Source: Actinomycetes bacterium (GTDB taxonomy: Bacteria; Bacillota; Sulfobacillia; Sulfobacillales; JAIMBI01). Taken from it: DNA of 64,000 bases. Each line of letters starts with the position of its first letter. The stretch's first letter is position 1. The DNA is taken from contig JAIMBI010000001.1 of assembly GCA_023565505.1 (NCBI GenBank), forward strand, positions 124,001 to 188,000. The letters run 5' to 3'. The position numbers and the translations under genes are program-made. A model generated the notes under the pieces. The model worked only from the letters and a program-made list of their open reading frames with translations, was not told the origin of the DNA and searched no databases. Positions 1-64,000 of the stretch are shown here, piece after piece.

Positions 1-1
1 C

Positions 2-391
2 GCGGTGGCCAAGGCGGGCGTGCTCGCGGCGACCCGATCCCTGGCCGTCGAGTGGGCCCCCTACGGGATCCGCCACGTGGCCATCGCACCGGGTCCGTTC
101 CCGACGGAGGGGGCGTGGGCCCGACTGGCCCCCACGCCGGAACTGGCGCAGCACTTGGAAGGGGGCGTCCCGCTGGGCCGGGTGGGGCGACCGGAAGAAC
201 TGGCGAACCTCGCCGCCTACCTGGTCTCCGACTACGCGGCGTTCATCAACGGCGAGGTCGTCACCATAGACGGCGGGGCGTGGCTGAACGACGTCGGCTT
301 CAACCCCCTGCGGCGCCTGACGCCGGAGGACTGGGACCGGATCCGCGAGCTGACGCGGCGCCCGACCTCGGGCGGGGAGGCGCCGGCGTGA
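2..391 (+). CDS. SDR-family oxidoreductase, C-terminal part (2,4-dienoyl-CoA reductase-like)
   Basis: This is the C-terminal 129 residues of a short-chain dehydrogenase/reductase whose 5' end lies outside the window. The visible part begins just after the expected catalytic Tyr with AVAKAGVLAATRSLAVEW, the alpha-helix that follows YxxxK in SDRs. It continues with the substrate-loop segment IAPGPFPTEGAW and the C-terminal signature FINGEVVTIDGG. The PGP.PTEGAW loop resembles 2,4-dienoyl-CoA reductase-type SDRs of fatty-acid oxidation, and the next gene is an acyl-CoA dehydrogenase starting 4 nt before this stop. That pairing suggests a beta-oxidation operon. The exact substrate is inferred; membership of the SDR family is clear. 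Confidence 0.85.
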   Translation, partial: AVAKAGVLAATRSLAVEWAPYGIRHVAIAPGPFPTEGAWARLAPTPELAQHLEGGVPLGRVGRPEELANLAAYLVSDYAAFINGEVVTIDGGAWLNDVGFNPLRRLTPEDWDRIRELTRRPTSGGEAPA

Positions 392-1539
392 GCCGCGCCT
401 ACTGGACCGCCGAGCACGAGCGCTTTCGGGACGTGTTGCGCGCCTTCCTGGACCGCGAGGCGCGGCCGTACTACGACACCTGGGAAGCGGAGCGGGAGGT
501 GCCCCGCTCGTTTTGGCAAAGACTCGGGAAGCAGGGGTACCTCTGCCCGGAAGTGCCGCCTGAATACGGGGGGGCCGGGGCGGACTTCGGCTACGCCGTG
601 GCCATCATCGAGGAACTGGAGCGGGTCGGGTCCGGCCTGGCGGGGATCAGTCTGCACAACGACATCGTGGTGCCGTATCTGCTGGCGTACGGGACCGAGG
701 AGCAGAAGCGTCGCTGGTTGCCCGGCTGCGTGACGGGGGAAACCATCACCGCGGTGGCGATGACGGAGCCGGGCGCGGGGTCTGACTTGGCCGGGATCCG
801 GACCGTCGCGCGGCGCGCGGGCGAGCACTACGTGGTCAACGGGCAGAAGACCTTCATCACCAACGGGATCCTGGCCGACCTGGTCGTCGTCGTGGTGCGC
901 ACCGATCCCGATGCCGAGCCGCACCGGGGACTGAGCCTGCTGGTCGTCGAGCGCGACACCCCCGGGTTCACCCGGGGGCGCAAGCTCAGAAAGATCGGGC
1001 AGCACAGCCAGGACACGGCCGAGTTGTTCTTCAGCGACGCCCGGGTCCCGGTCGGGAATTTGCTCGGCCGGGAAGGCCAGGGGTTCCGGTACCTGATGGA
1101 GCGCCTCGTACAGGAACGCCTGGTGGTCGCGATCGGGGCGCAGGTGGCGGCCGAGGTCATGCTGGAAGACACCCTGGCCTACGTCAAGACGCGGACGGCG
1201 TTCGGCCGGCCCATCGGGGCGTTCCAACACGTCGCCTTCACGCTGGCGGAAGTCGCCACCGAGGTGCGCCTCGGCCGCACGTTCGTGGACGACTTGATCG
1301 GCCGCTACATGGCGGGCGACGATCTGGTGACGGAGGTCTCCATGGCCAAATGGTGGGTCACCGACATGGCCAAGCGGGTCGCCTCCCGGTGCCTGCAACT
1401 GCACGGCGGCTACGGGTACATGGAGGAGTTCCCCATCGCCCGACGCTATCGGGACGTCGCGGTGACCTCCATCTATGCCGGCACCAACGAAATCATGAAG
1501 ACCATCATCGCGCGCCGGATGGGGCTGGGCGAACGGTAG
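388..1539 (+). CDS. Acyl-CoA dehydrogenase (long-chain type)
   Basis: FAD-dependent acyl-CoA dehydrogenase of 383 residues, oxidising acyl-CoA to trans-2-enoyl-CoA and passing electrons to ETF. The GTG start overlaps the preceding SDR stop (GTGA). The N-terminal helical domain is followed by the FAD/substrate segment AMTEPGAGSDLAGI and the C-terminal signature LHGGYGYMEEFPIARRYRD. The late motif is IYAGTNEIMK, where medium-chain enzymes have the catalytic Glu before GT. As in long-chain and isovaleryl-CoA dehydrogenases, the base is instead probably the Glu in the helix around VMLEDTLAYV. This argues for a long- or branched-chain substrate, which is inferred. It is probably co-transcribed with the SDR upstream. 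Confidence 0.93.
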   Translation: MSRAYWTAEHERFRDVLRAFLDREARPYYDTWEAEREVPRSFWQRLGKQGYLCPEVPPEYGGAGADFGYAVAIIEELERVGSGLAGISLHNDIVVPYLLAYGTEEQKRRWLPGCVTGETITAVAMTEPGAGSDLAGIRTVARRAGEHYVVNGQKTFITNGILADLVVVVVRTDPDAEPHRGLSLLVVERDTPGFTRGRKLRKIGQHSQDTAELFFSDARVPVGNLLGREGQGFRYLMERLVQERLVVAIGAQVAAEVMLEDTLAYVKTRTAFGRPIGAFQHVAFTLAEVATEVRLGRTFVDDLIGRYMAGDDLVTEVSMAKWWVTDMAKRVASRCLQLHGGYGYMEEFPIARRYRDVAVTSIYAGTNEIMKTIIARRMGLGER

Positions 1540-1555
1540 GGGCCGGCGGCACGCG

Positions 1556-2764
1556 GTGGGCGTGGGGGAGGAGACGACGGCGGTGGGGCCCATCGCGTTC
1601 CTGATGGTCCTGGCGGCCGGGGCAGCCCTGCCCGGCGCGGTGGCCCGGGCCGTCGCCCTCCGGGAACTCCGCCGCCTGGGGTCGCTGACCTCCTCCGGGG
1701 CGGGGGAACGGCTGTACCGCACGACCCAGGTCTTCCGGTTCGGTGGCGGGGTCTACTTGGTCGCCGGCGGCGCGGCGGCCCTCGACTACCTGTCCGGGGT
1801 CCGCTGGCCCGGCACGTCCATGCCGGCCTTGGTGGGGATCCTCGCCGTGGGCGCCCTCATCTGGCTCGGCGGGGTCCTGCTGGGGATTCAAGCGGGGTTG
1901 TACCCCTGGGTCAAGGCGGTCCGCGGGCTCGAGGCGTCGCTGGGCGAGCAGCTCACACCGGCCATGGTGTTCCTGGTGGTGGCCGTGGTGCCCAACTTGG
2001 TGTGGAATCTCGGCCTCGCGCTCGCGGAGACGACCTGGCGGACACGCGTCGTCGCGCGCCCGGTCACCCTCCTGATCCTGGCTTCGGCGTACGTCACGCT
2101 CCTTTTGGTGTTGGCGCCCCGGGTGTGGCCGCGCCTCGTCCGGTCGCGGCCCCTCGGGGAGCCGGAGGCCGGCGCCATCCGCGCGCTGGCGCGGCGGGCG
2201 GGGGTCCGTGTGGAGCGTGTCTCGGTGATCCCGTGGTCCCGGCAACGGATCGCCAATGCCATGGTGGTCGGGTACGGGCGTCCCCACATTCTGGTGACGG
2301 ACTATCTCCTGGCCCAGTGCACGCCGGAGGAGGTCGAGGCGGTGGTCGCCCACGAACTCGGGCACATCCGGTTGCACCATGTGTGGTGGCGCGCGGCCCT
2401 GGCGTGGCTCTGGATCGCCGTGGCCGGCGCCGGTTCCGCCCTGCTGGCCCGCCTGCCGACGACGCCCCCCGTCTGGGCCGCGGCGGGCGGATGGCTGGTG
2501 CTGCTGGTCGGGTACTTCGTCGTGGGCGTCAACGCCGTGGGCCGTCGGCAGGAACTCGCCGCCGACCGCTACGTGGTCCAACTCGGCGTGGATCCGCGAC
2601 ATCTCGCGTCGGCGCTCGAGCGGCTGGCCGTCGCCAACACGCTGCCGCGCCGCTGGGACAAGGTGTTCCGCCTCTTCCAGTCGCACCCCGGCGTGGAGGA
2701 GCGGGTCCGGCGGCTCGTCGGCGCCTATCCGGCACCGGCGCCGGCCCCGGAGGATCACGCTTGA
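1556..2764 (+). CDS. M48-family membrane zinc metalloprotease
   Basis: Integral membrane peptidase of 402 residues related to HtpX/Ste24. Several hydrophobic segments fill the first ~190 residues. The zinc motif HELGH lies in VVAHELGHIRLHH near residue 265, another membrane pair follows, and the third zinc ligand is the Glu in RRQELAADRY. The C-terminus (SHPGVEERVRRL) is also typical of M48 proteins. The GTG start 16 nt after the acyl-CoA dehydrogenase stop was chosen because no better start precedes the first membrane segment. The likely role is membrane or envelope protein quality control; substrates cannot be read from sequence. Confidence 0.9.
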   Translation: MGVGEETTAVGPIAFLMVLAAGAALPGAVARAVALRELRRLGSLTSSGAGERLYRTTQVFRFGGGVYLVAGGAAALDYLSGVRWPGTSMPALVGILAVGALIWLGGVLLGIQAGLYPWVKAVRGLEASLGEQLTPAMVFLVVAVVPNLVWNLGLALAETTWRTRVVARPVTLLILASAYVTLLLVLAPRVWPRLVRSRPLGEPEAGAIRALARRAGVRVERVSVIPWSRQRIANAMVVGYGRPHILVTDYLLAQCTPEEVEAVVAHELGHIRLHHVWWRAALAWLWIAVAGAGSALLARLPTTPPVWAAAGGWLVLLVGYFVVGVNAVGRRQELAADRYVVQLGVDPRHLASALERLAVANTLPRRWDKVFRLFQSHPGVEERVRRLVGAYPAPAPAPEDHA

Positions 2765-3818
2765 GCGAGCGGGCGTGACTCCGCGTCGAAAAAGGTGGTC
2801 ATCGCGCCGGTGCGCTCCCTGATGATGGATCTGCTGGGCGTGATGCCGGTCGGGGGAGCGATGCGGGGCGGTCCGGCGGCCCCGGCCCGCGGGCACGGGC
2901 CCCTCGCGGTGTCTCGTAGACACCGCTTGTCCCGTCGGGGCCGCCACCCAGACCAGCGCGGGGAACCCGGCGCCGGCGGGACGCCCCCTCGCGCACCGGG
3001 CAGGGTGACCGAGCGGGAGACGTCCGCTGCCGGCTGACCATCGACCGGACGGAGCATGTCGGCGTGGCTTGGCCGAAGCCGACCCGACCGGACTCGGCAG
3101 AGACCGAGCGAGGTTGCGGGACGAGCGGAGCGGGTGAGGGGGGACGCGGCGGTCCGGGCTGGAGAGCAAGCCGCCAAGACGCGGCGCCGGTGCAGGGTTC
3201 GGGGCCAAGGCCCCCAGGGGGATGAACCGGGTGGGCACGCTAGGAGCCGGGAACCCGGCCGGCGACGGGCGTGGCACCGCCCGGCGTGGCGGTTGGGACC
3301 GGGTTGAGCATCCTGGAGAACCGTGCCGTTCCGCGATGCCCGCCGGTTTGACGCCGGCCACGGGTGAGCGACGGGTTCAAGCGGGCGGGTTCCAACGGGT
3401 CAGGAACCCGGGCTTGCTTTATCATGGATGCGATTTCGCATTAAAGTGAGTGGAGGAGGCGGTCACGATGCCCGAGCGGACGTTTTGTCGCTGATCGCGT
3501 TCCGGCGGAGGCGGCCATAGGGTCAAGGCCATGTGCCGGTCCGGGATCCGACACATGAGCACCGCGTGCCAAGGACCCGGGGATGGGGCCGGAACCCGGG
3601 GTGTTCCGTCCGGACTTCGCTGCGGCGAGAAGGAACGGGTTCGACAGCTAGGACGGCGACGAGTGCGGCCACGCCCGGCACGCGCCGGCGCCACGGCCCC
3701 GTTGGGCGGCGATCGGCTGCGCGTCTTTGCCCCCGGTGCGGCGGGATCGGCTGAGTGATCGGGTCAACTGGTGGCCGACCAGCCAGGTAGAACAGTGCGA
3801 GTAAAGGAGAATCAGCTC
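2765..3818 (+). other. Gene-poor 1-kb region upstream of icd
   Basis: About 1.05 kb without a convincing gene on either strand. The open frames present are short, rich in Gly/Arg/Pro and lack homology that I recognise. The stretch is very GC-rich and contains repeated short strings such as GGGAACCCGG. The only strong signal is the Shine-Dalgarno AAAGGAG just before icd. A decayed mobile element or a structured RNA are possible, but neither is shown. Confidence 0.5.
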
Positions 3819-5261
3819 ATGGCAGGGCGCGTCCCCATTACCGTGGCCTACGGAGACGGGATCGGTCCGGAGATTATGGAGGCCACGCTACGCATCATCC
3901 AGGCAGCCGGGGCTAACATCGAGATCGAGACGATCGAGATTGGGGAAAAAGTGTACCTGCGCGGCGTGGAAACCGGGATGGAACCGGGCGCGTGGGATTC
4001 CCTGCGGCGGACCAAGGTGTTTCTCAAGGCCCCGATCACGACCCCCCAGGGCGGTGGTTACAAGAGCCTCAACGTCACGGTCCGGAAGGCGCTCGGGCTG
4101 TACGCCAACGTCCGCCCCTGTGTGTCCTATCACCCCTTCGTCCGTACGAAGCACCCCAACATGGATGTGGTCATCGTCCGGGAGAACGAGGAGGATCTGT
4201 ACGCGGGCATCGAGCACCGGCAGACGGACCAGGTGTACCAGTGCCTGAAGCTCATCACGCGTCCCGGTTCGGAAAAGGTCATTCGGTATGCGTTCGAATA
4301 CGCGCGCGTCCACAATCGTAAAAAGGTTACCTGTTTCGTCAAAGACAACATCATGAAGCTCACCGACGGACTGTTCCACAAAGTGTTCGACGAGATCGCC
4401 GCGGAGTATCCGGACATCGAACACGAAACGTGGATCGTCGACATTGGCGCGGCCAAGCTCGCGGATACGCCGGAACAATTCGATGTCGTCGTGATGCCGA
4501 ACCTGTACGGCGACGTGCTGTCCGACGTGGCGGCGCAGATCGCGGGGTCGGTGGGCTTGGCCGGCTCGGCCAATATCGGCGAGCACTTTGCGATGTTCGA
4601 GGCCATTCACGGCTCGGCACCGCGCCGGGCGGGACAAAACCTCGCGAATCCGTCGGGACTGTTGCTCGCGGCGGTGATGATGCTGGTCCACATCGGCCAA
4701 CCCGACGTCGCCATGCGGGTGCACAATGCGTGGCTGAAGACGATTGAGGACGGCATTCATACGTACGACATCTTCAAGGAGGGAGTCAGCCGGCAGAAAG
4801 TCGGCACGCGGGAGTTCGCCGACGCCGTCATCGACCGCCTGGGCGAACAACCTCAAGTGCTGAAGCCCGTATCGTACGGGACGTCCGAGTCGCTCTCGTT
4901 GTGGCGGAAGAAGGACCGGCCCAAGGCGGAAAAACGGCTCGTGGGCGTCGACGTATTCCTGGACTGGGACAAGGGATCGCCCAATGACCTCGGCAATTCG
5001 CTCAGCCAGGTGTCGGCGGGCCCCTTGCAATTGCGGGTCATCACCAACCGCGGCGTGAAAGTCTGGCCGGACGGACTGCCGGAGACATTCTGCACGGATC
5101 ACTGGCGGTGTCGGTTTCTGGGTCGGGAGGGCGAAGACGTGCAGCCCGCCCACGTGGTTCAACTGCTCGAACGGGTCATCCAAGCCGGTTTCGACCCGAT
5201 CAAGACGGAGAACCTCTATCTTTTCGACGGCGTGCCGGGATTCTCGGCGGTACACGGATAG
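3819..5261 (+). CDS. icd: NADP-type isocitrate dehydrogenase (long, Thermus-like form)
   Basis: Isocitrate dehydrogenase converting isocitrate to 2-oxoglutarate in the TCA cycle. The ATG at 3819 sits 10 nt after AAAGGAG, giving about 480 residues. The Rossmann-like start ITVAYGDGIGPEIM, the substrate region YKSLNVTVRKALGLYANVRP, the conserved VIVRENEEDLYAG and the metal/NAD(P) region MPNLYGDVLSDVAAQIAGS are all present, followed by FEAIHGSAPRRAGQ. A C-terminal extension of roughly 140 residues beyond the catalytic core matches the long form known from Thermus and Rickettsia relatives. Its wobble positions are visibly less GC-rich than in neighbouring genes, and it sits alone between two gene-poor stretches, so horizontal acquisition is possible. 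Cofactor preference (NADP versus NAD) is inferred from family. Confidence 0.95.
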   Translation: MAGRVPITVAYGDGIGPEIMEATLRIIQAAGANIEIETIEIGEKVYLRGVETGMEPGAWDSLRRTKVFLKAPITTPQGGGYKSLNVTVRKALGLYANVRPCVSYHPFVRTKHPNMDVVIVRENEEDLYAGIEHRQTDQVYQCLKLITRPGSEKVIRYAFEYARVHNRKKVTCFVKDNIMKLTDGLFHKVFDEIAAEYPDIEHETWIVDIGAAKLADTPEQFDVVVMPNLYGDVLSDVAAQIAGSVGLAGSANIGEHFAMFEAIHGSAPRRAGQNLANPSGLLLAAVMMLVHIGQPDVAMRVHNAWLKTIEDGIHTYDIFKEGVSRQKVGTREFADAVIDRLGEQPQVLKPVSYGTSESLSLWRKKDRPKAEKRLVGVDVFLDWDKGSPNDLGNSLSQVSAGPLQLRVITNRGVKVWPDGLPETFCTDHWRCRFLGREGEDVQPAHVVQLLERVIQAGFDPIKTENLYLFDGVPGFSAVHG

Positions 5262-6366
5262 CATCCTGAGGTCGGTCGGTACGGCGAGGACTCCGTTCCC
5301 GACGTCGACGGATTCCTTGACCGCGGCCCGGCGTGGGCGGGATCCCGGATCGCGGCGCGGTGCAGGCGCTCGTCGGTGGCCATGCGGTCCTCGGCCATCC
5401 CGGGGGACGGCACGGCCTCGCCGTTCCCGTAAACGCCTTGGCCGGTGTCGGAGTGCCTGGGCCGCACGGTGACGCCGCGTCGGCCGTGGGCTCGTCGCCC
5501 CGGGATGCCGCCCGCTCCCGGGGCGACGCGTTTGCCGGCGGCCGGCCTGGGTGCACGCCTGCGGCAGGTGCCGAGCCTCTCGATGTTCCCGTCGAGACGG
5601 CCACGCTTCCTTCCCTGGTGCATCGGCCCGTCACGCGGCGGATGCCTCCGCGATGGTCGGCCCTCCGCCACCTTCGACCCCCAGGCCGACGGGGGTATGA
5701 CAGGCCCCGCCTCCTTCTTCCGTAGCCAACGCGAGCCGGCGGCTCGACCCGCCGGGCGACGCGGTGTAGCCGGGAACCCGGTACCAGGCCGGCGTCCGAC
5801 GGGGTGAGGGTGACCGAAGGGGGAGGCCGCCTTCGCGGCTGGGGCGGGGTTTGTGATACGCTCGGACCAGGAGAGAGCCGCGGATGGCCGCGCTACGCAC
5901 CGAACGGCCGCGCGCGTGAGGGAGACTCCCGGCCCACCCGTAAGGCGTCGAAGGGGTGCTGACTGCCGTGCCCCCGGGCCCCGGACCGACAGGTCCTGAT
6001 GGGCCGGCGCGGAGGCAAGGGGTGCGGGAAGCATGGCGGAACCCGGCCCGAGTCCCGCCCCCGTGCGCCGTCGGTGCGCGCCTGGCCGCCTGCCTGGGTA
6101 TCGGACTTTCGGGGGCCGCCGGCGGATTCCCGACGCTGCCCTGACCGACGCCGTCGCGTGGCGTAAGGCGTCGGACACGATCCTGGGCGCATGGCGAGAC
6201 CACCGCGATACCCGCTGCGACGGTGGAGCGGATACGGGCTACACTCGGGGCGGTCCGCGGCGGATCGGGTGGCGTGGGGCGGAACGACCGCCGTCGGTCG
6301 GGCGGACGAGCGGGACGCGACCGGACCGCGGGCGGGCGCGGCGAGAACGGAAGGGGGGCTCGGGCG
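5262..6366 (+). other. Gene-poor 1.1-kb region downstream of icd
   Basis: No credible coding sequence on either strand between icd and hemQ. Open frames are low-complexity Arg/Gly/Pro shadows. Strings such as GCCGGGAACCCGG, followed by CCGGCG and then GGGTGACCGA, also occur in the stretch before icd. The two flanks may therefore be related decayed copies of one element. I see no transposase, tRNA or recognisable riboswitch here. Confidence 0.45.
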
Positions 6367-7113
6367 GTGAGCGAAGCGGTGGAAACCCTTGACGGATGGC
6401 ATGTCCTCCACGATTTTCGCCGAGTGGACTGGGATGTTTGGACGGCGTGGACGGACCGGGAACGGCGGGACGCCCTGGAGGCCTTCCAGGCCCTGTGGGC
6501 GGACTGGGCGGCGGTCGACCGGGCCCGATCCGGCAGCTTCGGCGCCTACCAGGTGGTGGGGCACAAGGCCGACCTCCTGCTCCTGCACTTCCGCCCCACC
6601 TTGGGCGAACTGGTGGACGTCAAGTTCCGGCTCGACAAGACGCCGATGGGGCGGGTCCTGCGTCCGGCCTCCTCGTACCTCTCGATCGTCGAGTTGTCGA
6701 AATACCTGGCCCAGGGCGACGCCGATCCCGCCACCAACCCGTATCTCAAGGCCCGCCTGGAACCGGCCGTCCCGGACAAGCAGGCGGTCTGCTTCTACCC
6801 CATGTCCAAGCGGCGGCAGGGGGCCGACAACTGGTACATGTTGGACCGCGAGACGCGGGCCCGGTTGATGCGGAGCCACGGGACCATCGGGCGCCGGTAC
6901 CACGACCGGGTGATCCAGATCATCTCCGGCTCGCAGGGTCTGGACGACTGGGAATGGGGGGTGACGCTGTTCGCCGACACCGCCCTCGACTTCAAGAAGC
7001 TGGTGTACGAGATGCGCTTTGACGAGGCCAGCGCGCGTTACGCGGACTTCGGCCCCTTCTACGTGGGGACGCGCGTGGACTTCGGAGACGTCGAACGGCT
7101 GCTCGCCGTCTGA
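6367..7113 (+). CDS. hemQ: Coproheme decarboxylase HemQ/ChdC
   Basis: Chlorite-dismutase-fold enzyme of 248 residues that oxidatively decarboxylates Fe-coproporphyrin III to haem b, the last step of the coproporphyrin-dependent pathway of Gram-positive bacteria. The proximal haem ligand is the His in RLMRSHGTIGRRY (about residue 171). The radical-forming Tyr is in VCFYPMSKRR (about residue 144). The GTG at 6367 precedes SEAVETLDGWHVLHDFRRV, the usual HemQ N-terminus. It heads a tightly packed operon with hemE, hemH and hemY, which settles its role as haem synthesis rather than chlorite detoxification. Confidence 0.95.
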   Translation: MSEAVETLDGWHVLHDFRRVDWDVWTAWTDRERRDALEAFQALWADWAAVDRARSGSFGAYQVVGHKADLLLLHFRPTLGELVDVKFRLDKTPMGRVLRPASSYLSIVELSKYLAQGDADPATNPYLKARLEPAVPDKQAVCFYPMSKRRQGADNWYMLDRETRARLMRSHGTIGRRYHDRVIQIISGSQGLDDWEWGVTLFADTALDFKKLVYEMRFDEASARYADFGPFYVGTRVDFGDVERLLAV

Positions 7114-7129
7114 GGAAGGAGGGGCCGCA

Positions 7130-8161
7130 ACGCAGGCCGATCGCTTTCTCCGGGCGTGCCGCGGGGAACCCCACGACACGGTGCCGGTCTGGTTCATGCG
7201 CCAGGCCGGGCGGTACCAGCCGGAGTATCGGGCGCTCCGGGAACGCTACAGCCTCCTCCAGATCGCGTTGAATCCGGCCCTGGCGACGGAGGTCACGGTC
7301 CGGCCCGTCGAGGCGTTCGGGGTCGATGCCGCCATCCTGTTCTCCGACATCATGGTCCCCCTGGGGCCGCTCGGGATCCGGTACGAGATCCAGGAAGGCG
7401 TCGGTCCCGTGGTCCCGGACCCGATTCGGACGGGAGCCCAGGTGGCCCGACTGGGCGAACTGGATCCCGCCCGCGATCTGCCGATGGTCCTCGAGGCGGT
7501 GGAGCGCATCGTCGCCCGGTTGCACGGCGTTCCGCTCATCGGGTTCGCCGGTGCCCCCTTCACCTTGGCCAGTTACTTGGTCGAAGGCCAGCCGACGCGG
7601 CAGTACGTCGCCACCAAGCGGCTGATGTGGTCCGACCCCGCGACGTGGGGCGCTCTCATGGACGTCCTGGCCGAGACGGCCGTCCGGTACCTGACGGCGC
7701 AGATCCGCGCGGGGGCGCAGGCTGTCCAGCTCTTCGACAGTTGGGCCGGCGCGCTTTCGCCTGCTGACTACCGGCAGTATGTCCTGCCCGCCACCCGCCG
7801 CATCTTCGCCGGTCTGGCCGAACTGGGCGTGCCCCGCATCTACTTCGGCGTCGGGACCGGTTCGCTGCTTGAGCTGATGCAAGCCACGGGCGCGGACGTG
7901 GTGGGGGTCGACTGGCGTACCCCGCTGCCCGAGGCGCGGCGTCGCCTGGGACCGGGGACGGCGCTGCAGGGCAACCTCGACCCGGTCGCTCTGCTGGCGC
8001 CGTGGCCGGTGTTGGCGGCGGCGGCCGACCGCATTCTCACGGCGATGCGAGGGGACTACGCCTTCGTGTTTAACCTCGGCCACGGCGTCCTGCCCGAGAC
8101 GGACCCCGAGCAGGTCCGGCGGCTGGTGGCCTACGTGCATGACCGGGGAGGCGCCGCGTGA
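7130..8161 (+). CDS. hemE: Uroporphyrinogen decarboxylase, apparent ACG start
   Basis: Decarboxylates uroporphyrinogen III to coproporphyrinogen III. The family N-terminus is intact (RFLRACRGEPHDTVPVWFMRQAGRYQPEYR), and FSDIMVPLGPLG, FAGAPFTLASYLVEG and FNLGHGVLPETDPE follow, giving about 343 residues. No ATG, GTG or TTG lies between the hemQ stop and this conserved start. The Shine-Dalgarno AAGGAGGGG at 7117-7125 is ideally spaced from an ACG codon at 7130 (ACG-CAG-GCC-GAT-CGC), so ACG is the best start. The alternative is a start inside hemQ, for which no suitable codon exists in frame nearby. The stop overlaps the hemH start. Confidence 0.93.
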   Translation, partial: TQADRFLRACRGEPHDTVPVWFMRQAGRYQPEYRALRERYSLLQIALNPALATEVTVRPVEAFGVDAAILFSDIMVPLGPLGIRYEIQEGVGPVVPDPIRTGAQVARLGELDPARDLPMVLEAVERIVARLHGVPLIGFAGAPFTLASYLVEGQPTRQYVATKRLMWSDPATWGALMDVLAETAVRYLTAQIRAGAQAVQLFDSWAGALSPADYRQYVLPATRRIFAGLAELGVPRIYFGVGTGSLLELMQATGADVVGVDWRTPLPEARRRLGPGTALQGNLDPVALLAPWPVLAAAADRILTAMRGDYAFVFNLGHGVLPETDPEQVRRLVAYVHDRGGAA

Positions 8162-9087
8162 AGGTCGGCGTGTTGCTGATGGCCCACGGTGCGGCTCGGG
8201 GCCTGGACGACATCCCGCGCTACTACGCCCACATCCGTCACGGGCAGCCGCTGTCGCCGGCGGTGCTGCGCGAACTGAGCGACCGGTACCGGGCCATCGG
8301 GGGTTACTCGCCGCTTCACGAGATCACGGCGGCGTTGGCGCGCCGCCTGGCCGGGGTGCTGGGGGTCAGGCCGGGGGTGGTCGACTGGCATGTGTATCAT
8401 GGTTTTCGCCATGCGCCGCCGTTCATTGCCGACGCCGTGGCCGCGATGGCAGCCGACGGGGTGCAGCGGGGGATCGGTGTGGTGCTGGCCCCCCACGACT
8501 CGGCCCTGAGCGGCGGGCGCTACCGGGCCGCGGCCGAGGAGGCGCGGGCCGCGGTGGACGGAGCCCCGCCGTTCACCTACGTCGCCTCCTGGCACTTGGA
8601 ACCCCGCCTTGTCCACCTCCTGGCCAGCCGGGTGCGCGAGGCGCAGGCGTATTGGCCGGAGGCGGAACGCGACGCCGTGCCGGTGGTGTTCACGGCCCAC
8701 AGTCTGCCGGAACGGATTCGGGCGGAGGGGGACTCGTATGCCGACCAAGTCCGTGCCACGGCGCGGGCCGTGGCCGACCTGGCCGGCTTGGCGGCCTGGG
8801 AGGTAGCCTGGCAGAGTGCCGGGCGGACGGGCGAGCCGTGGATGGGTCCGGACATCCTCGAGGTCGTCGACCGCCTGGCGGGAGAAGGCCGGCCGGGGGT
8901 CCTCGTCTGCCCGCTCGGATTCGTGGCGGACCATCTGGAGGTCCTGTACGACCTGGACATCCAGGCGGCCGCCGCGGCTGCGGCCCGCGGGCTCCGCTGG
9001 CGCCGAACGCGGTCGCTGAACGACGATCCGGCCCTGGCGGAGGTTTTGGCGGACATCGTGGAACGAGAGGTGGTGCTCCGTGCCTGA
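8158..9087 (+). CDS. hemH: Coproporphyrin III ferrochelatase
   Basis: Inserts ferrous iron into coproporphyrin III (CpfC activity in this pathway type). The protein has 309 residues. The catalytic His is in VVFTAHSLPER and the acidic pair in GFVADHLEVLYDLD. The N-terminus KVGVLLMAHGAARGLDDIPRYY is typical. The GTG start overlaps the hemE stop by four bases, and the gene overlaps hemY by eight, indicating translational coupling. Given hemQ and hemY next to it, coproporphyrin rather than protoporphyrin is the probable substrate. Confidence 0.95.
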   Translation: MKVGVLLMAHGAARGLDDIPRYYAHIRHGQPLSPAVLRELSDRYRAIGGYSPLHEITAALARRLAGVLGVRPGVVDWHVYHGFRHAPPFIADAVAAMAADGVQRGIGVVLAPHDSALSGGRYRAAAEEARAAVDGAPPFTYVASWHLEPRLVHLLASRVREAQAYWPEAERDAVPVVFTAHSLPERIRAEGDSYADQVRATARAVADLAGLAAWEVAWQSAGRTGEPWMGPDILEVVDRLAGEGRPGVLVCPLGFVADHLEVLYDLDIQAAAAAAARGLRWRRTRSLNDDPALAEVLADIVEREVVLRA

Positions 9088-10495
9088 GTTGGCCGTCGTG
9101 GGGGCGGGGATCGCCGGGCTCGCCGCCGCTCGCCGGTTGGTCGAACGGGCGCCCGCCGGGACAGTCGTGCATGTGTTCGAGGCAAACGCTCGGGCCGGGG
9201 GTGCGATTCGGTCGGAGATCACGGCCGGGGTGGTGCTCGAAGCCGGCCCGGACTCGCTGTTGACGCGCAAGCCGGCGGCGGTGGAGCTGTGTCGGGCGTT
9301 GGGGCTGGCGGACGAACTCATCGGGCCCGCGCCGGGCGCGCGCGGTGCCGACATCTTCTGGGCCGGGCGGCTCCATCCCATCCCGCCGGGCCTGATGGCC
9401 GGCGTGCCCTCGCGCCCCGAAACCCTGTGGCGCAGCGGACTGCTCTCGTGGTCGGCCAAGTTGCGCGCGTTGGCGGACCTCTGGCGGCCGCCGAAGCCGA
9501 CCGAGCCGGATGCCAGCCTCGGCGAGCTGTTGGCCTACCGGTTCGGCCCCCAAGTCGTGGACCGGCTGGTCGCGCCGCTTCTTGCCGGGATTTATGCGGG
9601 GGACATCCGCACCTTGAGTCTCAAGGCGACCTTCCCCCAGTTGGCCGCTTGGCAGGACCAGTACGGCAGTCTCATCCGCGCCGCCCGCCGCCAGCCGCCG
9701 CCCGCCGGCCACCGGGGGCCTCCCTTTCTCACCCTTCGGACCGGGTTGGAGCGCATGGTCCGGGTGCTGGTCGAAAAGACGTCGGCGACGTGGCATTTCG
9801 GCGAGCCGGTGCGCCGGGTGGTGCCCGAAGGCGGGGGATTCCGTCTGGAGACGGACCGTGGCCGGTACGCGGTGGACGGCTTGGTGCTGGCCACACCGGC
9901 CCCCCGCACCCGGGAGATGCTGGGCGAAGCGGTGCCCGAGGCCGGCGCATTGTTGGCGGAGATTCCCTATACGGATCTGGCGGTTGTGGGGCTCCTCTTC
10001 CGCCCGGCGGCTTTTTCGCCGCCGCGGGACAAGACGGGGGTGCTGGTGCCGGCCGGCCAAGGTCTCGCCCTGACGGCGGTCACGTTCGTCGGGTCGAAGT
10101 GGGCGTACCCGGAGCCTCCTCCGTACGAGGCGGTGCGGGTGTTCCTCGGCCGGGCCGGGGACGCGGGCTTGCTCGAGCACGACGACGACGCCCTCGTGGC
10201 TCGCGCCCGGGCGGAATTGGAACGGGTGCTGGGGGTGCGCGCCGAGCCGGAGACCGCCCGGGTCTTCCGGCATCCGGCCGGAATGCCCCAGTACCGGGTC
10301 GGGCATCTTGATCGGGTGGCGCGGCTGGAACAGGTGCTGGCCCGGTGGCCGCAGCTGAGGCTCGCGGGCCAGGCCTACCACGGCGTCGGCATCCCGGACA
10401 ATGTCGCGGACGGGCACCGGGCCGCCGACGCGGTGTTGGCGGCCGTGGGGGCCGCCGTGCCGGTCGCTCTGGGGACACGGGGGGATGGAGCATGA
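9080..10495 (+). CDS. hemY: Coproporphyrinogen III oxidase / protoporphyrinogen oxidase family
   Basis: FAD flavoprotein of 471 residues that oxidises coproporphyrinogen III to coproporphyrin III (CgoX role). The FAD-binding start ELAVVGAGIAGLAAARRLVER and the ARAGGAIRSE segment are present. The C-terminal FAD motif is LRLAGQAYHGVGIPDNVADG. The GTG start lies within the hemH end, and the stop overlaps the next ATG (ATGA), so the downstream selenoprotein gene is in the same transcript. Membership of the HemY/CgoX family is clear. The product assignment follows from the accompanying hemQ. Confidence 0.94.
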   Translation: MPELAVVGAGIAGLAAARRLVERAPAGTVVHVFEANARAGGAIRSEITAGVVLEAGPDSLLTRKPAAVELCRALGLADELIGPAPGARGADIFWAGRLHPIPPGLMAGVPSRPETLWRSGLLSWSAKLRALADLWRPPKPTEPDASLGELLAYRFGPQVVDRLVAPLLAGIYAGDIRTLSLKATFPQLAAWQDQYGSLIRAARRQPPPAGHRGPPFLTLRTGLERMVRVLVEKTSATWHFGEPVRRVVPEGGGFRLETDRGRYAVDGLVLATPAPRTREMLGEAVPEAGALLAEIPYTDLAVVGLLFRPAAFSPPRDKTGVLVPAGQGLALTAVTFVGSKWAYPEPPPYEAVRVFLGRAGDAGLLEHDDDALVARARAELERVLGVRAEPETARVFRHPAGMPQYRVGHLDRVARLEQVLARWPQLRLAGQAYHGVGIPDNVADGHRAADAVLAAVGAAVPVALGTRGDGA

Positions 10496-10944
10496 CGGAG
10501 GATCCCGGGGACCGGCTGCCGCCGTTCTCCGCCGTGGACTTGGAGGGACGGCCGGTCTCGGCTGCGGCGCTGGAGCGGGACCCCACCCTGGTGGTGCTCC
10601 TCCGGGGTCTCGGCTGACCCTACTGCCGACGGGAGCTCAGGGAGCTTCAAAGCCGTGTCGCCGGATGGCGGGCGAGGGGTCTGACCGTTCTCGTGGTGGC
10701 CCCGGACCCGGCGGAGGTGGTTCGCCGGTTCTGGATCCGGGAAGGCCTCGACCTGTGGGTGGTGGCGGACGCCGGGCTGCTCCAAGTCCTGGGACAGCCG
10801 CGGCGGTGGTGGCCGGGTCGCCTGCCGGCCCTGCTCGCCGTCGCTCCCGGCGGCACGGTGGTCTGGCGACACCTCGGACGCAGCATGCGCGATCTGCCCG
10901 ACTGGGAGCAGGCGGTGGCCGCGCTCGCGCCCTGGCTCAAGTGA
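10492..10944 (+). CDS. Selenocysteine-containing peroxiredoxin-like protein (UxxC), TGA at codon 42
   Basis: Redoxin-fold protein of 150 residues read through one in-frame TGA (10615-10617). The N-terminus DRLPPFSAVDLEGRPVSAAALE and the beta strand LVVLLRGLG lead straight into U-PYCRRELRELQ, so Sec42 is the first position of a UxxC redox motif. The frame then stays open to 10944 (LTVLVVAPDPAEVV, LLAVAPGGTVVW), exactly the rest of an AhpC/TSA-like fold. A hairpin follows the TGA by 14 nt. The ATG overlaps the hemY stop (ATGA), so it is translated with the haem operon. The likely role is thiol-dependent reduction of peroxides, perhaps protecting haem synthesis; this is inferred. The end overlaps the convergent panE-like gene by eight bases. 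Confidence 0.88.
10632..10648 (+). promoter_or_regulatory. SECIS-like hairpin of the peroxiredoxin-like gene
   Basis: GGAGCTC-AGG-GAGCTTC forms a seven-base-pair stem (one G-U pair) with a three-base AGG loop, 14 nt after the TGA. Bacterial SECIS elements are short stem-loops just 3' of the UGA inside the coding region, and this one fits that layout. SelB recognition is inferred. Confidence 0.55.
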
Positions 10945-11851
10945 GCGGGGCTCCGGCCCGGTAGGGTGCCAGCACGCCGTAGACGGCGACATGGGCGGGT
11001 GTCGGCACCCCGTGCCGTTCCCCGGCCCGGATGATGCCCCCCTGGATGTGGTCCGTCTCGAGCGGTAAGCCCTTGGCCTTGTCCCGCGCCATCGACGCCA
11101 GCATGGTGGGCGGGAAGGCTTCCAGCTGCGCCAGCACCCGCGGCCACGCGTCGTCGCCCAGGTCGACGCCGGCCGCCCGCGCCACCGCGGCCACTTCTTC
11201 GGCCAGGCGCGCCGCCGCCAGCCGGGTCGCCGGTTCGGCGAGGAGCCGCCCGATGGGAAGGCCGGTCGCCGCCGTGAGCGCGCTCAGCACGTCAAGCAGG
11301 ATGTACTTCTCCCAGAGCGCGCGGTAGATGTCGTCGGTCACCCGGTGGTCCACCCCGGCGCGCCCGAGGTCTTCGCCGAGGGCCTCGGCCAGCGGGCGAT
11401 GGTGCGGCTCGACGGCCCCCACGGTCAGCCGGGCGAAGCGGCTGGGATGGATCACGGCTCCGGTCTCGTCGAGCGTGGCCTCGATGTGCGCGACGCCGCC
11501 CATCACACGCCCCGGGTAGCGGGCCCGCAGCACGTCCATATGTTCGATGCCGTTGAGCAGCGGCAGAATCGGCACATCGGGCAGGCGGTCCAGGGTCTCC
11601 AGGGCGCCGGCGAGGTGGGGAGCCTTGACTGCCACCACGATGACGTCGGCGTCCTGCACCTGCGCCGGATCCGTCGTGGCCGGTGGATGCCCGGCGTAGT
11701 CTCCGAGCGGGCTTTTGACCACCAAGCCGTGGCGGTGCAGCTGCTCCAGGCGGCCCGGTCGGACCACGAACGTCACGTCGAAGCCGGCCATGAGGAGGCG
11801 GCTGCCGAAGTAGCCCCCGACCGCGCCCGCCCCGAGAAAAGCCCACCGCAT
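10937..11851 (-). CDS. panE: 2-dehydropantoate 2-reductase family protein
   Basis: NADPH-dependent ketopantoate reductase of 304 residues in pantothenate/CoA synthesis. It has the Rossmann motif FLGAGAVGGYFGSRL at the N-terminus, VAVKAPHL near residue 80, and the catalytic Lys in ALWEKYILLD. The end (GLPLETDHIQGGIIRAGERHGVPTPA) is the family C-terminal signature. The ATG at 11851 gives the usual length. A coaA gene lies 5 kb away on the other strand, in the same pathway. Paralogues acting on other 2-oxo acids exist, so the precise substrate is not certain. Confidence 0.88.
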   Translation of the reverse strand: MRWAFLGAGAVGGYFGSRLLMAGFDVTFVVRPGRLEQLHRHGLVVKSPLGDYAGHPPATTDPAQVQDADVIVVAVKAPHLAGALETLDRLPDVPILPLLNGIEHMDVLRARYPGRVMGGVAHIEATLDETGAVIHPSRFARLTVGAVEPHHRPLAEALGEDLGRAGVDHRVTDDIYRALWEKYILLDVLSALTAATGLPIGRLLAEPATRLAAARLAEEVAAVARAAGVDLGDDAWPRVLAQLEAFPPTMLASMARDKAKGLPLETDHIQGGIIRAGERHGVPTPAHVAVYGVLAPYRAGAPLT

Positions 11852-11984
11852 GTCCCTTCCCCCTTTTCGTTCCGCCGACCGGGGGCCGCCGGGAACCGGG
11901 TCCGTCCGGAGGTTCGGTCCCGGGGGCGGGAGTCCGCCGCGGGCCGCGGGGCCCTCCTCCACGGTCCCTGGGCGGCCGGCCATG

Positions 11985-13763
11985 TCACTCCGCTGTGTCC
12001 GCGTATTGCGGATACGTTACGATGCTGCCGCGCAGGCGCTGGATCTCCTTGAACAGGCACCGGTTCATCACGACCGCCTTGCCCTGCTCGTATGCGATCC
12101 GGGCCGCGTCGGGGTTGATGACGCCCTCTTGCATCCAGAAGACCTCCGCGTCCACTTCGGCGGCCTCCTGGGCGGTTTCGAGGGCCTTGTCGCTGCTGCG
12201 GAAGACTTCGATGACGTCCACCGGTTCACGGATGTCCGTCAGCCGGGCGACGACCGGCTCGCCCAGGATGGTCTGTCCGGCGTAGGCCGGGTTGACCGGG
12301 ATGATGCGGTAGCCCATGCGCTGCAGCTTGCGCGCGACACGGTAGCTGGGACGACCGGACTGTGCGGACAGCCCCACTACCGCGATGGTCCACGGCGTGC
12401 CGTCGGGCTTCTCCGGGGAGGTGGCCACCCGCCGGATGACGGCTTCGTCGTTGAGCAAGGGGGACCGGGGGCGCCGGCCCCGCGCGCGCGCCAAAGCCTG
12501 CTCGAGGTCGGCCCACAGGTCGTCCACGTGTTCCAGCCCCACGGACAGGCGGATGAGGTCCGGGTCGGCCCCGGCCTTCACCTGTTCCTCCGGGGACAGT
12601 TGCTGGTGGGTGGTGGACGCCGGGTGGATGACCAGCGAGCGCACGTCGCCGACGTTGGCCACGTGCGACCAGAGGCCGACGCTGTTGATGAACCGCATGC
12701 CGGCTTCCACCCCGCCGCGGATGCCGAAGTTGAGCATGGACCCGAACAGGCCGCGGTCCAGATAGCGCCGGGCCAGGGCGTGGGAGGGATGGCTCGGCAG
12801 CCCGGGGTAGTTCACCCAGGCCACGTCGGGGTGTTCCGACAGCCGTCGGGCGAGTTCGAAGGCGTTGGCGCACTGCCGCTCCATGCGGATCCCGAGCGTC
12901 TCCACGCCTTGCAGGATGAGGAATGCGTTCCAGGGAGCCAGACTGGCCCCCATGTCGCGGAGAATCTTGACCCGGATACGGGTCGAGAACGCCAGGCTGC
13001 CCATCTCCCGGGCATACACGATGCCGTGGTAGCTCGGGTCCGGCTGGGAGAACCCGGGATACTCCGGCCGGTCGTAGTCGAAGTGCCCGCCGTCCACCAC
13101 GATGCCGCCCAGGGCCGCCCCGTGCCCGCCCAGCCATTTGGTGGCCGAATGGATGACGATGTCGGCGCCCCACTCGATGGGACGGCAGAGGTACGGCGTC
13201 GCGAACGTGTTGTCCACGGCGAGGGGGACGCCGTGGCGATGGGCCAGGTCGGCCCAGGCGGCAAGGTCCGCGACGGCCAGTTTGGGATTGCCCAGGGTCT
13301 CGACGAAGCACAGCCGGGTCCGATCCGTGAAGGCGGCTTCGGCTTCCTCCAGCGAGGCCACGAAGCGCACGCGGATGCCGAGGTCGGCCAGCGTCGAGGA
13401 GAGCAGGGTGAACGTGCCCCCATACAGGTCGGTGGACGCGACGACCTCGTCGCCGGCTCGGCAGAGGTTGGTCACCGTCGCGGTGGTGGCGGCCTGGCCG
13501 CTGGCGAACGCGACGGCGGCCACGCCGCCTTCGAGGAGCGCCACCCGCTTCTCGAGCGCGTCCACCGTGGGGTTGCCGATACGGGTATAGATGTTGCCGG
13601 CCTCGTCCAGGCTGAACAACTCGGCCGCATGGGCGGTGTTGCGGAAGACGAAGGCGGTCGACTGGTACACGGGCACGGTGCGGGCCCCGGTGGTCGGGTC
13701 GGGCGCGGTGCCGCCGTGGATGGCCACGGTCTCGAAGCGATAGTCCCGCGGAACGTCGCTCAT
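11985..13763 (-). CDS. O-acetylhomoserine sulfhydrylase fused to a CoA-binding domain
   Basis: Two-domain protein of about 592 residues. Residues 1-430 are a Cys/Met-metabolism PLP enzyme (ETVAIHGG start, PLP Lys in VIHSATKWLGGHGAALGG, VQPDP-type substrate loop replaced by SQPDPSYHG), with O-acetylhomoserine (thiol)lyase as best match. Residues 455-592 are a CoA-binding-domain (DUF1347/YccU-like) module: TIAVVGLSAQSGRPSYRVAR, GYRIIPVNPAYAGQTILGEPV, FWMQEGVINPDAARIA. The fused Rossmann module may bind CoA or another nucleotide and link sulfur assimilation to acyl-donor status, which is inferred. An upstream in-frame GTG would add five residues; the ATG before SDVPRDYRFETVA was preferred. Confidence 0.9.
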   Translation of the reverse strand: MSDVPRDYRFETVAIHGGTAPDPTTGARTVPVYQSTAFVFRNTAHAAELFSLDEAGNIYTRIGNPTVDALEKRVALLEGGVAAVAFASGQAATTATVTNLCRAGDEVVASTDLYGGTFTLLSSTLADLGIRVRFVASLEEAEAAFTDRTRLCFVETLGNPKLAVADLAAWADLAHRHGVPLAVDNTFATPYLCRPIEWGADIVIHSATKWLGGHGAALGGIVVDGGHFDYDRPEYPGFSQPDPSYHGIVYAREMGSLAFSTRIRVKILRDMGASLAPWNAFLILQGVETLGIRMERQCANAFELARRLSEHPDVAWVNYPGLPSHPSHALARRYLDRGLFGSMLNFGIRGGVEAGMRFINSVGLWSHVANVGDVRSLVIHPASTTHQQLSPEEQVKAGADPDLIRLSVGLEHVDDLWADLEQALARARGRRPRSPLLNDEAVIRRVATSPEKPDGTPWTIAVVGLSAQSGRPSYRVARKLQRMGYRIIPVNPAYAGQTILGEPVVARLTDIREPVDVIEVFRSSDKALETAQEAAEVDAEVFWMQEGVINPDAARIAYEQGKAVVMNRCLFKEIQRLRGSIVTYPQYADTAE

Positions 13764-13931
13764 GCTGTTACACGGCACCAGGACCGGCGCTGGCGCCGTG
13801 TCCCCCCTTTCGTCGAGGCGTCAGAACCGGCGCTCTCCGCGGTGGAGACGGGCGCCGGGCTGGGAAGTCGGCCTCATGGTACCAGACGGCTTGCCGGCCC
13901 GACAATGGGCCGCCCTGGTCCCGCACCGACG

Positions 13932-13960
13932 TTGATACCCGTATGGGTATTTGCTATCCT
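13932..13960 (+). promoter_or_regulatory. Promoter of the DUF302/Sec-glutaredoxin operon
   Basis: TTGATA (13932-13937) and TATCCT (13955-13960) are separated by 17 bp, a good sigma-A-type promoter 26 nt ahead of the DUF302 start. The symmetric operator at 13935-13950 lies across the -35 hexamer and the spacer, a position suited to repression. Confidence 0.75.
13935..13950 (+). promoter_or_regulatory. CsoR/CstR-type operator
   Basis: ATACCC-GTAT-GGGTAT has perfect six-base arms. CsoR-family repressors bind inverted repeats with a short G/C tract flanked by AT-rich ATAC/GTAT ends, and CstR sites are especially similar. The same layout recurs at 15224-15239 before the Sec-PDO gene. A CsoR-family gene lies between the two sites. 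Confidence 0.72.
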
Positions 13961-13985
13961 CGGGGGCGAGGAGGGAAGTTGTCGC

Positions 13986-14387
13986 ATGAGCGCGTCCCAC
14001 TACACGGTGGCGACGACCAAGACCGTGGAAGCCGCTCTCGCCGCGGTGGAGCAGGCCTTGGCCCGACGCCAGTTCGCGGTGCTGTGGCACCTCGACATCA
14101 ACGCGAAGCTCGTCGAGAAGGGGTTGGAACCGGGGCCGGCGTTCCACGTGCTCGAGGTGTGCAGTGCCCCGCGCGCCAAGGCCGCCCTCACCACGACCCA
14201 GCAGGTGGGGTATTTTCTGCCGTGCAAGGTCGTCGTCTACAGCGACCAAGCCACGGGGGGGACCCGGATCGGGCTGCAGCGCCCCCAACTGATGGTGGAC
14301 CTGATCGGCGACCCGGCCTTGCGGCCGCTGGCCGAGGAGGTCGAGGGGCTGTTGGTCGGCGCCGTCGACGAGGCAGCGGAGGGCTGA
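13986..14387 (+). CDS. DUF302-domain protein
   Basis: Small protein of 133 residues matching the DUF302 (TT1751-like) fold. It shows SHYTVATTKTVEAALAAVEQAL, then FAVLWHLDINAKLVEKGLE, FHVLEVCSAPRAKAAL and a FLPCKVVVYSD strand. No catalytic activity is established for the family. DUF302 genes often sit beside sulfur-redox and CsoR-type regulatory genes. Here it is preceded by a well-placed GAGGAGG ribosome site and a promoter carrying a CsoR-type operator, and it is followed after 7 nt by the selenocysteine glutaredoxin. A role in persulfide or metal-thiol homeostasis is an inference from context. Confidence 0.85.
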   Translation: MSASHYTVATTKTVEAALAAVEQALARRQFAVLWHLDINAKLVEKGLEPGPAFHVLEVCSAPRAKAALTTTQQVGYFLPCKVVVYSDQATGGTRIGLQRPQLMVDLIGDPALRPLAEEVEGLLVGAVDEAAEG

Positions 14388-14394
14388 GCGCATC

Positions 14395-14631
14395 ATGGTC
14401 ATCGTGTACACGACGCCTACCTGACCCCACTGCCGGTCCCTGAAGCAGTTCTTGAAGGAGCGCAAGATCCCCTACCGCGAGGTGGATGTCACCAAGTCGG
14501 CGGCCGGTCTTGCGGCCTTGAAGAGCAAGTCAGGGCAGACCGGGGTCCCGGTCACGGACGTCAACGGGCAGATCATCATCGGCTTCAACCGTGCGAAGCT
14601 CGCGCGGGCGCTGGGTATCCGGTCGGAGTGA
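14395..14631 (+). CDS. Selenocysteine glutaredoxin-like protein (UPHC), TGA at codon 10
   Basis: Glutaredoxin-fold protein of 78 residues, read through TGA at 14422-14424. MVIVYTTPT-U-PHCRSLKQFL puts Sec10 at the N-terminal position of the classic CPxC motif. It is followed by IPYREVDVTKS, the cis-Pro region TGVPVTDVNGQIIIGFN and RAKLARALGI, the complete NrdH/glutaredoxin pattern. The local sequence TTPTUP is shared with the Sec-PDO protein encoded nearby. It is probably translated with the upstream DUF302 gene (7-nt gap) from the operator-controlled promoter. Its last 102 bases overlap the convergent CsoR-family frame. A thiol-disulfide or persulfide reductase role is likely; the partner is unknown. 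Confidence 0.9.
14429..14449 (+). promoter_or_regulatory. SECIS-like hairpin of the glutaredoxin gene
   Basis: ACTGC (14429-14433) pairs with GCAGT (14445-14449) around an 11-base loop that starts CGGTC, beginning four bases after the TGA. GGU in the loop recalls known bacterial SECIS loops. The stem is short, so support is moderate. Confidence 0.45.
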
Positions 14632-14928
14632 CGCGGCCTCGTGCGGGCGCTCGCTGAAAAACCCCGCCAGGACCGACCGGGCGGCGAGCGGGTCGGCCAG
14701 CACCGATGCCTCGGCCAGGCCCTCGACCAGACTGCAGGCGCGGACGATTTGCTTGACCCGCTCCAGCGCCCCCTCCACGGCCGCGAGCTGGGTGAGAATG
14801 GCGCGGCAACTTTCACGCCGCGCAATCATCCCTTCCAACCCGCGTACTTGGCCTTCGATTCGCTTGAGCCGACGCAGGAGTTCCTCTTCCTGCCAGAACA
14901 CTTGTCGTTCGCGCGTCGTACGCAACAC
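14530..14928 (-). CDS. CsoR/FrmR-family transcriptional repressor with atypical cysteines
   Basis: DUF156-type all-helical repressor. LLRRLKRIEGQVRGLEGMI, CRAILTQLAAVEGALERVKQIV and the segment RACSLVEGLAEA define the family. The first Cys (in ESCRAIL) is canonical. The position 25 residues later, His in FrmR and CsoR, is Ser here, with a Cys one residue earlier (RAC). The +29 Cys used by CsoR and CstR is absent. A copper site therefore looks broken and a thiol/persulfide sensor is plausible. The start is uncertain: GTG 14928 and GTG 14901 both work. The C-terminus runs about 34 residues antisense to the glutaredoxin gene, longer than most relatives. It is flanked by two matching operators. 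Confidence 0.85.
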   Translation of the reverse strand: MLRTTRERQVFWQEEELLRRLKRIEGQVRGLEGMIARRESCRAILTQLAAVEGALERVKQIVRACSLVEGLAEASVLADPLAARSVLAGFFSERPHEAASLRPDTQRPRELRTVEADDDLPVDVRDRDPGLP

Positions 14929-15223
14929 CTCCCTGGGGTGCCCGACCGGCTCGCTCCCTCCGACCGACCCCATCAGGCCGCTCTTGCCGGGGCGACGTCC
15001 GGCATCCCCGTGGGGCCGGCCGGACTCGACGCCCGGCCGCGGGCGGAGAGCCTGAGGCGGGTCCGGCGGCTGGGAATGCGCCTTCACGTGGGGCCGTGCC
15101 GTCCGCGGACGGAGAAGGCAGGCGCGCCGACGGACCCCTTCGGCGCATGCCGGTGAAACCTGGTGGGGTTTCCGGGGAAAACTTGCGTGCGGGCTGACGC
15201 CGACGCTATCCATAGGGTATTAT

Positions 15224-15242
15224 ATACCTAGCGGGGTATAAT
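15224..15242 (+). promoter_or_regulatory. CsoR/CstR-type operator overlapping a TATAAT box
   Basis: ATACCT-AGCG-GGGTAT (15224-15239) repeats the 6-4-6 layout of the 13935 site with one arm mismatch. A perfect -10 hexamer TATAAT (15237-15242) overlaps its right arm, about 120 nt before the Sec-PDO gene. No good -35 is visible. A further GGGTAT half-site stands at 15215-15220. A divergent -10 for the csoR-like gene (15219-15224, minus) is possible. Confidence 0.68.
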
Positions 15243-15360
15243 TGGGGCGGGTCGGTGAAAACTTTGACGCGGCGTCGCCCCGCCGGACGCCCGGATCCCG
15301 CGGTGCGAGGGAGTCGAGGGACAGGCGAGGGACAGGCGAGGGAAAGGGTGGACCGGTTCT

Positions 15361-16011
15361 ATGGCGCTTATGTCAGACGAGATTCGTGAGGAAGTCCGGG
15401 AATATCTGGCGAAGATGACGGCCCCGGTGACCGTGGCCTACTACCCCAAGGACGGCGACGGGGCATCCGAGGCCATGGAACAACTCTTGAACGAGTTGGC
15501 GGCCGTCAACCCGCTCGTCCGTCCGGAGCGGCGGTCCGGACCACCCGAGGCCATCGCTCCCGAGCGGCCCGAGGACATCGAGAGCGTGGTCACGGTGCTG
15601 GAAGTGGACGGTCGCCGTACCGGCATCCGCTATCTGGGCTTCCCGGGGGGGCGGGAGTTCGGCACCTTCCTGGAGGCCCTGGTGACCGTGTCCACCGAGG
15701 CGGCCCCGACGCTGTCCGAGGCGACGCGGGCGTTTTTGGCCCAGATCCACCAGCCGGTGCACCTGGAGGTGTTCACCACCCCCACCTGACCGTACTGCCC
15801 CCGGGCGGTACGCCTGGCACACGAAATGGCGCGGGTGAACCCGCAGTGGATCACGGCGGACATGGTCGACGCCCAGAGCTTCGAGGCGCTGTCCATGCGC
15901 TTCGGGGTGATGAGCGTGCCCATGACCGTCGTCAACGGCAGTGAACAGGTGGTGGGGGCGGTCCCCGAAGGCCGCCTGGTGTCGGTCATCCGCCAGGCGG
16001 TGGGGGCCTGA
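15361..16011 (+). CDS. Selenocysteine PDO-type double-thioredoxin protein (UPYC), TGA at codon 143
   Basis: Protein disulfide oxidoreductase-like protein of 216 residues with two tandem thioredoxin folds. The N-terminal fold (residues 1-115) has lost its cysteines: the active-site strand VTVAYYPKDGDGASEAM carries none. The C-terminal fold reads HLEVFTTPT-U-PYCPRAVRLAHEM through TGA 15787-15789, replacing the first Cys of the archaeal-type CPYC motif by Sec143. The frame continues through the cis-Pro segment FGVMSVPMTVVNG to 16011. A nine-base-pair hairpin starts two nt after the TGA. The promoter carries a CsoR-type operator and the gene ends at a strong terminator. A low-potential disulfide or persulfide reductase is the likely function. 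Confidence 0.9.
15791..15812 (+). promoter_or_regulatory. SECIS-like hairpin of the PDO gene
   Basis: CGTACTGCC pairs with GGCGGTACG to give nine consecutive pairs (one T-G) closed by a four-base CCCG loop, starting two bases after the TGA. It is the most stable of the four hairpins. A stem this close to the UGA differs from the Escherichia coli layout, so SelB binding here is inferred. Confidence 0.55.
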
Positions 16012-16022
16012 GTCGGATGCCT

Positions 16023-16064
16023 GCGGAAGCCCCGCGAACCTCGCCGGGGCTTCCGCATCATTTT
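16023..16064 (+). terminator. Rho-independent terminator after the Sec-PDO gene
   Basis: GCGGAAGCCCC (16023-16033) and GGGGCTTCCGC (16046-16056) form a perfect 11-bp stem followed by ATCATTTT. It lies 11 nt after the stop codon, so the PDO transcript ends here. Confidence 0.88.
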
Positions 16065-16196
16065 GCGGCTGTCCCGCGGGGCGTCGGGTCCCCGGGGCCG
16101 ATTTTTTGCGGTATGGTGAGAGCGGTATCGCGGGGGAACCGGTGCGGGCCCAAGGCGGCTTCGGCGGGGAACCCCCGCTGGCGAGGGGGGCTCAAC

Positions 16197-16538
16197 GTGG
16201 CGAAACTGGCGTTCTGGATCATGTCGGGACCCGACCAGGCGGCCAAGGCGCTGGCGGCCTTGAGGTTGGCGGACCGCCTCAAGTCGGTGCGGCACCAGGA
16301 GGTGCAGGTGTACCTCTACGGTCCCGGAGTCAGGCTCGCAGTGGAGGGGGACGAGGCGGTTCGTCAGGCTCTTCGGGACCTCGGCGGCCATGAGGTGCCG
16401 GTGCAGGCGTGCCCGGTCAACGTGCAGCAGCTGGGTTTGGCCGAGGATGCGGTCCGAGGGGCGGGCGTGGGGCTCCGTCCGGCCGGCGAGGTCCTGGTCG
16501 AGCTGGTCGAGCAAGGGTATCAGGTCATCGGCGTCTAG
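16197..16538 (+). CDS. DsrE-family protein
   Basis: Protein of 113 residues with the DsrE/DsrF-like fold: KLAFWIMSGPDQAAKALAALRLADRL, EVQVYLYGPGVRLAV, and VPVQACPVNVQQLGLAEDAV with one Cys near residue 75, then LVELVEQGYQVIGV. DsrE-like proteins handle sulfane sulfur in sulfur relay and oxidation; a Cys in this region is the usual persulfide carrier. The GTG start follows AGGGGGG. It lies beyond the PDO terminator, so it is transcribed separately, but its position next to the thiol-redox cluster supports a shared theme. No sulfur substrate can be named from sequence. Confidence 0.8.
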   Translation: MAKLAFWIMSGPDQAAKALAALRLADRLKSVRHQEVQVYLYGPGVRLAVEGDEAVRQALRDLGGHEVPVQACPVNVQQLGLAEDAVRGAGVGLRPAGEVLVELVEQGYQVIGV

Positions 16539-16696
16539 GCCGGGTCGGTCCGCCGAGGGCGCCCTTGCGCCGGGCGTCGGGGAGAGACCGGCGCCGACGC
16601 GGCGGGCGCGGTGCCGTACGAGGCGTGTGCACGACGACGGAGGCGGCGGGACAGGACCTCCCGGGACGAGCCCTGGTCCGTGCGCCGTAAGGAGCG

Positions 16697-17659
16697 GTGT
16701 CAGGCGTGATTCCCCGCCCCATGGAAGAACCGGCGTTCTCGCCGTATCTCTCGTTTACCCGGCACGAGTGGAGCGAACTCCGGGCCAACACGCCGCTGAC
16801 CTTGTCGGAGGCGGACCTGGCGCAGCTCCGGGGGCTCAACGAGCAGGTCGACCTGCGGGAGGTCGTCGACATCTACCTGCCGCTGTCCCGCCTGCTCAAC
16901 CTCTATGTGGCCGCGACGCAGGAGTTGTACCGGGCCACCAATACCTTCCTGGGCCACGGGGCGGCCAAGGTGCCGTTCATCATCGGGATCGCCGGGAGCG
17001 TAGCCGTGGGGAAGAGTACCACCGCCCGCATCCTCCGGGCGCTCCTGGCCCATTGGCCGAACCATCCCAACGTGGATCTGGTGACGACGGACGGGTTCCT
17101 CTACCCCAACCGGGTGCTCCAGGAACGCGGCCTCATGAACCGCAAGGGCTTCCCGGAGAGCTACGACGTGCGCCGGCTCATCCGGTTCCTGGCGGACATC
17201 AAGTCCGGCCGTCCCGAGGTGGTCGCGCCCGTCTACTCCCACCTGCGCTACGACATCGTGCCCAACGAGTGGCAGGTGGTCCGCTCGCCCGACATCCTCA
17301 TCGTGGAGGGGCTCAACATTCTTCAGACGGACCACGGCCGCCAGCCGGACCGCGTCTTCGTCTCCGATTTTCTCGACTTCTCCATCTACGTGGATGCCGA
17401 CGAGGCGCTCATCATGCGCTGGTACGTGGAACGGTTCCTGCAGCTCCGGGACGTGGCCTTCCGGCGGCCGGACTCCTACTTCCACCGGTACGCCAACCTG
17501 TCGGACGCCGAGGCGCGCGCCGTGGCCATGGGCATCTGGAACGACATCAACGGGCCGAACCTGCGGCAGAACATCGCGCCCACCCGGGGGCGGGCCATGC
17601 TGGTGCTGGAGAAGGGCGAGCGCCACGCGGTCCAGCGGATCCGGCTGCGGAAGATCTGA
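16697..17659 (+). CDS. coaA: Type I pantothenate kinase
   Basis: Phosphorylates pantothenate, the first committed step of CoA synthesis. The family N-terminus [23 protein letters not shown] is present. The P-loop is [19 protein letters not shown], followed by [14 protein letters not shown] and [26 protein letters not shown] and the C-terminal [20 protein letters not shown] complete it, about 320 residues. GTG 16697 sits only two bases after TAAGGAG; the GTG at 16706 is the alternative and would remove three residues. It is convergent with the response regulator that ends 6 nt away. Confidence 0.95.
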
Positions 17660-17664
17660 AGCCG

Positions 17665-18300
17665 TCAGAGCAGCCCGTGCCGGTGGGCGATCATCACCGC
17701 TTCGATGCGATTCTTGGCTCCGAGCCGCCGCGCGATGTCCATCACGCGCACCTTCACGGTGTTTTCGGAGAGGTAGAGGGCGCGCCCGATCTCCCGGTTG
17801 GTCAGGCCGTCCGCCACGAGGCGCAGGACCTCGAGGTCCTGGGGGGTGAGCGTGGTGCCCGCATCCTCCCGGCCCTGCTGGATCCACTGCAGCACCAGCC
17901 CGGTTGCCTTCGGATCCAGCACCGACCCCCCTTGACGCACCTTGCGGAGGCTGTTCAGGAGGTCAAAGCCTTCGACGTCCTTGAGCAGGTAACCCCGCAC
18001 ACCGAGGCGGATGCAGGTCTGGATCAAGGCCTCGTCGAGGAAGCTGGTCAGGATGACCACCGCGGTGGGCAGATTCTCGGCCTGCACGGCCTGGCACAGG
18101 GCCGGCCCGTCCCCACCGTCCATCCGGAGGTCCACGAGGGCCAAGTCCGGACGGAGGGAGCGGATGAGGCGCAACCCTTCCCGGCCTTCCCGTGCCTCGC
18201 CGACGACGACGAATTCGTCCGTCTCCGCCAGGATGGAGCGGATGCCCCGGCGCACGACCTCGTGGTCGTCCACCAGCACGACGCGCGCGGGACCCGTCAT
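17665..18300 (-). CDS. NarL/LuxR-family response regulator
   Basis: Two-domain regulator of 211 residues. The receiver has VVLVDDHEVVRRGI, the phospho-acceptor Asp57 in LALVDLRMDGGDG, and LLKDVEGFDLL. The C-terminal LuxR-type helix-turn-helix reads LTPQDLEVLRLVADGLTNREIGRALYLSENTVKVRV in outline. Its ATG overlaps the stop of the histidine kinase upstream, so the two form a two-component pair. The pair is divergent from coxM, making the CO dehydrogenase operon a reasonable target, though this is inference from position. Confidence 0.94.
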   Translation of the reverse strand: MTGPARVVLVDDHEVVRRGIRSILAETDEFVVVGEAREGREGLRLIRSLRPDLALVDLRMDGGDGPALCQAVQAENLPTAVVILTSFLDEALIQTCIRLGVRGYLLKDVEGFDLLNSLRKVRQGGSVLDPKATGLVLQWIQQGREDAGTTLTPQDLEVLRLVADGLTNREIGRALYLSENTVKVRVMDIARRLGAKNRIEAVMIAHRHGLL

Positions 18301-19469
18301 GGCGCGGCCGGCCGGGGGATCTGCACCCGGACCGTGGTCCCTCCTTCGTCGTTGCGGAAGATCGCGAAGGTGCCTCCCAATTCCTCGACCAGGTGCTTCA
18401 TCGAGCGCACGCCGAAATGGGTGGGGCTGTCACCCAGCCGCGCCATCTCCGCTTCGCCGATGCCGACGCCGGCGTCCTGTACCGACACGGCCAGCTGCGC
18501 GCCGTCGTAGACCACCGAGACGAAGGCTACGGGACTGCGGCTGTGGCGGAACACGTTGTTGAGCGACTCGGCGACGACCTGGCGGACTCCGCGGCGCCAC
18601 GCGGCCGGCACCAGGTCGAAGGATCCCCGGATGGCCAGGATGGTCTTGACGCCGCTCGTGCGCTCGAAGCGCCGGACCAGGTCCTCCAGGCTCTGCTCCG
18701 ACGCGTCGTCGGGGCCGCGGTCGTCCGAGAGGGCGAACAGGGCGGCCCGGACTTCCACCAGCCCTTGCTGGACGAGCCGGCGGATCTCCCCCAGGCCTTC
18801 GCGCCACACGTGGTCGGCGGCGGCCGTCCGCCCCAGCCGTTCGGCCGCGATGCCGAGCGCGAAGAAGATCTGGGACACCGTGTCGTGCAGGCGCCGACTG
18901 ATGCGCGCGCGTTCCTGCAGCACCGCCAGCTGTTCCGCCTTGGCGTAGAGGCGCGCGTTCTCGATGGCGATGGCCGCCGGGACGGAGAAGGCGACCAGCA
19001 GCTCCTCGTCCGCGGCCGAGAAGGTCGGCCCGCCGGGCCGGTGGGCCAGGAAGAGCGACCCCAACACGCGTTCGCGCATCGAGAGGGGAACCGCCAGGAA
19101 GGCGCCGACGGGAGGATGCCCGGGCGGCGTGCCCACGGCGTCGGGATGCCGGCGGATGTCGGCCACCCGCACCACTTGGCCGGTCTTGTAGGGGAGGGCG
19201 AAGAGGCCGCGGCCTTCCGGAAAGCCGGCGGGGCCGGGCCACCCTGACACTTTGAAGAAGGCGTAGCGCCCTGGCCGGTCCGCGTCAAGCACCAGGAGTC
19301 CGCCCATGTCGGCTCCGACCAGTTCCCGCGCGGCGTCGACGACACCCTGGAGGACCGGATCCAGACCGAGCTGGGACGTGATGCGCGCGCTGACGGCGAT
19401 GAGCGAGTTGAGTTCCTGGACCTTTCGCTCCAGGACCGCGGTGAGGTCTGAGGACGACGTGTGCGCCAT
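18297..19469 (-). CDS. GAF-domain histidine kinase (HisKA_3, NarX/DegS type)
   Basis: Soluble sensor kinase of 390 residues with no membrane segment. Residues 25-175 are a GAF domain (LNSLIAVSARITSQLGLDPVLQ start, GAFLAVPLSMRERVLGSLFLA). A dimerisation/phosphotransfer helix follows with His195 in ARISRRLHDTVSQIFFALG, then an HATPase domain (VRQVVAESLNNVFRHS, SVQDAGVGIGEAEM, FGVRSMKHLVEELGG). A cytosolic GAF sensor suggests an internal redox, gas or small-molecule signal. The start is an ATG 225 nt from the divergent coxM start. Confidence 0.93.
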   Translation of the reverse strand: MAHTSSSDLTAVLERKVQELNSLIAVSARITSQLGLDPVLQGVVDAARELVGADMGGLLVLDADRPGRYAFFKVSGWPGPAGFPEGRGLFALPYKTGQVVRVADIRRHPDAVGTPPGHPPVGAFLAVPLSMRERVLGSLFLAHRPGGPTFSAADEELLVAFSVPAAIAIENARLYAKAEQLAVLQERARISRRLHDTVSQIFFALGIAAERLGRTAAADHVWREGLGEIRRLVQQGLVEVRAALFALSDDRGPDDASEQSLEDLVRRFERTSGVKTILAIRGSFDLVPAAWRRGVRQVVAESLNNVFRHSRSPVAFVSVVYDGAQLAVSVQDAGVGIGEAEMARLGDSPTHFGVRSMKHLVEELGGTFAIFRNDEGGTTVRVQIPRPAAP

Positions 19470-19693
19470 GGGGCCTCCCGCCGGCGACCGGCCGGCGCTG
19501 ACCGAATTTTCTCATCCTCAAGTGTAATGCTTTCGGAACCGCCTGCAACCTCCCCCGCGGGAAAGTTTCCGGAAAGGTCGGATGTGACACCTGGTTGGGT
19601 ATTGAACCGCGATCCGAACGGATCTGGCAGGCCGGCGGCGTGTGGTGCTATATGGGGACAAAGCGGCGCCACGGCGCGCGGGAGGTCGGAAAC

Positions 19694-20569
19694 ATGTTTC
19701 CCCATGCATTCGACTACGTGGCGGCCGGCTCGGCCGAGGAGGCGCTGGAGGCGCTCGGGGCGCACGGGCCGGACACCAAGGTGCTGGCCGGGGGCCAAAG
19801 TCTGCTGCCGCTGATGAAGCTGCGCCTGGCAGCCCCCCGGGTCCTGGTGGACATCAACGGCGTCCGGGAATGGGAGAGTCTGGTGGAGGACGAGAGCGGG
19901 CTCCGCGTGGGCGCCTTGGTGCGCCACAACGCCTTCACCGGCCGCGGGGACGGGAGCGGGCGGTATCCCCTGCTGGAGGAGGCCGCGGGGCAGATCGCCG
20001 ACCCGCTCGTCCGCAACCGCGGCACCATGGCGGGATCCCTCGCCCACGCCGACCCGGCGGCGGACTGGGGTGCGGTCTTGGTGGCCCTGGGGGCCAGCGC
20101 GACCGTCCGGAGCCCCCGGGGCACCCGCCGCATCCTGGTCCAGGACCTGCTCGTGGATGTCTTCACCACGTCCCTGGAAGCGGACGAGATCATCACCGGC
20201 ATCGAGATCCCCCGGCCAGAGGGGCGTCCGGCCGGCGCCTACCTCAAGCTCGAGCGGAAGGTGGGCGACTTCGCCGTGGTGGGCGTCGCCCTGGCCGTGG
20301 AGTGCGATCCGGCGGGCATCGTCCGGCGGGCGGGGATCGGGCTGGCGGCGGTGGGCCCCAAGGCCATCCGGGCGGAGGCGGCGGAGGCGGCCTTGATCGG
20401 CCAGCCCCTGGGTCCGGCGTTGGCGCGCGAGGCGGCCGACTTGGCCCAGAAAGCCGCCGACCCGGTGTCCGATCAGCGGGGCTCCGCGGCCTACAAGCGG
20501 GACGTGGTGCGCGTCTTCGTCGTCCGGGGCCTGGAAGCCATCCGGGCCCGGCTGGCCCGGACCGCTTAG
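19694..20569 (+). CDS. coxM: Aerobic CO dehydrogenase, FAD-binding medium subunit
   Basis: Flavoprotein subunit of 291 residues passing electrons from the iron-sulfur subunit to the quinone pool. The two FAD motifs are [16 protein letters not shown] near residue 30 and [18 protein letters not shown] near residue 105. The C-terminal CO-dehydrogenase flavoprotein domain contains [16 protein letters not shown]. The ATG at 19694 follows GGAGG, and 40 nt separate it from coxS. The gene order M-S-L is the one of classical cox operons. A TTTCCGGAAA palindrome at 19566-19575 lies in the divergent intergenic region with the sensor kinase. Confidence 0.95.
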
Positions 20570-20609
20570 CGGCGGCCGAACCCTGATCGGAGAAAGGAGC
20601 AGGACGGTC

Positions 20610-21095
20610 ATGCACATCCGATTGACCGTGAACGGCGAAGCGGTGGCGGCGGAGGTCGAGCCGCGAACCCTGTTGGCGTACTTTCTGCGGGACGGGCTCC
20701 GGCTGACGGGGACGCACGTGGGGTGCGACACGACCAGCTGCGGGGCGTGCACTGTCCTCCTGGACGGGGTGCCGGTGAAGTCGTGCACCGTTCTGGCCGT
20801 CCAGGCGAACGGCGGGACCGTCACGACGGTCGAGGGGCTGGGCGCGGGGGGCACGCTGCATCCTCTGCAGGCGGCCTTCTGGGAGCATCATGCGCTCCAG
20901 TGCGGGTTCTGCACCCCCGGCATGTTGATGACGGCCCACGCGTTGCTCGCCGCTCATCCCGATCCGTCGGAGGCGGAGGTGCGACGCGCCATCGCGGGCA
21001 ACCTGTGCCGATGCACCGGCTACCAGAACATCGTCAAGGCCATCCGCGCCGCGGCCGAGGCCCGGCGCGAAGCCGTCGCGGCGGATAAGGGGTGA
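20610..21095 (+). CDS. coxS: Aerobic CO dehydrogenase, iron-sulfur small subunit
   Basis: Subunit of 161 residues carrying two [2Fe-2S] clusters. The plant-type ferredoxin motif is [16 protein letters not shown] with a fourth Cys in VKSCTVLA. The second, all-helical cluster domain has [17 protein letters not shown] and [15 protein letters not shown]. The ATG follows GAAAGGAG. The stop overlaps the coxL GTG start. All eight cluster cysteines are present. Confidence 0.96.
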
Positions 21096-23458
21096 GCCAC
21101 CGTATGGCCCTGGACGTCACCGAACTCCGACCCTTGGGGAAACCGATCCGGCGCAAGGAGGACGCCCGCCTGATCCGCGGACAAGGGCGGTATCTCGACG
21201 ACATCGTGTTGCCCCGCATGGCGTACCTGGCGCTGGTCCGCAGCCCGTACGCCCACGCCCGCATCAAACGTGTCGACGCCTCCCGGGCGCTTGCGCTGCC
21301 GGGGGTTATCGCGGTCATCACCGGGGAGGACCTGGCCGCGCTGGGCTTGGCCTGGATGCCAACGCTGGCCGGCGACAAGCAGATGGTCCTCGCGACCGGC
21401 AAGGTCTTGTTCCAATACCAGGAGGTCGCCGCCGTGGTCGCGGAGAGCCGGGCGGTGGCGGAAGACGGGGCCCAGTTGGTCGAAGTCGAGTACGAGCCGC
21501 TGCCGGCGGTCGTGGATCCCCACGCCGCGCTCCAGCCGGGTGCCCCCGTCCTGCGCGAGGATCGGGATCCGCCTTCCAATCGCATCTTCCACTGGGAGGT
21601 GGGCGACCGCGAGGCCACCGAGGCCGCTCTGGCGCGGTCGGCGGTCACCGTGACCGAGCACGTGCGCATGCCCCGGGTGCACCCGGCCCCGCTGGAGCCG
21701 TGCGGCTGCATCGCGGATTATGACCCCGCCATGCAGCGACTTACATGGTACGTGACCTCCCAGGCCCCCCACGCCCACCGGACGGTCTTGGCCTTGGTCA
21801 CGGGCTTGCCGGAGCACAAGATCCACGTCGTCTCGCCGGACGTTGGCGGCGGTTTCGGCAACAAGGTGCCCGTCTTCCCCGGTTACGTGGCGGCCATCGT
21901 GGCCTCCATCCGGCTGGGGCGCCCGGTCAAGTGGGTCGAGACGCGCACGGAGAACCTCACCAGCACCAATTTCGCCCGCGACTACCATATGACCGTGACG
22001 CTGGGCGCGGACCCGGACGGGCGCGTGACGGCGCTGAAGGTGTCCACTCTGGCGGACCACGGGGCGTTTGACGCGGCGGCCGACCCGACGCGGTTTCCCG
22101 CCGGCCTGTTCAGCATCGTGACCGGATCCTACGACTTTCCCGTGGGATTCGCCGAGGTGGACGGCGTCTACACCAACAAGGCGCCTGGGGGTGTCGCGTA
22201 CCGCTGCTCCTTCCGCGTCACCGAGGCGTCCTTCCTCATCGAGCGAGCCATGCAGTCGCTAGCGCTCAAGCTCGGCTTGGACCCGGCGGAACTTCGGATG
22301 CGGAACTTCATCCCGCCGGAGAAGTTCCCGTACCGCTCCGCGTTCGGGTGGACGTACGACAGCGGGGACTACCGAACCACGCTGCGGAAGGCCATGGACC
22401 TGATCGGATACGAGGAGCTCCGGCGCGAGCAGGCCGAGCGGCGGGCTCGGGGTGAGCTGATGGGGATCGGGGTCTCCACGTTCACGGAGATCGTAGGGGC
22501 CGGGCCCAGTCAGGTCTTCGACATCCTGGGCATCAAGATGTTCGACAGCTGCGAGATCCGGGTGCATCCCACCGGCAAGGTGATTGCCCGGCTGGGGACC
22601 CGGCACCAGGGCCAGGGGCACGAGACGACGTTCGCCCAGATCATCGCGGAGGAGCTGGGCTTGTCGGCCGACGACGTCCTGGTCGAGGAGGGGGATACCG
22701 ATACGGCGCCGTACGGATTGGGGACCTACGCCAGCCGGAGCACCCCGACGGCCGGCGGGGCTGCGGCCCTGGCGGCCCGACGGGTCCGGGACAAGGCGCG
22801 CCGGATTGCCGCGCATCTCCTCGAAGCGGCGGAGGAGGACGTGGAGTGGGACGGCCAGGCGTTCTCGCCTCGAGGCGTCCCCGCCAAGCGGGTCACCATG
22901 GCGGAGGTGGCCCTGGCGGCCTACACCAACCTCCCGCCGGGCATGGAACCCGGGCTCGAGGCGTCGTTCTACTACGACCCCCCCAACCTGACATTTCCCA
23001 ACGGAGCCTATATCGCGGTCGTGGACATCGACAAGGGGACGGGTGAGGTGAAGGTCCGCCGCTTCGTGGCCGTGGACGACTGCGGTACGGTGATCAACCC
23101 CATGATCGTGGAAGGGCAGATCCACGGAGGACTGACCGAGGGGTTCGCCATTGCCTTCCTGCAGGAGATTGCCTTCGATCCCGACGGCAACTGCCTGACC
23201 CCCAACTTCATGGAGTACTTGGTGCCGACCGCGGTGGAAACGCCCCGCTGGGAGACGGATCGGACCGTCACGCCGTCTCCGCATCATCCCATCGGTGCCA
23301 AAGGGGTCGGGGAGTCGCCCAATGTGGGGTCGCCGGCCGCCTTCGTCAACGCGGTGATCGACGCCCTGGCCCCGTTCGGGGTGACCCACATCGACATCCC
23401 TCTGTTTCCCTGGAAGGTCTGGGAGGTTCTGCGGCGCCATGGCATCGACGGGGACTGA
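21092..23458 (+). CDS. coxL: Form I aerobic CO dehydrogenase, molybdenum large subunit
   Basis: Catalytic subunit of 788 residues with the Mo-Cu molybdopterin cytosine dinucleotide site. The active-site loop reads VAYRCSFR, with Cys372 as the Cu ligand; AYxCSFR is the diagnostic form I signature that separates true CO oxidisers from form II relatives. [17 protein letters not shown], the [12 protein letters not shown] region and the C-terminal [22 protein letters not shown] (with the catalytic Glu) are intact. GTG 21092 overlaps coxS; an ATG 12 nt further in is the alternative start. It implies use of atmospheric or locally produced CO as an electron source. Confidence 0.96.
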
Positions 23459-24413
23459 GGCGGCCCGGGGCCTCGGCTTTTTCGGCGATGCGGCGGTGGC
23501 CGAGGCCATTGGCGCCTATGAGGCGGCGCGACACCCTTATGCGGTGGTGACCGTCGTCCGCGTCGTGCGGCCCTCGTCGGCTCGGGCCGGCATGAAGGCG
23601 GTGGTCGGGTCGGACGGTCGCCTGACCGGCTGGATCGGCGGCCAGTGCACGCGCACGCTGGTGGCCGACGTGGCACGGGAGGCTATCCGGACCGGGGAGG
23701 CGGTGCTGGTGCGGATCACGCCGGATCCGTCCGGACCCGCGGAACCCGGGGTCGTAATCCGTCCGATGACCTGCCACAGCGGGGGCACCGTGGACCTGTT
23801 CGTGGAGCCCCGGAACCCGGCGCCCCGCCTGGTGGTGGTGGGCGATACGCCGGTGGCTCGCCGGGTCGCCGACTTGGGACGCTGGATGGGGTACGACGTC
23901 CGTGTGGTCGCGCCCGATGCGGACCTCGGCGGGACCGCCCTGGAAGGACAGCTGGCCGAGACCGCTCAGGACGACGCCTGGGTTGTCGTGGCGAGCCAGG
24001 GAGCGTACGACGAGGAGACGTTACTGGCCTTGGCGCCGTGCCCCGTCCGGTACGTGGGGCTGGTTGCCAGCCGTCGTCGCGCGGAGCAGCTGGCCGCTTA
24101 TCTTCGGGAACGGGGCGCGGAGGGGATCCTCGACCGGTTGGCGGCGCCTGCCGGCCTGGACCTGGGCGCCCGGACGGCCGAGGAGATAGCCGTCAGCATT
24201 CTGGCCGACGTCACCCGGCGTTGGCGCGGGCGGCCCGAGGCACAGCCGCCCCCGGCCGCCCCGGAAGGCTCCGTCGACCCCGTGTGCGGGATGGTTGTCG
24301 ATGCGGCCACGGCGCTCTATCGGGCCGAATGGGACGGGTACGTCTACGCGTTCTGCTGTCGTGATTGCTGGGAGCACTTTCAGGCCGATCCCACGGCGTA
24401 CGTGGGGCGCTGA
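23439..24413 (+). CDS. XdhC/CoxF-like molybdenum-insertion factor fused to a YHS domain
   Basis: Protein of 324 residues. Residues 15-110 form the XdhC/CoxI N-terminal domain (HPYAVVTVVRVVRPSSARAG, GWIGGQCTRTLVADVAREA), and residues 125-255 an XdhC-type Rossmann domain (RLVVVGDTPVARRVADLG, YVGLVASRRRAEQL). XdhC proteins bind and help sulfurate or insert the molybdenum cofactor. The last 50 residues (VDPVCGMVVDAATALYRAEW, YAFCCRDCWEHFQADPTAYVG) are a YHS domain with five Cys, a module found in metal ATPases and metal handling. The fusion could deliver copper or another soft metal to the Mo-Cu site; this is inference. It overlaps coxL by 20 nt. Confidence 0.9.
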   Translation: MASTGTEAARGLGFFGDAAVAEAIGAYEAARHPYAVVTVVRVVRPSSARAGMKAVVGSDGRLTGWIGGQCTRTLVADVAREAIRTGEAVLVRITPDPSGPAEPGVVIRPMTCHSGGTVDLFVEPRNPAPRLVVVGDTPVARRVADLGRWMGYDVRVVAPDADLGGTALEGQLAETAQDDAWVVVASQGAYDEETLLALAPCPVRYVGLVASRRRAEQLAAYLRERGAEGILDRLAAPAGLDLGARTAEEIAVSILADVTRRWRGRPEAQPPPAAPEGSVDPVCGMVVDAATALYRAEWDGYVYAFCCRDCWEHFQADPTAYVGR

Positions 24414-24452
24414 GGGGGGCGGGTACCCGCCGCGCGCCCGCCCCGACGTGAC

Positions 24453-25907
24453 TCAGCGGGCCGGCACGCCCAACGCGTCGCGGGCCAGGACCGCCTCGTC
24501 CAGCGCCTCCAGGATGGCGTGGAGCCATTCGATGGAGCCGTAGCGCATAAGGTACGCCCGCATCCGCCGCATGCGGCGTCGCCGCTCCGCGGCCGGCATC
24601 GCGAGCGCCGCGCCGATCGCGAGCGCCATGCCGTCGGGATCCAGCGGATTGACCCGGAGCGCCTCGTCGAGTTCGTCGGCAGCTCCCGCACTTTGGCTGA
24701 CGAGGAGGACGCCGTCCTCATCCACGTGACTGGCCACGAATTCCTTGGCCACCAAGTTCATCCCGTCGTAGAGGGACGTCACCAGACCGATGTCCGCGGC
24801 CGCCAGGAGGCCCAGGACCCGCCGGCGATCCACGGCACGCCGCACCGTGACCAGCGGCTGCCAGCGGCCGCTGGCGAAACGGGCGTTGATCCGGTCACTT
24901 TCGGCCAGAATCCGGTCGAAGAGCTCGCGGTACTCGGGAACGTCCAGCCGGGTGGGCACCACCACCTGGACGAATGTCACCTGTCCCCGGTGTTCGGGGT
25001 GGTGCGCGAAGAAGGCTTCCACCCCCGCCAGGCGCGCCAGGATGCCTTTGGTGTAGTCGGCGCGGTCCACCGAGACGACGAGGCGCCGACCGCCCGGGGC
25101 GAGACGCCGTCGGACGCCGCGGATCCAGGCCGCCAGCCGCGGATCCGAAACCTCCGCCGCGATGGCGCGGGCGTCGACGGTAACCGGGAAGACGCCGACC
25201 CGAATCCGGCGCCCCTCCCACCGCACCCAGCCCTCACCGTCGGCGACGGCCCCTACGGCCTGTTCGGCGGCGGTCACGAACGCCTCACGGTCGGCCGGCG
25301 TCTGGAACCCGAGGACGTCGGCGCCGAGGAGGCCGCGTAGGATGATGTCCCGCTGGGGGCAGAGCCGGAACACCCGCCACGGGGCCCAGGGGATGTGCCA
25401 GAAATGGGCCAGGGCGACGTCGGGCCGCAGCCGGCGCACCAACTCCGGCACGAGCGTCAGGTGGTAGTCGTGGGTGAACACCCGGGCTCCCACCGGGGCC
25501 CGTTCCGCCACCGTCTCGGCGAACCGCCGGTTGACCCGCCGGTACTGTTCCCAGTCCGCCTGGCGGAAGCGGGCCCGCTCGACCAACAGGTGCGACAGGG
25601 GCCAAAGCCCCTGGTTGGCGTAGCCGGCGTAATACCCGGCGACTTCCCGGGCCGACAGGTCGACGCGATGGAGGCGGTACCGGGGGCGCGTCGGCGGCAC
25701 GCGGCGGACGCCGTCCGGCGCCGCCAGGCGATCCGCCGAACCGCTGCCCCATGCGATCCACTCCCCGCCGGTGGCTTGCATCACGGGGTCCAGGGCGGCC
25801 GTCACGCCGCCCGCCCGCTGGATGGTCTGCCAGCCGGTGGCGGTGAGGACGTCCTCGTACGGCTCCCGGTTTGTGACCACCACCAACGGTCGCAAGTCTT
25901 GCACCAT
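24453..25907 (-). CDS. otsA: GT20-family trehalose-6-phosphate synthase-like glycosyltransferase
   Basis: Glycosyltransferase of 484 residues making trehalose 6-phosphate or a related osmolyte phosphate from a nucleotide sugar. The N-terminus LVVVTNREPYEDV and AGGVTAALDPVMQATGG, the HDYHLTLVPELVRRLRPD and FWHIPWAPWRVFRLCP region, RLLVSVDRADYTKGI-like acceptor/donor loop (VSVDRADYTKGILARL) and LYDGMNLVAKEFVASHVD are present. No phosphatase domain is fused. The N-x-EPY form differs slightly from enterobacterial OtsA, so glucosylglycerol-phosphate synthase remains an alternative. A c-di-AMP riboswitch in its leader suggests osmotic control. Confidence 0.88.
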   Translation of the reverse strand: MVQDLRPLVVVTNREPYEDVLTATGWQTIQRAGGVTAALDPVMQATGGEWIAWGSGSADRLAAPDGVRRVPPTRPRYRLHRVDLSAREVAGYYAGYANQGLWPLSHLLVERARFRQADWEQYRRVNRRFAETVAERAPVGARVFTHDYHLTLVPELVRRLRPDVALAHFWHIPWAPWRVFRLCPQRDIILRGLLGADVLGFQTPADREAFVTAAEQAVGAVADGEGWVRWEGRRIRVGVFPVTVDARAIAAEVSDPRLAAWIRGVRRRLAPGGRRLVVSVDRADYTKGILARLAGVEAFFAHHPEHRGQVTFVQVVVPTRLDVPEYRELFDRILAESDRINARFASGRWQPLVTVRRAVDRRRVLGLLAAADIGLVTSLYDGMNLVAKEFVASHVDEDGVLLVSQSAGAADELDEALRVNPLDPDGMALAIGAALAMPAAERRRRMRRMRAYLMRYGSIEWLHAILEALDEAVLARDALGVPAR

Positions 25908-25967
25908 GCCCCTACGCTCCTTTCTCGCGGGGGGCCCCGTCGGCCCGACGCGGGCACAACCCCATCG

Positions 25968-25991
25968 GCGATCGTCAAAACGTACGATCGC
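25968..25991 (-). promoter_or_regulatory. Perfect inverted repeat in the otsA leader
   Basis: GCGATCGT-CAAAACGT-ACGATCGC has perfect eight-base arms and lies between the riboswitch and the otsA start. In RNA it forms a strong hairpin, but no uridine run follows. It may be part of the riboswitch expression platform or a protein-binding site. Confidence 0.5.
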
Positions 25992-26139
25992 GGCGGCCTT
26001 TTACGTCCGGACTTCCGCACGACGGCACGAAGCGTCCGCCGGCGGTCGCCGGGACTCCAGGGGCTATCGCTGTCGCGAGCGGTTGCTCAGGAGGCGTTCG
26101 CGAAGACGGTGCGGTAATCTACGCACCCGCCTGGACGGA

Positions 26140-26282
26140 TCGAACCTCCACCACGCCTACGAGGTTAGTTGTCGGGCTAGGACGGTGAAGTCGCCCCTGC
26201 TTGCGCATTAGCCCCTAGTTGCCGCCGGCAACCCATGTGATCCCCCGCCCACCGCGATCTGCGGCAGCTCGGCGACTCGCAT
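26140..26282 (-). ncRNA. ydaO/yuaA-type c-di-AMP riboswitch
   Basis: Reading the minus strand, the leader shows the conserved landmarks of this class in order: TCGCCGAG at the start, GGCGGGGGA followed by ATGGGTTGCC, AGGGGCTAATGCG, GGGGCGAC, GTCCTAGCCCGACA and the highly conserved CTAACCTCGTAGGCGTGG plus GGAGG (26145-26168). These match known ydaO sequences closely. It lies downstream of a TATAAT box and about 230 nt upstream of the GT20 gene. The family senses c-di-AMP and usually lowers expression of osmolyte, potassium and cell-wall genes; an osmolyte synthase fits well. Confidence 0.9.
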
Positions 26283-26307
26283 TCCAAGCGACTGCCTGTC
26301 ACGGTTG

Positions 26308-26313
26308 ATTATA
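26308..26313 (-). promoter_or_regulatory. -10 box of the riboswitch-otsA transcript
   Basis: On the minus strand TGGTATAAT gives a consensus -10 hexamer with an extended TG element, about 25 nt before the riboswitch. The hexamer 17 bp further upstream (TGTCCC) is a poor -35, consistent with an extended -10 promoter. Confidence 0.65.
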
Positions 26314-26538
26314 CCATAACTTGTCTTTTCGGGACACCCCCACTGAACGGTGTTGATTGGGGGCAGGACGGAGCGAAATCGGGTGCAAAAGCGCGCGATG
26401 AACCGGGAGCGGGGCGGATTGGCGGGTTCCGCCGAGCGAACGGGCAACGATGGTCCCGGGCCCGGCGGCGCACGGACCGGGAGCCGGGGCACCGCTCGGG
26501 TAAAATCGGGGCCAAGCAGTGGAAGGGGGCGGAGCCCG

Positions 26539-27642
26539 ATGCGTCGGGGGGGCAAGGGGATAGGCCGGTGGCTCGGTTGCCTGGCCCTGGGGGTTCTCGC
26601 CTGGCTGACGGCCGTGGCGGCGCCGGGCTGGGTGTCCCGTTCCCCTTCGACGCGCCCGACGGCCCGCCCTCCGGCGTTTTCCCACGTGTTCGTCATCATG
26701 CTGGAGAACCAGTCCCCGGCCGTCCTCGCCTCGCCTGAGGCGGCGGACTTGCGGCGGCTGGCGGCGCAGTACGCTTATGACACGGACTATTTCGGGGTGA
26801 CCCACCCGAGCCTGCCGAACTACGTCGCGGCCGTCACGGGCCGGACGGGGGGCACCCACAGCGACAACCCGACCCAGCGGTTCCCCTTCCCGTCCCTGCC
26901 GGCCCAGCTCGACCGGCACGGAATTTCGTGGCAGGCGGCGATGGAGGGGCTGCCGTATCCCGGTTATCCGGGCAACTGGTACCCGCCTGCCCCACCGGGC
27001 ACGCCCCCGACGACCCCTCCGGCGGATGCGCGGTACGCCAAAAAGCATGATCCCTTCCTCCTCCTGACGGGCCTGGCACCGCATGACGCATCCCGCGTCG
27101 TCCCGCTGGACGTCCTGGCGGGGGAGTTGCGCTCCGGGAACGTGCCCCGATTCGTCTGGATCTCTCCGGACCTGTGTCACGATATGCACGGCCAGCCCGA
27201 CGCTCCCGGGGCGAGTTGTCCCGAAAGCCGCCCGGCGCAGCTGGTTGCCGCCGCGGACCATTTCGTTCGGACGTGGGTGGAGCGGATTCAGCACTCGGCG
27301 GCCTGGACAGGCAACGCGGTGATTTTCGTGGTCTGGGACGAAGGGGCCGGCTCGCCCTGGCCGCCCACGCCGCCGAATCTATGGCGCTACCTTGCGGCAG
27401 GGCCCGGTGCTCCGCCGGTGTGGCCCGCGGTCCCCGGCCTGCTCCGCATCGGCGGCGGTCGGGCGCCGCTTATCGTCATCGCCCGAAACGGGCCGCGCCA
27501 CTTGCAGGCGGCCATCTGGGCGGATCATTACAGCATCCTGAAGACCCTCGAAGCCGCTTGGAACCTTCCTTACCTGGGTCACGCGCGTGATGCCGACGTG
27601 CCGTTGCTGACGCCGCTCGTGGTGTCGTCCCGGCCGACTTGA
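26539..27642 (+). CDS. Secreted phosphoesterase (PF04185, acid phosphatase/phospholipase C-like)
   Basis: Exported enzyme of about 367 residues. The N-terminus has arginines, then a hydrophobic stretch LGCLALGVLAWLTAVAAPGW, a signal peptide or membrane anchor. The alkaline-phosphatase-superfamily core follows: FSHVFVIMLENQSPAV with the metal-binding Glu-Asn, GVTHPSLPNYVAAVTG with the Ser/Thr-Pro nucleophile region, WISPDLCHDMHG, VIFVVWDEGAGSP, and late WADHYSILKTLEAAWNLPYLG. ATG 26539 was preferred over an upstream in-frame ATG because the signal sequence starts directly after it. It probably releases phosphate outside the cell; lipid versus ester substrate is unknown. Confidence 0.88.
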   Translation: MRRGGKGIGRWLGCLALGVLAWLTAVAAPGWVSRSPSTRPTARPPAFSHVFVIMLENQSPAVLASPEAADLRRLAAQYAYDTDYFGVTHPSLPNYVAAVTGRTGGTHSDNPTQRFPFPSLPAQLDRHGISWQAAMEGLPYPGYPGNWYPPAPPGTPPTTPPADARYAKKHDPFLLLTGLAPHDASRVVPLDVLAGELRSGNVPRFVWISPDLCHDMHGQPDAPGASCPESRPAQLVAAADHFVRTWVERIQHSAAWTGNAVIFVVWDEGAGSPWPPTPPNLWRYLAAGPGAPPVWPAVPGLLRIGGGRAPLIVIARNGPRHLQAAIWADHYSILKTLEAAWNLPYLGHARDADVPLLTPLVVSSRPT

Positions 27643-27865
27643 GGCCCCGGGGCGACGGGAAGAGGCCCGCTCCGTGAAGGGTGGCGATAGGACACAGCGC
27701 GTGCGACCCCGCCCGCGGGGGCCCGGTAACGGCGGCCGGCGGCCGGAAAGGTCTCAGGCTGCCGGCGGGGCCATACCTTCTCCGAAGACGACGATGCCCG
27801 GCTGCCGCCACGCGGTGGCGCGGGGCGCCGGACGGCCGAAGCCCGGGGGCGCGAGGAGGGGTTCG

Positions 27866-28138
27866 GTGGACTGGAAGATGATGCTGACCACGTTCGGCCT
27901 GATCTTTTTGGCCGAACTCGGCGACAAGACCCAGTTGACGGTCATGACGCTCGCCGCGCAGAGCCGTGCGACACTCCCCGTCTTCGTCGGCGCCGCGGCT
28001 GCCTTGACCTTCAGTGCGGCGCTAGGGGCCGCATTCGGAGAAGCCATCACGCGCGTGGTCCCTGCCGGACTGATCCATGCCGGGGCCGGGGTCGCCTTCG
28101 TCATCCTGGGGATTTTGCTGGTACTCGGCCGCATCTGA
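27866..28138 (+). CDS. UPF0016/TMEM165-GDT1 family small transporter
   Basis: Membrane protein of 90 residues with a single UPF0016 repeat. Three hydrophobic segments are visible, and the family signature E-x-G-D-K-T is present in IFLAELGDKTQLTVMTLAAQ. Family members export Mn2+ or exchange Ca2+/Mn2+ with protons. Larger members carry two repeats, so this half-size protein must dimerise or pair with another half, none of which is seen here. The GTG start follows GAGGAGGGG. I looked for a Mn2+ (yybP-ykoY) riboswitch upstream and did not find one. Confidence 0.85.
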   Translation: MDWKMMLTTFGLIFLAELGDKTQLTVMTLAAQSRATLPVFVGAAAALTFSAALGAAFGEAITRVVPAGLIHAGAGVAFVILGILLVLGRI

Positions 28139-28292
28139 GCCCCCCGTCAAGCCGCCGGAATGCACCCGGCCGGGTGCGACTTGGCGTGCCGCCCTGCGTC
28201 CGGCGTGCCTGCGCCGCCCATCGTCGGCGCCGGAGCCGCAAGGTCCCCCGTTTGCACCGGGCCATGATTCGTGCTATCATGCAATCGACGTT

Positions 28293-28367
28293 GCGCCCGT
28301 GGTGAAGTGGATATCACGCAGGCCTCCGGAGCCTGAAGCAGGGGTTCGAGTCCCTTCGGGCGCACCA
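28293..28367 (+). tRNA. tRNA-Arg (anticodon CCG)
   Basis: A complete 75-nt cloverleaf including encoded CCA. The acceptor stem is GCGCCCG/CGGGCGC, the anticodon stem CAGGC/GCCTG with loop CTCCGGA, giving anticodon CCG, and the T loop is TTCGAGT. It decodes CGG, a common Arg codon in this GC-rich genome. A terminator follows. Confidence 0.96.
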
Positions 28368-28384
28368 AGTTTCCCGACATTTCA

Positions 28385-28412
28385 GCCCCGCAAGGATTGG
28401 CGGGGCTTCTTC
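28385..28412 (+). terminator. Terminator after tRNA-Arg
   Basis: GCCCCGC (28385-28391) and GCGGGGC (28400-28406) form a seven-pair stem followed by TTCTTCTTGT, 17 nt after the tRNA end. Confidence 0.85.
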
Positions 28413-28750
28413 TTGTCTGGGACCCGTTTCGCTGCTTCGAAAGTCCAAGGCGGCACCAGAGGGGCCCTGCCGAGGTTGGAGCCGACTCCGGAACCATCGG
28501 CCAAGCCCCCGGGCCGCCGCCCGCCGGCGCCGGGGACGGTCTTCGGACCCGCGCACGGTAGGACGCGGCGGCGTTGCCGAAAGCCCCAATCCCACCGGCG
28601 GGGAACGGCGTGGCATCCGTGGTTCAGCCTGATGGTACGCGTGGCGGGGCATCCGACGAGCCTGAACGCGCCCTGTCCGGGCCTTCCCGACGGATACGCC
28701 GCCGGGTTCGCGTTCCCGGACGGATCCCATGGCCTGGACCTGGGCGGCGT
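28413..28750 (+). other. Stretch without a recognised gene
   Basis: About 340 nt between the tRNA terminator and the end of the convergent SRAP gene. I see only low-complexity shadow frames and no promoter, repeat or RNA that I can support. Confidence 0.5.
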
Positions 28751-29413
28751 TCAGCCGGCCGCCACGGGCATGACGCAGGCCGGGTCGTCCACCGTCGGCC
28801 GGTTGACCCGTGACGACACCGGGTAGGCGCGCAGCCGGGGAGGTTCCGGCGGGACGGCAAACACGGCCCGCCAGACGGCAAACGGCGTATGGAGCCACGT
28901 CTGGGCCTGCTCGGCCGTCAGGACGAGCGGCATGCGGGGGTGGAGCCAAGCCAGAGGTTCCCACGCGGGTCGGGTCACGATCGCGCAGGTCGCCACGGCG
29001 GGCCCGGTGGGCGGCGTCTCGCTGTTCGCCACGCCGGCGAGGAAGAAGGGCGTGTCGTCGGCGGCCACCACGCGGTAGGGCTGCTTGCGACCCGGGCCCG
29101 GTGCCCATTCGTAGTAGCCGTCCGCCGGGAGCACCACGCGGCCCGTACGGGCGGCAGCGCGGAAGAACGGCTTCGTCGCCAGGGTCTCCAGGCGAGCGTT
29201 GATGACCGGCTTCGGGGCGGACGCCCAGGGCGGAACAAAGCCCCACCGGAGCCACGTGCCAGTTCGGGAGCCGTCCGGCTCGGGCCGGATGGCCAACACG
29301 GCCTGGCCCGGAGCGATGTTGTAGCGGGGCGGCGGCGGGTCTGCCGGGAAGTGGAAGGACAGCACCTGCTGCACCAGCGCGAGGTCGGTGGTCAACGTGT
29401 AGCGGCCGCACAT
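28751..29413 (-). CDS. SRAP-domain protein (HMCES/YedK family)
   Basis: SOS-response-associated peptidase family protein of 220 residues that crosslinks to abasic sites in single-stranded DNA. The catalytic Cys2 follows Met1 (MCGRYTLTTDL), and RYNIAPGQAVLAI, the WGFVPPWA and INARLETLATKPFFR segments, and CVVLPADGYYEW-like VVLPADGYYEWAPG with the active Glu are present. A late PLAWLHPRMPLVL contains the conserved His-x-RMP. The ATG at 29413 was fixed by the obligatory Met-Cys start. It stands alone, with the TPR-glycosyltransferase upstream on the same strand. Confidence 0.94.
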   Translation of the reverse strand: MCGRYTLTTDLALVQQVLSFHFPADPPPPRYNIAPGQAVLAIRPEPDGSRTGTWLRWGFVPPWASAPKPVINARLETLATKPFFRAAARTGRVVLPADGYYEWAPGPGRKQPYRVVAADDTPFFLAGVANSETPPTGPAVATCAIVTRPAWEPLAWLHPRMPLVLTAEQAQTWLHTPFAVWRAVFAVPPEPPRLRAYPVSSRVNRPTVDDPACVMPVAAG

Positions 29414-29575
29414 TCCCTTTCCCCCCGATGCCGGGGATTCGAGGCCGGGCGGCGCGGGTCCTGCCGTGGGTCGCAAGGTGTGGTGTCTGAGGGGAGCCGG
29501 GGGGGACCCGAGGGGAGGCCGCGACCCGGCGGCCCCGCGTGGGTGGGTGCAACGCTCTTCCGGGGCGGGCGCGGA

Positions 29576-31054
29576 CTACATGGGGGCGGGTTCCGGTGTG
29601 CGGGGGGGATCCGGCCGAAGCGCGGTGATCTGCTCGTCCATGTGCCGTAACTGCCGGCGGACCGGATCCAGCTCCGGATGGCGGGCGAGCAGGTCCTCGT
29701 AGAGAGCGCGGGCTCGCACCCAGTCCCCCAGCAGCTTGAGGGCATCGGCTTGGCCGGCCGCCGCACCCCACTGGGCAATCTGGCTGTCGACACTCACGAT
29801 GCCGCGGTAGCCAAGTGCGGTCGCCTGAGCCTGACCGAAGCTCCGGTGGGCCTGGTGCAGCAGCTGGACGGCTTGAGCCAACTGCACCCGGCCGAGCAGA
29901 AACCAGGACGCCGGGAAGTCGGGGTGATGCGCCACGGCCCGCTCGGCCACGGCCAAGGCCTCGTCGAGCCGTTGGCGCATGAGCAGCGCTTCCCCAAGGT
30001 ACATCCGGACTTCCGGAACGCGGGCGTAGAGGGGCTGTCCGGCAGCCAGCTGTTCGGCCCGCTCGAGAGCGTCGATGGCCGCATCCACGTCTCCCGCGAG
30101 AAGCAGTTCGCGACCCAGAAAGCCCCACGACGCTACGTCGTGCGGGTCTTCCTCCACGCTTCGGCGCAGAAGGCTGATGTTGCGGTGGATCTTGGTCTTG
30201 TCGCCGCGCGTCTGGGCATCGTAACCGTCGTGATGGAGCCGGATCCGCACCACCGGTCGCAGGTAAGCCCGCGCGTAGACGCCGCCCGCGGGCGGCCCCA
30301 GCTGCTCGTGGACCCGGCCCCACCATCGGATCCCGTAACGGGTCGGGTGCATCCGCGACATGTCGTAGTTCGGTTCGACGCGCGTGCCCAGTTTGTTGAC
30401 CTGCACGATGCGCAGGATCACCGGCTCGCCGAGTCCGTCGAACAAGCCGGCCGCCAACCGGGGCACTCCGACGTCCTCGGGGTCCAGCACCTCGTCGCCG
30501 TCTACCCACAGCACCCAGTCCGCTTGGACCTGGGCCAGCGCGAAGTTCCGGGCCGCGCTGAAGTCGTCTTGCCACGCATAGGAGAACACCCGTGCGCCGG
30601 CGTTACGGGCGATGTCCGGTGTGGCGTCGTTGCTGCCCGTGTCGACCACGACAATCTCGTCGACCGCAGGCTGGACCGCGGCCAGAACGTCGGCCAGCAG
30701 GCGGGCCTCGTTGCGCACGATGAGCGCGGCGGCGACGCGGACGACGGGTACGCGCAAGGCGGCGGTCAGCCAGTCCGCCGCCGGTGCGGGCGCCAGCGGG
30801 AACAGCCGCTGCTTGGCCGCGTCAACCCACTCGGCCGGCGGGTCCAGGACCCATGCCCGCTCGTACGCCAGCCAGGCTTCGTGCTTGCGGCCCAGGTGCT
30901 CCAAGGCCTCACCCAGGAAGACCCAGGCCTGGGGGTTGCGGGCATCCTGCTCCACCAACGCCCGGGCGCGCACCAGGGCTTCGTGCCAGCGGGCGTGCTG
31001 CAGGAGATCGCGCACGGCTTGCAGGCGGAGATCCGGTTCGGCGTCCGTCGTCAT
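29576..31054 (-). CDS. TPR-containing family 2 glycosyltransferase
   Basis: Protein of about 492 residues. Residues 1-100 are TPR-like repeats (LQHARWHEALVRARALVEQDA, AWVFLGEALEHLGRKHEAW). Residues 105-320 are a GT2 catalytic domain: VRVAAALIVRNEARLLADVL, EIVVVDTGSNDATPDIA, and WVLWVDGDEVLDPED with the metal-binding Asp-x-Asp. More TPRs follow (ASWGFLGRELLLAGDVDAAI, SWFLLGRVQLAQAVQLLHQA). This layout matches the SunS-like or tetratricopeptide glycosyltransferases of Firmicutes that modify polysaccharides or peptides. The ATG at 31054 directly follows GGGAGG; an ATG at 31090 is an alternative. The acceptor is unknown. Confidence 0.88.
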   Translation of the reverse strand: MTTDAEPDLRLQAVRDLLQHARWHEALVRARALVEQDARNPQAWVFLGEALEHLGRKHEAWLAYERAWVLDPPAEWVDAAKQRLFPLAPAPAADWLTAALRVPVVRVAAALIVRNEARLLADVLAAVQPAVDEIVVVDTGSNDATPDIARNAGARVFSYAWQDDFSAARNFALAQVQADWVLWVDGDEVLDPEDVGVPRLAAGLFDGLGEPVILRIVQVNKLGTRVEPNYDMSRMHPTRYGIRWWGRVHEQLGPPAGGVYARAYLRPVVRIRLHHDGYDAQTRGDKTKIHRNISLLRRSVEEDPHDVASWGFLGRELLLAGDVDAAIDALERAEQLAAGQPLYARVPEVRMYLGEALLMRQRLDEALAVAERAVAHHPDFPASWFLLGRVQLAQAVQLLHQAHRSFGQAQATALGYRGIVSVDSQIAQWGAAAGQADALKLLGDWVRARALYEDLLARHPELDPVRRQLRHMDEQITALRPDPPRTPEPAPM

Positions 31055-31246
31055 CCCTCCCGGGGCCCGGGTGCGGACCGTGCGCGCCATGGAAAGAGCA
31101 GGGATCACGGCGCCGTGGCCCGGCCCGAACCGCTCGAATCTTATGCCGTCCGGTCCCGGGAGGTGTCGGCAGGACCCCGGATCATCGAGGAGCGACCCTG
31201 ACGCGGCGGATGGTCGTGGGCCGGCTGTCCGCTTTGGGATAGAATA

Positions 31247-31265
31247 TGTGCACATGAGTGTGCAC
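31247..31265 (+). repeat. Tandem TGTGCAC sites before the reductase gene
   Basis: TGTGCAC occurs at 31247-31253 and again at 31259-31265, twelve bases apart, with GTGCAC itself palindromic. The pair overlaps the leader just upstream of the AAGGAGG ribosome site of the acyl-ACP-reductase-like gene. It may be an operator; no cognate regulator is evident. Confidence 0.4.
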
Positions 31266-31279
31266 AAGGAGGTTGGCGC

Positions 31280-32407
31280 GTGCGGCGGTTCGCATTCATC
31301 CTGCATCCCCTGCGGTTCGACGACTTTGCGCGGAAATTTCCGTTCACCCGTTGGCTCCCCGAACGGTTGGTGGAAGGGATCTTCCGCCATGTGCCGCCGC
31401 TCAAGGTCGGTCACGTCACGGGTGTGGTGTCGACGACCGGCGAGACGCTGGAAGGGTGGCTCATCGGTCTTGCCATGACGCCCCGCGTCCTTCTGGAGAC
31501 CCCCTTCGCCCGTATCCTGCCCCGATTGGTGGCGGCGGGCCGCCTGGCCGAGCAGCTGGGGGCGGAGATCGTCGGATTGGGCGCGTTCACCAAGATTGCC
31601 GGGGATCGGGGAATCAGTGTCGCGCGCGCCTTGCGCATTCCGGTGACGACCGGGAATTCTTACACCACGGCGACGGCCGTGGCGGGAGCGCTTCGGGGGG
31701 CCCGCCGGCTCGGGATCCCGCCCGAGGCGGCCGAGGTGGCGGTCATCGGGGCGACCGGTTCGATCGGCGCCGCGTGCTGTCACCTCTTGGCCCGTCAGGT
31801 CCCCGCGCTGACGTTGGTGGCGCGCAACCGCGAACGACTGGAGTCGTTCCGGGACGAGCTCCACGAACGTTATCCCTCGGTGGCGCTGGCCGTCGAGACC
31901 GACATTGCCCGCGCGGTCCGACGGGCGGACGTGGTCATCGCGGTGTCGTCGTCGCCCGACGCCATCGTGGCACCCGAGGATCTCAAGCCCGGGGCGGTCG
32001 TATGTGATGTCGCCCGGCCGCGCAACTTGTCCCGGGTCGTCACCGAACGCCGGCCGGACGTGCTGGTCATCGACGGCGGGGTGATCGAGGTTCCTGGCGA
32101 GCAGGCCGACATGGGCTTCGATTTCGGTTTCCCGCCGCGCATGGTGGAGGCGTGCATGGCCGAGACCATGGCCCTGGCGCTCGAGGGGCGCCTGGAGAAC
32201 TTTACGTTGGGACCGACCGTGGACCCGGACCGAGTGCTGGAGATCGATCGCATTGCGGCGCGCCACGGCTTTAAGATGGCGGGCTTCCGCCGCTTCGAAC
32301 GGGCGATTCCGGACGAGGAGATCGAGGCGATCCGGGCCCGTCGGCTCCGCGTCGACCCGTCCCGATCCGTGGCGCCGGTAGCGCTCTCCGCGCCGGGTCT
32401 CCAGTGA
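31280..32407 (+). CDS. Long-chain acyl-[ACP] reductase-like dehydrogenase
   Basis: Protein of 375 residues resembling cyanobacterial acyl-ACP reductase and related predicted amino-acid dehydrogenases (COG5322). The N-terminal catalytic region has IFRHVPPLKVGHVTGV and GAEIVGLGAFTKIAGDRG. A Rossmann NAD(P) domain follows with VAVIGATGSIGAACCHLLAR near residue 155, and CDVARPRNLS and VIDGGVIEVPG come later. In cyanobacteria the enzyme makes fatty aldehydes from acyl-ACP. Outside cyanobacteria the substrate is not established, so the call is by homology. The GTG start follows AAGGAGG with ideal spacing. It is transcribed in the direction of the his cluster, 82 nt away. Confidence 0.78.
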   Translation: MRRFAFILHPLRFDDFARKFPFTRWLPERLVEGIFRHVPPLKVGHVTGVVSTTGETLEGWLIGLAMTPRVLLETPFARILPRLVAAGRLAEQLGAEIVGLGAFTKIAGDRGISVARALRIPVTTGNSYTTATAVAGALRGARRLGIPPEAAEVAVIGATGSIGAACCHLLARQVPALTLVARNRERLESFRDELHERYPSVALAVETDIARAVRRADVVIAVSSSPDAIVAPEDLKPGAVVCDVARPRNLSRVVTERRPDVLVIDGGVIEVPGEQADMGFDFGFPPRMVEACMAETMALALEGRLENFTLGPTVDPDRVLEIDRIAARHGFKMAGFRRFERAIPDEEIEAIRARRLRVDPSRSVAPVALSAPGLQ

Positions 32408-32489
32408 CCGCGCGCCGCCCCTTGAGTCGCCGCGGGGCAGCGTGTACGCTGGGTCTGTACCTCATTACCGGGCTAAAGGCGGTGCCCCT

Positions 32490-33569
32490 GTGATCGCTCC
32501 ACGGCCGGAGGTGGCGTCCCTCAAACCGTACCAACCGGGTCGGCCGCAAGGGTACGCGGTGACGGACGGGGTCAACTTGGCCGCCAACGAAAACGCCTGG
32601 GGGCCGTCGCCGGCGGCTCGGGCGGCGTTGGCCAGCGCAGTCGACCCAGCACGATACCCCGACATGACCGGCGACCGACTCATCGACGCCCTGTCAACGG
32701 CCTGGGTCGTGGATCCGGCCTCCCTCCTGCTGGGCACCGGCAGCGGTCACCTCATCAAGTGCCTCGCCGAGACCTACCTCCGTCCCGGCGACCGGGTGGT
32801 GACGGTGGCGCCGACATTCTCGCTGTATGGTCAAGCGGCTCGACTGATGGGCGCCGAAGTCCACGCCCTGCCCGGCGACGGGCACACGGTGGCCTTCGAC
32901 CGCCTTCCGGAGTGGGTGGACCGGCTGCGTCCGCGATTGGTCTACCTCTGCAGCCCCAACAACCCGACGGGCGACATGGCCCCGCCCACCGTCGTGCAGA
33001 CGCTGCTCCAGGTCCTCGGCGACACGGGCCTCCTGGTCCTGGACGAGGCCTACGCCCCCTTTGCCGAGACGGTGCCGGACTGGGGGGAGGCGCTCCGGGC
33101 GGGGGCTCCCTTGGCCATCCTGCGCACGTTCTCGAAGATCTACGGCCTGGCGGCGCTGCGCCTGGGCGTGTTGGTGGCGCCGCCGGAGATCGTCCGGGCC
33201 GTCGGACGGGTACGGGAACCGTTTCCGGTCAGCTCGCCCGCCCTGGCTGCGGCGGTGGCGGCGGTCCAGGACACGGCGTACCTGGAATTCGTCGCCCGTG
33301 AAGTCGACCGCGGTCGGAGGCGGCTCATCGGGGCTTTGACCGAGCGGCACTGGGACGTCCATCCCAGCCAGGCCAACTTCGTCTGGGCGGCGCCCCCGCC
33401 GCCCTGGCAGGCGGACCGGTTGGTCGCCGCGTTGCGCGCGCGCGGCATCCTGATTCGCGCCGGCGCACCGTTCGGAGTGGAGACGCACGTGCGGATCACC
33501 GTGGGTCGTCCCGAGGAGATCGACCGGTTCCTCGGGGCGTTGGACGTACTGGAGGCGGAGCGGCCGTGA
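32490..33569 (+). CDS. hisC: Histidinol-phosphate aminotransferase
   Basis: PLP-dependent aminotransferase of about 359 residues, converting imidazole-acetol phosphate to histidinol phosphate. LAANENAWGPSP is the substrate-loop signature, LCSPNNPTGD binds PLP, and the Schiff-base Lys is in RTFSKIYGLAALRLG. The Arg of LVAALRARGILIR binds the carboxylate side. GTG 32490 follows AAAGGCGG; an upstream in-frame ATG would add 16 residues without the usual sequence. It is the first gene of the his block and overlaps yerC by four bases. Confidence 0.93.
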   Translation: MIAPRPEVASLKPYQPGRPQGYAVTDGVNLAANENAWGPSPAARAALASAVDPARYPDMTGDRLIDALSTAWVVDPASLLLGTGSGHLIKCLAETYLRPGDRVVTVAPTFSLYGQAARLMGAEVHALPGDGHTVAFDRLPEWVDRLRPRLVYLCSPNNPTGDMAPPTVVQTLLQVLGDTGLLVLDEAYAPFAETVPDWGEALRAGAPLAILRTFSKIYGLAALRLGVLVAPPEIVRAVGRVREPFPVSSPALAAAVAAVQDTAYLEFVAREVDRGRRRLIGALTERHWDVHPSQANFVWAAPPPPWQADRLVAALRARGILIRAGAPFGVETHVRITVGRPEEIDRFLGALDVLEAERP

Positions 33570-33907
33570 GCGGGGATCTCGAATTCGCGTTCGCCGTGTT
33601 GAGCCAGGTTCGGAATGCGGAGGAGCTGGGACGGCTTCTCGAGGACTGGCTCACCTTTCGGGAGCAGGAGGAGCTGATGCTCCGCCTGAACATCGCCCGG
33701 CGACTGTTCCTCGGCCAGACGTACGAGACCATCGAGACCGAGACGGGGGCCTCGTCGACGACAATCAGTCGAGTTCGCCGGGCCCTTTACCGGGGGGCCG
33801 ACGGATACCGCACGGTCTTCGAACGGTTGGCGGCCGCCGGCCGGCTTTGGCCCCCGGCGGGAGAGGATCCGGCCGTCGCCGAAACCCCGGGGGCCGCCGA
33901 CCGCTGA
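33566..33907 (+). CDS. YerC/YecD family TrpR-like regulator
   Basis: Small DNA-binding protein of 113 residues in the TrpR/YerC-YecD family. The signature WLTFREQEELMLRLNIARRL and the helix-turn-helix ETIETETGASSTTISRVRRAL, ending in LYRGADGY, are clear. In Bacillus, YerC homologues have been linked to histidine regulation. The gene sits between hisC (4-nt overlap) and hisG, so repression of the his operon by histidine or a related amino acid is likely. A direct repeat TACAGTG at the hisG promoter is a possible binding site. Confidence 0.9.
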   Translation: MSGDLEFAFAVLSQVRNAEELGRLLEDWLTFREQEELMLRLNIARRLFLGQTYETIETETGASSTTISRVRRALYRGADGYRTVFERLAAAGRLWPPAGEDPAVAETPGAADR

Positions 33908-33987
33908 ACCGCGGCGCCCCGAGGGGGATGGACCGAAGCGACGCGCCGCCGCGGCGGGATGAACCGCAGCCGAGGCCGCTTCGCACG

Positions 33988-34036
33988 TTGACGAACCGGG
34001 GGTCACGTGGTACAGTGATGATGCTTTAATACAGTG
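33988..34036 (+). promoter_or_regulatory. hisG promoter with TACAGTG direct repeats
   Basis: TTGACG (33988-33993) and TACAGT (34011-34016) are 17 bp apart, a good sigma-A promoter about 50 nt before hisG. TACAGTG occurs at 34011-34017 and 34030-34036, so one copy covers the -10. The neighbouring yerC product is a plausible binder. Confidence 0.72.
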
Positions 34037-34063
34037 CAGCGATAGTGTGAAGGAGTGTAGGTC

Positions 34064-34675
34064 ATGCGTATCGCGATCGCGGCGGGCCGTCTGGAGCAGC
34101 CGATTTGGAACTGGCTCAAGAGCCAGGGACTCGTGAACGGTTCCCGCCACGGTCGCGCGCTCGTCTACACGCCCCGGCCGGGGTGGGAGATCGCCGTGGT
34201 GCGGGGCCGGGACATCCCCGGACTGCTCCGACGGGGCGTGGTGGACGTTGGCATCCTGGGCCGCGACGTCGTCGAGGAGTCTCCCTACGAGCTGTGGATG
34301 GGCCCGTCCCTCGGATTCGGCCAGTGCCGGTTGATGCTCGCTCTGCCCAACGACATGGAGGCGATGCCCGGCGGACGGTTCCGTGTGGCGACGCGCTACC
34401 CCCGCATCACGCGCGCTTGGGCCGAGCGGGAGGGCTTGCTGGTCGACATCGTGGAGATGACCGGATCGGTCGAGGTGGCCCCGCGACTCGGCATCGCCGA
34501 TGCGGTGGTCGACGTGGTGGAGACCGGCGAGACCCTGCGGGCCAACGGGCTGAAGCCGGTGGCCACGGTGCTCGACTCGTACGCCGGATTGGTCACCCGC
34601 CCTCAGGAGCAGGCCTTGGCGGAACGCTTGACGGCCGCGGAAGAGGAGATGGGCCGTGCGGCTTGCGAGGCGTAA
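34064..34675 (+). CDS. hisG: ATP phosphoribosyltransferase, short form
   Basis: Catalytic subunit of the first histidine-synthesis step, 203 residues. It has RIAIAAGRLEQPIWNWLKSQG, VVRGRDIPGLLRRGVVDVGILG, and the PRPP-binding region IVEMTGSVEVAPRLGIADAVVDVVETG. It lacks the C-terminal regulatory domain of long HisG, so it should need HisZ, a histidyl-tRNA-synthetase paralogue, for activity and feedback. No hisZ is present in the window. The end overlaps the hisD start by 20 nt. Confidence 0.94.
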   Translation: MRIAIAAGRLEQPIWNWLKSQGLVNGSRHGRALVYTPRPGWEIAVVRGRDIPGLLRRGVVDVGILGRDVVEESPYELWMGPSLGFGQCRLMLALPNDMEAMPGGRFRVATRYPRITRAWAEREGLLVDIVEMTGSVEVAPRLGIADAVVDVVETGETLRANGLKPVATVLDSYAGLVTRPQEQALAERLTAAEEEMGRAACEA

Positions 34676-35921
34676 GCCGGAGGCGGTGTTGGCCCGCCGG
34701 GCCCGCCCTGCGGCAGCGGGGACGGAACGGACGGTGCGACGGATTCTCCGGACGGTCGAACGACAGGGCGACGAGGCCCTTTTCTATTGGACGGAGCAGT
34801 TGGACCGCGTCCGGCTGACACGGTTGGCGGTGGAACCCGAACGGCTGGCGGGGGCCGTGGACACTCTGGCCGCGCCGGTGCGGGCGGCGCTGGAGCGGGC
34901 GGTGGAACGGGTCCGGGCGTTCCATGAGGCGGTCGCGCCGCCTCGGGCGGTCGCCGGACCGATGGCCGACGGGGTGCAGGGGCGGCTGTACCGGGAACCC
35001 CTGGACCGGGTCGCGGTCTACGTGCCGGCAGGCCGTTGGCCCCTGCCGTCAAGCGTCGTCATGGGGGTGGTGCCCGCCCAGGTGGCGGGGGTGCGGGAGA
35101 TTGCGGTGTTCTCGCCCCCACGCCCGGACGGAGAGGTCGATCCCACCACGCTGGCCGCGGCGGCATTGCTCGGCGTCCGGGAGGTATACCGGGTCGGGGG
35201 GGCGCAGGCGGTCGGGGCCGCGGCTTACGGGACGGCCAGCATCGGCCGGGTCGACAAGCTGGTCGGACCGGGCAACCGGTGGGTGACGGAGGCCAAGCGG
35301 CAGGTCCAGGGGCGCATCGGCATCGACGGCTTGAACGGCCCGTCGGAGGTGGTCATCTGGGCCGAGGCGCCCTGCGACCCGGATCAGGTGGCCCGCGATC
35401 TGCTGGCCCAAGCCGAGCATGATCCGGAAAGCTGGGCTTTGGCCGTGAGCACGGATCCTACTCTCCTCGACGCCATCGCGGCGGCTGCCGCCCGCCGGGC
35501 GCAGGAGTGGGGGGTGGCCGACCTCCTCGCGCAGCGTGGGGTGGGCGCCGTGCCGGTTGACGGACCGGAGGCCGCCTTGGCGTTCGTCGAAGCGTTCGCC
35601 CCGGAACACCTGGAGCTGTGGGGCCGGGCGGAGCGGTGGCGGGACGCCGTCCGGCGGGCGGGCGCGGTGTTCGTCGGGTGTCCCACGCCGCTCGGCGACT
35701 ACGTGGCGGGTCCCAACCACGTGCTCCCGACGGGTGGGACGGCGCGGTTCGCGTCGGTCCTCGGAGTGGACGACTTCCTGCGCCGACGCACCGAGATCAC
35801 GACGGCCGGGGCGTCCGCCGCCGTGGTGCGGGCCGGCGCGGTGCTGGCGGCCACGGAGGGATTGGTGATGCATCAGCGCGCCCTGGAAGCGTTCGGGGGC
35901 ACGGGGGAGGCGGTGGGATGA
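34656..35921 (+). CDS. hisD: Histidinol dehydrogenase
   Basis: Zinc enzyme of 421 residues oxidising histidinol to histidine in two NAD-dependent steps. Features are VAVYVPAGRWPLPSSVVMG, VGGAQAVGAAAYGT, DKLVGPGNRWVTEAKRQ, and DLLAQAEHDPESWA with the Gln-x-x-His zinc ligands. The late FAPEHLELWG has the catalytic Glu-His, and LGDYVAGPNHVLPTGGTAR follows. Start GTG 34656 lies inside hisG and stop 35921 overlaps the hisB ATG, so translation is coupled. Confidence 0.96.
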   Translation: MRLARRKPEAVLARRARPAAAGTERTVRRILRTVERQGDEALFYWTEQLDRVRLTRLAVEPERLAGAVDTLAAPVRAALERAVERVRAFHEAVAPPRAVAGPMADGVQGRLYREPLDRVAVYVPAGRWPLPSSVVMGVVPAQVAGVREIAVFSPPRPDGEVDPTTLAAAALLGVREVYRVGGAQAVGAAAYGTASIGRVDKLVGPGNRWVTEAKRQVQGRIGIDGLNGPSEVVIWAEAPCDPDQVARDLLAQAEHDPESWALAVSTDPTLLDAIAAAAARRAQEWGVADLLAQRGVGAVPVDGPEAALAFVEAFAPEHLELWGRAERWRDAVRRAGAVFVGCPTPLGDYVAGPNHVLPTGGTARFASVLGVDDFLRRRTEITTAGASAAVVRAGAVLAATEGLVMHQRALEAFGGTGEAVG

Positions 35922-36484
35922 ACCCCGTCGAGGTGGAGCGGACCACCAAGGAGACGACGGTGGTCGTCCGGCTGGGCACTCCCGGTGCCGTGGAGCTTCC
36001 CGTACCCATCTTCGCGCATTTCCTCACCGCCCTCCTCACCACGTGGGGCGTGGCGGCGGATATTCGTGGAGGCGGCGACGTGTCCGTGGACCCTCACCAC
36101 CTGGTCGAAGACATCGGGATCGTGCTGGGACGAGCCGTCCGCCAGGCTTGGCCGGGCTACGCCGGCATCGGCCGCTACGGATGGGCCATCGTGCCGATGG
36201 ACGAGGCCCGGGTGGAGGCGGCGCTGGATCTGTCCGGCCGGCCCGGCGCCTGGCTCGAGGGATTCCCGGGGGGACCGGTGGGCGGCGTGGAGGGGGAGGT
36301 TTTCGCCGAGTTCTACACGGGCTTCGCCCGGGGGGCCGAAGCCACGGTGCACGTCGCCGTCCGCGCCGGAAGCAATCGGCATCACCAGTGGGAAGCCGCG
36401 TTCAAGGCGACGGGGCTGGCGCTGAGGGCCGCCACGGCGCCGCGGGGGCAGGAGGCGTTGAGCACCAAGGGGGTGATCGGGTGA
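35918..36484 (+). CDS. hisB: Imidazoleglycerol-phosphate dehydratase
   Basis: Dehydratase of 188 residues with a di-manganese site. The metal motif DPHHLVEDIGIVLGRAV is intact. The second motif SNRHHQWEAAFKATGLALR is also present. The N-terminal HMLxxF region of most HisB reads PIFAHFLTALLTTWG here, keeping the His. It contains no histidinol-phosphatase domain. No separate phosphatase (HisK/HisN type) for histidinol phosphate occurs in this cluster. Confidence 0.94.
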   Translation: MNPVEVERTTKETTVVVRLGTPGAVELPVPIFAHFLTALLTTWGVAADIRGGGDVSVDPHHLVEDIGIVLGRAVRQAWPGYAGIGRYGWAIVPMDEARVEAALDLSGRPGAWLEGFPGGPVGGVEGEVFAEFYTGFARGAEATVHVAVRAGSNRHHQWEAAFKATGLALRAATAPRGQEALSTKGVIG

Positions 36485-37119
36485 TTGCCGTCGTCGACCT
36501 GGCGCTGGGCAACCTCAATTCCGTGCGCTGGGCGCTTGAACGGGTGGGGGCGGACGTGGTGGTGACCCGGTCGCCCGACATCGTTGCCGCGGCGGACGGC
36601 GTCGTCCTTCCCGGCGTCGGCAATTTTGCCGCCGGCGCCGAACGGTTGCGGGCGACGGGCCTAGACCGGGCGGTGCGGCGCCGGGCCGAGGACGGTGTGC
36701 CGCTCCTGGGTATCTGCCTGGGCATGCAGCTCTTCTTCGAAGGGTCCGAGGAGGGGGGCGAGGGGCTCGGGCTTCTGCCCGGACGGGTGGCCCTGCTGGA
36801 CACCGGCGGACGTCCCCTGCCCCACATGGGCTGGAACACCATCGAACCCCGCGACGGGTCGCTGCCGCGGGGGGAGGCGTACTTCTGCCACTCGTATGCG
36901 GCTGTCCCGGACGACCCGAGGGTCGTCGCGGCCGAGACGGAGTACGGGGGTCGATTCGTCTCGGCCGTCCGCTCCGGTCGGTGGCTGGGCGTGCAGTTCC
37001 ATCCCGAGAAGAGCGGGGTGTACGGCCGGCGTATTCTGGCCGCATTCCTCGAGGAGGTCGAGGCATGTTCGAAGTCATCCCGGCCGTCGACGTCGCGGCC
37101 GGACGCGTCGTCCGCCTGA
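36481..37119 (+). CDS. hisH: Imidazole glycerol phosphate synthase, glutaminase subunit
   Basis: Class I glutamine amidotransferase of about 212 residues supplying ammonia to HisF. The nucleophile Cys is in LLGICLGMQLFFEGSEEG, the oxyanion region is VLPGVGNFAAGAERL, and the catalytic His-x-Glu is in LGVQFHPEKSG. The GTG start overlaps the hisB stop. The reading frame runs 55 nt into hisA, giving a C-terminal tail (CSKSSRPSTSRP) longer than usual. This overlap is unusually large for the cluster. Confidence 0.94.
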   Translation: MIAVVDLALGNLNSVRWALERVGADVVVTRSPDIVAAADGVVLPGVGNFAAGAERLRATGLDRAVRRRAEDGVPLLGICLGMQLFFEGSEEGGEGLGLLPGRVALLDTGGRPLPHMGWNTIEPRDGSLPRGEAYFCHSYAAVPDDPRVVAAETEYGGRFVSAVRSGRWLGVQFHPEKSGVYGRRILAAFLEEVEACSKSSRPSTSRPDASSA

Positions 37120-37775
37120 CGGAGGGCGATCCGAGCCGCGCCACCGTGTACGGCCAGAACCCCCTGGAGGCGGCGCAGCGGTGGATCGCCCAGGGAGCGC
37201 GCCGGATTCATCTCGTGGACCTGGACGGGGCGTGGGGACAGACGTCCACCGCCCCGGCCGTCTTGATGGGACTGAAGGCGCGCGGCGTGGCCGTGCAGAT
37301 CGGCGGGGGCCTCCGCGATGCCGCCGCGATCCTGGCACGACTGGAGGCCGGCGCGACGGACGCCGTGGTCGGCTCCCTGCTCGCCCAGCCGGATGCGCTG
37401 CGCCGGGTGGTCGAGGCCGTCGGGCCCGACCGTCTGATCGCCGCCATCGACGTCCGGGGAGGCACGCTTCAGGTCGCCGGCTGGACGCGCGCGGCGGCGC
37501 TCTCCCCTTTGGAGGCGGCGGATCTGGCCGCCTCGCTCGGGATCACCCGCTGGATCGTGACCGCGGTCGACCGGGACGGCACGGAACGCGGGCCGGACCT
37601 GGAACTCACCCGCCGGTTCGTGGAGCGGGGCGGCGTGGTCTACGCCTCGGGGGGGATCGGGTCGGTGGAGGACCTGGTGCGGATCAAGGCCGTGGGGGCC
37701 CGCGGGGCCATCGTCGGCCGAGCCTTGTACGAAGGCCGATTCTCGCTCGAGGAGGCACGGGCCGCGGTATGTTGA
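37065..37775 (+). CDS. hisA: ProFAR isomerase
   Basis: TIM-barrel isomerase of 236 residues. EVIPAVDVAAGRVVRLTEGD carries the catalytic Asp8, HLVDLDGAWGQ and VQIGGGLRDAAAI form phosphate-binding loops, and VTAVDRDGTERGPDLEL carries the second catalytic Asp. YASGGIGSVEDL completes the barrel. It overlaps hisH upstream and hisF by seven nt downstream. Confidence 0.95.
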   Translation: MFEVIPAVDVAAGRVVRLTEGDPSRATVYGQNPLEAAQRWIAQGARRIHLVDLDGAWGQTSTAPAVLMGLKARGVAVQIGGGLRDAAAILARLEAGATDAVVGSLLAQPDALRRVVEAVGPDRLIAAIDVRGGTLQVAGWTRAAALSPLEAADLAASLGITRWIVTAVDRDGTERGPDLELTRRFVERGGVVYASGGIGSVEDLVRIKAVGARGAIVGRALYEGRFSLEEARAAVC

Positions 37776-38533
37776 AGGTGCGCATCATCCCCTGCCTCGA
37801 CGTCGCCGGGGACGTGGTGGTCAAGGGGACGCAGTTCGGGGAACTCAGGCGCCTCGGCGACCCGGCCGACCTGGCTGCCCGGTACGAGGACCAAGGCGCC
37901 GACGAGATCGTGTACCTGGACATCACCGCGAGCATCGAGCGGCGGACGCCCCGCATGGACGTCGTCGAGCGGGTGGCGCGGCGGCTCAGCATTCCGCTGA
38001 CGGTCGGCGGCGGCCTCGAGACCGTCGACGTCGTGGGCGCCGTGCTCGCGGCCGGGGCGGACAAGGTGTCCCTCAACACGCCGGCGGTCGCCCGCCCCGC
38101 CTTGGTGGCCGAAGCGGCCGCCCGCTTCGGGAGCCAGGCGGTGGTGGTGGCGGTCGATGTCCGACGGGAGGCTGCGGACTGGCGGGTGTACGTGCGGGGC
38201 GGCCGGACCCCCACGGACTGGTTCCTTGAGCCGTGGCTCAGGCGCGTCGCGGAGTTGGGAGCCGGCGAGATTCTCCTGACCTCCATCGATCGGGACGGCA
38301 TGCGGCAGGGCTATGACCTCGAGGCACTCGCGGTGGCCGGACGCACGGTGCGGCTGCCCATCATTGCGTCGGGCGGCGGGGCGGCGCCGGAGCACCTCGC
38401 CGCGGCCCTGGCGGTCCCCGGGGTGACCGGGGCGCTCATCGCCGGCGTCCTCCACGACGGCGCCACGACGGTCGGCCGGCTCAAGGGGGACCTTCAGCAG
38501 TGGGGAGTGAGCATCCGTGGGGTTGAAGTTTAA
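37769..38533 (+). CDS. hisF: Imidazole glycerol phosphate synthase, cyclase subunit
   Basis: TIM-barrel cyclase of 254 residues working with HisH. MLKVRIIPCLDVAGDVVVKG carries catalytic Asp11, LTVGGGLETVDVVGAVLAAGADKVSLNT the phosphate loops, and LTSIDRDGMRQGYDL catalytic Asp about 130 and following. ASGGGAAPEHL and ALIAGVLHDG close the barrel. The ATG overlaps hisA, and the stop overlaps hisIE by 17 nt. Confidence 0.96.
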   Translation: MLKVRIIPCLDVAGDVVVKGTQFGELRRLGDPADLAARYEDQGADEIVYLDITASIERRTPRMDVVERVARRLSIPLTVGGGLETVDVVGAVLAAGADKVSLNTPAVARPALVAEAAARFGSQAVVVAVDVRREAADWRVYVRGGRTPTDWFLEPWLRRVAELGAGEILLTSIDRDGMRQGYDLEALAVAGRTVRLPIIASGGGAAPEHLAAALAVPGVTGALIAGVLHDGATTVGRLKGDLQQWGVSIRGVEV

Positions 38534-39137
38534 CGCCGACGGCCTCGTGCCTGTGGTGGTCCAGGACGCGGCGTCCGGCGCCGTCCTGATGATGGCCTAC
38601 GCCAACGCGGAAGCCCTGGAGCGGACGCGGGCCACCGGGCGGGCCCACTTCTGGAGCCGGCGCCGCCAGGAGATCTGGGACAAGGGAGCCACGTCCGGTC
38701 AGGTGCTGGAGTTGGTCGACATGCAGGCCGACTGCGACGGCGACACGGTGCTGTACCGGGTGCGGGCGCCGCACGGCGCTTGCCACACGGGGGCGTTCAG
38801 CTGCTTCGGCGAGACGGGTCCCGAAGTCGGCGAGCTCGGGCGGTTGTGGGCGACCATGGCCCAGCGCATCGCCACGGCCCGGGCGGAGGATTCTTACACC
38901 CGGCGTCTGTACGAGCAGGGGATCGACCGGGTGTTGCGGAAAGTCGGCGAGGAGACGGCGGAGTTCCTGGTCGCCTGCAAGAATCAGGATCCCACCGAGA
39001 TCGCGGCCGAGGCGGCCGACGTCCTGTATCACCTCTGGGCCGCGCTGCTGACGGCGGGAGTCCCGCTCGCCCGAGTCAGCGAAGAGTTGAAGCGTCGTCG
39101 CGAGCAGCCGGTGGCTTCGGTGGGCAACCGGGCATAG
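38517..39137 (+). CDS. hisIE: Fused PR-AMP cyclohydrolase / PR-ATP pyrophosphatase
   Basis: Bifunctional protein of 206 residues for steps 2 and 3 of histidine synthesis. Residues 1-110 are HisI: LMMAYANAEALERTRATGRAHFWSR, WDKGATSGQVLELVDMQADCDGDTVLY and CHTGAFSCFGE, with the zinc cysteines. Residues 118-206 are HisE: DSYTRRLYEQGIDRVLRKVGEE and EFLVACKNQ, AAEAADVLYHLWAAL. GTG start 38517 overlaps hisF. It is the last his gene; glnA follows after 88 nt. Confidence 0.96.
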   Translation: MGLKFNADGLVPVVVQDAASGAVLMMAYANAEALERTRATGRAHFWSRRRQEIWDKGATSGQVLELVDMQADCDGDTVLYRVRAPHGACHTGAFSCFGETGPEVGELGRLWATMAQRIATARAEDSYTRRLYEQGIDRVLRKVGEETAEFLVACKNQDPTEIAAEAADVLYHLWAALLTAGVPLARVSEELKRRREQPVASVGNRA

Positions 39138-39225
39138 AGCGGCCGGGGCGACGGGCGGACGCCGACAGGAGTGCGCGGCCGGGCCGGGTCTTGGCCCCGG
39201 CAGGGCGCGGAAGGAGGCCCAACGC

Positions 39226-40548
39226 GTGCGCGAGGACGACGTGCTGGCGATGGCACGGGACGCCAACGTCCGCTTTGTGCGGCTCCAGTTCACGGACATC
39301 CTGGGGGTCATGAAGAACGTGGCCATCCCTGTGGAGTGCCTGCCGCAGGCCCTCAACGGGGAGATCATGTTCGACGGGTCGTCCATCGAGGGGTTCGTCC
39401 GCATCGAGGAAGCGGACATGTACCTGCTGCCGGACCCCGCCACCTTCGCGGTCTTTCCCTGGAGCGTGGAGGATGCGCCGACAGCCCGCCTGATGTGCGA
39501 CATCGTCAACCCTGACGGGACGCCGTTCGCGGGCTGCCCGCGGACAGCCCTCAAGCGGGTCCTGGCCGAGGTCCGCGCCCTCGGGGCCGAGGTGCGGGTG
39601 GCTCCCGAGGTGGAGTTCTTTCTGTTCGAGCGGGACGCCGAGGGACAGGCGACGACGCGGACGAAGGACCAGGCGGGCTACTTCGATCTCTCCCCCGTCG
39701 ACGAAGGCGAGGAAGTGCGGCGGAAGATCGTGCTCGCCCTGGAGCAGATGGGATTCGCCATCGAGGCCACCCACCACGAGGTGGCGCCGGGGCAGCACGA
39801 GATCGATCTGGCGGCGGCCGACGCCCTCGCCGCGGCCGACAACATCGCCACCTTGCGCGTAGTGGTGCGGACAATCGCCCGGATGCACCATCATCACGCG
39901 ACGTTCATGCCCAAGCCGGTGACGGGGATAAACGGGTCCGGCTTGCACCTGCACCAGTGGCTGGAGCGGGACGGACGCAACTTGTTCCACGACCCCGGCA
40001 AGGCGGACGGCCTCTCCGAGTGGGCGCGGAGCTATTTGGCCGGTCTCATCCGCCACGCCAAAGGGTACACCGCCATCACCAACCCCTTGGTGAATTCGTA
40101 CAAGCGGCTGGTTCCCGGCTACGAGGCGCCGATCTACATCGCCTGGGCCACGGTCAACCGGAGTCCCATGATCCGTGTGCCGGCCGGCCGGGGCGGCCGC
40201 ACTCGCCTCGAACTCCGGTCACCGGACCCGGCCTGCAACCCCTACCTGGCTCTCGCGGTGACCATCAAGGCCGGGCTGCAGGGGATCAAGGAGAAGTGGG
40301 AACCGCCCCCGCCGGTGCACCGCAACATCTCCCGGATGACGGAGGCCGAACGGCGGGAACTGGGCATCGACCACCTGCCCTCGAGCTTGATCGAGGCGCT
40401 GCGCGAGATGCGACGGGATCCGCTCGTCCGGGAGGCGTTGGGCGAACACCTGGTCCAGCGGTTCTACGAGGCCAAGCACATCGAGTGGGAGGTCTACCGG
40501 ACCGAGGTGCACCGCTGGGAGGTCGACCAATACCTGACGACCTATTGA
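39226..40548 (+). CDS. glnA: Glutamine synthetase type I
   Basis: Dodecameric glutamine synthetase of 440 residues, Gram-positive GSI-alpha length without the adenylylation insert. MFDGSSIEGFVRIEEADMYL, VAPEVEFFLFERD, HEVAPGQHEIDL, FMPKPVTGINGSGLHLHQ with the ATP/Glu residues, and VNSYKRLVPGYEAPIYIAW are present. The Arg flap NRSPMIRVPAGRGGRTRLE matches too. GTG start follows GAAGGAGG. Its place after the his operon links nitrogen and histidine metabolism. No GlnR gene is nearby. Confidence 0.96.
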   Translation: MREDDVLAMARDANVRFVRLQFTDILGVMKNVAIPVECLPQALNGEIMFDGSSIEGFVRIEEADMYLLPDPATFAVFPWSVEDAPTARLMCDIVNPDGTPFAGCPRTALKRVLAEVRALGAEVRVAPEVEFFLFERDAEGQATTRTKDQAGYFDLSPVDEGEEVRRKIVLALEQMGFAIEATHHEVAPGQHEIDLAAADALAAADNIATLRVVVRTIARMHHHHATFMPKPVTGINGSGLHLHQWLERDGRNLFHDPGKADGLSEWARSYLAGLIRHAKGYTAITNPLVNSYKRLVPGYEAPIYIAWATVNRSPMIRVPAGRGGRTRLELRSPDPACNPYLALAVTIKAGLQGIKEKWEPPPPVHRNISRMTEAERRELGIDHLPSSLIEALREMRRDPLVREALGEHLVQRFYEAKHIEWEVYRTEVHRWEVDQYLTTY

Positions 40549-40570
40549 AGCCAAGCCCCCGGATATAGAG

Positions 40571-40604
40571 CGAAGCGACCGGCCCTGGAGGGCCGGTCGC
40601 TTCG
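40571..40604. terminator. Bidirectional-type terminator between glnA and the secreted-protein gene
   Basis: CGAAGCGACCGGCCC and GGGCCGGTCGCTTCG form a perfect 15-bp stem with a TGGA tetraloop. It lies 22 nt after glnA and 12 nt from the end of the convergent gene. No clear T-run follows on either side. Confidence 0.75.
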
Positions 40605-40616
40605 GCACGGGTCGTC

Positions 40617-41507
40617 TCAGGGGGCAGGGGGCGCTCCTGGCGTCCGATTGACCCAGGCGGTGATGGCCTGATCCATCCGGCTCACCATCTGCTGCTCCTG
40701 CGCAGACGAGATCCTGCCCGCCTGGACGGCTTGTCCCAACCGGGTCGCCACGGCGTTCTGCAGGGCCTGGATCAGCCCGTCGACGGACTTGCCCGCGTTC
40801 TGGGCGACCGTCGCCGGAGACTGGCCGTGCGCCAGGTCCTGCCTCAGTTGCGCCACGGAGATCCCCAGGTACTGCGCCGCCGGCTGCAGCCAAGGCCCGC
40901 CGGCCCACGGCCGGCCGTGCCGTCCCAGGGGGATCTTGCGCGTCATCCAGTCCGCAACCATCTTCGGGATCTGTTGGTCCAGAGCGGAGGCCCGGCTCGC
41001 CGAGAGCTTGCCGGCGTCCTCGAGCGTCTGCACCTGGTTCTCAAGGGCAGTCACTAGCTTCTGCTGCAGGGCGGCCGGGTCGACGTGCTGCGCGTTCGCG
41101 ATGTCGGTGAGGGTCTTACCCTGGCCGAGCTCCTGTCGCACCTGGGCCGGAGTCAGGTTGACCGTGGTGGCCGTGGTGTTCACGACCACGTTGAGCGCCC
41201 GAAGCACCCAGGGTCGTCCCGACCCGCCGATCACGACCCGGATCGGCCCGTGCTCGATGGCGTTGGTGCGGGCCGCGATCTGCTGGGCCGTGAGGTGATG
41301 GGTCTGGGCGTACTGCTGGAAGCGCTGGAGTTCCACCGTCCGGATGGCGTTTTCCAGGGCAGTGGGGGACACGTGCAGGTCGGCTGCGACCTGGTTCCAG
41401 AACCCGCCTGTCGCCGTCCCGGACTGGCCGGCGGCGAACGCCGTCGCCCCCGCGGCCAGCATGCCGGTCGTGGCGACACCCAGAAGCGCCTTGGACCACC
41501 AGGACAT
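40617..41507 (-). CDS. Secreted helical protein, unknown function
   Basis: Protein of 296 residues with a signal peptide (SWWSKALLGVATTGMLAAGATAFAAG). It is followed by repeated short helical units of the type LHVSPTALENAIR, LTPAQVRQELGQGKTLTDIANAQHVDPAALQQKL, and LGISVAQLRQDLAHGQSPATVAQ. Such LysM-unlike helical repeats occur in secreted Firmicutes proteins of unknown role. The ATG at 41507 follows AGGAGGTG. The two-component system directly upstream on the same strand (72 nt between the genes) makes it a likely target or output of that system. No enzyme motif is seen. Confidence 0.8.
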   Translation of the reverse strand: MSWWSKALLGVATTGMLAAGATAFAAGQSGTATGGFWNQVAADLHVSPTALENAIRTVELQRFQQYAQTHHLTAQQIAARTNAIEHGPIRVVIGGSGRPWVLRALNVVVNTTATTVNLTPAQVRQELGQGKTLTDIANAQHVDPAALQQKLVTALENQVQTLEDAGKLSASRASALDQQIPKMVADWMTRKIPLGRHGRPWAGGPWLQPAAQYLGISVAQLRQDLAHGQSPATVAQNAGKSVDGLIQALQNAVATRLGQAVQAGRISSAQEQQMVSRMDQAITAWVNRTPGAPPAP

Positions 41508-41578
41508 GGGGGTATCCACCTCCTGGCGGGTAGCGTACCCGGTAATCGTTAAGAGGCTGTCAAGATGGCCGTAAGGCT

Positions 41579-42949
41579 TTATGAACGTCCGGCTGCGCCG
41601 CGGGTCGGGAGCGTGACCAAGAAGCGGGTGCCCTGGCCGACCGTGGAGGTGACGGTCACGTGGCCTCCGTTCAATTCGATGAGTTGCTTGGCAATGGCCA
41701 GCCCGAGGCCGAAACCGCCGGTGGCCTGCGTCCGCGCCGGGTCGACGCGGTAGAGCCGGTCGAACACGTGAGGCAAGGCGTCGGGGGGAATGCCCGGGCC
41801 GTTGTCCGTGACGGCCACGGCCACGTGGTCGGCCAGCGCCTCGGCACTCAGGATGACCCGGCCGCCCGGGGGAGTGTACTTCACGGCGTTGTCGAGGAGG
41901 TTGCCTAGGGCCTGCTCGAGGCGGCGGGCGTCGGCGCGGACCGGCGGCAAGGGCGCCGGCAGAGGGGCCAGCCGCAGGGTCACGCCCTTCTTGTCGGCTT
42001 CGAGCCGCCAGGCGGCGTGCAGCCGGTGGAGAAGGTCGGCGACGTCGACGTCGCGCCGTTCCAACGTCAATTGGTGCGCGTCCGCCAGGGCGAGGTCCTG
42101 CAAGTCGCTGACCAGCTGCGACAGGCGGCGGGCCTGGTCCGTGGCCATGCCGAGTGCTTCCGCGCCCACGGGGACGACGCCTTCGGCCATCGCCTCCAGG
42201 TAACCCCGCAGGATCGTGAGCGGCGTGCGCAGTTCGTGGGCCACGTCGGCCACGAGTTGCTGGCGGCTGCGCTCACTGGTCTCGAGAGCGGCGGCCATGC
42301 GGTTGAAGTCCTCGGCGAGGCCGGCCACCTCCACCGGGCCACCGGGCTGGACCCGGTGGCCGAGGTCGCCGGCGCCCAGCCGGCGCACTCCCTCCGCGAT
42401 GCGCCGGAGGGGCGCGACGATCCGGTCCCCCACCAGCATCGACAGCCCCAGGGCGGCCACGAAGCCGACCAGGGAGGCCCGCAACAGGGCGGTTTCGATG
42501 GTCTCGAGGATGGGTGAGAGCTTGGGTTCCAGGGCCGGCGGGCGGCGCAGGAGGACGGTGCCCAACGGCTGACCCTCCGGTCCCGCCAGCGCCACCCGCA
42601 GGACGGGCCCGCGCGGGGGCGGCGGCGCGGTGCCGCTTTCCGCGCCTGTCGGGGCCACCGTGAAGAGGTGGGCGCCTCGGGGTCCCAGGATGCTGATCGG
42701 GGTGTCGAACAGATCGGCGTAGTGTTGCGTGCCCCGCATCACTCCGACCCAGCCGTCGGCTGCGTAGAGAGCCTGGAGGGAGGTGGCGATTCGGTGGCCC
42801 AAGGCGGCGTCCCGGCGGGCGGCGTAGGCGGACAACTGCCGGCTCGCCACGGCGTGGACGCTCACCGCGACCGTCCCGAGGCCCACCGCGATGGACAGCG
42901 CGGCGGCAAGGAACAGCAGGGGACGGAGCCCCAGGCGGAGGCGGTTCAT
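41579..42949 (-). CDS. HAMP-containing sensor histidine kinase (PhoR/BaeS-like)
   Basis: Membrane sensor of 456 residues. A transmembrane helix (PLLFLAAALSIAVGLGTVAVSV) is followed by an extracytoplasmic domain (residues 35-155), then a second helix and a HAMP segment (RIVAPLRRIAEGVRRLGAGDL). Phospho-acceptor His238 is in LVADVAHELRTPLTIL, and the ATPase domain shows NLLDNAVKYTPPGG, VTDNGPGIPPDALPHVFDRLYR and GFGLGLAIAKQLIELNGG. Its ATG overlaps the regulator gene upstream. The stimulus is unknown; the secreted helical protein downstream may take part. Confidence 0.93.
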   Translation of the reverse strand: MNRLRLGLRPLLFLAAALSIAVGLGTVAVSVHAVASRQLSAYAARRDAALGHRIATSLQALYAADGWVGVMRGTQHYADLFDTPISILGPRGAHLFTVAPTGAESGTAPPPPRGPVLRVALAGPEGQPLGTVLLRRPPALEPKLSPILETIETALLRASLVGFVAALGLSMLVGDRIVAPLRRIAEGVRRLGAGDLGHRVQPGGPVEVAGLAEDFNRMAAALETSERSRQQLVADVAHELRTPLTILRGYLEAMAEGVVPVGAEALGMATDQARRLSQLVSDLQDLALADAHQLTLERRDVDVADLLHRLHAAWRLEADKKGVTLRLAPLPAPLPPVRADARRLEQALGNLLDNAVKYTPPGGRVILSAEALADHVAVAVTDNGPGIPPDALPHVFDRLYRVDPARTQATGGFGLGLAIAKQLIELNGGHVTVTSTVGQGTRFLVTLPTRGAAGRS

Positions 42950-43629
42950 GGGTCGGTCGGCTGGAAACGGTACCCGACGCCGTAGACGGTTCGGATCGGG
43001 CTCGGCTTGAGACCCAGTTTCTTGCGCAGATTGGCGATGTGGACGTCGACGTTGCGGTCGAACCCCAGGAAGTCCGGGCCAGCCACCAGGTCCAGGAGAT
43101 TTTGGCGGGTGAAGGTCCATCCCGGACGTTCCATGAGGGCGGCGAGGAGGCGGAACTCGGTCGGCGTGAGGTCGACCGGCCGGCCCGCCACCGTGAGCGT
43201 GTGGCGGCCCCGGTCGAGGACGATGGCCCCTTGCTGCAGGACGGGCGAGGGCGGCTGGCCCTCCCGGACCCGACGCAACACGGCCTGCACCCGTAAGACG
43301 ACTTCGGCCGGCGAAAAGGGCTTGACCACGTAGTCGTCTGCGCCGACTTCGAGCCCTCGGATGCGGTCCGCCTCCGTGCTCTTGGCGGTGACCATGATGA
43401 TGGGCAGGGCATGCCGCTCGCGCCGGAGCTGCTCGGCCAAGCTGAGCCCGTCCAGACCCGGCAGGAGCAGGTCCAGGAGGAGCAGGTCCGGGGGATCCCG
43501 GCGGATGTGTTCGAGGGCCTCGCGACCGTTGCCGCAGCACGTCACGGTGAAGCCGGCGCGCTCCAGGTAGGCCTGGAGCAGCCGCTGCAGAGCCGGCTCG
43601 TCCTCGGCGATCATGACACGCGCACCCAT
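42946..43629 (-). CDS. OmpR/PhoB-family response regulator
   Basis: Regulator of 227 residues. The receiver shows VMIAEDEPALQRLL, phospho-acceptor Asp53 in LLLLDLLLPGLDGL, and the Lys of DDYVVKPFSPAEVV. The winged-helix effector has LTPTEFRLLAALMERPGWTF and VDVHIANLRKKLGLKPSPIRTVYGVGYRF. It is the first gene of a three-gene minus-strand unit with the kinase and the secreted protein. The sequence upstream is decayed non-coding DNA. Confidence 0.95.
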   Translation of the reverse strand: MGARVMIAEDEPALQRLLQAYLERAGFTVTCCGNGREALEHIRRDPPDLLLLDLLLPGLDGLSLAEQLRRERHALPIIMVTAKSTEADRIRGLEVGADDYVVKPFSPAEVVLRVQAVLRRVREGQPPSPVLQQGAIVLDRGRHTLTVAGRPVDLTPTEFRLLAALMERPGWTFTRQNLLDLVAGPDFLGFDRNVDVHIANLRKKLGLKPSPIRTVYGVGYRFQPTDP

Positions 43630-43939
43630 ACGATCAGTATACGGTGGGGGGTGCGACGATCCTCAAGGATTTGTTAACCGGGAGCGGTGCCTTACGACTG
43701 GGATCAGGCGGCACCCGCTGGGTCAGGCGCCGGCAGGCCCCCGGTGCCTCCCGGCGCTCCGACCGATGCAACGGGCGGACCCCGCCGGCGGCAGGGGCGG
43801 CGGCGAGGGACGGCGACCCATGACCCCGCCCGTGCCGCCGGAGTTGGGCGATCCAGCCGAGCCCGGCGGGTGTCGCGGTCTTTCGGCAAGGCCTTTGGGC
43901 GCCGCCACCGACGACCTCGGGACGCTTCTCTGATCTCGC

Positions 43940-44370
43940 TCTGGCGCTGTTGGTCAACGCGCTGGCGATCCCGTGGCTCCCGGTCTTCCGGCGGGCCGGC
44001 AGGGCGGGCCTGGCCGCCGCGCCCCGGGCCGCCCTGACTTGGCGCCTCTACCCGGACTCCCTGTGGGAGGTGGTGGCCCCGTTCCGCGCGGCGCATGGAT
44101 GGTGCTCAGCGACACGGTGCGATGGGTCGCCCAGCACGCGGGGCCGGTGTTCGCGGACACCCTGCTTGCGGCCTGCACCGGTTGCTCCGCGACGCCGGCG
44201 TCACCGCCTCGACCCGGAGCGTGCTGGCGGACCTAGAGCGGGTGCAAGCGGTCCCACCGACCGTGAACCACCAAGCTTACCTGTGCCGCACACCGCTGGT
44301 CGGCGCCGCCGCGCAGGCGTTCCGGGTCGCGGGCATCGCGGTGCCGCCGACCATCGCGCCTCAGGCCTAG
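43940..44370 (+). pseudogene. Possible frameshifted gene remnant, unidentified
   Basis: Coding-like sequence appears to hop between three frames: LVNALAIPWLPVFRRAGRAG, then LSDTVRWVAQHAGPVFADTLL, then LLRDAGVTASTRSVLADLER and YLCRTPLVGAAAQAFRVAG. Each piece is compositionally protein-like, and joining them needs two frameshifts. A decayed transposase is possible since repeats follow, but I cannot name a family. The rest of 43630-44762 holds no gene that I can support. Confidence 0.35.
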
Positions 44371-44376
44371 GCCACG

Positions 44377-44560
44377 GTGTCCCGTGATCCGCATCAGGAC
44401 GCCATTTTTGGCCTGTTCATGTCGAAGTCCAGCCGGGCTAGCCCTCCCGCCCAGAATCCCCCCGGCAGTGCCACGGCGTCTCGTAATCCGCATCACGACG
44501 TTCGAGACCCATCCCTGTCAATGTCGAGGCCGTCTTGTCAACGGGCTCGAACGGCGTGAC
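44377..44560 (+). repeat. Degenerate ~97-bp direct repeat pair, insertion-sequence-end-like
   Basis: A copy beginning GTCCCGTGATCCGCATCAGG (near 44380) is echoed by GTCTCGTAATCCGCATCACG (near 44477). The following TGTTCATGTCGAAGTCC and TGTCAATGTCGAGGCC also match imperfectly. Multiple related repeats at one end are a habit of IS21-like elements, but no intact transposase is present, so this is a suggestion only. Confidence 0.45.
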
Positions 44561-44762
44561 ATGGACGCGACAGCTCCTCCTTGGGTCTTCGAGACCCCCA
44601 GGTTTTGACGAGCTGTCTTCGGGCCCGGCCGCCTTAAGTTGTTTGCAAAATCGTCGTGTTCCAGGTCTTCCGCTGTCTGTCTCACGGAACCCGCCCCCGG
44701 CTGGGCGGTGCGCGGGAACGGGGGTGGGAGGAGCGGCGCGCGTCTGGAGCGAATGGTGGGGC

Positions 44763-45452
44763 ATGCAGGCGGGGGGTTGGCGCAAGGACGTGGTGCTGTT
44801 CGACTTCGACGGCACCTTAATGGATTCCGCGGCTTTGGTCCGGGAGAGCACGCATTACGCCCTCCGGGCCGTCCTGGGGCTGGACGTCGAGGATGCCCGC
44901 CTCCGTCCGTACTTCGGGCGCTTGCTCGAGGACCAGTTCCGGGAGCTCGTGCCCGACGCGGACGCCGCCACGCTGGAGCGCCTGCTGATGACGTACCGCG
45001 CTCACCAGGCGGCGCGACACGACCAGGCGGTGCGCCCGTGCCCGGGGGCGGTGGAGACGGTCCGGCGACTCGCCGCGGCGGGACTCCGACTGGCCGTGGT
45101 CAGTTCCAAGCGGAGGGCCTTGCTCCGCCGAGGTCTGGCGGCCCTCGGGTTGGAGGGGGCGTTCCATGCCGTGGTGGATGCCGACAGCACGACCCGGCAC
45201 AAACCGGATCCGGAGCCGGTGCGCCTGGCGCTCTCCCTGCTGGGCGATCCGCCGCCGGCGCGGGCCGTGATGGTGGGCGACAGCCCCTACGACATGGCCG
45301 CCGCCACGGCGGCGGGGGTCACGGCTGTCGCCGTGCGGACGCCGGGGTTCACGGCGGCCGAACTCCGGGCCGCCGGCGCGGCCGCGGTACTCGCGGACCT
45401 CCGTGATTTTGTACACTGGTTGCAGCAGCGAGAGGAGGCAGGGCCTGCATGA
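44763..45452 (+). CDS. HAD-family phosphatase (PpaX/phosphoglycolate phosphatase-like)
   Basis: Haloacid-dehalogenase hydrolase of 229 residues. Motif I is VVLFDFDGTLMDSAALV with nucleophile and acid Asp, motif II is LAVVSSKRRALLRRGL, motif III is HKPDPEPVRLAL, and motif IV is AVMVGDSPYDMAAATAAG. The cap domain after motif I is of the helical type. The best family match is PpaX, a pyrophosphatase linked to HPr kinase in Bacillus, but phosphoglycolate phosphatase is equally possible. The stop overlaps the next start. Confidence 0.88.
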   Translation: MQAGGWRKDVVLFDFDGTLMDSAALVRESTHYALRAVLGLDVEDARLRPYFGRLLEDQFRELVPDADAATLERLLMTYRAHQAARHDQAVRPCPGAVETVRRLAAAGLRLAVVSSKRRALLRRGLAALGLEGAFHAVVDADSTTRHKPDPEPVRLALSLLGDPPPARAVMVGDSPYDMAAATAAGVTAVAVRTPGFTAAELRAAGAAAVLADLRDFVHWLQQREEAGPA

Positions 45453-46153
45453 ATCTGGACGGGACCAAGATCACGTGGTTGGGCCACGCGACCTTCCTGA
45501 TCGACAGCCCCAAGGGGATCCGGATCGTCACGGATCCGTGGCTCAAGGACAACCCCAAGTGTCCGCCGGCGTACCACGAACTGGACCGCGCGGACATCCT
45601 CACCGTGTCGCACGGGCACTTCGACCACCTTGGCTCGGCCGCCGACCTGGCCAAGCGGACGGGTGCCAGTGTGGTGAGCAACTTTGAGATCGTGTCCTAC
45701 CTGCAGGCGCAGGGAGTGGACGGCGGGGTCGGCATGAACAAGGGCGGCACCGTGGAGGTGCGCGGGATCCGGCTGACGTTGGTGCACGCCGTCCATTCGA
45801 GCGGCATCTCGACGGATCATGGTCTCGTCTACGGGGGGGAGGCCGGCGGGTTCGTGATCCAGCTGGAGAACGGGCTGGTCATCTACCACGCCGGGGACAC
45901 CAACGTCTTCTCCGACATGGCCCTCATCAAGGAGCTATATCGCCCGGACATCGCGCTCCTGCCCATCGGGGGACACTTCACCATGGCGCCCAAGGAAGCG
46001 GCGTACGCCGTCCGGCTGCTTGGCCCGAAGGTGGTCATCCCCATGCATTACGGGACCTTCCCCGTGTTGGCCGGCACGCCCGAGGCATTCCGCGACTTGG
46101 TGGGCGACCAGGCCGAGGTCGTGGTGCTGGAACCGGGCGGCACGTACGCCTGA
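45449..46153 (+). CDS. UPF0173 metallo-beta-lactamase-fold hydrolase
   Basis: Metal-dependent hydrolase of 234 residues. KITWLGHATFLIDSPKGIRI, the His-x-His-x-Asp-His motif in TVSHGHFDHLGSAADL, YHAGDTNVFSDMALI and MHYGTFPVLAGTPEAF match the UPF0173 family. Substrates are unknown for the group. The ATG overlaps the HAD gene stop, so the two are co-translated. Confidence 0.93.
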   Translation: MNLDGTKITWLGHATFLIDSPKGIRIVTDPWLKDNPKCPPAYHELDRADILTVSHGHFDHLGSAADLAKRTGASVVSNFEIVSYLQAQGVDGGVGMNKGGTVEVRGIRLTLVHAVHSSGISTDHGLVYGGEAGGFVIQLENGLVIYHAGDTNVFSDMALIKELYRPDIALLPIGGHFTMAPKEAAYAVRLLGPKVVIPMHYGTFPVLAGTPEAFRDLVGDQAEVVVLEPGGTYA

Positions 46154-46295
46154 TCGGGGCGGGCGGGCCGGGGCCCGCCCGGCTCCCGACGGCCTGCCCT
46201 GGTTTCCTCCCGCGCTGGCCGGCGTCTGCCTGCTGTATGCCGCGCTGGAGCTGGCGGGGCAGGCGCGGCGGCCGGGCGCCGACGCGCGCGCGGCC

Positions 46296-47312
46296 ATGGC
46301 CCGCGGCGGTCGCCGCCACCGCATGTTCGTGGCCGAGCTGAGACGCCGGGGGGTTTTGATCGCGGCGGAAGCCGAGGTGGCCGACCCGACCTGGGGCGTG
46401 CGCGGACGGGTCGACGCGTGGGTCCAGGGGGCGGATGGACCGCTCCTGGTGGAGTACAAGACCACGACCCGCGACCGGCTGGAAGCCTGGTGGGCCGCCG
46501 GGCGCGTGCCGGTCCGCTACTACGCGCAGGTCTTGCTCTACTTGGCGGTGACCCGGCGTCCCCGGGGGCTTCTCGTGGTGGAGGACGATACCGGCCGGCG
46601 CCTTGACGCCGTTGTCGTCCCGAATCCCGCCTGGACCGCTTGGCTTCGGGAACGGGTGGCCCGGGCCCGGGCGGCCGTCGAAGGGGTCTTGCCGCCCCGG
46701 GAAATCGGCCCCGCCTGTCTGACATGCGACCGTTGGTTTCACTGTTTTGCGAGCGGGGCGGAACGAGCGCAGACGGTCGGCGCTACGCCGACGTGGAGGC
46801 CGGACCCGCCGCTGCCGGGCGAACCGGCGGGTTGGCGGGCCGGGTTCCGAAGGGAGGACAGCATGCCGAAAGCGACGATCCGATACGCCGGCGGAATGGC
46901 GTTCGACGCCGAGGCGGAGTCGGGCCACACCGTCCGGATGGACGCGGCTCCGGAGGTGGGCGGGCAGAACACCGGCTTCCGCCCGACCGAACTGACGGCC
47001 ATATCGCTGGCCGGCTGCACGGCCATCGACGTGGTCTCGATCCTGCAGAAGATGCGGGTGGCGATCCGGCGGTTCGACGTGGCGGTCGAGACCGCGCGGC
47101 GCGAAACGCATCCCCGCGTCTTCACGCACATCGTGCTGACGTACACCCTGGACGCGGATCAATGTACCCCCGAGCAGTTCCGCCGGGCGGTCAGCCTGTC
47201 CGCGGACCGCTACTGCTCCGTGTCGGCGATGCTGGCGTGCACCGCGACCATCGACCGGCGCCTCATCCTGAACGGCACGGAACTCGAGCCGGTGCCCACC
47301 GCCCAGGCCTAG
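46296..47312 (+). CDS. Cas4-like PD-(D/E)XK nuclease domain in frame with OsmC-like protein
   Basis: One reading frame holds two domains without a stop between them. Residues 1-165 from ATG 46296 resemble RecB/Cas4 nucleases: GVRGRVDAWVQG with the metal Asp, LLVEYKTTTRD with Glu-x-Lys, YYAQVLLYLAVTRR (QhxxY motif) and a CLTCDRWFHC cysteine cluster for an iron-sulfur site. Upstream the frame continues into ALAGVCLLYAALELAG, a likely membrane helix typical of such Cas4-like proteins, but without a normal start codon. The second domain is the OsmC-like protein listed separately. No CRISPR array or other cas gene occurs here. Confidence 0.65.
   Translation: MARGGRRHRMFVAELRRRGVLIAAEAEVADPTWGVRGRVDAWVQGADGPLLVEYKTTTRDRLEAWWAAGRVPVRYYAQVLLYLAVTRRPRGLLVVEDDTGRRLDAVVVPNPAWTAWLRERVARARAAVEGVLPPREIGPACLTCDRWFHCFASGAERAQTVGATPTWRPDPPLPGEPAGWRAGFRREDSMPKATIRYAGGMAFDAEAESGHTVRMDAAPEVGGQNTGFRPTELTAISLAGCTAIDVVSILQKMRVAIRRFDVAVETARRETHPRVFTHIVLTYTLDADQCTPEQFRRAVSLSADRYCSVSAMLACTATIDRRLILNGTELEPVPTAQA
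46863..47312 (+). CDS. OsmC/Ohr-family protein
   Basis: Thiol peroxidase-fold protein of 149 residues. KATIRYAGGMAFDAEAESGH, GGQNTGFRPTELTAISLAGCTAIDVVSILQK with the first redox Cys, and CSVSAMLACTATI with the second are typical of the YhfA-like branch. A Shine-Dalgarno GGGAGG lies seven bases before the ATG at 46863, arguing that this domain is translated by itself even though it is in frame with the upstream nuclease domain. The role is defence against organic hydroperoxides or a sulfur-transfer function. Confidence 0.9.
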   Translation: MPKATIRYAGGMAFDAEAESGHTVRMDAAPEVGGQNTGFRPTELTAISLAGCTAIDVVSILQKMRVAIRRFDVAVETARRETHPRVFTHIVLTYTLDADQCTPEQFRRAVSLSADRYCSVSAMLACTATIDRRLILNGTELEPVPTAQA

Positions 47313-47331
47313 CCGGCGGGAGGGCGGCGAC

Positions 47332-47997
47332 GTGAGTGACCAGACGGCCCGGGGCGGGGGCCTTCGTCGCGCCCTGGGCTACGCGGCGGCCGCCGTCCTC
47401 GCCGCATTCGCCGTCGTGGGCGCACTGGGGCTGGAAATCGTCCAGGACAATCCGTTCCAGCCCGGCGTGGCTCGTCCCGCCTATCCCGTGCGCGGGGTCG
47501 TGGCCCCGCCGGTCGTGCTGACGGACCAGGACGGACAGACGGTGGACGCGGAACGATGGCGGGGGCACGTGGTGGTGCTGGGGTTCATGGCGGCCGGAGC
47601 GGGCCAGTCCGTGCGCCCGGCCCGGGTCCTGGCGGCAGCGCGCCGCGATCTGGGACCCGCGGCCCGCGACGTGCGGTGGGCCCTCGTGAACACGAATCCC
47701 CTGGCGACCGGGACGGCCGCCGTGCGCGCGACGGCGCGACGGGCAAGGCTGGACCCGGACGTGCGGTTCCTCACCGGGGCGGCGCCGGTTCTGCTGGCGG
47801 TGTGGCAGGCGTATCACGTCGACGTGGCACCCGCGGGAGGACGGCTCGTCTACACCGCGCCCGTCTACGTCATCGACCGGTCCGGACGGGAATGGGATGC
47901 GATGCTGGTCAACCTCGGGCCGGCCGGGGCGGCGGACGTCGCGGCCGAAGGCCGCGCCGTCGCCGCGATGGTCCGGGCGGCCGCGCGAGGCTCCTAG
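47332..47997 (+). CDS. SCO1/SenC-like protein lacking the metal-binding motif
   Basis: Membrane-anchored thioredoxin-fold protein of 221 residues. An N-terminal helix (LGYAAAAVLAAFAVVGALGL) is followed by a SCO-like domain: VVAPPVVLTDQDGQTVDAERWRG, VVVLGFMAAG, RWALVNTNP, and YTAPVYVIDRSGRE. In SCO proteins the CxxxC copper motif follows the FxxTxC strand and a His precedes the xxYLID strand. Here these positions read AAGAGQSVRPA and YTAP, so no Cys or His remains. It may be a degenerate assembly factor or have lost copper binding. It lies 20 nt after the OsmC gene. Confidence 0.8.
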   Translation: MSDQTARGGGLRRALGYAAAAVLAAFAVVGALGLEIVQDNPFQPGVARPAYPVRGVVAPPVVLTDQDGQTVDAERWRGHVVVLGFMAAGAGQSVRPARVLAAARRDLGPAARDVRWALVNTNPLATGTAAVRATARRARLDPDVRFLTGAAPVLLAVWQAYHVDVAPAGGRLVYTAPVYVIDRSGREWDAMLVNLGPAGAADVAAEGRAVAAMVRAAARGS

Positions 47998-48593
47998 CCT
48001 GCGAGCTTGCCAGCGACCTCGGCCAGCCGCCGGCCGAACGCGCGGGCGATGGCCGCCTCCTCCTCAGACAGCTCGATCCCCTTGCCGCTCAGTTCCGACG
48101 GACCGTAGGGGCTGCCCCCGGTGCGGGTGCTGTGCACTTCGGGAATGGCGTAGCTGGCCGGCACGATGACCATGCCGTGGTGATAGGCGAACGTGGACAT
48201 CGTGAGGATGGTGCTCTCGTGCCCGCCGTGCATCGTATTGGCGCCCGTGAAGAATCCGACCGCCTTGCCGAACAGCTTGCCCTGAGCCCAGAGGGGGCCC
48301 GTCTGGTCGAGGAAGTTCTTCAGCTGGGCCGTCATGTTGCCGAACCGGGTAGGCGAACCCAGGGCGATTCCGTCCGCCCAGACCAAATCGTCCAGCGTCG
48401 CGTCCGGCACGCTCTGCTGCAGCTCGTGCGCCGCCTTGATGGAGGGATTGGCCTCGATGACCTCGAGGGGGATGAGTTCCGGCACCTTGCGCAGGCGGAC
48501 CTCGGCGCCCGCCGACTCCGCGCCTTCCGCGACGGCACGGGCGAGACGGTAGACGGATCCGGTCATGGAGTAGTAGACGACGGTGATCTTCAT
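47994..48593 (-). CDS. wrbA: NAD(P)H:quinone oxidoreductase, WrbA family
   Basis: Flavodoxin-fold quinone reductase of 199 residues giving two-electron reduction that avoids semiquinones. KITVVYYSMTGSVYRLARAV binds FMN phosphate, LGSPTRFGNMTAQLKNFLDQTG and FFTGANTMHGGHESTIL contribute to the flavin site, and YGPSELSGKGIELSEEE is the family signature. It converges on the SCO-like gene (4-nt overlap). An inverted repeat at 48664-48680 lies just upstream. Confidence 0.95.
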   Translation of the reverse strand: MKITVVYYSMTGSVYRLARAVAEGAESAGAEVRLRKVPELIPLEVIEANPSIKAAHELQQSVPDATLDDLVWADGIALGSPTRFGNMTAQLKNFLDQTGPLWAQGKLFGKAVGFFTGANTMHGGHESTILTMSTFAYHHGMVIVPASYAIPEVHSTRTGGSPYGPSELSGKGIELSEEEAAIARAFGRRLAEVAGKLAG

Positions 48594-48663
48594 CACGGAC
48601 CTCCTTCGCTGCCGGGCAGGACCCGCGAGGGCGGATCCGCCCGCCCGACAGTGTAGCCAAAAG

Positions 48664-48680
48664 ACTTCCGAAACGGAAGT
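48664..48680. promoter_or_regulatory. Inverted repeat between wrbA and ychF
   Basis: ACTTCCG-AAA-CGGAAGT has perfect seven-base arms. It stands 71 bp upstream of wrbA and 36 bp upstream of the ychF -35 box, fitting an operator for a divergent regulator. The regulator is unknown. Confidence 0.5.
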
Positions 48681-48715
48681 GGCTTCCGCGCCGAATCCCC
48701 GAGCCCGTGGTTACG

Positions 48716-48744
48716 TTGTTCCCCGGATCCGGCTTGACTATAAT
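48716..48744 (+). promoter_or_regulatory. ychF promoter
   Basis: TTGTTC and a perfect TATAAT are separated by 17 bp, 23 nt before the ychF GTG start; AGGAGG lies between. Confidence 0.75.
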
Positions 48745-48767
48745 GGCGCCAAGACAGGAGGACGACG

Positions 48768-49835
48768 GTGGACGTAGGGTTGATCGGCCTGCCGGGGTCG
48801 GGCAAGACCACGGTGTTCAACCTGCTGACCGGCGCCGGGGCCGAGACGTCGGCGTTCGGCGGGGGACGGGTGGAGGCGCGCCAGGCGTTGGCCGCGGTTC
48901 CTGACCCCCGCCTCGAGGTGTTGGCGGGGATGTTCCACCCGCGGAAGGTGACGTACGCCCAGTTGCGGGTGGTGGACGTGCCGGGGCTGAGCCGCGGCGA
49001 GACGGGCGGCCCGAACCGGTTCCTCAACGAGGTGCGGGCGGTGGACGCGCTCGTCCATGTGATCCGGGGCTTCCCCAACGCGCTCGGCGAGCCGCCGCAA
49101 CCGGTGGCGGACGCGGTGGACATGGAGCTGGAACTGGGCCTGGCCGACCTCGACCTCCTCGAGCGCCGGCGGGAACGGCTGGATCAGCAGCGCAAGCTCA
49201 CGGCCGAGGGGCGGCTGGAGCGGGACGTGGTGGAGCGGCTCATCGCCGCCCTGGAGGCGGGACGGCGGATTGAGCAGGTGGCCCTCGACGAGGCCGAGGC
49301 GCGGCTCCTCCGGGGCTACCAGTTCCTTACGCAGAAGCCCATGGTGTGGGTCGTCAACCTGACCGAGGCGGCCTTCGAGGCGGGGACGTGGCCGGGCCGG
49401 GCGGAACTCGAGGAGCGGGCGGCCTCGCTCGGAATTCCGCTCGTGGTCACGGCGGGGCAGTGGGAAATGGAGGCCATGGCCCTGGACCCCGAGGAGCGGC
49501 GGGCGTTCCTCCAGGCGCTGGGGTTGGAGGAGACCGGCATCAGCCGGTTGGCTCGCGCCGTCTACCGCCGGCTCGGACTCATCTCCTTCCTCACGGCGGG
49601 CGAGGACGAGGTCCGCGCCTGGACCGTCGCGGCCGGTACCACGGCGAAGGCGGCGGCGGGGAAGATCCATTCCGACATCGAGCGGGGATTCATCCGGGCC
49701 GAGGTGGTGGCGTTCGAGGACCTCCGGGAGGCGGGCAGCCTGGCCCGGGCGCGCGAACGGGGACTGGTCCGGATGGAAGGGCGGGACTACGTCGTCCAGG
49801 ACGGCGACGTCATCACCTTCCGGTTCAACGTCTGA
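48768..49835 (+). CDS. ychF: YchF/OLA1-family GTPase or ATPase
   Basis: TRAFAC-class P-loop protein of 355 residues. The P-loop reads GLIGLPGSGKTTVFNLLTG, where most YchF have NVGKST. The switch region has VVDVPGLSRGE, the base-specificity motif is VVNLTE (Asn-x-x-Glu, explaining ATP use in the family), and the C-terminal TGS domain has TAGEDEVRAWTVAAGTTAKAAAGKIHSDIERGFIRAEVVAFED. YchF proteins bind ribosomes and affect stress responses. GTG start follows AGGAGG. Confidence 0.9.
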   Translation: MDVGLIGLPGSGKTTVFNLLTGAGAETSAFGGGRVEARQALAAVPDPRLEVLAGMFHPRKVTYAQLRVVDVPGLSRGETGGPNRFLNEVRAVDALVHVIRGFPNALGEPPQPVADAVDMELELGLADLDLLERRRERLDQQRKLTAEGRLERDVVERLIAALEAGRRIEQVALDEAEARLLRGYQFLTQKPMVWVVNLTEAAFEAGTWPGRAELEERAASLGIPLVVTAGQWEMEAMALDPEERRAFLQALGLEETGISRLARAVYRRLGLISFLTAGEDEVRAWTVAAGTTAKAAAGKIHSDIERGFIRAEVVAFEDLREAGSLARARERGLVRMEGRDYVVQDGDVITFRFNV

Positions 49836-49881
49836 CGTCGCGAGCGGCCCGGAGAGCGGGCCGAGCGGGAAGGGGGCGGAC

Positions 49882-51156
49882 ATGCCCGAGGTGGATTGGT
49901 GGAGCCGGGCCCAGGCGGTACTGCCGGGCGGCGTCAACAGCCCGGTGCGGTCCTTCGGCCGCGTGGGGGGCGCGCCGTTCTTCGTGGAGCGGGGGGAAGG
50001 CGCCGAGCTCGTCGCCGTCGACGGCCGACGGTGGATCGACTACGTGATGAGCTGGGGGGCGCTCATTCTCGGTCACGCCCATCCGGACGTGGTGGCGGCG
50101 ACCCAGGCGGCCGTGGCCCGGGGGTTGTCCTTCGGGGCGCCGACCCCGGACGAGGTGCGACTCGCCGAACGCATCGTCGCGGCGCTCCCGTCGGTGGAGA
50201 TGGTCCGGATGGTCAACTCCGGGACCGAGGCGACGATGTCGGCGCTGCGCGTGGCCCGGGCGGTCACCGGGCGGGACGTGGTGGTGAAGTTCACCGGGTG
50301 TTATCATGGGCACCACGACTCCCTCCTGGTGCGGGCGGGATCCGGGGCCGCCACGTTCGGCGTGCCGGACTCCGCGGGCGTGCCGGCGGCATGGGCGAGG
50401 CTCACGCTGTCGCTGCCGTACAACGACGTCGAGGCCGTGACCGACGTCTTCCGGCGAGAGGGCGCGCGCATCGCCGCCGTCATCGTGGAACCGGTGGCCG
50501 GCAACATGGGCACGGTGCTGCCGCGTCCGGGGTTCCTCGAGACGCTCCGCGAGCGGACCCGGGAGGCGGGCGCCCTGCTCATCTTCGACGAGGTCATGAC
50601 CGGCTTCCGGGTGGCGTGGGGAGGCGCGCAGCGTCGGTACGGCATCGACCCGGACCTGACGTGTCTCGGCAAGGTCATCGGCGGGGGGATGCCGGTGGCG
50701 GCCTACGGCGGCCGGGCGGAGTATCTCCGCCGGGTGGCGCCCCTTGGACCGGTCTACCAGGCGGGGACGCTCTCCGGCAACCCGGTGGGCATGGCGGCCG
50801 GCTTGGCCCAGCTCGAGGCCATCGGCGGTCCTGCCTTCTATCCGCCCCTCGAGGACCTGGCGACGGCGCTGGCCGACGGGTTGGTGGAGCGGGCGCGGCG
50901 CCACCGGGTGCCGTTGGCGAGTGCCGTGGCGGGCGGGATGGTCAGCGTGTTCTTCGCCGACCGGGCGCCGACGCGGTTCGAGGAGGTCGAGGCGACCGAC
51001 CACGGGCGCTTCCGCCGCTTCTTTCATGCGCTGTTGGAGCGGGGCGTTTTCTGGCCGCCCTCGCCCTACGAGTCGGCCTTCGTCTCCCGCGCGCACACGC
51101 CGGAGATGGTCGAGGCGACCTTGGCGGCCGCGGACGCCGCGTTCGCCGGATTGTAG
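49882..51156 (+). CDS. hemL: Glutamate-1-semialdehyde 2,1-aminomutase
   Basis: PLP enzyme of 424 residues making 5-aminolevulinate by the C5 pathway, feeding the haem genes at 6.4-10.5 kb. LPGGVNSPVRSFGRVGG, DYVMSWGALILGHAHPDVV, MVNSGTEATMSALRVAR, FTGCYHGHHDSLLVRAGS and the PLP Lys in LTCLGKVIGGGMPVAAYGG are all present. ATG start follows GGGAAGGGGG. It is probably transcribed with lgt 10 nt downstream. Confidence 0.96.
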   Translation: MPEVDWWSRAQAVLPGGVNSPVRSFGRVGGAPFFVERGEGAELVAVDGRRWIDYVMSWGALILGHAHPDVVAATQAAVARGLSFGAPTPDEVRLAERIVAALPSVEMVRMVNSGTEATMSALRVARAVTGRDVVVKFTGCYHGHHDSLLVRAGSGAATFGVPDSAGVPAAWARLTLSLPYNDVEAVTDVFRREGARIAAVIVEPVAGNMGTVLPRPGFLETLRERTREAGALLIFDEVMTGFRVAWGGAQRRYGIDPDLTCLGKVIGGGMPVAAYGGRAEYLRRVAPLGPVYQAGTLSGNPVGMAAGLAQLEAIGGPAFYPPLEDLATALADGLVERARRHRVPLASAVAGGMVSVFFADRAPTRFEEVEATDHGRFRRFFHALLERGVFWPPSPYESAFVSRAHTPEMVEATLAAADAAFAGL

Positions 51157-51166
51157 GAGGACCGCC

Positions 51167-51988
51167 GTGTATCTGCCGCAACTGAGCCCCTATGCGTTCA
51201 AGATCGGGCCGGTGGGAGTGCACTGGTACGGGATCTTCATGGTGACCGCCATGTTTCTCGGGGGCTGGTACGTGGTGCGCCAGGGGCAGCGCTACGGCTA
51301 CGACCCCGACCGACTGTCGAGCATCGCGCTCTGGGCCGTCATCGGCGGCGTGGTGGGCGCGCGCCTGGTCTTCGTGCTGGCCAACGACCCGCAGTGGTTC
51401 TGGCAGGACCCCCTCCAGGTCATCCGGATCTGGGGCGGCGGGCTCAGTTTCCACGGGGCGATCGGGGGCGGGGCACTGGTCCTGGTGTACCTCCTGCGTG
51501 ACGACAAGCGTCTGTTGGGCCGGCTGCTGGACTGGTCCGTGCCCGGCATCGCCATCGGCATCGCCCTCGTGCGCATCGGGAACATCTTCAACCACGAGGT
51601 TCTCGGGCGGATGACCGAGCTCGGCTTCGGGCGATGGCCGGAACAGCTCATCGGCTCGGCCATCGGCGTCGCCCTCCTGGTGCGCTACTTCGTCGTCGCC
51701 CGGCGCCAGCCGCCGCCGTACCTCGGCTTCCAGTTCTGGTCGATGGTCTTCTGGTATCAGGTCTTGCGCGGCTTCATCGGGGAAACCACCCGCGACAACC
51801 CGCTGTACCTCATCCACTACGTCAATCCGGTGTGGGGCATCGGGTTCACGACCCTGACGCAGCTCTTCACGCCTCCGATTCTCGCGTTCGCCGCCTACAT
51901 GATATGGCGCTCGAAGCGGAACGCCGAGCGGGAGGCGGGTACGCCAACAGGTGCGCTGCCCGACGCGGCGTCGTCCCGATCACCGTGA
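51167..51988 (+). CDS. lgt: Prolipoprotein diacylglyceryl transferase
   Basis: Membrane enzyme of 273 residues attaching diacylglycerol to the lipobox Cys of prolipoproteins. Multiple membrane helices, HWYGIFMVTAMFLGGWYVV, GARLVFVLANDP, LSFHGAIGGGALVLVYL with the HG-GG motif, and RIGNIFNHEVLGRMTEL with the catalytic-region Arg-x-GN-x-x-N are seen. GTG start follows TAGGAGGAC. Its last 122 nt overlap the convergent L,D-transpeptidase gene, an unusually long overlap. Confidence 0.95.
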   Translation: MYLPQLSPYAFKIGPVGVHWYGIFMVTAMFLGGWYVVRQGQRYGYDPDRLSSIALWAVIGGVVGARLVFVLANDPQWFWQDPLQVIRIWGGGLSFHGAIGGGALVLVYLLRDDKRLLGRLLDWSVPGIAIGIALVRIGNIFNHEVLGRMTELGFGRWPEQLIGSAIGVALLVRYFVVARRQPPPYLGFQFWSMVFWYQVLRGFIGETTRDNPLYLIHYVNPVWGIGFTTLTQLFTPPILAFAAYMIWRSKRNAEREAGTPTGALPDAASSRSP

Positions 51989-52775
51989 CGGGCGTGCCCA
52001 GGTGGGCGAACCGCCAGACCCAGCCGGCGTCTTCGGGAACGCCCTCCGGATGCGGATTGAACGTGCGGGTTGCCAGCTGGATGCAGCCGTGGCTCTGGGG
52101 GACGCCGAAGCGGCGGGCCCACCAGGCCCCGTGGATCGCCACGCCGCCCACGATATACTGGGACCAGGGGACATGGGGGACGTCGTAGTAGCCCGGTTCC
52201 CCGGGACGACCCCCCCGCATCCGGTCCACGGCCACACGGCGCCAGATCCAGAACGTCCCGGTGGGCGTCGCGTACCGGGGAGGCACCCCCGTGGAGACGA
52301 CCAGCGTGCGCACCAGGCGGTTGTCCTCGTAGGCGAAGAGGCGTTGGGTGGTGAGGTCGACGACAAGCCGACGACCGTCGTCGGTATGGACGTCCTCGAC
52401 CGTCCATCCCTCCCGGGCGAGGCGCGGGTAGAGGGCGGCCCAGGACAGGCGGGCCACGATGTCCGCGGACGCCGGCCAGGCGTCCCGGGGCGCGATGACG
52501 AACCGGTTCGGGCCGGCGGCGGCGACCGTGACCGGCTCCGGCACCGACAGCCGGAGCGCCCGTCGCACGCGCGCGACCGGGACCGCCAAAGGCACGGTGA
52601 CATACAGGTGGGCGTCGACGCCGACGACTTGGCCGCTCGGCGGAGTCCAGTGGGCGGTCAGCGGTCCCGGCCGGGGCATGGATGCCCGCGGGGCGGGACG
52701 GAGGAGCAGGGCGGCCGCCGCGGCCACGAAGATCAGGAAGCCGACGATCCAGTACCAGTACATGGTGGTGCGCAT
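51867..52775 (-). CDS. L,D-transpeptidase (YkuD family), membrane-anchored
   Basis: Peptidoglycan crosslinking enzyme of about 302 residues. An N-terminal helix (YWYWIVGFLIFVAAAAALLL) is followed by a region of beta character and a YkuD domain: RLVVDLTTQRLFAYEDNRLV, TPTGTFWIWRRV and the catalytic GVPQSHGCIQLATR, with the His in AIHGAWW and nucleophile Cys in SHGC. The Arg-rich tail lies antisense to lgt. ATG 52775 lies 11 nt after GGGGGAGG; an ATG at 52763 is the alternative. Its start codon shares the CATG at 52773-52776 with the divergent moaD. Confidence 0.9.
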   Translation of the reverse strand: MRTTMYWYWIVGFLIFVAAAAALLLRPAPRASMPRPGPLTAHWTPPSGQVVGVDAHLYVTVPLAVPVARVRRALRLSVPEPVTVAAAGPNRFVIAPRDAWPASADIVARLSWAALYPRLAREGWTVEDVHTDDGRRLVVDLTTQRLFAYEDNRLVRTLVVSTGVPPRYATPTGTFWIWRRVAVDRMRGGRPGEPGYYDVPHVPWSQYIVGGVAIHGAWWARRFGVPQSHGCIQLATRTFNPHPEGVPEDAGWVWRFAHLGTPVTVIGTTPRRAAHLLAYPPPARRSASSAISCRRRTRESEA

Positions 52776-53052
52776 GGCGAACGAAACCTCCCCCACCGGG
52801 ACCCCGTCCCCGACGCCCGCGGTGCGGGTGCTATTCTTCTCCTTCGCGGCCGAGCGCATGAACGCGCGGGAACTCACGGTCCCCATCCGGGACGGCACGA
52901 CCGTGCGGGAGCTGTTCGCCGCCTGGCGTGAACGGCTGGGCGCGCCCGAGGATCGGTTCGTGTTCGCCGTCAACGAGGTGTGGGCGCCCCCGGAGACGGT
53001 CCTCCGGGACGGCGACGTGCTGGCGGTCATCCCGCCGGTGTCGGGGGGGTAG
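52774..53052 (+). CDS. moaD: Molybdopterin synthase sulfur carrier subunit
   Basis: Ubiquitin-like protein of up to 92 residues donating sulfur to precursor Z. VRVLFFSFAAERMNARELTV and FVFAVNEVWAPPETVLRDGDVLAVIPPVSGG end with the required Gly-Gly. The MoaD core starts near GTG 52822; the ATG at 52774 adds 16 residues of Ser/Thr/Pro. Neither start has a clear Shine-Dalgarno. It pairs with moaE after 6 nt and serves the molybdenum CO dehydrogenase. Confidence 0.9.
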   Translation: MANETSPTGTPSPTPAVRVLFFSFAAERMNARELTVPIRDGTTVRELFAAWRERLGAPEDRFVFAVNEVWAPPETVLRDGDVLAVIPPVSGG

Positions 53053-53058
53053 GGGGCC

Positions 53059-53505
53059 GTGGAGCATTATCGCATCCAGCCCGAGCCCATCGACGTCGCA
53101 AGCTATCTGCCCTGGCTGGAGGATCCGGCGTGCGGCGGGCAGGCGGTCTTCGTGGGGGTGGTGCGCGCCGAGTTCGAGGGCCGCCCTTCGGTTGGACTGG
53201 AGTACGACGCCTACGTGCCGCTGGCCGAGCGGACCATGGCCGCCATCGGCGGGGAACTCCGGCGGGAGTTCGGCGTGCGCCACGTGGTGATGGTTCATCG
53301 CGTGGGGCGGCTTCGGGTGGGCGAGGCGGCCGTCCTGGTGGCGGTGGCCGCCCCGCACCGCGCCGAGGCCTTCGCGGCTTGCCGGGCGGGCATCGACCGC
53401 CTGAAGGCGCGCGTCCCCATCTTCAAACGGGAGCTCTGGGCGGACGGGACGTCGGCCTGGCACGGCGAGCCCGGGGGGCCGCCCGCCGAGGTCCCCCGGC
53501 CCTGA
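53059..53505 (+). CDS. moaE: Molybdopterin synthase catalytic subunit
   Basis: Large subunit of 148 residues. PIDVASYLPWLEDPACGGQAVFVGVVR, VGLEYDAYVPLAERTMAAIGGEL, VMVHRVGRLRVGEAAVLVAVAAPHRAEAFAACRAGIDRLKARVPIFKREL-like segments (PIFKRELWADGTSAWHGE) include the active-site Lys and Arg. It forms a heterotetramer with MoaD. GTG start is just after the moaD stop. Confidence 0.95.
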   Translation: MEHYRIQPEPIDVASYLPWLEDPACGGQAVFVGVVRAEFEGRPSVGLEYDAYVPLAERTMAAIGGELRREFGVRHVVMVHRVGRLRVGEAAVLVAVAAPHRAEAFAACRAGIDRLKARVPIFKRELWADGTSAWHGEPGGPPAEVPRP

Positions 53506-53517
53506 CGGGCTGGTCGC

Positions 53518-54735
53518 CTACGGCGTCCCCCAGGCGGTGTACTCCAGGTAGAGGCTCTCCACGTTCGCTACGTAGCCTTGCACGCCCCACCCCAGGGCGT
53601 ACAGCCCCGCCAGTCCGTACTGCTCGACCGCGCCGGGACCGGCGTTGTACGCGGCCAGGGCGGCGCTCAGGTACGACGTGGCGTTGCCGGGCGGCTCGGC
53701 GAGCGCGGGGCTCACCGCGGCCGTGTGCCCGAACAGCATCAGCATCTGGTGCAGGTAGGTGCACCCGATCACGACGTTCTCCTGCGGATTGTAGAGGTCC
53801 GAGACCGGAAAGCCCATCTCGGCGGCCGTGCCCGGCTCCACCTGCATGAGCCCGATCGCCCCGGTTCGGCTTACGGCCTGGGCGTTGCCGCCGGATTCCT
53901 CCGTGATGACGGCGATGATGAGGGCCGGCGGCAGGCCGAACTGGGCCCCGATGGGTTGGACCAGGGGGTACAGCGCGTTGTACAGCTGGTGCAGCGTGAG
54001 GCCGCCGCCCCGGTACTGGGTGAGCAGGGCCTGGATTTGTTGCGTCAGGGCCGCGATGCGGCTGCTCAGGGCCTGGATGGTCGCCTGCTCCGAGGCTTCC
54101 TGGGCTCTCAGGCTCGCCATCAGGACCTGCTGCCGGGTCAAGTCCGCCTGGACCTGGGCGGCCGCCGCCTCGGCCTGATCGCGCAGGGCGACCAGCCGGG
54201 CCTGCTGGGCCGCCAACTGCTGCGCCTGGGCCTGTTCGGCCGCCTCCTGGGAGCGGATCTGGGCGACGATGTGGCCGGCCATCTCGGCGACCTGGGTCAG
54301 CATGTACAGCCGGCTGACGAAGTCGGCGAAGGAGTGCGCCCCGAGCACCACGTCGAGGTAGCCGATGCTGCCGTGCTCCTCCATCAGGCGGACCTGGTTG
54401 GCCAGGAGGGCCGCCTCGGCGTGGAGCCGGTCCCGCGTTGCCGCCAACTGCTGGGCCGTGGCTTGGAGGTCCGCCTGCGTCTGGGCTACCTGGGCGTCGA
54501 GGCTCTGGGCGCGGGCCCGGGCGGCCGCGAGCTCTTGGTTCGTGAGCTCCATTTGGTTCAAGGTGTAGGCGATGGACGACTGGGTGGTGCGGTAGGCCTG
54601 CTGGGTGGCGGCCAGTTGCTGCTGGGCGGCCTGTTGCTGCTGCTCCAGCTGCTGGAGACTCGCCGCCTCGCCCGCCGCCGGTAAGGCCGCCGCCAGTGCC
54701 AGGGCGGCGACCCCGGCCCAAAGCGAACGACGCAC
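53518..54735 (-). CDS. Secreted coiled-coil lytic transglycosylase
   Basis: Exported protein of 405 residues. A signal peptide (LWAGVAALALAAALPAAGEA) precedes a Gln/Ala-rich coiled coil (residues 25-255) of the CwlO/PcsB type. A C-terminal SLT goose-lysozyme domain follows: PPALIIAVITEESGGNAQAV with the catalytic Glu, GAIGLMQVEPGTAAEMG, and LSAALAAYNAGPGAVEQYG. CwlO-type coiled coils normally bind FtsEX and carry NlpC/P60 or CHAP domains; the SLT partner is less usual. It probably cleaves glycan strands during growth or division. Confidence 0.9.
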   Translation of the reverse strand: MRRSLWAGVAALALAAALPAAGEAASLQQLEQQQQAAQQQLAATQQAYRTTQSSIAYTLNQMELTNQELAAARARAQSLDAQVAQTQADLQATAQQLAATRDRLHAEAALLANQVRLMEEHGSIGYLDVVLGAHSFADFVSRLYMLTQVAEMAGHIVAQIRSQEAAEQAQAQQLAAQQARLVALRDQAEAAAAQVQADLTRQQVLMASLRAQEASEQATIQALSSRIAALTQQIQALLTQYRGGGLTLHQLYNALYPLVQPIGAQFGLPPALIIAVITEESGGNAQAVSRTGAIGLMQVEPGTAAEMGFPVSDLYNPQENVVIGCTYLHQMLMLFGHTAAVSPALAEPPGNATSYLSAALAAYNAGPGAVEQYGLAGLYALGWGVQGYVANVESLYLEYTAWGTP

Positions 54736-54914
54736 CCCGTTCCCCCCTCGCGCCGGTCAGGATGGCCTGCGGCTTGCGCCCGGCTGACGGCGGGACCTTT
54801 TCGGCACGAAACGACGAAATCCTTGCCGGGTGACGAAGAAATTTCCGCGCGCGGCAGGGATCGGCAGGGGTTGGGTCCCCGTCCCGGGCCGTGGGCGACG
54901 GGGACCGCGTGTGG

Positions 54915-55514
54915 TCAGGCGTCGGGTGGGGTGAGAACCGCCCCGGCCCGCCGGAGTTCGGCCAGGGCCCGCTCGCCGTCGCCGGGTGTCACGTCCACCG
55001 GCCGACACGCGGCGGGATCCACCTCGACGGCAAACCCGCCGCGGAGTCCGTCGAGTGCCGTCGCCCGCACGCAGTAATCCGTCGCCAGGCCGACGACCAG
55101 GAGGCGTCGGACGCCGAGACGGTGGAGCCAGCGGGCCAGCGTCTCGTCCGTCAGGCGGCCGTCGGGGTCGGTACGGACGCCCTCGAAGCCGCTGTAGGCG
55201 TCGCGGTCCGGCTCGAAGGCCTTGCGGAACAGCGTCCCCCGGACCAGGAGGGCCGGGTGGAGGGCGGCTCCGGACGTGCCCTGGACGCAATGGGGCGGCC
55301 AGGGACCGCCGCGCTGGCGGAAGGAGACATGGTCCGCCGGATGCCAGTCCTGGGTGTAGGCGATGGGGCGCCCTTGAGCGGAAAACGCCTCCACCCAGCG
55401 GTTGACCCGGGGGATGACTGCATCGCCGTCCGGCACGGCCAGCGACCCGCCCGGACAGAAGTCGTTTTGGAGGTCGACGACGATTAAGGCGGCGTCGTCC
55501 AGCACCTCGGGCAT
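54915..55514 (-). CDS. pncA: Nicotinamidase / isochorismatase-family hydrolase
   Basis: Hydrolase of 199 residues. ALIVVDLQNDFCPGGSLAV with catalytic Asp, YTQDWHPADHVSF for zinc binding, FRKAFEPDRDAYSGFE with the catalytic Lys, and VVGLATDYCVRATALDGL with nucleophile Cys are exactly PncA-like. It converts nicotinamide to nicotinate for NAD salvage. ATG 55514 follows GGGGAGG eight bases upstream. Confidence 0.95.
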   Translation of the reverse strand: MPEVLDDAALIVVDLQNDFCPGGSLAVPDGDAVIPRVNRWVEAFSAQGRPIAYTQDWHPADHVSFRQRGGPWPPHCVQGTSGAALHPALLVRGTLFRKAFEPDRDAYSGFEGVRTDPDGRLTDETLARWLHRLGVRRLLVVGLATDYCVRATALDGLRGGFAVEVDPAACRPVDVTPGDGERALAELRRAGAVLTPPDA

Positions 55515-55625
55515 CCTGTGAGCCTCCCCGTCCCCGTTTCCCGCGGCGACGCAAGGTCGCTCCCGTTCTTTGCCTCCCATCATACCGCGGCGTCCGGGCC
55601 CGTGGGGCCCGCCGGTTCGCGGCGG

Positions 55626-55988
55626 TTACCGACGGTGCCGCCGCAGGATCTTGCTGCCCAGCAGGGCTTCGAGGTCGGCCCAGTCGTCGGGGGTCAGCAG
55701 GCTTGCACCCTGTTCCAGCTGGCGCCGGATGGGATCCGGCACCCCGTACAGCGACGGGGGCTCGTGGGCGTGGTGCTCAGCGGGGCGCTCGTCCTCGAGG
55801 CCCACGAGATCGTCCAACGAGACGTGCAAGGCGGCGGCCAGGCGCCGGAGGACCGCAAAGCCGGGCGTCCCTCGCGCGCCGCGCTCCACGCGCGAGAGGT
55901 AGGACGCGCTGACGCCCGCCCGGCGAGCCAGTTCGGTCAATGCCAAACCTCGCGCGCGTCGCAGGGCTCTGAGCCGCTGGCCGAACAT
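55626..55988 (-). CDS. XRE-family transcriptional regulator
   Basis: DNA-binding protein of 120 residues. Residues 1-62 form a Cro/CI helix-turn-helix (FGQRLRALRRARGLALTELARR, VSASYLSRVERGARGTPG, LAAALHVSLDDLVGL). The remaining 60 residues (IRRQLEQGASLLTPDDWADLEALLGSKILR) are unassigned. An operator-like TTGCC-TTGA-GGCAA stands 24 nt upstream of its start, and the same repeat precedes the divergent small regulator. Autoregulation or cross-regulation is likely. Confidence 0.9.
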   Translation of the reverse strand: MFGQRLRALRRARGLALTELARRAGVSASYLSRVERGARGTPGFAVLRRLAAALHVSLDDLVGLEDERPAEHHAHEPPSLYGVPDPIRRQLEQGASLLTPDDWADLEALLGSKILRRHRR

Positions 55989-56011
55989 CGTCACCGCCCC
56001 TTCGCCGCCTG

Positions 56012-56025
56012 TTGCCTTGAGGCAA
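56012..56025. promoter_or_regulatory. TTGCC-N4-GGCAA operator, copy 1
   Basis: Perfect five-base arms around TTGA, just upstream of the minus-strand XRE gene. The arms equal those of the second copy at 56114-56127, indicating a shared DNA-binding protein, most simply one of the two XRE products. Confidence 0.65.
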
Positions 56026-56112
56026 TCCATTTTACCGCACGCGGAGGACCGCCGGCCCGGCCGAGGCAAAATTCGCGCCGGAGTTGCCGATAGGCCTCGG
56101 GTGTTGTTGAAT

Positions 56113-56128
56113 ATTGCCAAATGGCAAT
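56113..56128. promoter_or_regulatory. ATTGCC-N4-GGCAAT operator, copy 2
   Basis: Perfect six-base arms around AAAT, 18 nt before the plus-strand XRE gene. It has the same core and spacer length as copy 1 some 100 bp away. Confidence 0.68.
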
Positions 56129-56145
56129 GCAGGACGGGGGAGGCC

Positions 56146-56355
56146 GTGCTGAAAGTCCGTGTCGAAGCACTGAAGTCGGTCATGGCGGAGCGGGGCTGGG
56201 GGGAGCGCCAGCTGGCCGAGGCGTTGGGCGTCGACCACTCCCACGTCAACCGCGTTCTCCATCAGAAGCGGCAGCCGGGGCCGAAGTTCATCGCCGGCGT
56301 GATCCGGCTCGGCCTTCGGTTCGAGGACATCTTCTGCGACGACGGCTCCCGGTGA
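56146..56355 (+). CDS. Small XRE-like DNA-binding protein
   Basis: Protein of 69 residues made of one helix-turn-helix domain: VRVEALKSVMAERGWGERQLAEALGVDHSHVNRVLHQKRQPGP in outline, then FIAGVIRLGLRFEDIFCDD. It resembles minimal Cro-like repressors. GTG start follows GGGGGAGG. It is divergent from the other XRE gene, and both have TTGCC-N4-GGCAA operators. It is convergent with the SelW-like gene across a perfect hairpin. Confidence 0.82.
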   Translation: MLKVRVEALKSVMAERGWGERQLAEALGVDHSHVNRVLHQKRQPGPKFIAGVIRLGLRFEDIFCDDGSR

Positions 56356-56366
56356 TCCGGGAGCCG
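56343..56366. terminator. Hairpin between the small XRE gene and the SelW-like gene
   Basis: CGGCTCCCGG-TGAT-CCGGGAGCCG is a perfect ten-pair stem that contains the XRE stop codon in its loop. No T-run follows, so termination is likely but not certain, possibly for both convergent genes. Confidence 0.6.
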
Positions 56367-56388
56367 CCTGGCAACCGTCGGGCGCGGG

Positions 56389-56637
56389 CTACACCCGGGC
56401 CTTGACGAGGCTCAGCACCTCGCCCGGATTGGGGAAGCGGCCGGTTTCCTTTTTCGAGTACACCGCGTTCCCGTCGACGCGGACCGTGAACACCCCGCCG
56501 CTCGACGGAATCAATGTGGCCTGCTCGACATCGTTCTTCATGGCACCCAGGATCTCGCCCACCACACGGGTGGCGTGATCGAGGTAGCCTCAGGACGTGC
56601 AGTACTCGATCTCAATCCGCGGCTTGGCCACCTTCAT
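56389..56637 (-). CDS. SelW/Rdx-family selenoprotein (CxxU), TGA at codon 16
   Basis: Thioredoxin-like Rdx protein of 82 residues, read through TGA at 56592-56590. RIEIEYCTS-U-GYLDHATRVVGEIL gives the CxxU motif (Cys13, Sec16) at the usual position. It is followed by ATLIPSSGGVFTVRVDGNAVYSKKETGRFPNPGEVLSLV, the complete SelW/SelT-type ending with GxFxVxxxG and SKxxxGRFP. The ATG lies seven bases after GGAGGG. A stop at the TGA would leave a meaningless 15-residue peptide. A stable bulged stem-loop follows the TGA. The function in this family is redox, partner unknown. Confidence 0.92.
56551..56580 (-). promoter_or_regulatory. SECIS-like stem-loop of the SelW-like gene
   Basis: On the minus strand, GATC-A-CGCCACC pairs with GGT-G-GGCG-A-GATC around a CGTGT loop: four, four and three pairs with one A-A mismatch and one bulged G. 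It starts nine bases after the TGA, and its loop about 21 bases after, as in known bacterial SECIS elements. Confidence 0.65.
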
Positions 56638-56697
56638 CCCTCCCTCACGGATGACCCCCGGCGCGGGCTCGGCCGCCCGTTCCGTCGGGGTAGTGAG

Positions 56698-56703
56698 ATT
56701 ATA
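56698..56703 (-). promoter_or_regulatory. -10 box upstream of the SelW-like gene
   Basis: Minus-strand TGTATAAT gives a perfect -10 hexamer 60 nt before the ATG. A matching -35 is not evident. The rest of the 355-nt gap to the DUF1275 gene shows nothing else that I can support. Confidence 0.6.
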
Positions 56704-56992
56704 CACGAAACCACGACGGCGGGAGGGCCCGTCCGCGGGCGGCCGTGTCCGCGGGCGGGGCGCCCGGTCCGCGCTTTCCCGTCCGACTTCCGCACGGCAT
56801 GATGAAGGCAGTCGGCCCGGGGGCGCCGGGGGCCCGGGTCCGGACGGAAGACCCGCCGAGCGGCGGGTCGACCCGGAAGCGGGAAGCGCTATCGTAAAAG
56901 CCGGCCCCTCCCCCCGAGGCCCGGGGTGGGCGGAAGCCCAGGCGATGGGCGCGGCGAGGGGAGGACGATGCCGGGAGGGAGGACGACCGCGT

Positions 56993-57676
56993 TTGTCCCG
57001 GAACCTCAAGGTGGCGCTGGTGCTGTTGGCGGCGGCGTCGGGGGCCACGGACGCCCTGAGCTTCCTGGGGTTGGGCCAGACGTTCACCGCCGTGGTGACG
57101 GGCAATCTGGTCCTGCTGGGCGTGGCCGTGGCCCAAGGGTCGCTGGCCCGCGTGCTCCGCAACGTCGTCGTGGTCCCGGTTTATGCGTCGGGCCTCGCCG
57201 CGGCGTCGCTCATCCTCCGGCACCTGGAGGCGGCCGAAGGCGAGCCGCGCCGCGAGGTGGCGTGGCCCCGGGCGGTGACGTGGGTCTTCGTGGCCGAAGT
57301 CGCCAGCGAACTGGGCCTGGCCGCTGGATGGTGGATGGCGCGGGGGCAGCCGTCCGCCTCCGGCATGCTCCCGCTCATCGTGCTGTCCGCCCTGTCCATG
57401 GGCCTGCAGAGCGGAGCGGTGCAGCGCCTGGGCGTTAGCGGCCTGTCGACCACGTACTTCACCGGCACGCTGACCTACATCGTGACCCGCCTCGTGGCCG
57501 GCGACCGGCGTCCCGTCCTCGGCGTGCAGGGGATCTCCATCGCGGCCATGGTGTCGGGCGCCCTCCTCGCGGCCGTGTTGGTCGGACGGGTACCGCTGGC
57601 GACCGGCTTCCTGCCGTTGGCTCTGGTGGGGACGGCGGCCGGGATCGGAGCGAGGCCGGCGCGGCCTCGGGCGTAG
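56993..57676 (+). CDS. DUF1275 (YoaK-like) membrane protein
   Basis: Membrane protein of about 227 residues with six hydrophobic segments. It has LVLLAAASGATDALSFLGLGQTFTAVVTGNLVLLGVAV, the DUF1275 signature with the conserved Asp and the TGN motif, then MGLQSGAVQRLGVSGLSTTYFTGTLTYIV. Function is unknown. TTG 56993 was chosen since it directly precedes SRNLKVALVLLAA; an ATG at 56945 would add 16 Arg/Gly-rich residues. Confidence 0.82.
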   Translation: MSRNLKVALVLLAAASGATDALSFLGLGQTFTAVVTGNLVLLGVAVAQGSLARVLRNVVVVPVYASGLAAASLILRHLEAAEGEPRREVAWPRAVTWVFVAEVASELGLAAGWWMARGQPSASGMLPLIVLSALSMGLQSGAVQRLGVSGLSTTYFTGTLTYIVTRLVAGDRRPVLGVQGISIAAMVSGALLAAVLVGRVPLATGFLPLALVGTAAGIGARPARPRA

Positions 57677-57973
57677 CCCCGACCCCGGACGGTCCATCCG
57701 GGGCGGGGGAGGAACCCGGCGGACCACCGGCCGGCCGTCCGCCGGTTCCGAAGGGCTCTCCCGAGGGCCGAGGCCAATCCCCTGCGGTCCGGCTGTTGCC
57801 GAGGAGCCGGAGGCGGTGCCGGCCACCTGGGCGCGCGGCGTCCCCGGAGCCCGGCCCCACCAGGGGGGTGAAAACGGTCCTGGGCGTCGCCGGGCCGCGG
57901 CGGATGGTACACTGAGGGCGAGACGGACGGGCGCCCACCGACGTGGGGCTGTGCCCGGGAAAGGGGACGAGAC

Positions 57974-58948
57974 GTGGAGTTCCGCCCACTCGGCGCCACC
58001 GGATTGCGGGTGTCGGTGCTGGGCCTCGGCACCAACGCCTTCGGGGGCCGGGCCGACGCCGCGACCAGCGAGGCCATCCTACACGCCGCCATCGACGCCG
58101 GCGTGACGTTCATCGACACGGCCAACGGCTACACGCAGGGCCAGTCGGAGACCATCCTCGGCCAGGCCCTGAAAGGACGGCGCCACGAGGTCATTCTCGC
58201 GACCAAGGCGGGTCTGCCCATGGGTCCGGGACCCAACGACCGGGGTTCGTCCCGTTATCACTTGGTGCGGGAGCTGGAGAAGAGCCTGCGCCGCCTGCAG
58301 ACCGATTATGTCGACGTGTTCTGGGTCCACACGTTCGACCCGGGCACGCCGCTCGAAGAGACCCTGCGGGCGCTGGACGACCTCGTCCGCGCCGGCAAGG
58401 TGCGGTACGTCGGAGCGTCCAACTACCGGGCGTGGGAGTTGGCGAAGGCGCTGGGGATCAGCGATCGGTACGGGTTTGTGCGCTACCAGGCGGTCCAGCC
58501 GTCCTATTCGCTCGCCGACCGCACTCCGGAGCAGGAGCTGATACCGCTGTGCCGGGACCAGGGTCTGGGCCTCGTGGCCTACTTCCCCTTGGCCGGCGGG
58601 ATCCTGTCCGGTAAGTATCGGCCGGAGGCACCGCCTCCGAGCGGCTCCCGGGCCGACAAGGACCCGAACTTCGCCCGGCGCCTCGACCGGGCGCGGCTGG
58701 AGCTGGCACAGGGCTTGGCGGAGGTGGCGCGGGAGCTGTCCGCCACTCCGGCCCAGGTGGCCCTGGCTTGGTTGTACGGACGACCGGGGATGACGAGCGC
58801 CATCGCGGGTGCGACCCGGGTCGAGCAGCTCAAGGAGAACCTGGGCAGTCTTGAGGTCCGGATCCCGCCCGAGGCGGCGGCCCGCCTCGAGGCGCTCAGT
58901 GCGCCCTTCGTGTACGGCCCGCCGTTCGCGGAATTCCGCTTGACCTGA
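57974..58948 (+). CDS. Aldo/keto reductase
   Basis: NADPH-dependent AKR-superfamily oxidoreductase of 324 residues. The catalytic tetrad is visible: Asp and Tyr in FIDTANGYTQGQSE, Lys in VILATKAG, His in VDVFWVHTFDPGTP. QPSYSLADRTPEQELIPLC and the C-terminal cofactor region AIAGATRVEQLKENL are typical of AKR subfamilies similar to YghZ/Gpr. Lying ahead of the 2-keto-3-deoxy-sugar-acid genes it may reduce or oxidise a sugar, which is inferred. Confidence 0.92.
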   Translation: MEFRPLGATGLRVSVLGLGTNAFGGRADAATSEAILHAAIDAGVTFIDTANGYTQGQSETILGQALKGRRHEVILATKAGLPMGPGPNDRGSSRYHLVRELEKSLRRLQTDYVDVFWVHTFDPGTPLEETLRALDDLVRAGKVRYVGASNYRAWELAKALGISDRYGFVRYQAVQPSYSLADRTPEQELIPLCRDQGLGLVAYFPLAGGILSGKYRPEAPPPSGSRADKDPNFARRLDRARLELAQGLAEVARELSATPAQVALAWLYGRPGMTSAIAGATRVEQLKENLGSLEVRIPPEAAARLEALSAPFVYGPPFAEFRLT

Positions 58949-59002
58949 CCCGGCGATCCCCCGGCCATCCGGGGCGGCGAGCCCCAGAAAGGAAGCGCAG
59001 GC

Positions 59003-59626
59003 TTGCAGCAGGACGCATTGCACCAGATGTTGGAACACGTGCGTCTCCTGCCGGTGATCCGAACGGCGTCGGCGGAGGCGGCGGTCGAGCTGGGCCGGGA
59101 ACTCATGGCCGCCGGCCTCTCCTTCCTCGAGGTGTCGTGGACGACGCCGGACGCGGCTCGGGCGGTGGAGGCGCTCCGCGATGCCGGTGCGACGGTGGGG
59201 GCCGGGACCATCCTGGATCTGGGCCGGGCCCGGGAGGCCGCGGCGGCCGGGGCCGAGTTCCTCGTGGCCCCCACGTTCGCCCCGGAGGTCGGGCGGTGGG
59301 CTGAGGAGCAGCGGTTGGCCTATCTCCCCGGCGTACTGACGCCGGAGGAGAGTCTTCGGGCTTACCAGGCGGGCTTCCGGCTGCAGAAGCTCTTCCCGGC
59401 GGCCACCGTCGGGCCGGGCCACCTGAAGGCCATGCAGGAGGTGTTCGGCGGCGTGCGCTACGTGCCGACGGGCGGCATCGGGTGGGCCGACGCGCCGACG
59501 TGGATTGCCGCCGGGGCCGTGGCGGTCGGCATGGGGGGCGCCATCCGGCGCGGTCCGCACGCTTCGATCCGGGAGAATCTGGCGGCGTTCCGGGCAGCCG
59601 TGGCGGCCGCGCGGGAGGCAGGCTAG
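59003..59626 (+). CDS. eda: 2-dehydro-3-deoxy-phosphogluconate aldolase
   Basis: Class I KDPG/KHG aldolase of 207 residues cleaving KDPG to pyruvate and glyceraldehyde 3-phosphate. RLLPVIRTASAEAAVELGREL, FLEVSWTTPDAARAVEAL with the catalytic Glu, VGAGTILDLG, and the Schiff-base Lys in FRLQKLFPAATVGP are present, then YVPTGGIGWADAPTWIAAG. Start TTG follows AGAAAGGAAG. It lies one nucleotide before the KDG kinase start. Confidence 0.94.
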   Translation: MQQDALHQMLEHVRLLPVIRTASAEAAVELGRELMAAGLSFLEVSWTTPDAARAVEALRDAGATVGAGTILDLGRAREAAAAGAEFLVAPTFAPEVGRWAEEQRLAYLPGVLTPEESLRAYQAGFRLQKLFPAATVGPGHLKAMQEVFGGVRYVPTGGIGWADAPTWIAAGAVAVGMGGAIRRGPHASIRENLAAFRAAVAAAREAG

Positions 59627-59627
59627 G

Positions 59628-60575
59628 GTGACCCGGGTCCTTTCGGTCGGCGAAGCCCTGGTGCTCCTGCAGCCGGCGGAGCGCGGGCGAATCGAGACGG
59701 TGCGGCGGTTCGAAGCTCGGGTCGCCGGGGCCGAGTCCAACGTCGCGATTGGCTTGGCGCGGCTCGGGATCCCGGTGGCCTTTGCCGGGGCGGTCGGCGG
59801 GGATCCTTTCGGGACCTTCATCCGGCACACCCTGGCGGGCGAGGGCGTGGACATCAGCCGGATCGAGGTCCGGCCCGAACCCACGGGCATCTTCTTCAAG
59901 GAGTGGTTCGGCCTCGGCGAGGACCCCAACGTGTACTACTACCGCCATCAGAGCGCCGGGAGCGCCTGGTCGCCGGCGGTGCCGCCGGAGGCGCTCCTGG
60001 AAGGCATCGGATGGCTCCACACGTCGGGGATCACCCTGATGGTGGGCGAACGCACCCGTCACACCACCGAGGCCCTCATCCAGGCCGCCCGCGCGCGCGG
60101 CTTGGTGATTTCGTTGGACATCAACCTGCGCCGCAAGCTCGCTCCGCCCGACGCCTGGCGGGCGGTGCTGGCGCCGCTGGTGCAGGTTTGCGACGTGCTC
60201 CTGGCGAGCCGCGACGAACTGGAGGCGGTGTTCGGCTCGGCCGACCCGGACCGGCTGCGAGCGGCCGGGTGGCTTGCGCCGGGGCGCGCCCTCGTTGTCA
60301 AGGAAGGCGAACGGGGGGCGTGGATGACGGTGGACGGGGAACGGACGGCCGCGCCGGCTTTCTCCGTGCGGCGCGTCGTGGACTTGGTCGGGGCGGGCGA
60401 CGGGTTTGCCGCGGGCCTCATCGCGGCCCGCCTCAAAGGTTGGGATTGGCCACGCGCGCTCGGGCTCGCGAACCTGGTCGGGGCCTTCGCCGTCGCGCAT
60501 CCGGGCGACTGGGAGGGGTATCCGACCTGGGACGAGTGCGAGCGGGTGCTGGCCGCGAATTGGGTCGACCGGTAA
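59628..60575 (+). CDS. kdgK: 2-dehydro-3-deoxygluconate kinase (PfkB family)
   Basis: Ribokinase-family kinase of 315 residues. RVLSVGEALVLLQPAERG, AESNVAIGLARLGIPVAFAGAVGGDPFG, VYYYRHQSAGSAWSP and the catalytic LVGAGDGFAAGLIAARL with Asp base match KDG kinases. With the aldolase it completes a semi-phosphorylative Entner-Doudoroff route. Overlap and spacing indicate one operon. Confidence 0.93.
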   Translation: MTRVLSVGEALVLLQPAERGRIETVRRFEARVAGAESNVAIGLARLGIPVAFAGAVGGDPFGTFIRHTLAGEGVDISRIEVRPEPTGIFFKEWFGLGEDPNVYYYRHQSAGSAWSPAVPPEALLEGIGWLHTSGITLMVGERTRHTTEALIQAARARGLVISLDINLRRKLAPPDAWRAVLAPLVQVCDVLLASRDELEAVFGSADPDRLRAAGWLAPGRALVVKEGERGAWMTVDGERTAAPAFSVRRVVDLVGAGDGFAAGLIAARLKGWDWPRALGLANLVGAFAVAHPGDWEGYPTWDECERVLAANWVDR

Positions 60576-60598
60576 GGTCGACGAGGAGGGAAGTCGGG

Positions 60599-62032
60599 AT
60601 GGTTGCCGCCAAGAACTACATCGCCGGGGAGTGGGTGACCGACGCCCGGGGCCCGGAGGTACGGGCGCCCGGAAACCTGGACGAGGTGCTCGGGACCGTG
60701 CCGCTTACGACCACGGCGGAGGTCGAGGCCGCCGTGGAGGCGGCCGCCCGCGCCCAGGACGGATGGCGCCACCTCTCGGGCGTCGAGCGGGGCAATATCC
60801 TGTTCCGGGCCGCGGCGGTGCTTGAGGCGCACGTGGACGAGCTGGGGGCGTTGGCCGCCCGGGAGATGGGCAAGCCCATCGGCGAGGCGCGGGCGGAGGC
60901 CGCTCGCGCCGTGAGCATCTTCCGCTACTACGCCGGTGAGGGCAGCCGGGCCATCGGCGAGGTGATTCCGTCGGCCAACGCGACCACCCTGCAGTTCACC
61001 CTCCGCGTGCCGCTCGGGGTGGTGGGGATTATCACGCCGTGGAACTTCCCCCTCGCCATCCCGGCGTGGAAGATGGCACCCGCCCTGGCGTACGGCAACA
61101 CCGTGGTGCTCAAGCCGGCGGAATGGGCCTCGCTGACGGCGGCCCGGATCATCGAACTCATCGGGCCCCTGTTTCCCCCGGGCGTCGTCAACCTGATCCT
61201 GGGCAAGGGTTCGGTCGTCGGGGAAGCGTTGGTGCGGCATCCGGCGGTGGCCGGGATCTCCTTCACCGGATCCGGCGACACGGGTCAGCACATCGCCCAG
61301 GTGGCCGTCGAGCGCGGAGCCAAGTACCAGCTGGAAATGGGGGGCAAGAACCCGGTCATCGTGGCGGATGACGCAGACCTCGACCGGGTTGTGGAGCTGA
61401 CCGTCTCGGGGGCCATGCGGTCGGCGGGGCAGAAGTGCACGGCTACGTCGCGGGTGATCGCCACGCGGGGGATCAAGCCGCGGCTGGCCGAGGCTCTGGT
61501 GGAGCGGGTCCGACAGCTCAAGCAGGGCAATCCGCTGGATCCGGACACCTACCTGGGACCCGTGGTGTCGGCGGCCCAGGAAGAAAAGATTCTGGCCATG
61601 ATCCAGAAGGGGCGCGACGAGGGGGCCAGGATCCTGGCCGGCGGCGGCCGGGCGGACGTCGGACTGAGGGGGTTCTACATCGCCCCGACCGTGTTCGACG
61701 ACGTCGACAGCCGGATGACGATCGCCCAGGAGGAGATCTTCGGGCCGGTCGTCGCCATCCAAGAGGCGGCGGACATCGAGGATGCCATTCGCATCGCCAA
61801 CGGCGTGCGTTACGGTCTGTCGGCCTCGGTGTTCACCCGCGATTTGAAGACGGCGCTCCTGTTCGTGGACCGGATCGAGGCCGGTATGGTGCGGGTCAAC
61901 GAGGAGACGGCCGGCGTGGAGCTGCAGGCGCCCTTCGGCGGGATGAAGGCGTCGAGCTCGCACTCGCGCGAGCAGGGACGGGCGGCCATCGAGTTCTTCA
62001 CCCACACCAAGACGGTGGCCATCCGTCCGTAG
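60599..62032 (+). CDS. Aldehyde dehydrogenase
   Basis: NAD(P)-dependent aldehyde dehydrogenase of 477 residues. [54 protein letters not shown] with the catalytic Glu, [13 protein letters not shown] with nucleophile Cys, and [13 protein letters not shown] are present. Sequence features resemble 2,5-dioxovalerate (alpha-ketoglutarate semialdehyde) dehydrogenases. With KDG kinase and aldolase beside it, oxidation of a sugar-acid-derived aldehyde is likely. Start ATG follows GAGGAGGG. Confidence 0.93.
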
Positions 62033-62042
62033 CGGCACCGTC

Positions 62043-62870
62043 ATGGACTGTGACCGGGGGACGCGGGCGGTCGAACCCGCCCGCGTCCGGATCGTCGACG
62101 GGCGCGGGCGTCCCCTGGCGCTCGCCGTGGAGCGGTGGGGCAACGGACGCCCGTTGGTCCTGCTCCACGGCATGGGCTCGTGGCGAGCGATCTGGCGCGA
62201 TTTCTGCCCCCCGTACGCCTGCGTGGCCCTCGACCTTCCCGGCTTCGGCGACTCGGACCTGCCGCGGGAGCGGCAGGACCTGTCCGACTACGCCGTCAGC
62301 GTGGCCCGCGCCATCGAAGCCCTGGGGCTGCCCGAGCGGCCGGCGCTGGTCGGGCATTCGTTCGGGGCGATGGTCGCGGTGCAGGCGGCCGCCCGGTACC
62401 GGGCGGCGGCGGCGCTGCTGTTGGTCGCCCCCGCGGGGTTCGTCGAGCCCGTCGGGGCGCTGTCGCCGACCCCGTGGCCGCTTTTGAACCGGCTGCTCAT
62501 CTATCTCACGTCGGGCGACTGGTTCGGGCGGCGGATGGCCGAAGGCCTGGGCTTGGTGCCGGACCGGCTGTCGTCCGCCCAGCGCGAGGCCCTCCGCCGG
62601 GGCTGGCGGCGGGCCCGGGAGATGGCCCGGATGGGTCGCTTCTACCGGTACCCCGAGATGGCGCGGGACGTCGCCCGGCTTTCGGTACCGGTCCATGTCG
62701 TCGCCGGGGACCGCGACCCGCTGTTCCCCGTCGCCCGCCTGGCGCCGGCGCTTGCCGGCGTGGCCGTGACGTGGCTTCCGGGCGTGGGGCACGTCCCGAT
62801 GCTCCAGGACCCCGAAGGGTTCGGCGCCGTGGCCACGGCGATCCTCGGGCGCCTCTATCCGCCCGCGTAG
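62043..62870 (+). CDS. Alpha/beta-fold hydrolase
   Basis: Hydrolase of 275 residues. The oxyanion-hole motif LLHGMGSWRAIW, the nucleophile Ser in LVGHSFGAMVAVQAA, the acid Asp in VVAGDRDPLFPVARLAPAL and the His in GVGHVPMLQDPEGF form a complete triad. It may act on esters or lactones, for example a sugar lactone in the neighbouring pathway; this is inferred. It overlaps the convergent glutamate-synthase-like gene by 16 nt. Confidence 0.9.
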   Translation: MDCDRGTRAVEPARVRIVDGRGRPLALAVERWGNGRPLVLLHGMGSWRAIWRDFCPPYACVALDLPGFGDSDLPRERQDLSDYAVSVARAIEALGLPERPALVGHSFGAMVAVQAAARYRAAAALLLVAPAGFVEPVGALSPTPWPLLNRLLIYLTSGDWFGRRMAEGLGLVPDRLSSAQREALRRGWRRAREMARMGRFYRYPEMARDVARLSVPVHVVAGDRDPLFPVARLAPALAGVAVTWLPGVGHVPMLQDPEGFGAVATAILGRLYPPA

Positions 62871-63994
62871 ACCACGCCGGTCCAGTGGGCCACCTCCGGG
62901 TCCAGCGCGCAGAGGTCGCGGGGCGACAACTCCCGCACCGACCGGTGCCCCAGCGTCCGGAGCGCGATGGCCATCTCGGTGCGGCAGCTCTCCAGGAAGT
63001 TGACCAGGCCCTGGGCCGCGTCCGCCACATCGAGGGGGATGCGCGGCCGGGCGCGGTAGAAGACGAGATCTGTCGGCGGGTAGAGCGGCACCGCGGTGGT
63101 GATCTGCCGATGGGCCAGCGCGAACATGGCGATGGTACCGATCCCCACGGCGTCGGCTCCGAGCGCCAGAGCCTTCAGAATGTCGCCGGGTTCGCGGAAG
63201 CCGCCGGAAACCGCGAGGCTCACCCGGTCGCGGACTCCCGCCAGGTGCCGCACAGCCCGCCCCAGGGCCATCAACGTCGGAATGCCGAAATGGTCCGAGA
63301 GGGTGATGGGCGCGTTGCCCGTGGCGCCCTCGGTTCCGTCGACGACGACCACGTCGATCCCCGCCTCCAGGGCGACGTCGAGATCCCGCTCCAGGTCCTG
63401 CCCGGCGCCGAGTTTGAGCGCGATGGGGATGTCCGGCACGATGTCCCGGAGCCGCGCCACCAAATCCCGGAGGGAGATGCCGTCCCCCGGGTGGTCCCAG
63501 AAGAGATTGGCGTGGATGATGGGTCGGGCGTCGGGTGCCAAGCCCATGAGGCGCTTGATGTCCGGGGCCACCTCGGTCGGCGTCGCGACCACGGCGTTGC
63601 CGGGCATAGCCCCCTGTCCCACCTGGACCTCCACCATGTCCGCCTGGCGGAGGATGTGCGGGTCCCGGTTCCAGCTCCAGCGGCCGAACTGCAGGACATA
63701 GGTGTCCGCTCGGCGCCGTTCCTCTTCGAGGAACGGTCCCTGGCCGGAGTTGAGCGGGATCCGGGCCCGACCCGACGCGGTGGCCAGCGCGAGCCGAGCC
63801 TCGCGGGTGAGGGCCAGCCCGTAGGCCATTCCCGAGAGGTAGACCGGCATGGACAGCGCGAGCGGCCGGGCGGCGCGGGGGCCGAGTCGGACGGCCAAGT
63901 CGACCGGTTCGTCCGCCTCGAGGGGGCGCCGGGCGAGTTGAGCCGGGACGAAGGCCAGGTCGTCGAAGCCGTGGGCTGGCCGGGCGGACCCCAT
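62855..63994 (-). CDS. FMN-binding glutamate-synthase-like protein (possibly 5'-truncated)
   Basis: Protein of at least 379 residues matching the FMN-binding domain of glutamate synthase large subunits (COG0069). MSGMAYGLAL-like YLSGMAYGLALTREA, PLNSGQGPFLEEE, KLGAGQDLERDLDVALEAGIDVVVVDGTEGATG and SGGFREPGDILKALALGADAVGIGTIAMFA bind FMN. It lacks the [3Fe-4S] cysteines expected for GltB catalysis, as in the stand-alone GltB2-like group. An ATG lies at 63994, only six bases from the window end, and the frame stays open, so the true start may be further upstream. Confidence 0.85.
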   Translation of the reverse strand: MGSARPAHGFDDLAFVPAQLARRPLEADEPVDLAVRLGPRAARPLALSMPVYLSGMAYGLALTREARLALATASGRARIPLNSGQGPFLEEERRRADTYVLQFGRWSWNRDPHILRQADMVEVQVGQGAMPGNAVVATPTEVAPDIKRLMGLAPDARPIIHANLFWDHPGDGISLRDLVARLRDIVPDIPIALKLGAGQDLERDLDVALEAGIDVVVVDGTEGATGNAPITLSDHFGIPTLMALGRAVRHLAGVRDRVSLAVSGGFREPGDILKALALGADAVGIGTIAMFALAHRQITTAVPLYPPTDLVFYRARPRIPLDVADAAQGLVNFLESCRTEMAIALRTLGHRSVRELSPRDLCALDPEVAHWTGVVYAGG

Positions 63995-64000
63995 GGGACG

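Follow-up and report, generated by a model that had tools for sequence, protein, structure and literature searches.

The window analysed here is a stretch of 64,000 nucleotides. On its plus strand, the haem genes hemQ, hemE, hemH, and hemY are followed by a single 150-residue frame of the AhpC/TSA fold (10492-10944), which has one in-frame TGA at codon 42, within a UxxC motif. The features of this region are as follows.

6223..7113, + strand: hemQ, H2O2-dependent haem synthase (NF008913, 335 bits)
7019..8161, + strand: hemE, uroporphyrinogen decarboxylase (TIGR01464, 421 bits; match from residue 43)
8158..9087, + strand: hemH, ferrochelatase family (TIGR00109, 194 bits)
9080..10495, + strand: hemY, protoporphyrinogen/coproporphyrinogen oxidase, its stop overlapping the start of the next gene (TIGR00562, 222 bits)
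10492..10944, + strand: putative selenocysteine (Sec)-containing AhpC/TSA-fold (Prx-like, UxxC) redox protein (translation; Pfam; TGA shared by 30/30 best-matching genomes)
10615..10617, + strand: in-frame TGA, predicted Sec, residue 42 (TGA in 30/30 genomes and in 47/61 loci, the remaining 14 having a Cys codon)
10624..10626, + strand: Cys45 of the UPYC motif, putative partner of Sec42 (translation; invariant 30/30)
10633..10647, + strand: SECIS-like hairpin with loop AGG (10639-10641) between arms 10633-10638 and 10642-10647 (pairing beyond codon usage; register controls)
10825..10827, + strand: Pro112, invariant (30/30), aligned with the Pro of ResA PLPTT and with the Arg of thiol peroxidase (profile alignment)

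All four haem genes were identified by their NCBIfam models, each over cut-off. Since the family match of hemQ covers residues 50-295, its true start probably lies at about 6370. The hemY stop (TGA, 10493-10495) shares four bases (ATGA) with the ATG at 10492, and the gene order on this strand is hemQ-hemE-hemH-hemY-prx. Both the four-base overlap and the place at the end of hemQEHY therefore agree with the preliminary description of this DNA. The next gene on the 3' side, 2-dehydropantoate 2-reductase, lies convergently on the minus strand and ends at 10937, giving an 8-base 3' overlap (10937-10944).

The translation of the frame (MTEDPGDRLPPF...VVLLRGLG-U-PYCRRELREL...WLK) ends at the TGA 10942-10944. 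In Pfam, the AhpC-TSA match of the read-through product (E 7.4e-14) runs from residue 5 to residue 125 and so spans the internal TGA; Redoxin is matched as well (E 3.2e-12). This match, together with homologues that continue past the TGA, bears out the earlier view that the fold is intact on both sides of a TGA at a UxxC position. Frame openness was rejected as evidence for a selenoprotein: the window is GC-rich, and long open frames often follow a TGA in it, with at least 108 open codons after 223 of 1070 TGA triplets (six frames).

Homologues and gene neighbourhoods

Homologues were sought in 151 genomes (its own and 150 relatives), and matches at E<=0.001 were obtained in 70. Codons were read in the best 30 of these 70, one per genome and including the window (L020-L049, E 8e-97 to 6.5e-18). 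All 30 have TGA at codon 42, followed by P[YFH]CR, and the other 29 homologues are 32-49% identical to the window protein across both sides of the TGA, running on past it rather than ending there. In the other 40 genomes the matches are weaker; some contain a TGA and many do not. The coding status of the TGA is decided by this homology and not by frame openness. A TGC or TGT misread by sequencing is unlikely as well, because TGA recurs in 29/29 other genomes read.

A wider scan of named genomes, using a pattern that omits residue 42, returned 100 stretches, 61 of them relatives. Position 42 is encoded by TGA in 47 of these loci, by TGC in 13, and by TGT in one. The 24 closest loci, all with TGA, belong to Sulfobacillus and Bacillota metagenome genomes; their Sec-flanking sequences coincide with ones among the 30 described above, of which they are therefore not independent. 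The Cys forms, found in Ensifer, Rhizobium, Variovorax, and others, are distant relatives. Twenty-three loci (L074-L110) from Myxococcota, Acidobacteria, Rokubacteria, Dehalococcoidia, and other records likewise encode Sec forms of the UPxCR protein, and their hairpins are supported in the same register.

Regarding the neighbourhoods, haem genes lie within 8 kb in 4 of the 61 homologous loci, none of them adjacent (flanks are shorter than 8 kb at contig ends), and no haem gene was found within up to 8 kb on each side in the other 57. Conserved linkage, taken as a test for a component of the haem pathway, is thus not observed. The four loci belong to one sister genus, in which hemY and the gene are on the same strand and the gene lies 3.5-3.7 kb downstream. 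The interval contains methyltransferase, VIT1-like, FAD-oxidoreductase, and GNAT genes (named by eye), several of them on the opposite strand. In a further sister genus, hemY is followed by VIT1 and/or GNAT (L113, L114), and the homologous gene, where present (G001), is on another contig. A VIT1-like and/or GNAT gene after hemY was likewise seen in L057, L058, L060, and L062; neither gene was found in the 64 kb window. Deletion of the intervening genes in the lineage of the window is just one possible reading. The tree of the 30 homologues does not place the window protein within its order, so it does not decide between ancestral adjacency and loss of these genes.

Direct adjacency to hemY was therefore seen in the window genome only, among the surveyed neighbourhoods, and looks like a local peculiarity of the lineage. 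The linkage is thus local, and a haem role for the protein is hypothetical.

H2O2 is a product of HemY-type oxidases and a substrate of HemQ. A selenium peroxidase devoted to the coproporphyrin branch of haem synthesis would remove the H2O2 coming from HemY and hold that used by HemQ at a safe level, with the operon setting the enzyme ratio. The ATGA overlap, the last place in hemQEHY, and the same-strand position downstream of hemY in four sister-genus genomes are all consistent with such an enzyme. However, we regard it as unlikely given the 57 loci without a haem gene, the genes that intervene in the sister genus, the same-family relative G003, which has hemY and no match to the protein, and the absence of the canonical peroxiredoxin residues. 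The protection of haem synthesis, HemQ included, from peroxide that was proposed in the preliminary description is thus weakened and unproven. It is unlikely, too, that a Se-dependent redox enzyme was recruited into the coproporphyrin-dependent haem pathway of this lineage. Such an enzyme might adjust the H2O2 that HemY produces and HemQ consumes, or hold a thiol of the haem pathway in its reduced state, and UGA decoding would make this step responsive to selenium supply.

Active site and related families

Residues R38, U42, C45, and P112 are each invariant (30/30). Profile alignment to solved structures pairs Sec42 and Cys45 with the two Cys of the ResA CxxC, and Pro112 with the PLPTT proline. 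In thiol peroxidase 2cx3, the counterpart of Cys45 is the peroxidatic Cys, that of Sec42 the Ser three positions before it, and that of Pro112 an Arg. The AlphaFold model of the window protein has a mean pLDDT of 93. Its six best Foldseek matches are ResA-type thiol-disulfide oxidoreductases, after which the true peroxiredoxins Bcp, AhpE, and Tpx also rank high. As for family models, AhpC-TSA and Redoxin are matched by 25/25 aligned members, which, together with the UxxC motif, places the protein with the Prx-like UxxC type (pfam00578). The NCBIfam thiol-peroxidase and ResA models are each matched by 21/25 members, below cut-off or weakly.

Canonical peroxiredoxins carry PxxxTxxC/U and a conserved Arg (PMC13188914). 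This P-T-C-R signature is absent here, its four positions being occupied by R38, U42, C45, and P112, respectively, in 30/30 homologues. On these residues a canonical peroxiredoxin identity was rejected, and the term peroxiredoxin used in the preliminary description does not hold in its canonical sense. A PrxQ/Bcp-type peroxiredoxin whose peroxidatic Cys is replaced by Sec (TxxU) would agree with the Pfam AhpC-TSA and Redoxin matches and with the structural similarity to Bcp, AhpE, and Tpx. It is nevertheless very unlikely, as Sec stands at the Thr position, Cys45 at the peroxidatic one, Arg38 at the place of Pro, and Pro112 at that of Arg, without exception among the 30.

The absence of the signature and the similarity of the site to ResA/TlpA favour a thiol-disulfide (selenenylsulfide) oxidoreductase, and judging from the alignments and the model the site is probably of this type rather than that of a canonical peroxiredoxin. 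Peroxidase activity is possible because of the high Foldseek ranks of Bcp, AhpE, and Tpx and the weak thiol-peroxidase model matches; peroxide is thus a possible substrate of the Sec42 protein.

Among known proteins, ResA and TlpA are the best structural neighbours, with aligned CxxC and Pro positions. They differ from the window protein, which has Sec for the first Cys and an N-terminus with no signal peptide or membrane anchor visible by eye. SelL carries a UxxU pair, in contrast to the UxxC of the window protein. Of the NCBIfam models, that of the SelL-related redox protein (NF040769) fits the window protein best and is matched by 25/25 aligned members; with 47.7 of 120 bits, however, the window protein stays below the curated cut-off. 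Sec peroxiredoxins with the TxxU motif (PF00578), as described in the available part of PMC13188914, share the Pfam domain, whereas in the window protein Sec occupies the Thr position of that motif and not the peroxidatic one. According to PMC7409299, Sulfobacillus thermotolerans upregulates a Sec peroxiredoxin, PrxU, on arsenopyrite concentrate.

Prx-like UxxC selenoproteins are already catalogued. The accessible portions of the respective sources list UXXC forms from the Sargasso Sea (PMC1088965), 'Prx-like 1' UxxC in GOS data (PMC2398784), and Prx-like thiol:disulfide oxidoreductases (pfam00578, UxxC/UxxU) in review tables (PMC13188914 table 1, PMC9312934), in line with the earlier statement that bacterial Prx/Trx-like UxxC selenoproteins exist. 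As far as these portions describe them, they share with the present proteins the AhpC-TSA domain, a UxxC of thioredoxin-like type that contains the Sec, the existence of Cys homologues, and the lack of TxxU; the likeness to the representative WP_010940744.1 is one of description and not of direct alignment. The present set differs in its origin, which is Sulfobacillus-related Bacillota and, at greater distance, other phyla. A haem-operon position is not mentioned in the same portions of the four sources, and no selenoprotein tied to HemQ, coproporphyrin, or haem synthesis was found in the literature searched, which leaves most subscription papers outside and is no proof of absence. The arrangement had earlier been put forward as not previously described; this stands for the link to haem synthesis within that literature, but not for the kind of selenoprotein. 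What is unusual is the operon position.

Selenocysteine machinery and the hairpin

The window's own assembly contains selA, selB, selC, and selD: the scores are 561 bits for SelA, 357 bits for SelB (over cut-off), 367 bits for SelD, whose own frame has a TGA within SGUGCK, and 74 bits for tRNA-Sec (over the gathering score, anticodon TCA). A formate dehydrogenase alpha subunit (contig C38, L119) also has an in-frame TGA, at UHAPS, and scores 634 bits, just below the family cut-off of 666; one survey reports putative Sec formate dehydrogenases in all the Sulfobacillus genomes that it covered (PMC4378227). The assembly is a draft of 49 contigs with an estimated contamination of 6.6%. Contamination is an unlikely source of the machinery because these five genes lie on five different contigs and SelB is present in 6/6 other genomes searched in the same family. 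At E<=1e-70, SelB was found in 27/30 TGA genomes versus 74/121 others (one-sided Fisher p 0.0015, kinship ignored); the three TGA genomes with no SelB found at E 1e-70 are G040 (63% complete), G070, and G140. As side observations, at L009:540-1595 (contig C46) the tRNA-Sec gene begins 13 bases past the end of a same-strand cysteine synthase-like gene, and SelD (L017:1501-2427, contig C41) is a selenoprotein by its own sequence.

The loop (AGG) of the hairpin starts 21 nt after the TGA at 10615, and the stem in the window includes one G-U pair. Since the stem consists of the EL-x-EL codons (GAG CTC xxx GAG CTC), it is partly forced by the protein and was therefore tested against a null in which synonymous codons were sampled according to the usage at each locus (2000 draws, related sequences treated as independent). 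In 28 distinct sequences (L049 was left out beforehand), 163 of 168 pairs are formed versus 119.6 +- 4.4 under the null (maximum 135 in 2000 draws), and 23 of 28 stems are perfect versus 2.6 expected (null maximum 10). Shifting the 3' partner by 1-3 bases reduces the count to 27-90 pairs. Two-sided changes (G-C to C-G; G-C to U-A) are found at pairs 1 and 3, pair 1 being G-C, G-U, or C-G across the sequences, and in one sequence with CAT...ATG the residues are changed with the pairs intact. The 23 Sec homologues of other phyla form 121/138 pairs versus 99.9 +- 4.4, and the 14 Cys homologues show no pairing excess (56/84 versus 61.8 +- 3.4).

Bacterial SECIS elements are hairpins just past the UGA, with a G in the first two loop positions and the loop about 16-37 nt after the UGA. 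The present hairpin has these properties, with the loop at 21 nt, G in the first or second loop base in 28/28 sequences, and conserved pairs. Rfam, however, gives no SECIS match over threshold at the window hairpin and nine loci, and the window stretch yields only chance-level matches of other families. The folding energy of the window hairpin alone is not special (z -0.35, 66/200 shuffles equally stable). The hairpin reported earlier thus exists and is supported by the comparative pairing test, but not by single-sequence folding energy. Its stem and the EL-x-EL coding repeat are the same bases, and the constraints on protein and RNA are separable via codon choice.

Decoding of the TGA and proposed function

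The TGA conserved in 30/30 genomes, with Cys at position 42 in other homologues, is the pattern expected of a bacterial selenoprotein. Together with the full Sec machinery and the conserved hairpin, it upholds the selenoprotein assignment of the preliminary description: judged from sequence evidence, the product is almost certainly a genuine selenoprotein with UGA 10615 decoded as Sec. The alternatives of a plain stop, an error of sequencing, or a pseudogene, which the single draft genome and the frequent open frames after TGA might suggest, are extremely improbable in view of the recurrence of the TGA in 30/30 genomes and 47/61 loci, the complete machinery, and pairing conserved beyond codon usage.

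The explanation that we consider best overall, and fairly probable, is a Sec-decoded Prx-like thiol:disulfide oxidoreductase that forms a selenenylsulfide and whose gene lies at the end of the hemQEHY operon. SelB and tRNA-Sec would decode UGA 10615, directed by the hairpin with its three-base loop 21 nt downstream. In the resulting thioredoxin/peroxiredoxin fold with a Sec42-Pro-Tyr-Cys45 site, Sec42 would be the attacking residue, a Sec42-Cys45 selenenylsulfide would form during turnover, and a cytosolic thiol reductant would regenerate Sec42. The protein may thereby work as a Prx-like thiol:disulfide, and possibly also hydroperoxide, oxidoreductase. Its gene would have come to lie at the operon end in this lineage, where it is probably translated in coupling to hemY; this place would set its expression and by itself is no demonstration of a haem function.

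If the haem link were true, selenium supply would feed into haem synthesis. The homologues described here add a well-supported Sec subfamily in Sulfobacillus-related Bacillota, and an annotation stopping at the TGA would reduce the protein to a 41-residue stub.

Follow-up and report, generated by a model that had tools for sequence, protein, structure and literature searches.

A gene in the 64-kb stretch of DNA from a Sulfobacillus-like bacterium that we analyzed (the window, by which we mean that entire stretch) encodes a 216-amino-acid (aa) selenoprotein of the protein disulfide oxidoreductase (PDO) type. As a whole, its features are best explained, with a probability of roughly two in three, if the protein is a reductase with a single selenocysteine (Sec) site and no isomerase activity that takes part in a response to sulfane sulfur. 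Comparative sequence analysis strongly supports the place of the in-frame UGA, the Sec machinery, the recoding signal (SECIS), the fold, the loss of the active site from the first domain, the gene neighborhood, and the shared DNA motif that we describe below.

The in-frame UGA codon and its decoding

The selenoprotein gene occupies positions 15361 to 16011 of the + strand, and its frame, which is closed by a terminal UGA, contains an in-frame UGA at codon 143 (15787 to 15789, +), corresponding to the first position of a UPYC motif within the residues TPTUPYCPRAVRLAH. The sole Cys in the protein is Cys146 (codon at 15796 to 15798), which lies beside this one Sec in domain 2, and because there is no other Cys or Sec residue, domain 1 has no Cys at all. 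When we examined the Sec143 column across 130 homologous frames, we found TGA in 63 and Cys in 67, while TAA and TAG occurred in 0 of the 130, a pattern that is beyond chance. By comparison with these homologous frames, UGA codon 143 is a Sec codon, as the initial annotation had proposed in placing Sec at the first position of CPYC in domain 2 only. The host genome encodes SelA, SelB, and SelD, all above their cut-offs, as well as a tRNA-Sec with the anticodon tca, and its SelD gene has one in-frame TGA of its own. The host assembly is a draft of 49 contigs, which a tool estimated to be 97.6% complete with 6.62% contamination.

Were the UGA instead an ordinary stop, the gene would encode domain 1 alone, and the remainder would either have decayed or be translated into a 61-aa protein from an internal ATG (15826). 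We regard this as extremely improbable. Each of the two parts is an open frame under the standard code, as such a reading would have it, but it is contradicted by the TGA/Cys pattern in the 130 frames, by a covarying SECIS, and by the full set of Sec machinery. Furthermore, there is no clear ribosome site ahead of 15826, and domain 2 of a restart product would be missing its first strand as well as its active site. Across the 12 codons from the UGA to the ATG at 15826, changes relative to close relatives fall almost exclusively at third positions (in one example, 0, 0, and 3 to 7 changes at codon positions 1, 2, and 3), and this stretch is therefore translated. Since it is conserved at the protein level, we rejected a restart at 15826, which would have refuted the initial annotation, in favor of read-through.

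A conserved hairpin downstream of the UGA

It had been noted earlier that the TGA is followed by a nine-pair hairpin (15791 to 15812, +, with 15791 to 15799 pairing with 15804 to 15812). This structure can indeed form, and it is the minimum free energy (MFE) fold of the 48 nt that we tested with RNA-fold, but it is not the conserved recoding signal. That role falls to a six-pair hairpin at 15801 to 15817 (+), CCGGGC-GGUAC-GCCUGG, and the two folds are mutually exclusive. Across 38 distinct UGA contexts, the six-pair helix (15801-15806/15812-15817, alignment columns 15-20/26-31) was paired in 97.4% of cells, and three of its pairs had changed on both sides. Its covariation score was reached by 0 of 500 shuffles, slid versions of the helix were only 17.5 to 49.6% paired, and RNAalifold recovered the identical helix unprompted. 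The loop, GGUAC in the window gene, follows the pattern NGUNN with an invariant GU and lies approximately 17 to 21 nt past the UGA. The nine-pair hairpin, in comparison, was paired in 80.1% of cells, with two of its nine pairs broken in at least half of the sequences; a gene with Cys (L024) can form this hairpin as well, and its loop is located approximately 10 nt from the UGA. Given this poor conservation, we rejected the nine-pair hairpin as a SECIS, and we conclude from the alignment that the six-pair, GU-looped hairpin is the conserved recoding signal. The use of Arg codons is consistent with this structure, as CGG and CGC after the Sec position are far more common in Sec genes than in Cys genes.

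Three Cys-containing members of the Sulfobacillales clade (L079, L081, and L082) appear, by eye, to have retained a stem resembling a SECIS downstream of the Cys codon, which suggests that they underwent a probably recent change from Sec to Cys.

Two thioredoxin folds and a single predicted active site

We modeled the protein with AlphaFold from 49 related sequences, with Sec replaced by Cys, and obtained a mean pLDDT of 96.8 and a pTM of 0.92. The model places one thioredoxin fold on either side of residue 115, and the fold remains intact across the Sec position, which answers the structural check that the initial annotation had called for. The top Foldseek match in the PDB was the Pyrococcus PDO (1a8l, TM 0.87), followed by other PDO and AhpF N-terminal domains. 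These results bear out the PDO-type architecture that had been proposed, a chain of approximately 210 aa that contains two thioredoxin folds in tandem.

Domain 1 (residues 1 to 112; 15361 to 15696, +) has a thioredoxin fold that lacks CxxC, according to the 1a8l alignment, the AlphaFold model, and the family alignment. The residues DGAS (15457 to 15468) occupy the place of the Pyrococcus PDO CQYC in the 1a8l alignment, in keeping with the earlier claim that the first domain is without an active-site Cys, and the proline ahead of strand E77-82 has been lost as well. Domain 2 (residues 120 to 216; 15718 to 16008, +), which contains the UPYC motif, is predicted from its match to Pfam Thioredoxin_3 (8.1e-15) and from the model to be the active thioredoxin fold, and its Pro187 (15919 to 15921) is invariant in the family alignment. 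With DGAS in domain 1 and UPYC in domain 2, the protein does not show the CxxC in both domains that characterizes a canonical archaeal PDO.

Mutagenesis of a Sulfolobus PDO demonstrated that the C-terminal site provides thioltransferase activity and that isomerase activity needs both sites (PMC7465337). Because of this requirement, we predict that the selenoprotein would be a reductase or thioltransferase without isomerase activity, and the earlier suggestion of a specialized, single-site reductase is plausible and agrees with these data.

Distribution of the Cys-less first domain

The selenoprotein has the properties expected of the published UxxC selenoprotein family of AhpF N-terminal domain homologs, including a UGA at the first Cys of CxxC, homologs with Cys, a SECIS with G in the apical loop, and a host with SelA, SelB, SelD, and tRNA-Sec. 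In a tree of 122 proteins, a comparison with the PDO family that had been recommended at the outset, it falls within a set of 29 Sulfobacillales-type sequences (SH-aLRT support, 99), all of which lack the domain 1 CxxC and of which 26 have Sec and 3 have Cys. Since closely related members of this set have either Sec or Cys but share the inert domain 1, the set provides a natural comparison of Sec with Cys at a single catalytic site. The domain 1 CxxC has also been lost elsewhere, for example in two Acidobacteria with Sec (L132 and L149) and in two Hydrogenibacillus proteins with Cys (L107 and L138). The tree requires a minimum of 7 changes for the domain 1 CxxC and 14 for Sec/Cys among the 122 proteins, and from these sequences we conclude that the domain 1 CxxC is a feature that has been lost several times, among Sec and Cys members alike.

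In the raw table, Sec is present in 34 of the 46 members with a Cys-less domain 1 versus 23 of the 76 members with CxxC. On the tree, a sign test for Sec versus loss of the domain 1 CxxC was flat (P of 0.5 to 1), with three independent pairs (starred branches) being comparable. Because of this flat result, we claim no link between Sec and CxxC loss, and we rejected the dependence of the domain 2 Sec on loss of the domain 1 CxxC as a raw association.

The host genome encodes two more relatives of the PDO, L048 (C32:53000-55800) and L047 (C37:7500-10200), one of which has UPYC and a much shortened domain 1 and the other CPPC and a Cys-less domain 1. Shortened Sec PDO forms resembling that of the host are found in genomes G158 and G327 (L061 and L064).

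Neighboring genes and an operator-like motif

Among the neighbors of the selenoprotein gene, that for a DUF302 protein (13986 to 14387, +; Pfam PF03625, 6.9e-14) precedes a 78-aa, YruB/Uxx-star-like glutaredoxin (14395 to 14631, +; Pfam Glutaredoxin, 1.4e-17) with a UPHC motif, whose UGA lies at 14422 to 14424. This glutaredoxin, a predicted second selenoprotein that was previously unreported, scores 82.6 bits against TIGR02196, under the cut-off of 88.55, and relatives at the same place have Cys in G327, L073, and L075 and Sec in L080, L085, and L088 to L096. On the opposite strand is a gene for a CsoR-family (DUF156) repressor-like protein (14530 to 15060, −, with a putative start; Pfam PF02583, 2.2e-17), whose two Cys, 24 residues apart, are conserved in all related loci that we examined. 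The protein has S and G at the ligand positions +25 and +29, and therefore has no His or Cys copper ligands there. By its sequence, then, it is a candidate repressor of the CstR type, a CsoR-family protein with two conserved Cys that lacks copper ligands. The gene downstream of the selenoprotein gene encodes a DsrE-like protein (16197 to 16538, +; Pfam PF02635, 3.2e-7), which was adjacent in 1 of 27 loci and which we rejected as a conserved partner. Elsewhere in the window, we observed a homocysteine synthase (11985 to 13778, −; OAH sulfhydrylase, residues 14 to 430) with an extra C-terminal part of approximately 165 residues that resembles a CoA-binding domain, and a c-di-AMP riboswitch (26139 to 26284, −; RF00379) whose score of 49.3 bits is above the gathering score.

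An operator-like palindrome of the form ATACC-N6-GGTAT, ATACCTAGCGGGGTAT, lies between the divergent repressor and selenoprotein genes (15224 to 15239), and a second, ATACCCGTATGGGTAT, lies upstream of the DUF302-glutaredoxin pair (13935 to 13950). The 64-kb window thus contains two copies versus 0 expected (none in 100 shuffles), and the 3.1-Mb genome contains three, two of them in the selenoprotein cluster, while a reversed control pattern has 0. The third copy (L161, C32 at approximately 37061) is at the start of an MBL-fold gene that is followed by a tandem rhodanese gene, and this pair sits on a different contig from the selenoprotein cluster. The shared motif suggests, short of proof, that contigs C7 and C32 are from one organism. 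The solved structures closest to the MBL protein are 3tp9, 3r2u, 4ysb, BpPRF, and human ETHE1; of these, 3r2u is the CstB of Staphylococcus aureus, and persulfide dioxygenases account for several of the rest. The MBL protein did not reach the cut-off of a persulfide dioxygenase family, and we describe it as persulfide-dioxygenase-like on the strength of its similarity to these structures. At the level of the motif, then, a putative operator is shared with persulfide-dioxygenase-like and rhodanese genes, as would be expected of a CstR-type system.

We compared the surroundings of PDO genes in 27 Sulfobacillales loci and 53 loci outside Sulfobacillales, bearing in mind that these counts are not independent, since the loci within each group are related. 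Near the PDO gene, the motif was found in 21 of the Sulfobacillales loci, a CsoR-like gene in 13, rhodanese in 11, MBL in 10, and DUF302 in 10, versus 5, 7, 1, 0, and 1, respectively, outside. A glutaredoxin was near the PDO gene in 14 of 27 versus 5 of 53 loci, as counted by tblastn; we set aside an iterated profile search, which was uninformative because the profile picks up domain 2 of the PDO too. In L089, L091, and others, the motif, MBL, rhodanese, and PDO genes follow one another on one strand, with the CsoR-like and DUF302 genes divergent. Extra motif copies in G158 and G327 lie, by eye, ahead of rhodanese, TusA/DsrE, SQR-like, CoA-disulfide-reductase-like, and TauE-like genes. A few of the copies in these two genomes precede genes without a link to sulfur; G327 has 11 copies, some before sulfur-unrelated genes such as a protoporphyrinogen-oxidase-like gene. 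Outside Sulfobacillales, PDO genes with a CsoR-family gene within the flanking sequence analyzed are L145, L101, L109, L110, L127, L129, and L136. One of these, L145 (Chloroflexi, Sec), additionally has rhodanese, DUF302, and the palindrome near the PDO gene, from which it follows that the link between PDO and sulfur genes may be older than the Sulfobacillales clade.

These neighborhoods bear on the substrate of the selenoprotein. If it were a general reductase of protein disulfides and peroxiredoxins, its sulfur-related neighbors would reflect general redox stress and would be uninformative on the substrate. In archaea, PDO is the intermediate through which thioredoxin reductase supplies electrons to peroxiredoxins (PMC7465337, PMC7278568), the host genome encodes thioredoxin reductases (two above cut-off), and PDO genes outside Sulfobacillales are usually without sulfur neighbors, all of which agree with such a role. 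We nevertheless consider it rather unlikely, as two observations favor sulfur handling: the MBL-rhodanese pair has the same motif, and in relatives such genes are repeatedly adjacent to the PDO gene.

The divergent arrangement of the repressor and selenoprotein genes across one motif, together with the two conserved Cys of the repressor, would also be compatible with a selenoprotein that mainly resets the CsoR-like repressor, reducing its oxidized or persulfidated form and thereby ending the response. We take this alternative seriously, since SurR, the sulfur-responsive regulator of Thermococcus onnurineus, is reset in this way by a PDO that acts as its reductant, according to the part of PMC7278568 that cites Lim 2017. 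Still, 14 of the 27 Sulfobacillales loci are without a CsoR-like gene near the PDO gene, and we judge reset of the repressor to be an improbable main function.

Proposed role of the selenoprotein

Returning to the one-site Sec reductase that we favor, we infer its catalysis, electron donor, regulation, and substrate as follows. SelB would decode UGA codon 143, aided by the hairpin at 15801 to 15817. Sec143 would attack a disulfide or persulfide, Cys146 would resolve the intermediate as a selenenyl-sulfide, and thioredoxin reductase or cellular thiols would re-reduce the latter, with thioredoxin reductase as the predicted electron source. Domain 1, having lost its catalytic residues, may act as a scaffold or docking surface. 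The protein would probably be coexpressed with DUF302, the Sec glutaredoxin, the persulfide-dioxygenase-like enzyme, and rhodanese, under the predicted control of the cysteine-based, CsoR-like repressor, and it may assist in the reduction of persulfides, polysulfides, or mixed disulfides that arise from them. We propose these substrates, or the resulting disulfides, because the one-site Sec anatomy is combined with a neighborhood of the CstR kind.

We put forward a more specific version only tentatively, as possible but less than an even bet. In Sulfobacillales, a CstR-like response to sulfane sulfur could include the one-site PDO as a dedicated Sec persulfide reductase. Together with the Sec glutaredoxin, the PDO would make up the reducing branch of that response, alongside the persulfide dioxygenase and the rhodanese, and its inert domain 1 would dock the dioxygenase, the rhodanese, or the repressor.

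The Sec PDO family has had no assigned function since its listing in 2006, and the shared motif and repeated linkage to persulfide-handling genes now give it a testable role.

Comparison with known systems

The Sec PDO family is of a kind already described. Carboxydothermus and Symbiobacterium were predicted in 2006 to encode TIGR02187 proteins with Sec (Zhang 2006, PMC1794560), and such proteins appear in published lists as the "homolog of AhpF N-terminal domain" selenoprotein (PMC1794560, PMC9312934, PMC13188914). Given that prediction and the repeated loss of the domain 1 CxxC, the novelty that the initial annotation had attached to this protein was overstated. Our literature search found no paper on selenoproteins in Sulfobacillus, and as far as our searches reached, three things appear to be new: a clade whose first domain is inert, the identification of its correct SECIS, and, on sequence grounds, the association of this selenoprotein and a second one with a regulon of the persulfide type.

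Like the TIGR02187 selenoproteins (PDO_seleno_TRX), the window protein matches the model at full length (residues 6 to 212), has UxxC at the same place and a SECIS directly downstream, and comes from a Sec-decoding host. It differs from them in lacking the domain 1 CxxC and in its score of 182.9 bits, approximately 2 below the curated cut-off of 185, which the clade member L092 (205.6) and the more distant L121 (205.2) pass and L071 (179.4) fails. With the Pyrococcus furiosus PDO (1a8l), it shares two thioredoxin folds per chain and a conserved C-terminal CPYC region, whereas the Pyrococcus protein has CQYC in domain 1 and Cys rather than Sec in domain 2.

The AhpF N-terminal domain (6il7, 5h29, 1zyn) likewise comprises two thioredoxin folds of which the second alone is catalytic. 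Alignment with the Enterococcus faecalis domain (6il7) shows CHFC in domain 2, whereas the corresponding site of domain 1 is without Cys, and since this is the same layout, an inert fold followed by an active second fold is known in the wider family. However, AhpF uses Cys and is fused to a flavin reductase, while the window protein is free-standing; we rejected its membership in AhpF, as the 216-aa protein has no flavin domain and ends at a UGA stop that is followed by the DsrE gene.

Finally, the cluster resembles the CstR/CsoR regulons of S. aureus (CstR) and Thermus, where TTHA1953 is a characterized case of the CstR kind that combines two Cys with a TAC/GTA palindrome (PMC10318464). The likeness extends to a two-Cys CsoR-family repressor, a palindromic TAC/GTA operator, which in the window is putative, and persulfide-dioxygenase-like, rhodanese, SQR-like, and exporter genes. 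The Thermus motif, TACNNTACNNNNGTANNGTA, is unlike the operator-like motif of the window (PMC10318464), and the window cluster is further set apart by its Cys spacing of 24 and its two predicted selenoproteins.

Follow-up and report, generated by a model that had tools for sequence, protein, structure and literature searches.

The 64,000-nucleotide stretch of DNA analysed here (the window) carries a short minus-strand frame that runs from 56637 to 56389 and translates, with the in-frame TGA written as U, as MKVAKPRIEIEYCTSUGYLDHATRVVGEILGAMKNDVEQATLIPSSGGVFTVRVDGNAVYSKKETGRFPNPGEVLSLVKARV*. The earlier note had placed a SelW/Rdx-type selenoprotein at 56389-56637, and those coordinates stand with the gene assigned to the minus strand; a plus-strand gene over the same interval was rejected because translation of that strand gives nonsense. 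The locus comprises the following features:

56389..56631, minus strand: putative selW-like (Rdx) selenoprotein gene, GTG start at 56631-56629, TAG stop at 56391-56389, 80 amino acids
56637, minus strand: alternative selW start, the ATG of the earlier note, 82 amino acids
56592-56590, minus strand: in-frame TGA, putative selenocysteine codon of a CTSU motif and the single TGA in the selW frame
56638..56646, minus strand: probable ribosome-binding site GAGGGAGGG, as read from the sequence

The GTG at 56631 is more likely to be the start than the ATG at 56637, because the first residue of homologs aligns with codon 3 of the frame given above (MAKPLVEIEYC in locus L018 and MAKDIEIEYC in L109) and because the purine-rich GAGGGAGGG lies 6 nt from the GTG as opposed to 0 nt from the ATG, a spacing that favors the GTG as the partner of a Shine-Dalgarno sequence. 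The putative selenocysteine would be residue 14 counted from the GTG and 16 from the ATG; the CxxU motif previously reported at residues 13-16 is indeed present, with C-T-S-U renumbered to 11-14 by the GTG start.

For profile searches against Pfam and NCBIfam, the TGA was translated as Cys. The product matches Pfam Rdx (PF10262) at 77.9-78.0 bits (E 6.7e-22) against a cut-off of 22.6 and covers profile positions 1-73 of 74, which bears out the family that had been proposed from the sequence and for which an HMM search had been suggested. It also scores above the cut-off of the NCBIfam model CXXU_selWTH; its score for the equivalog NF041051 SelTWH_Campy, 86.7 bits, falls just under the 88 required, and the product was not filed there. 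Across an alignment of 30 sequences, with TGA again read as C, the invariant columns are both CxxU/C motif positions, A20, G45, G46, and F48.

An AlphaFold2 model of the product (pLDDT 94.7) has the order beta-alpha-beta-beta-beta-alpha, with a first predicted strand at E5-11 and a first helix at H17-30, placing the CTSU motif between the two. Against the PDB, the highest-ranking Foldseek matches are without exception SelW-related proteins of bacteria (2fa8, 2obk, 2oka, 3dex, 2ojl, and 2p0g), and the model superposes on bacterial SelW-like crystal structures with a TM score of about 0.9; the product is therefore predicted to adopt the thioredoxin-like fold of solved Rdx members. For 2fa8, the SelW-related crystal structure of Agrobacterium tumefaciens Atu0228, the TM score is 0.91-0.95 and the sequence match has an E value of 2.4e-16; this protein carries a CxxC motif (CTQC in the alignment), whereas the protein described here has CxxU. 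Mouse SelW (2npb) and human MIEN1/C17orf37 (2ljk) share the Rdx/thioredoxin-like fold with the model but are distant from it, at 23-25% identity and TM scores by query of 0.52-0.66.

The frame is broken at codon 16 under translation table 11, as would be expected if the TGA were an ordinary stop and the Rdx gene decayed or interrupted in frame, or if sequencing had misread a Cys codon as TGA. We examined this codon in 89 distinct homologous loci drawn from two collections. It is TGA in 77 of the 89 and Cys (TGC or TGT) in the remaining 12, with no third residue, and the leading Cys of the motif is kept in every case. In the order to which the window's genome belongs, Rdx is present in 18 of 41 genomes and contains one in-frame TGA in all 18; a genome of this order (G037) encodes the same Rdx protein, residue for residue, as Sulfobacillus harzensis (L101/L026). 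The Cys homologs lend the stop or error reading some support, but the same codon is TGA in 76 other loci. Downstream of the TGA, differences from close relatives at codon positions 1, 2, and 3 number 6, 2, and 17 for L018 and 3, 3, and 13 for L109, and this excess at third positions argues that the downstream part is translated and constrained as protein. The in-frame UGA aligns, at a redox-active position, with the Cys or Sec of homologs, as is expected of a bacterial selenoprotein.

The host genome is a draft of 3.1 Mb in 49 contigs, estimated to be 97.6% complete with 6.6% contamination. We found a tRNA-Sec with a TCA anticodon (UCA in RNA) as well as profile matches to SelA (561 bits), SelB (357 bits), and SelD (367 bits), the SelD match itself containing an in-frame TGA. 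The absence of this machinery, or a Cys codon on resequencing, had been named as the findings that would overturn a selenoprotein assignment. To the extent that sequence can tell, the machinery is present, and a sequencing error is countered by the recurrence of the TGA in every Rdx-bearing genome of the order and in most homologs. SelA, SelB, and tRNA-Sec lie on contigs other than that of the window, which, in a draft with this level of contamination, counts against the assignment. Across the order, SelA exceeds its cut-off in 35 of 41 genomes, including 16 of the 18 that bear Rdx. Of the other two, G028 has an Rdx gene with TGA together with SelB and tRNA-Sec, and G001 (the source of L109), although 97% complete, has a TGA-containing Rdx gene and SelB but neither SelA nor tRNA-Sec above the cut-off; this absence probably reflects an assembly gap with missing contigs, or otherwise a recent loss of selenocysteine synthesis. 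In the profile search of the 41 genomes, G018 and G026, which have neither SelA nor SelB over the cut-off, showed no Rdx match at all, a further point against the stop reading. Conservation of the TGA across homologs leads us to regard a stop, pseudogene, or sequencing error as effectively refuted, and as barely credible for this gene. A Trp or Cys reading of the codon was likewise rejected, given the tRNA-Sec with its UCA anticodon and homologs that have only Cys or TGA. Judged from these comparisons, the UGA almost certainly encodes selenocysteine, and we hold with high confidence that this is a genuine selW-like (Rdx) selenoprotein gene on the minus strand whose UGA would be read as Sec by way of a downstream hairpin.

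The predicted fold of the selW mRNA places such a hairpin directly after the UGA, with these elements:

56542..56589, minus strand: SECIS-like stem-loop directly after the UGA, MFE -24.1 kcal/mol
56556..56575, minus strand: upper stem of 7 bp with one bulged base (G), together with the apical loop
56568-56564, minus strand: apical loop CGUGU of 5 nt, with G as the second loop position followed by U

Published constraints for bacterial SECIS elements (bSECIS) are a loop of 3-9 nt with a G in the first two positions, a distance of 16-37 nt after the UGA, an upper stem of 4-16 bp, and an MFE of at most -7.5 kcal/mol (PMC13188914). The selW hairpin, whose loop begins 21 nt past the UGA, agrees with all of them. 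The earlier description of a well-formed SECIS-like stem-loop is accurate in its loop and spacing, but the fold carries less weight than that description implied: the same criteria are passed by 37% of random window positions and by 40% of all window TGAs, and because so many random positions pass in a window of 71% GC, the hairpin alone is weak evidence. Dinucleotide shuffling gave z scores of only -0.8 to -2.1, varying with the stretch folded. The reading frame and homology of the gene go far beyond what chance would give, which does not hold for the hairpin by itself.

Synonymous-codon redraws gave a mean z of -0.55 for TGA relatives versus -0.36 for Cys homologs, and codon choice strongly favors folding only in the window's selW and a few close relatives. 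Since the excess of folding energy is weak in relatives, we relied instead on a positional comparison. Of the 77 TGA homologs, 56 (73%) have a model hairpin immediately behind the TGA, versus 3 of 12 Cys homologs (25%; Fisher p 0.002, with relatedness ignored). When the start of the comparison is moved 3-18 codons downstream, 11-18 of the 77 (14-23%) have such a hairpin; moved 3 codons upstream, it still picks up the hairpin behind the TGA, as expected (50 of 77). Three apical base pairs are retained in 79-96% of TGA homologs, and the lower stem is not. This comparison, which is better evidence than the fold alone, supports a putative hairpin that is correctly placed after the UGA and has the expected loop; conservation of the long bulged stem is not supported.

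These observations also bear on a reading in which the selenoprotein is real and the long hairpin incidental, Sec insertion needing only the apical element of 3 bp and 5 nt or some other nearby signal. Such a reading would account for the ease with which the SECIS model is satisfied at random positions of this GC-rich window, for relatives that do without the lower stem, and for codon choice that in most of them does not favor folding. The covariation at pair 22-32 (A-U/G-C) also falls on codon positions 1 and 2, where it tracks amino-acid changes, and Cys homologs pair there too. Pair 21-34, on the other hand, forms in 68% of TGA versus 17% of Cys homologs, TGA homologs repeatedly show the loop at this position with its G, the hairpin is specific to the spot after the UGA, and essentially none of 150 synonymous redraws matches the window's own hairpin (z -2.67). 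We consider an incidental long hairpin rather unlikely, and continue with the reading in which the hairpin downstream of the UGA directs Sec insertion.

By that reading, the mRNA hairpin that closely follows the UGA at 56592-56590 would recruit SelB carrying Sec-tRNA(Sec), and the codon would be read through as selenocysteine. The product would be an 80-residue thioredoxin-like protein with a C-x-x-U redox center lying after strand 1 and before helix 1 and, from what is known of the family, most likely a small cytosolic selenol/thiol oxidoreductase. In the catalytic cycle we infer, the selenolate would attack an oxidized or disulfide substrate, the vicinal Cys would resolve the selenenylsulfide, and a cellular thiol system would then reduce the protein.

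We also scanned the window for in-frame TGAs in frames with coding-like composition, and four convincing redox-motif frames emerged, the Rdx gene included. The other three, which confirm the earlier count of this gene as the fourth selenoprotein candidate in 64 kb, are UxxC frames:

10492-10938, plus strand: AhpC/TSA-like (Prx-like) thiol oxidoreductase, GUPYC, TGA at 10615, 52.3 bits
14395-14631, plus strand: glutaredoxin, UPHC, TGA at 14422, 64.1 bits
15361-16011, plus strand: Thioredoxin_3/glutaredoxin-like protein, UPYC, TGA at 15787, 54.9 bits

The sequence after the TGA of the AhpC/TSA-like gene passes the SECIS model; neither the glutaredoxin nor the Thioredoxin_3 gene passes a simple SECIS test in the MFE fold. 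A gene for a CsoR-type metal-sensing repressor (14530-15213, minus strand) is flanked by these last two. Elsewhere in the genome, family matches with an in-frame TGA mark SelD, formate dehydrogenase, and one or two further glutaredoxin-like proteins as candidates. The proposal that the organism uses selenocysteine widely is thus supported by TGAs in Rdx, the AhpC/TSA-like gene, at least two glutaredoxin/thioredoxin-like genes, SelD, and formate dehydrogenase. We give little credence to a further step, in which the Sec Rdx is the sole Rdx form in this order and partners the Sec AhpC, glutaredoxin, and thioredoxin as one selenium-dependent thiol system; gene linkage offers nothing for it, the selW neighbors not being common to relatives in the flanks examined.

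SelW-like selenoproteins have been catalogued in bacteria since 2005-2006: they were one of the families tallied in the Sargasso Sea (PMC1088965) and appear in a 2006 survey of complete bacterial genomes that found them in Symbiobacterium thermophilum, Alkaliphilus, and Desulfotomaculum (PMC1794560). According to that survey, Cys forms of the family are few or absent in organisms that use Sec (PMC1794560), the same pattern as seen here. Recent reviews tabulate it as PF10262 with CxxU (PMC9312934, PMC13188914). The gene described here shares with the bacterial SELENOW-like family its Pfam assignment, CxxU motif, single Sec, and SECIS directly after the UGA, and is an ordinary further member of it; structurally there is no difference, and what is new is the lineage, a Sulfobacillus relative. 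A Sec-containing formate dehydrogenase is known from Sulfobacillus (PMC4378227), and selW adds evidence that this Sulfobacillus-related order uses selenocysteine beyond that enzyme. The finding matters mainly for annotation: under automatic gene calling with table 11, selW would end at the UGA or be missed.

The gene lies among genes for a DUF1275 protein, an aldo/keto reductase, an isochorismatase, and a transglycosylase. When the flanking proteins (the helix-turn-helix-like gene excluded) were compared by tblastn with 1.5-3 kb flanks of 97 selW-bearing loci, one weak match was returned; the neighbors are not common to relatives within these flanks and give no functional clue. A consensus scan for promoters and terminators found nothing. 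Rdx relatives occur on 44 plasmid records, all below 60% identity to the selW product, so nothing ties the gene to a plasmid and a plasmid-borne origin was rejected. Convergent with selW is a short plus-strand frame at about 56146-56355, from its reading a candidate XRE-type helix-turn-helix protein (LAEALGVDHSHVNRVLHQKR). At the end of this frame lies a perfect 10-bp inverted repeat, CGGCTCCCGG-TGAT-CCGGGAGCCG (56343-56366), possibly a shared transcription end, although it has no T run. Farther off in the window, a c-di-AMP riboswitch (ydaO/yuaA leader) matches at 26139-26284 on the minus strand with 49.3 bits.
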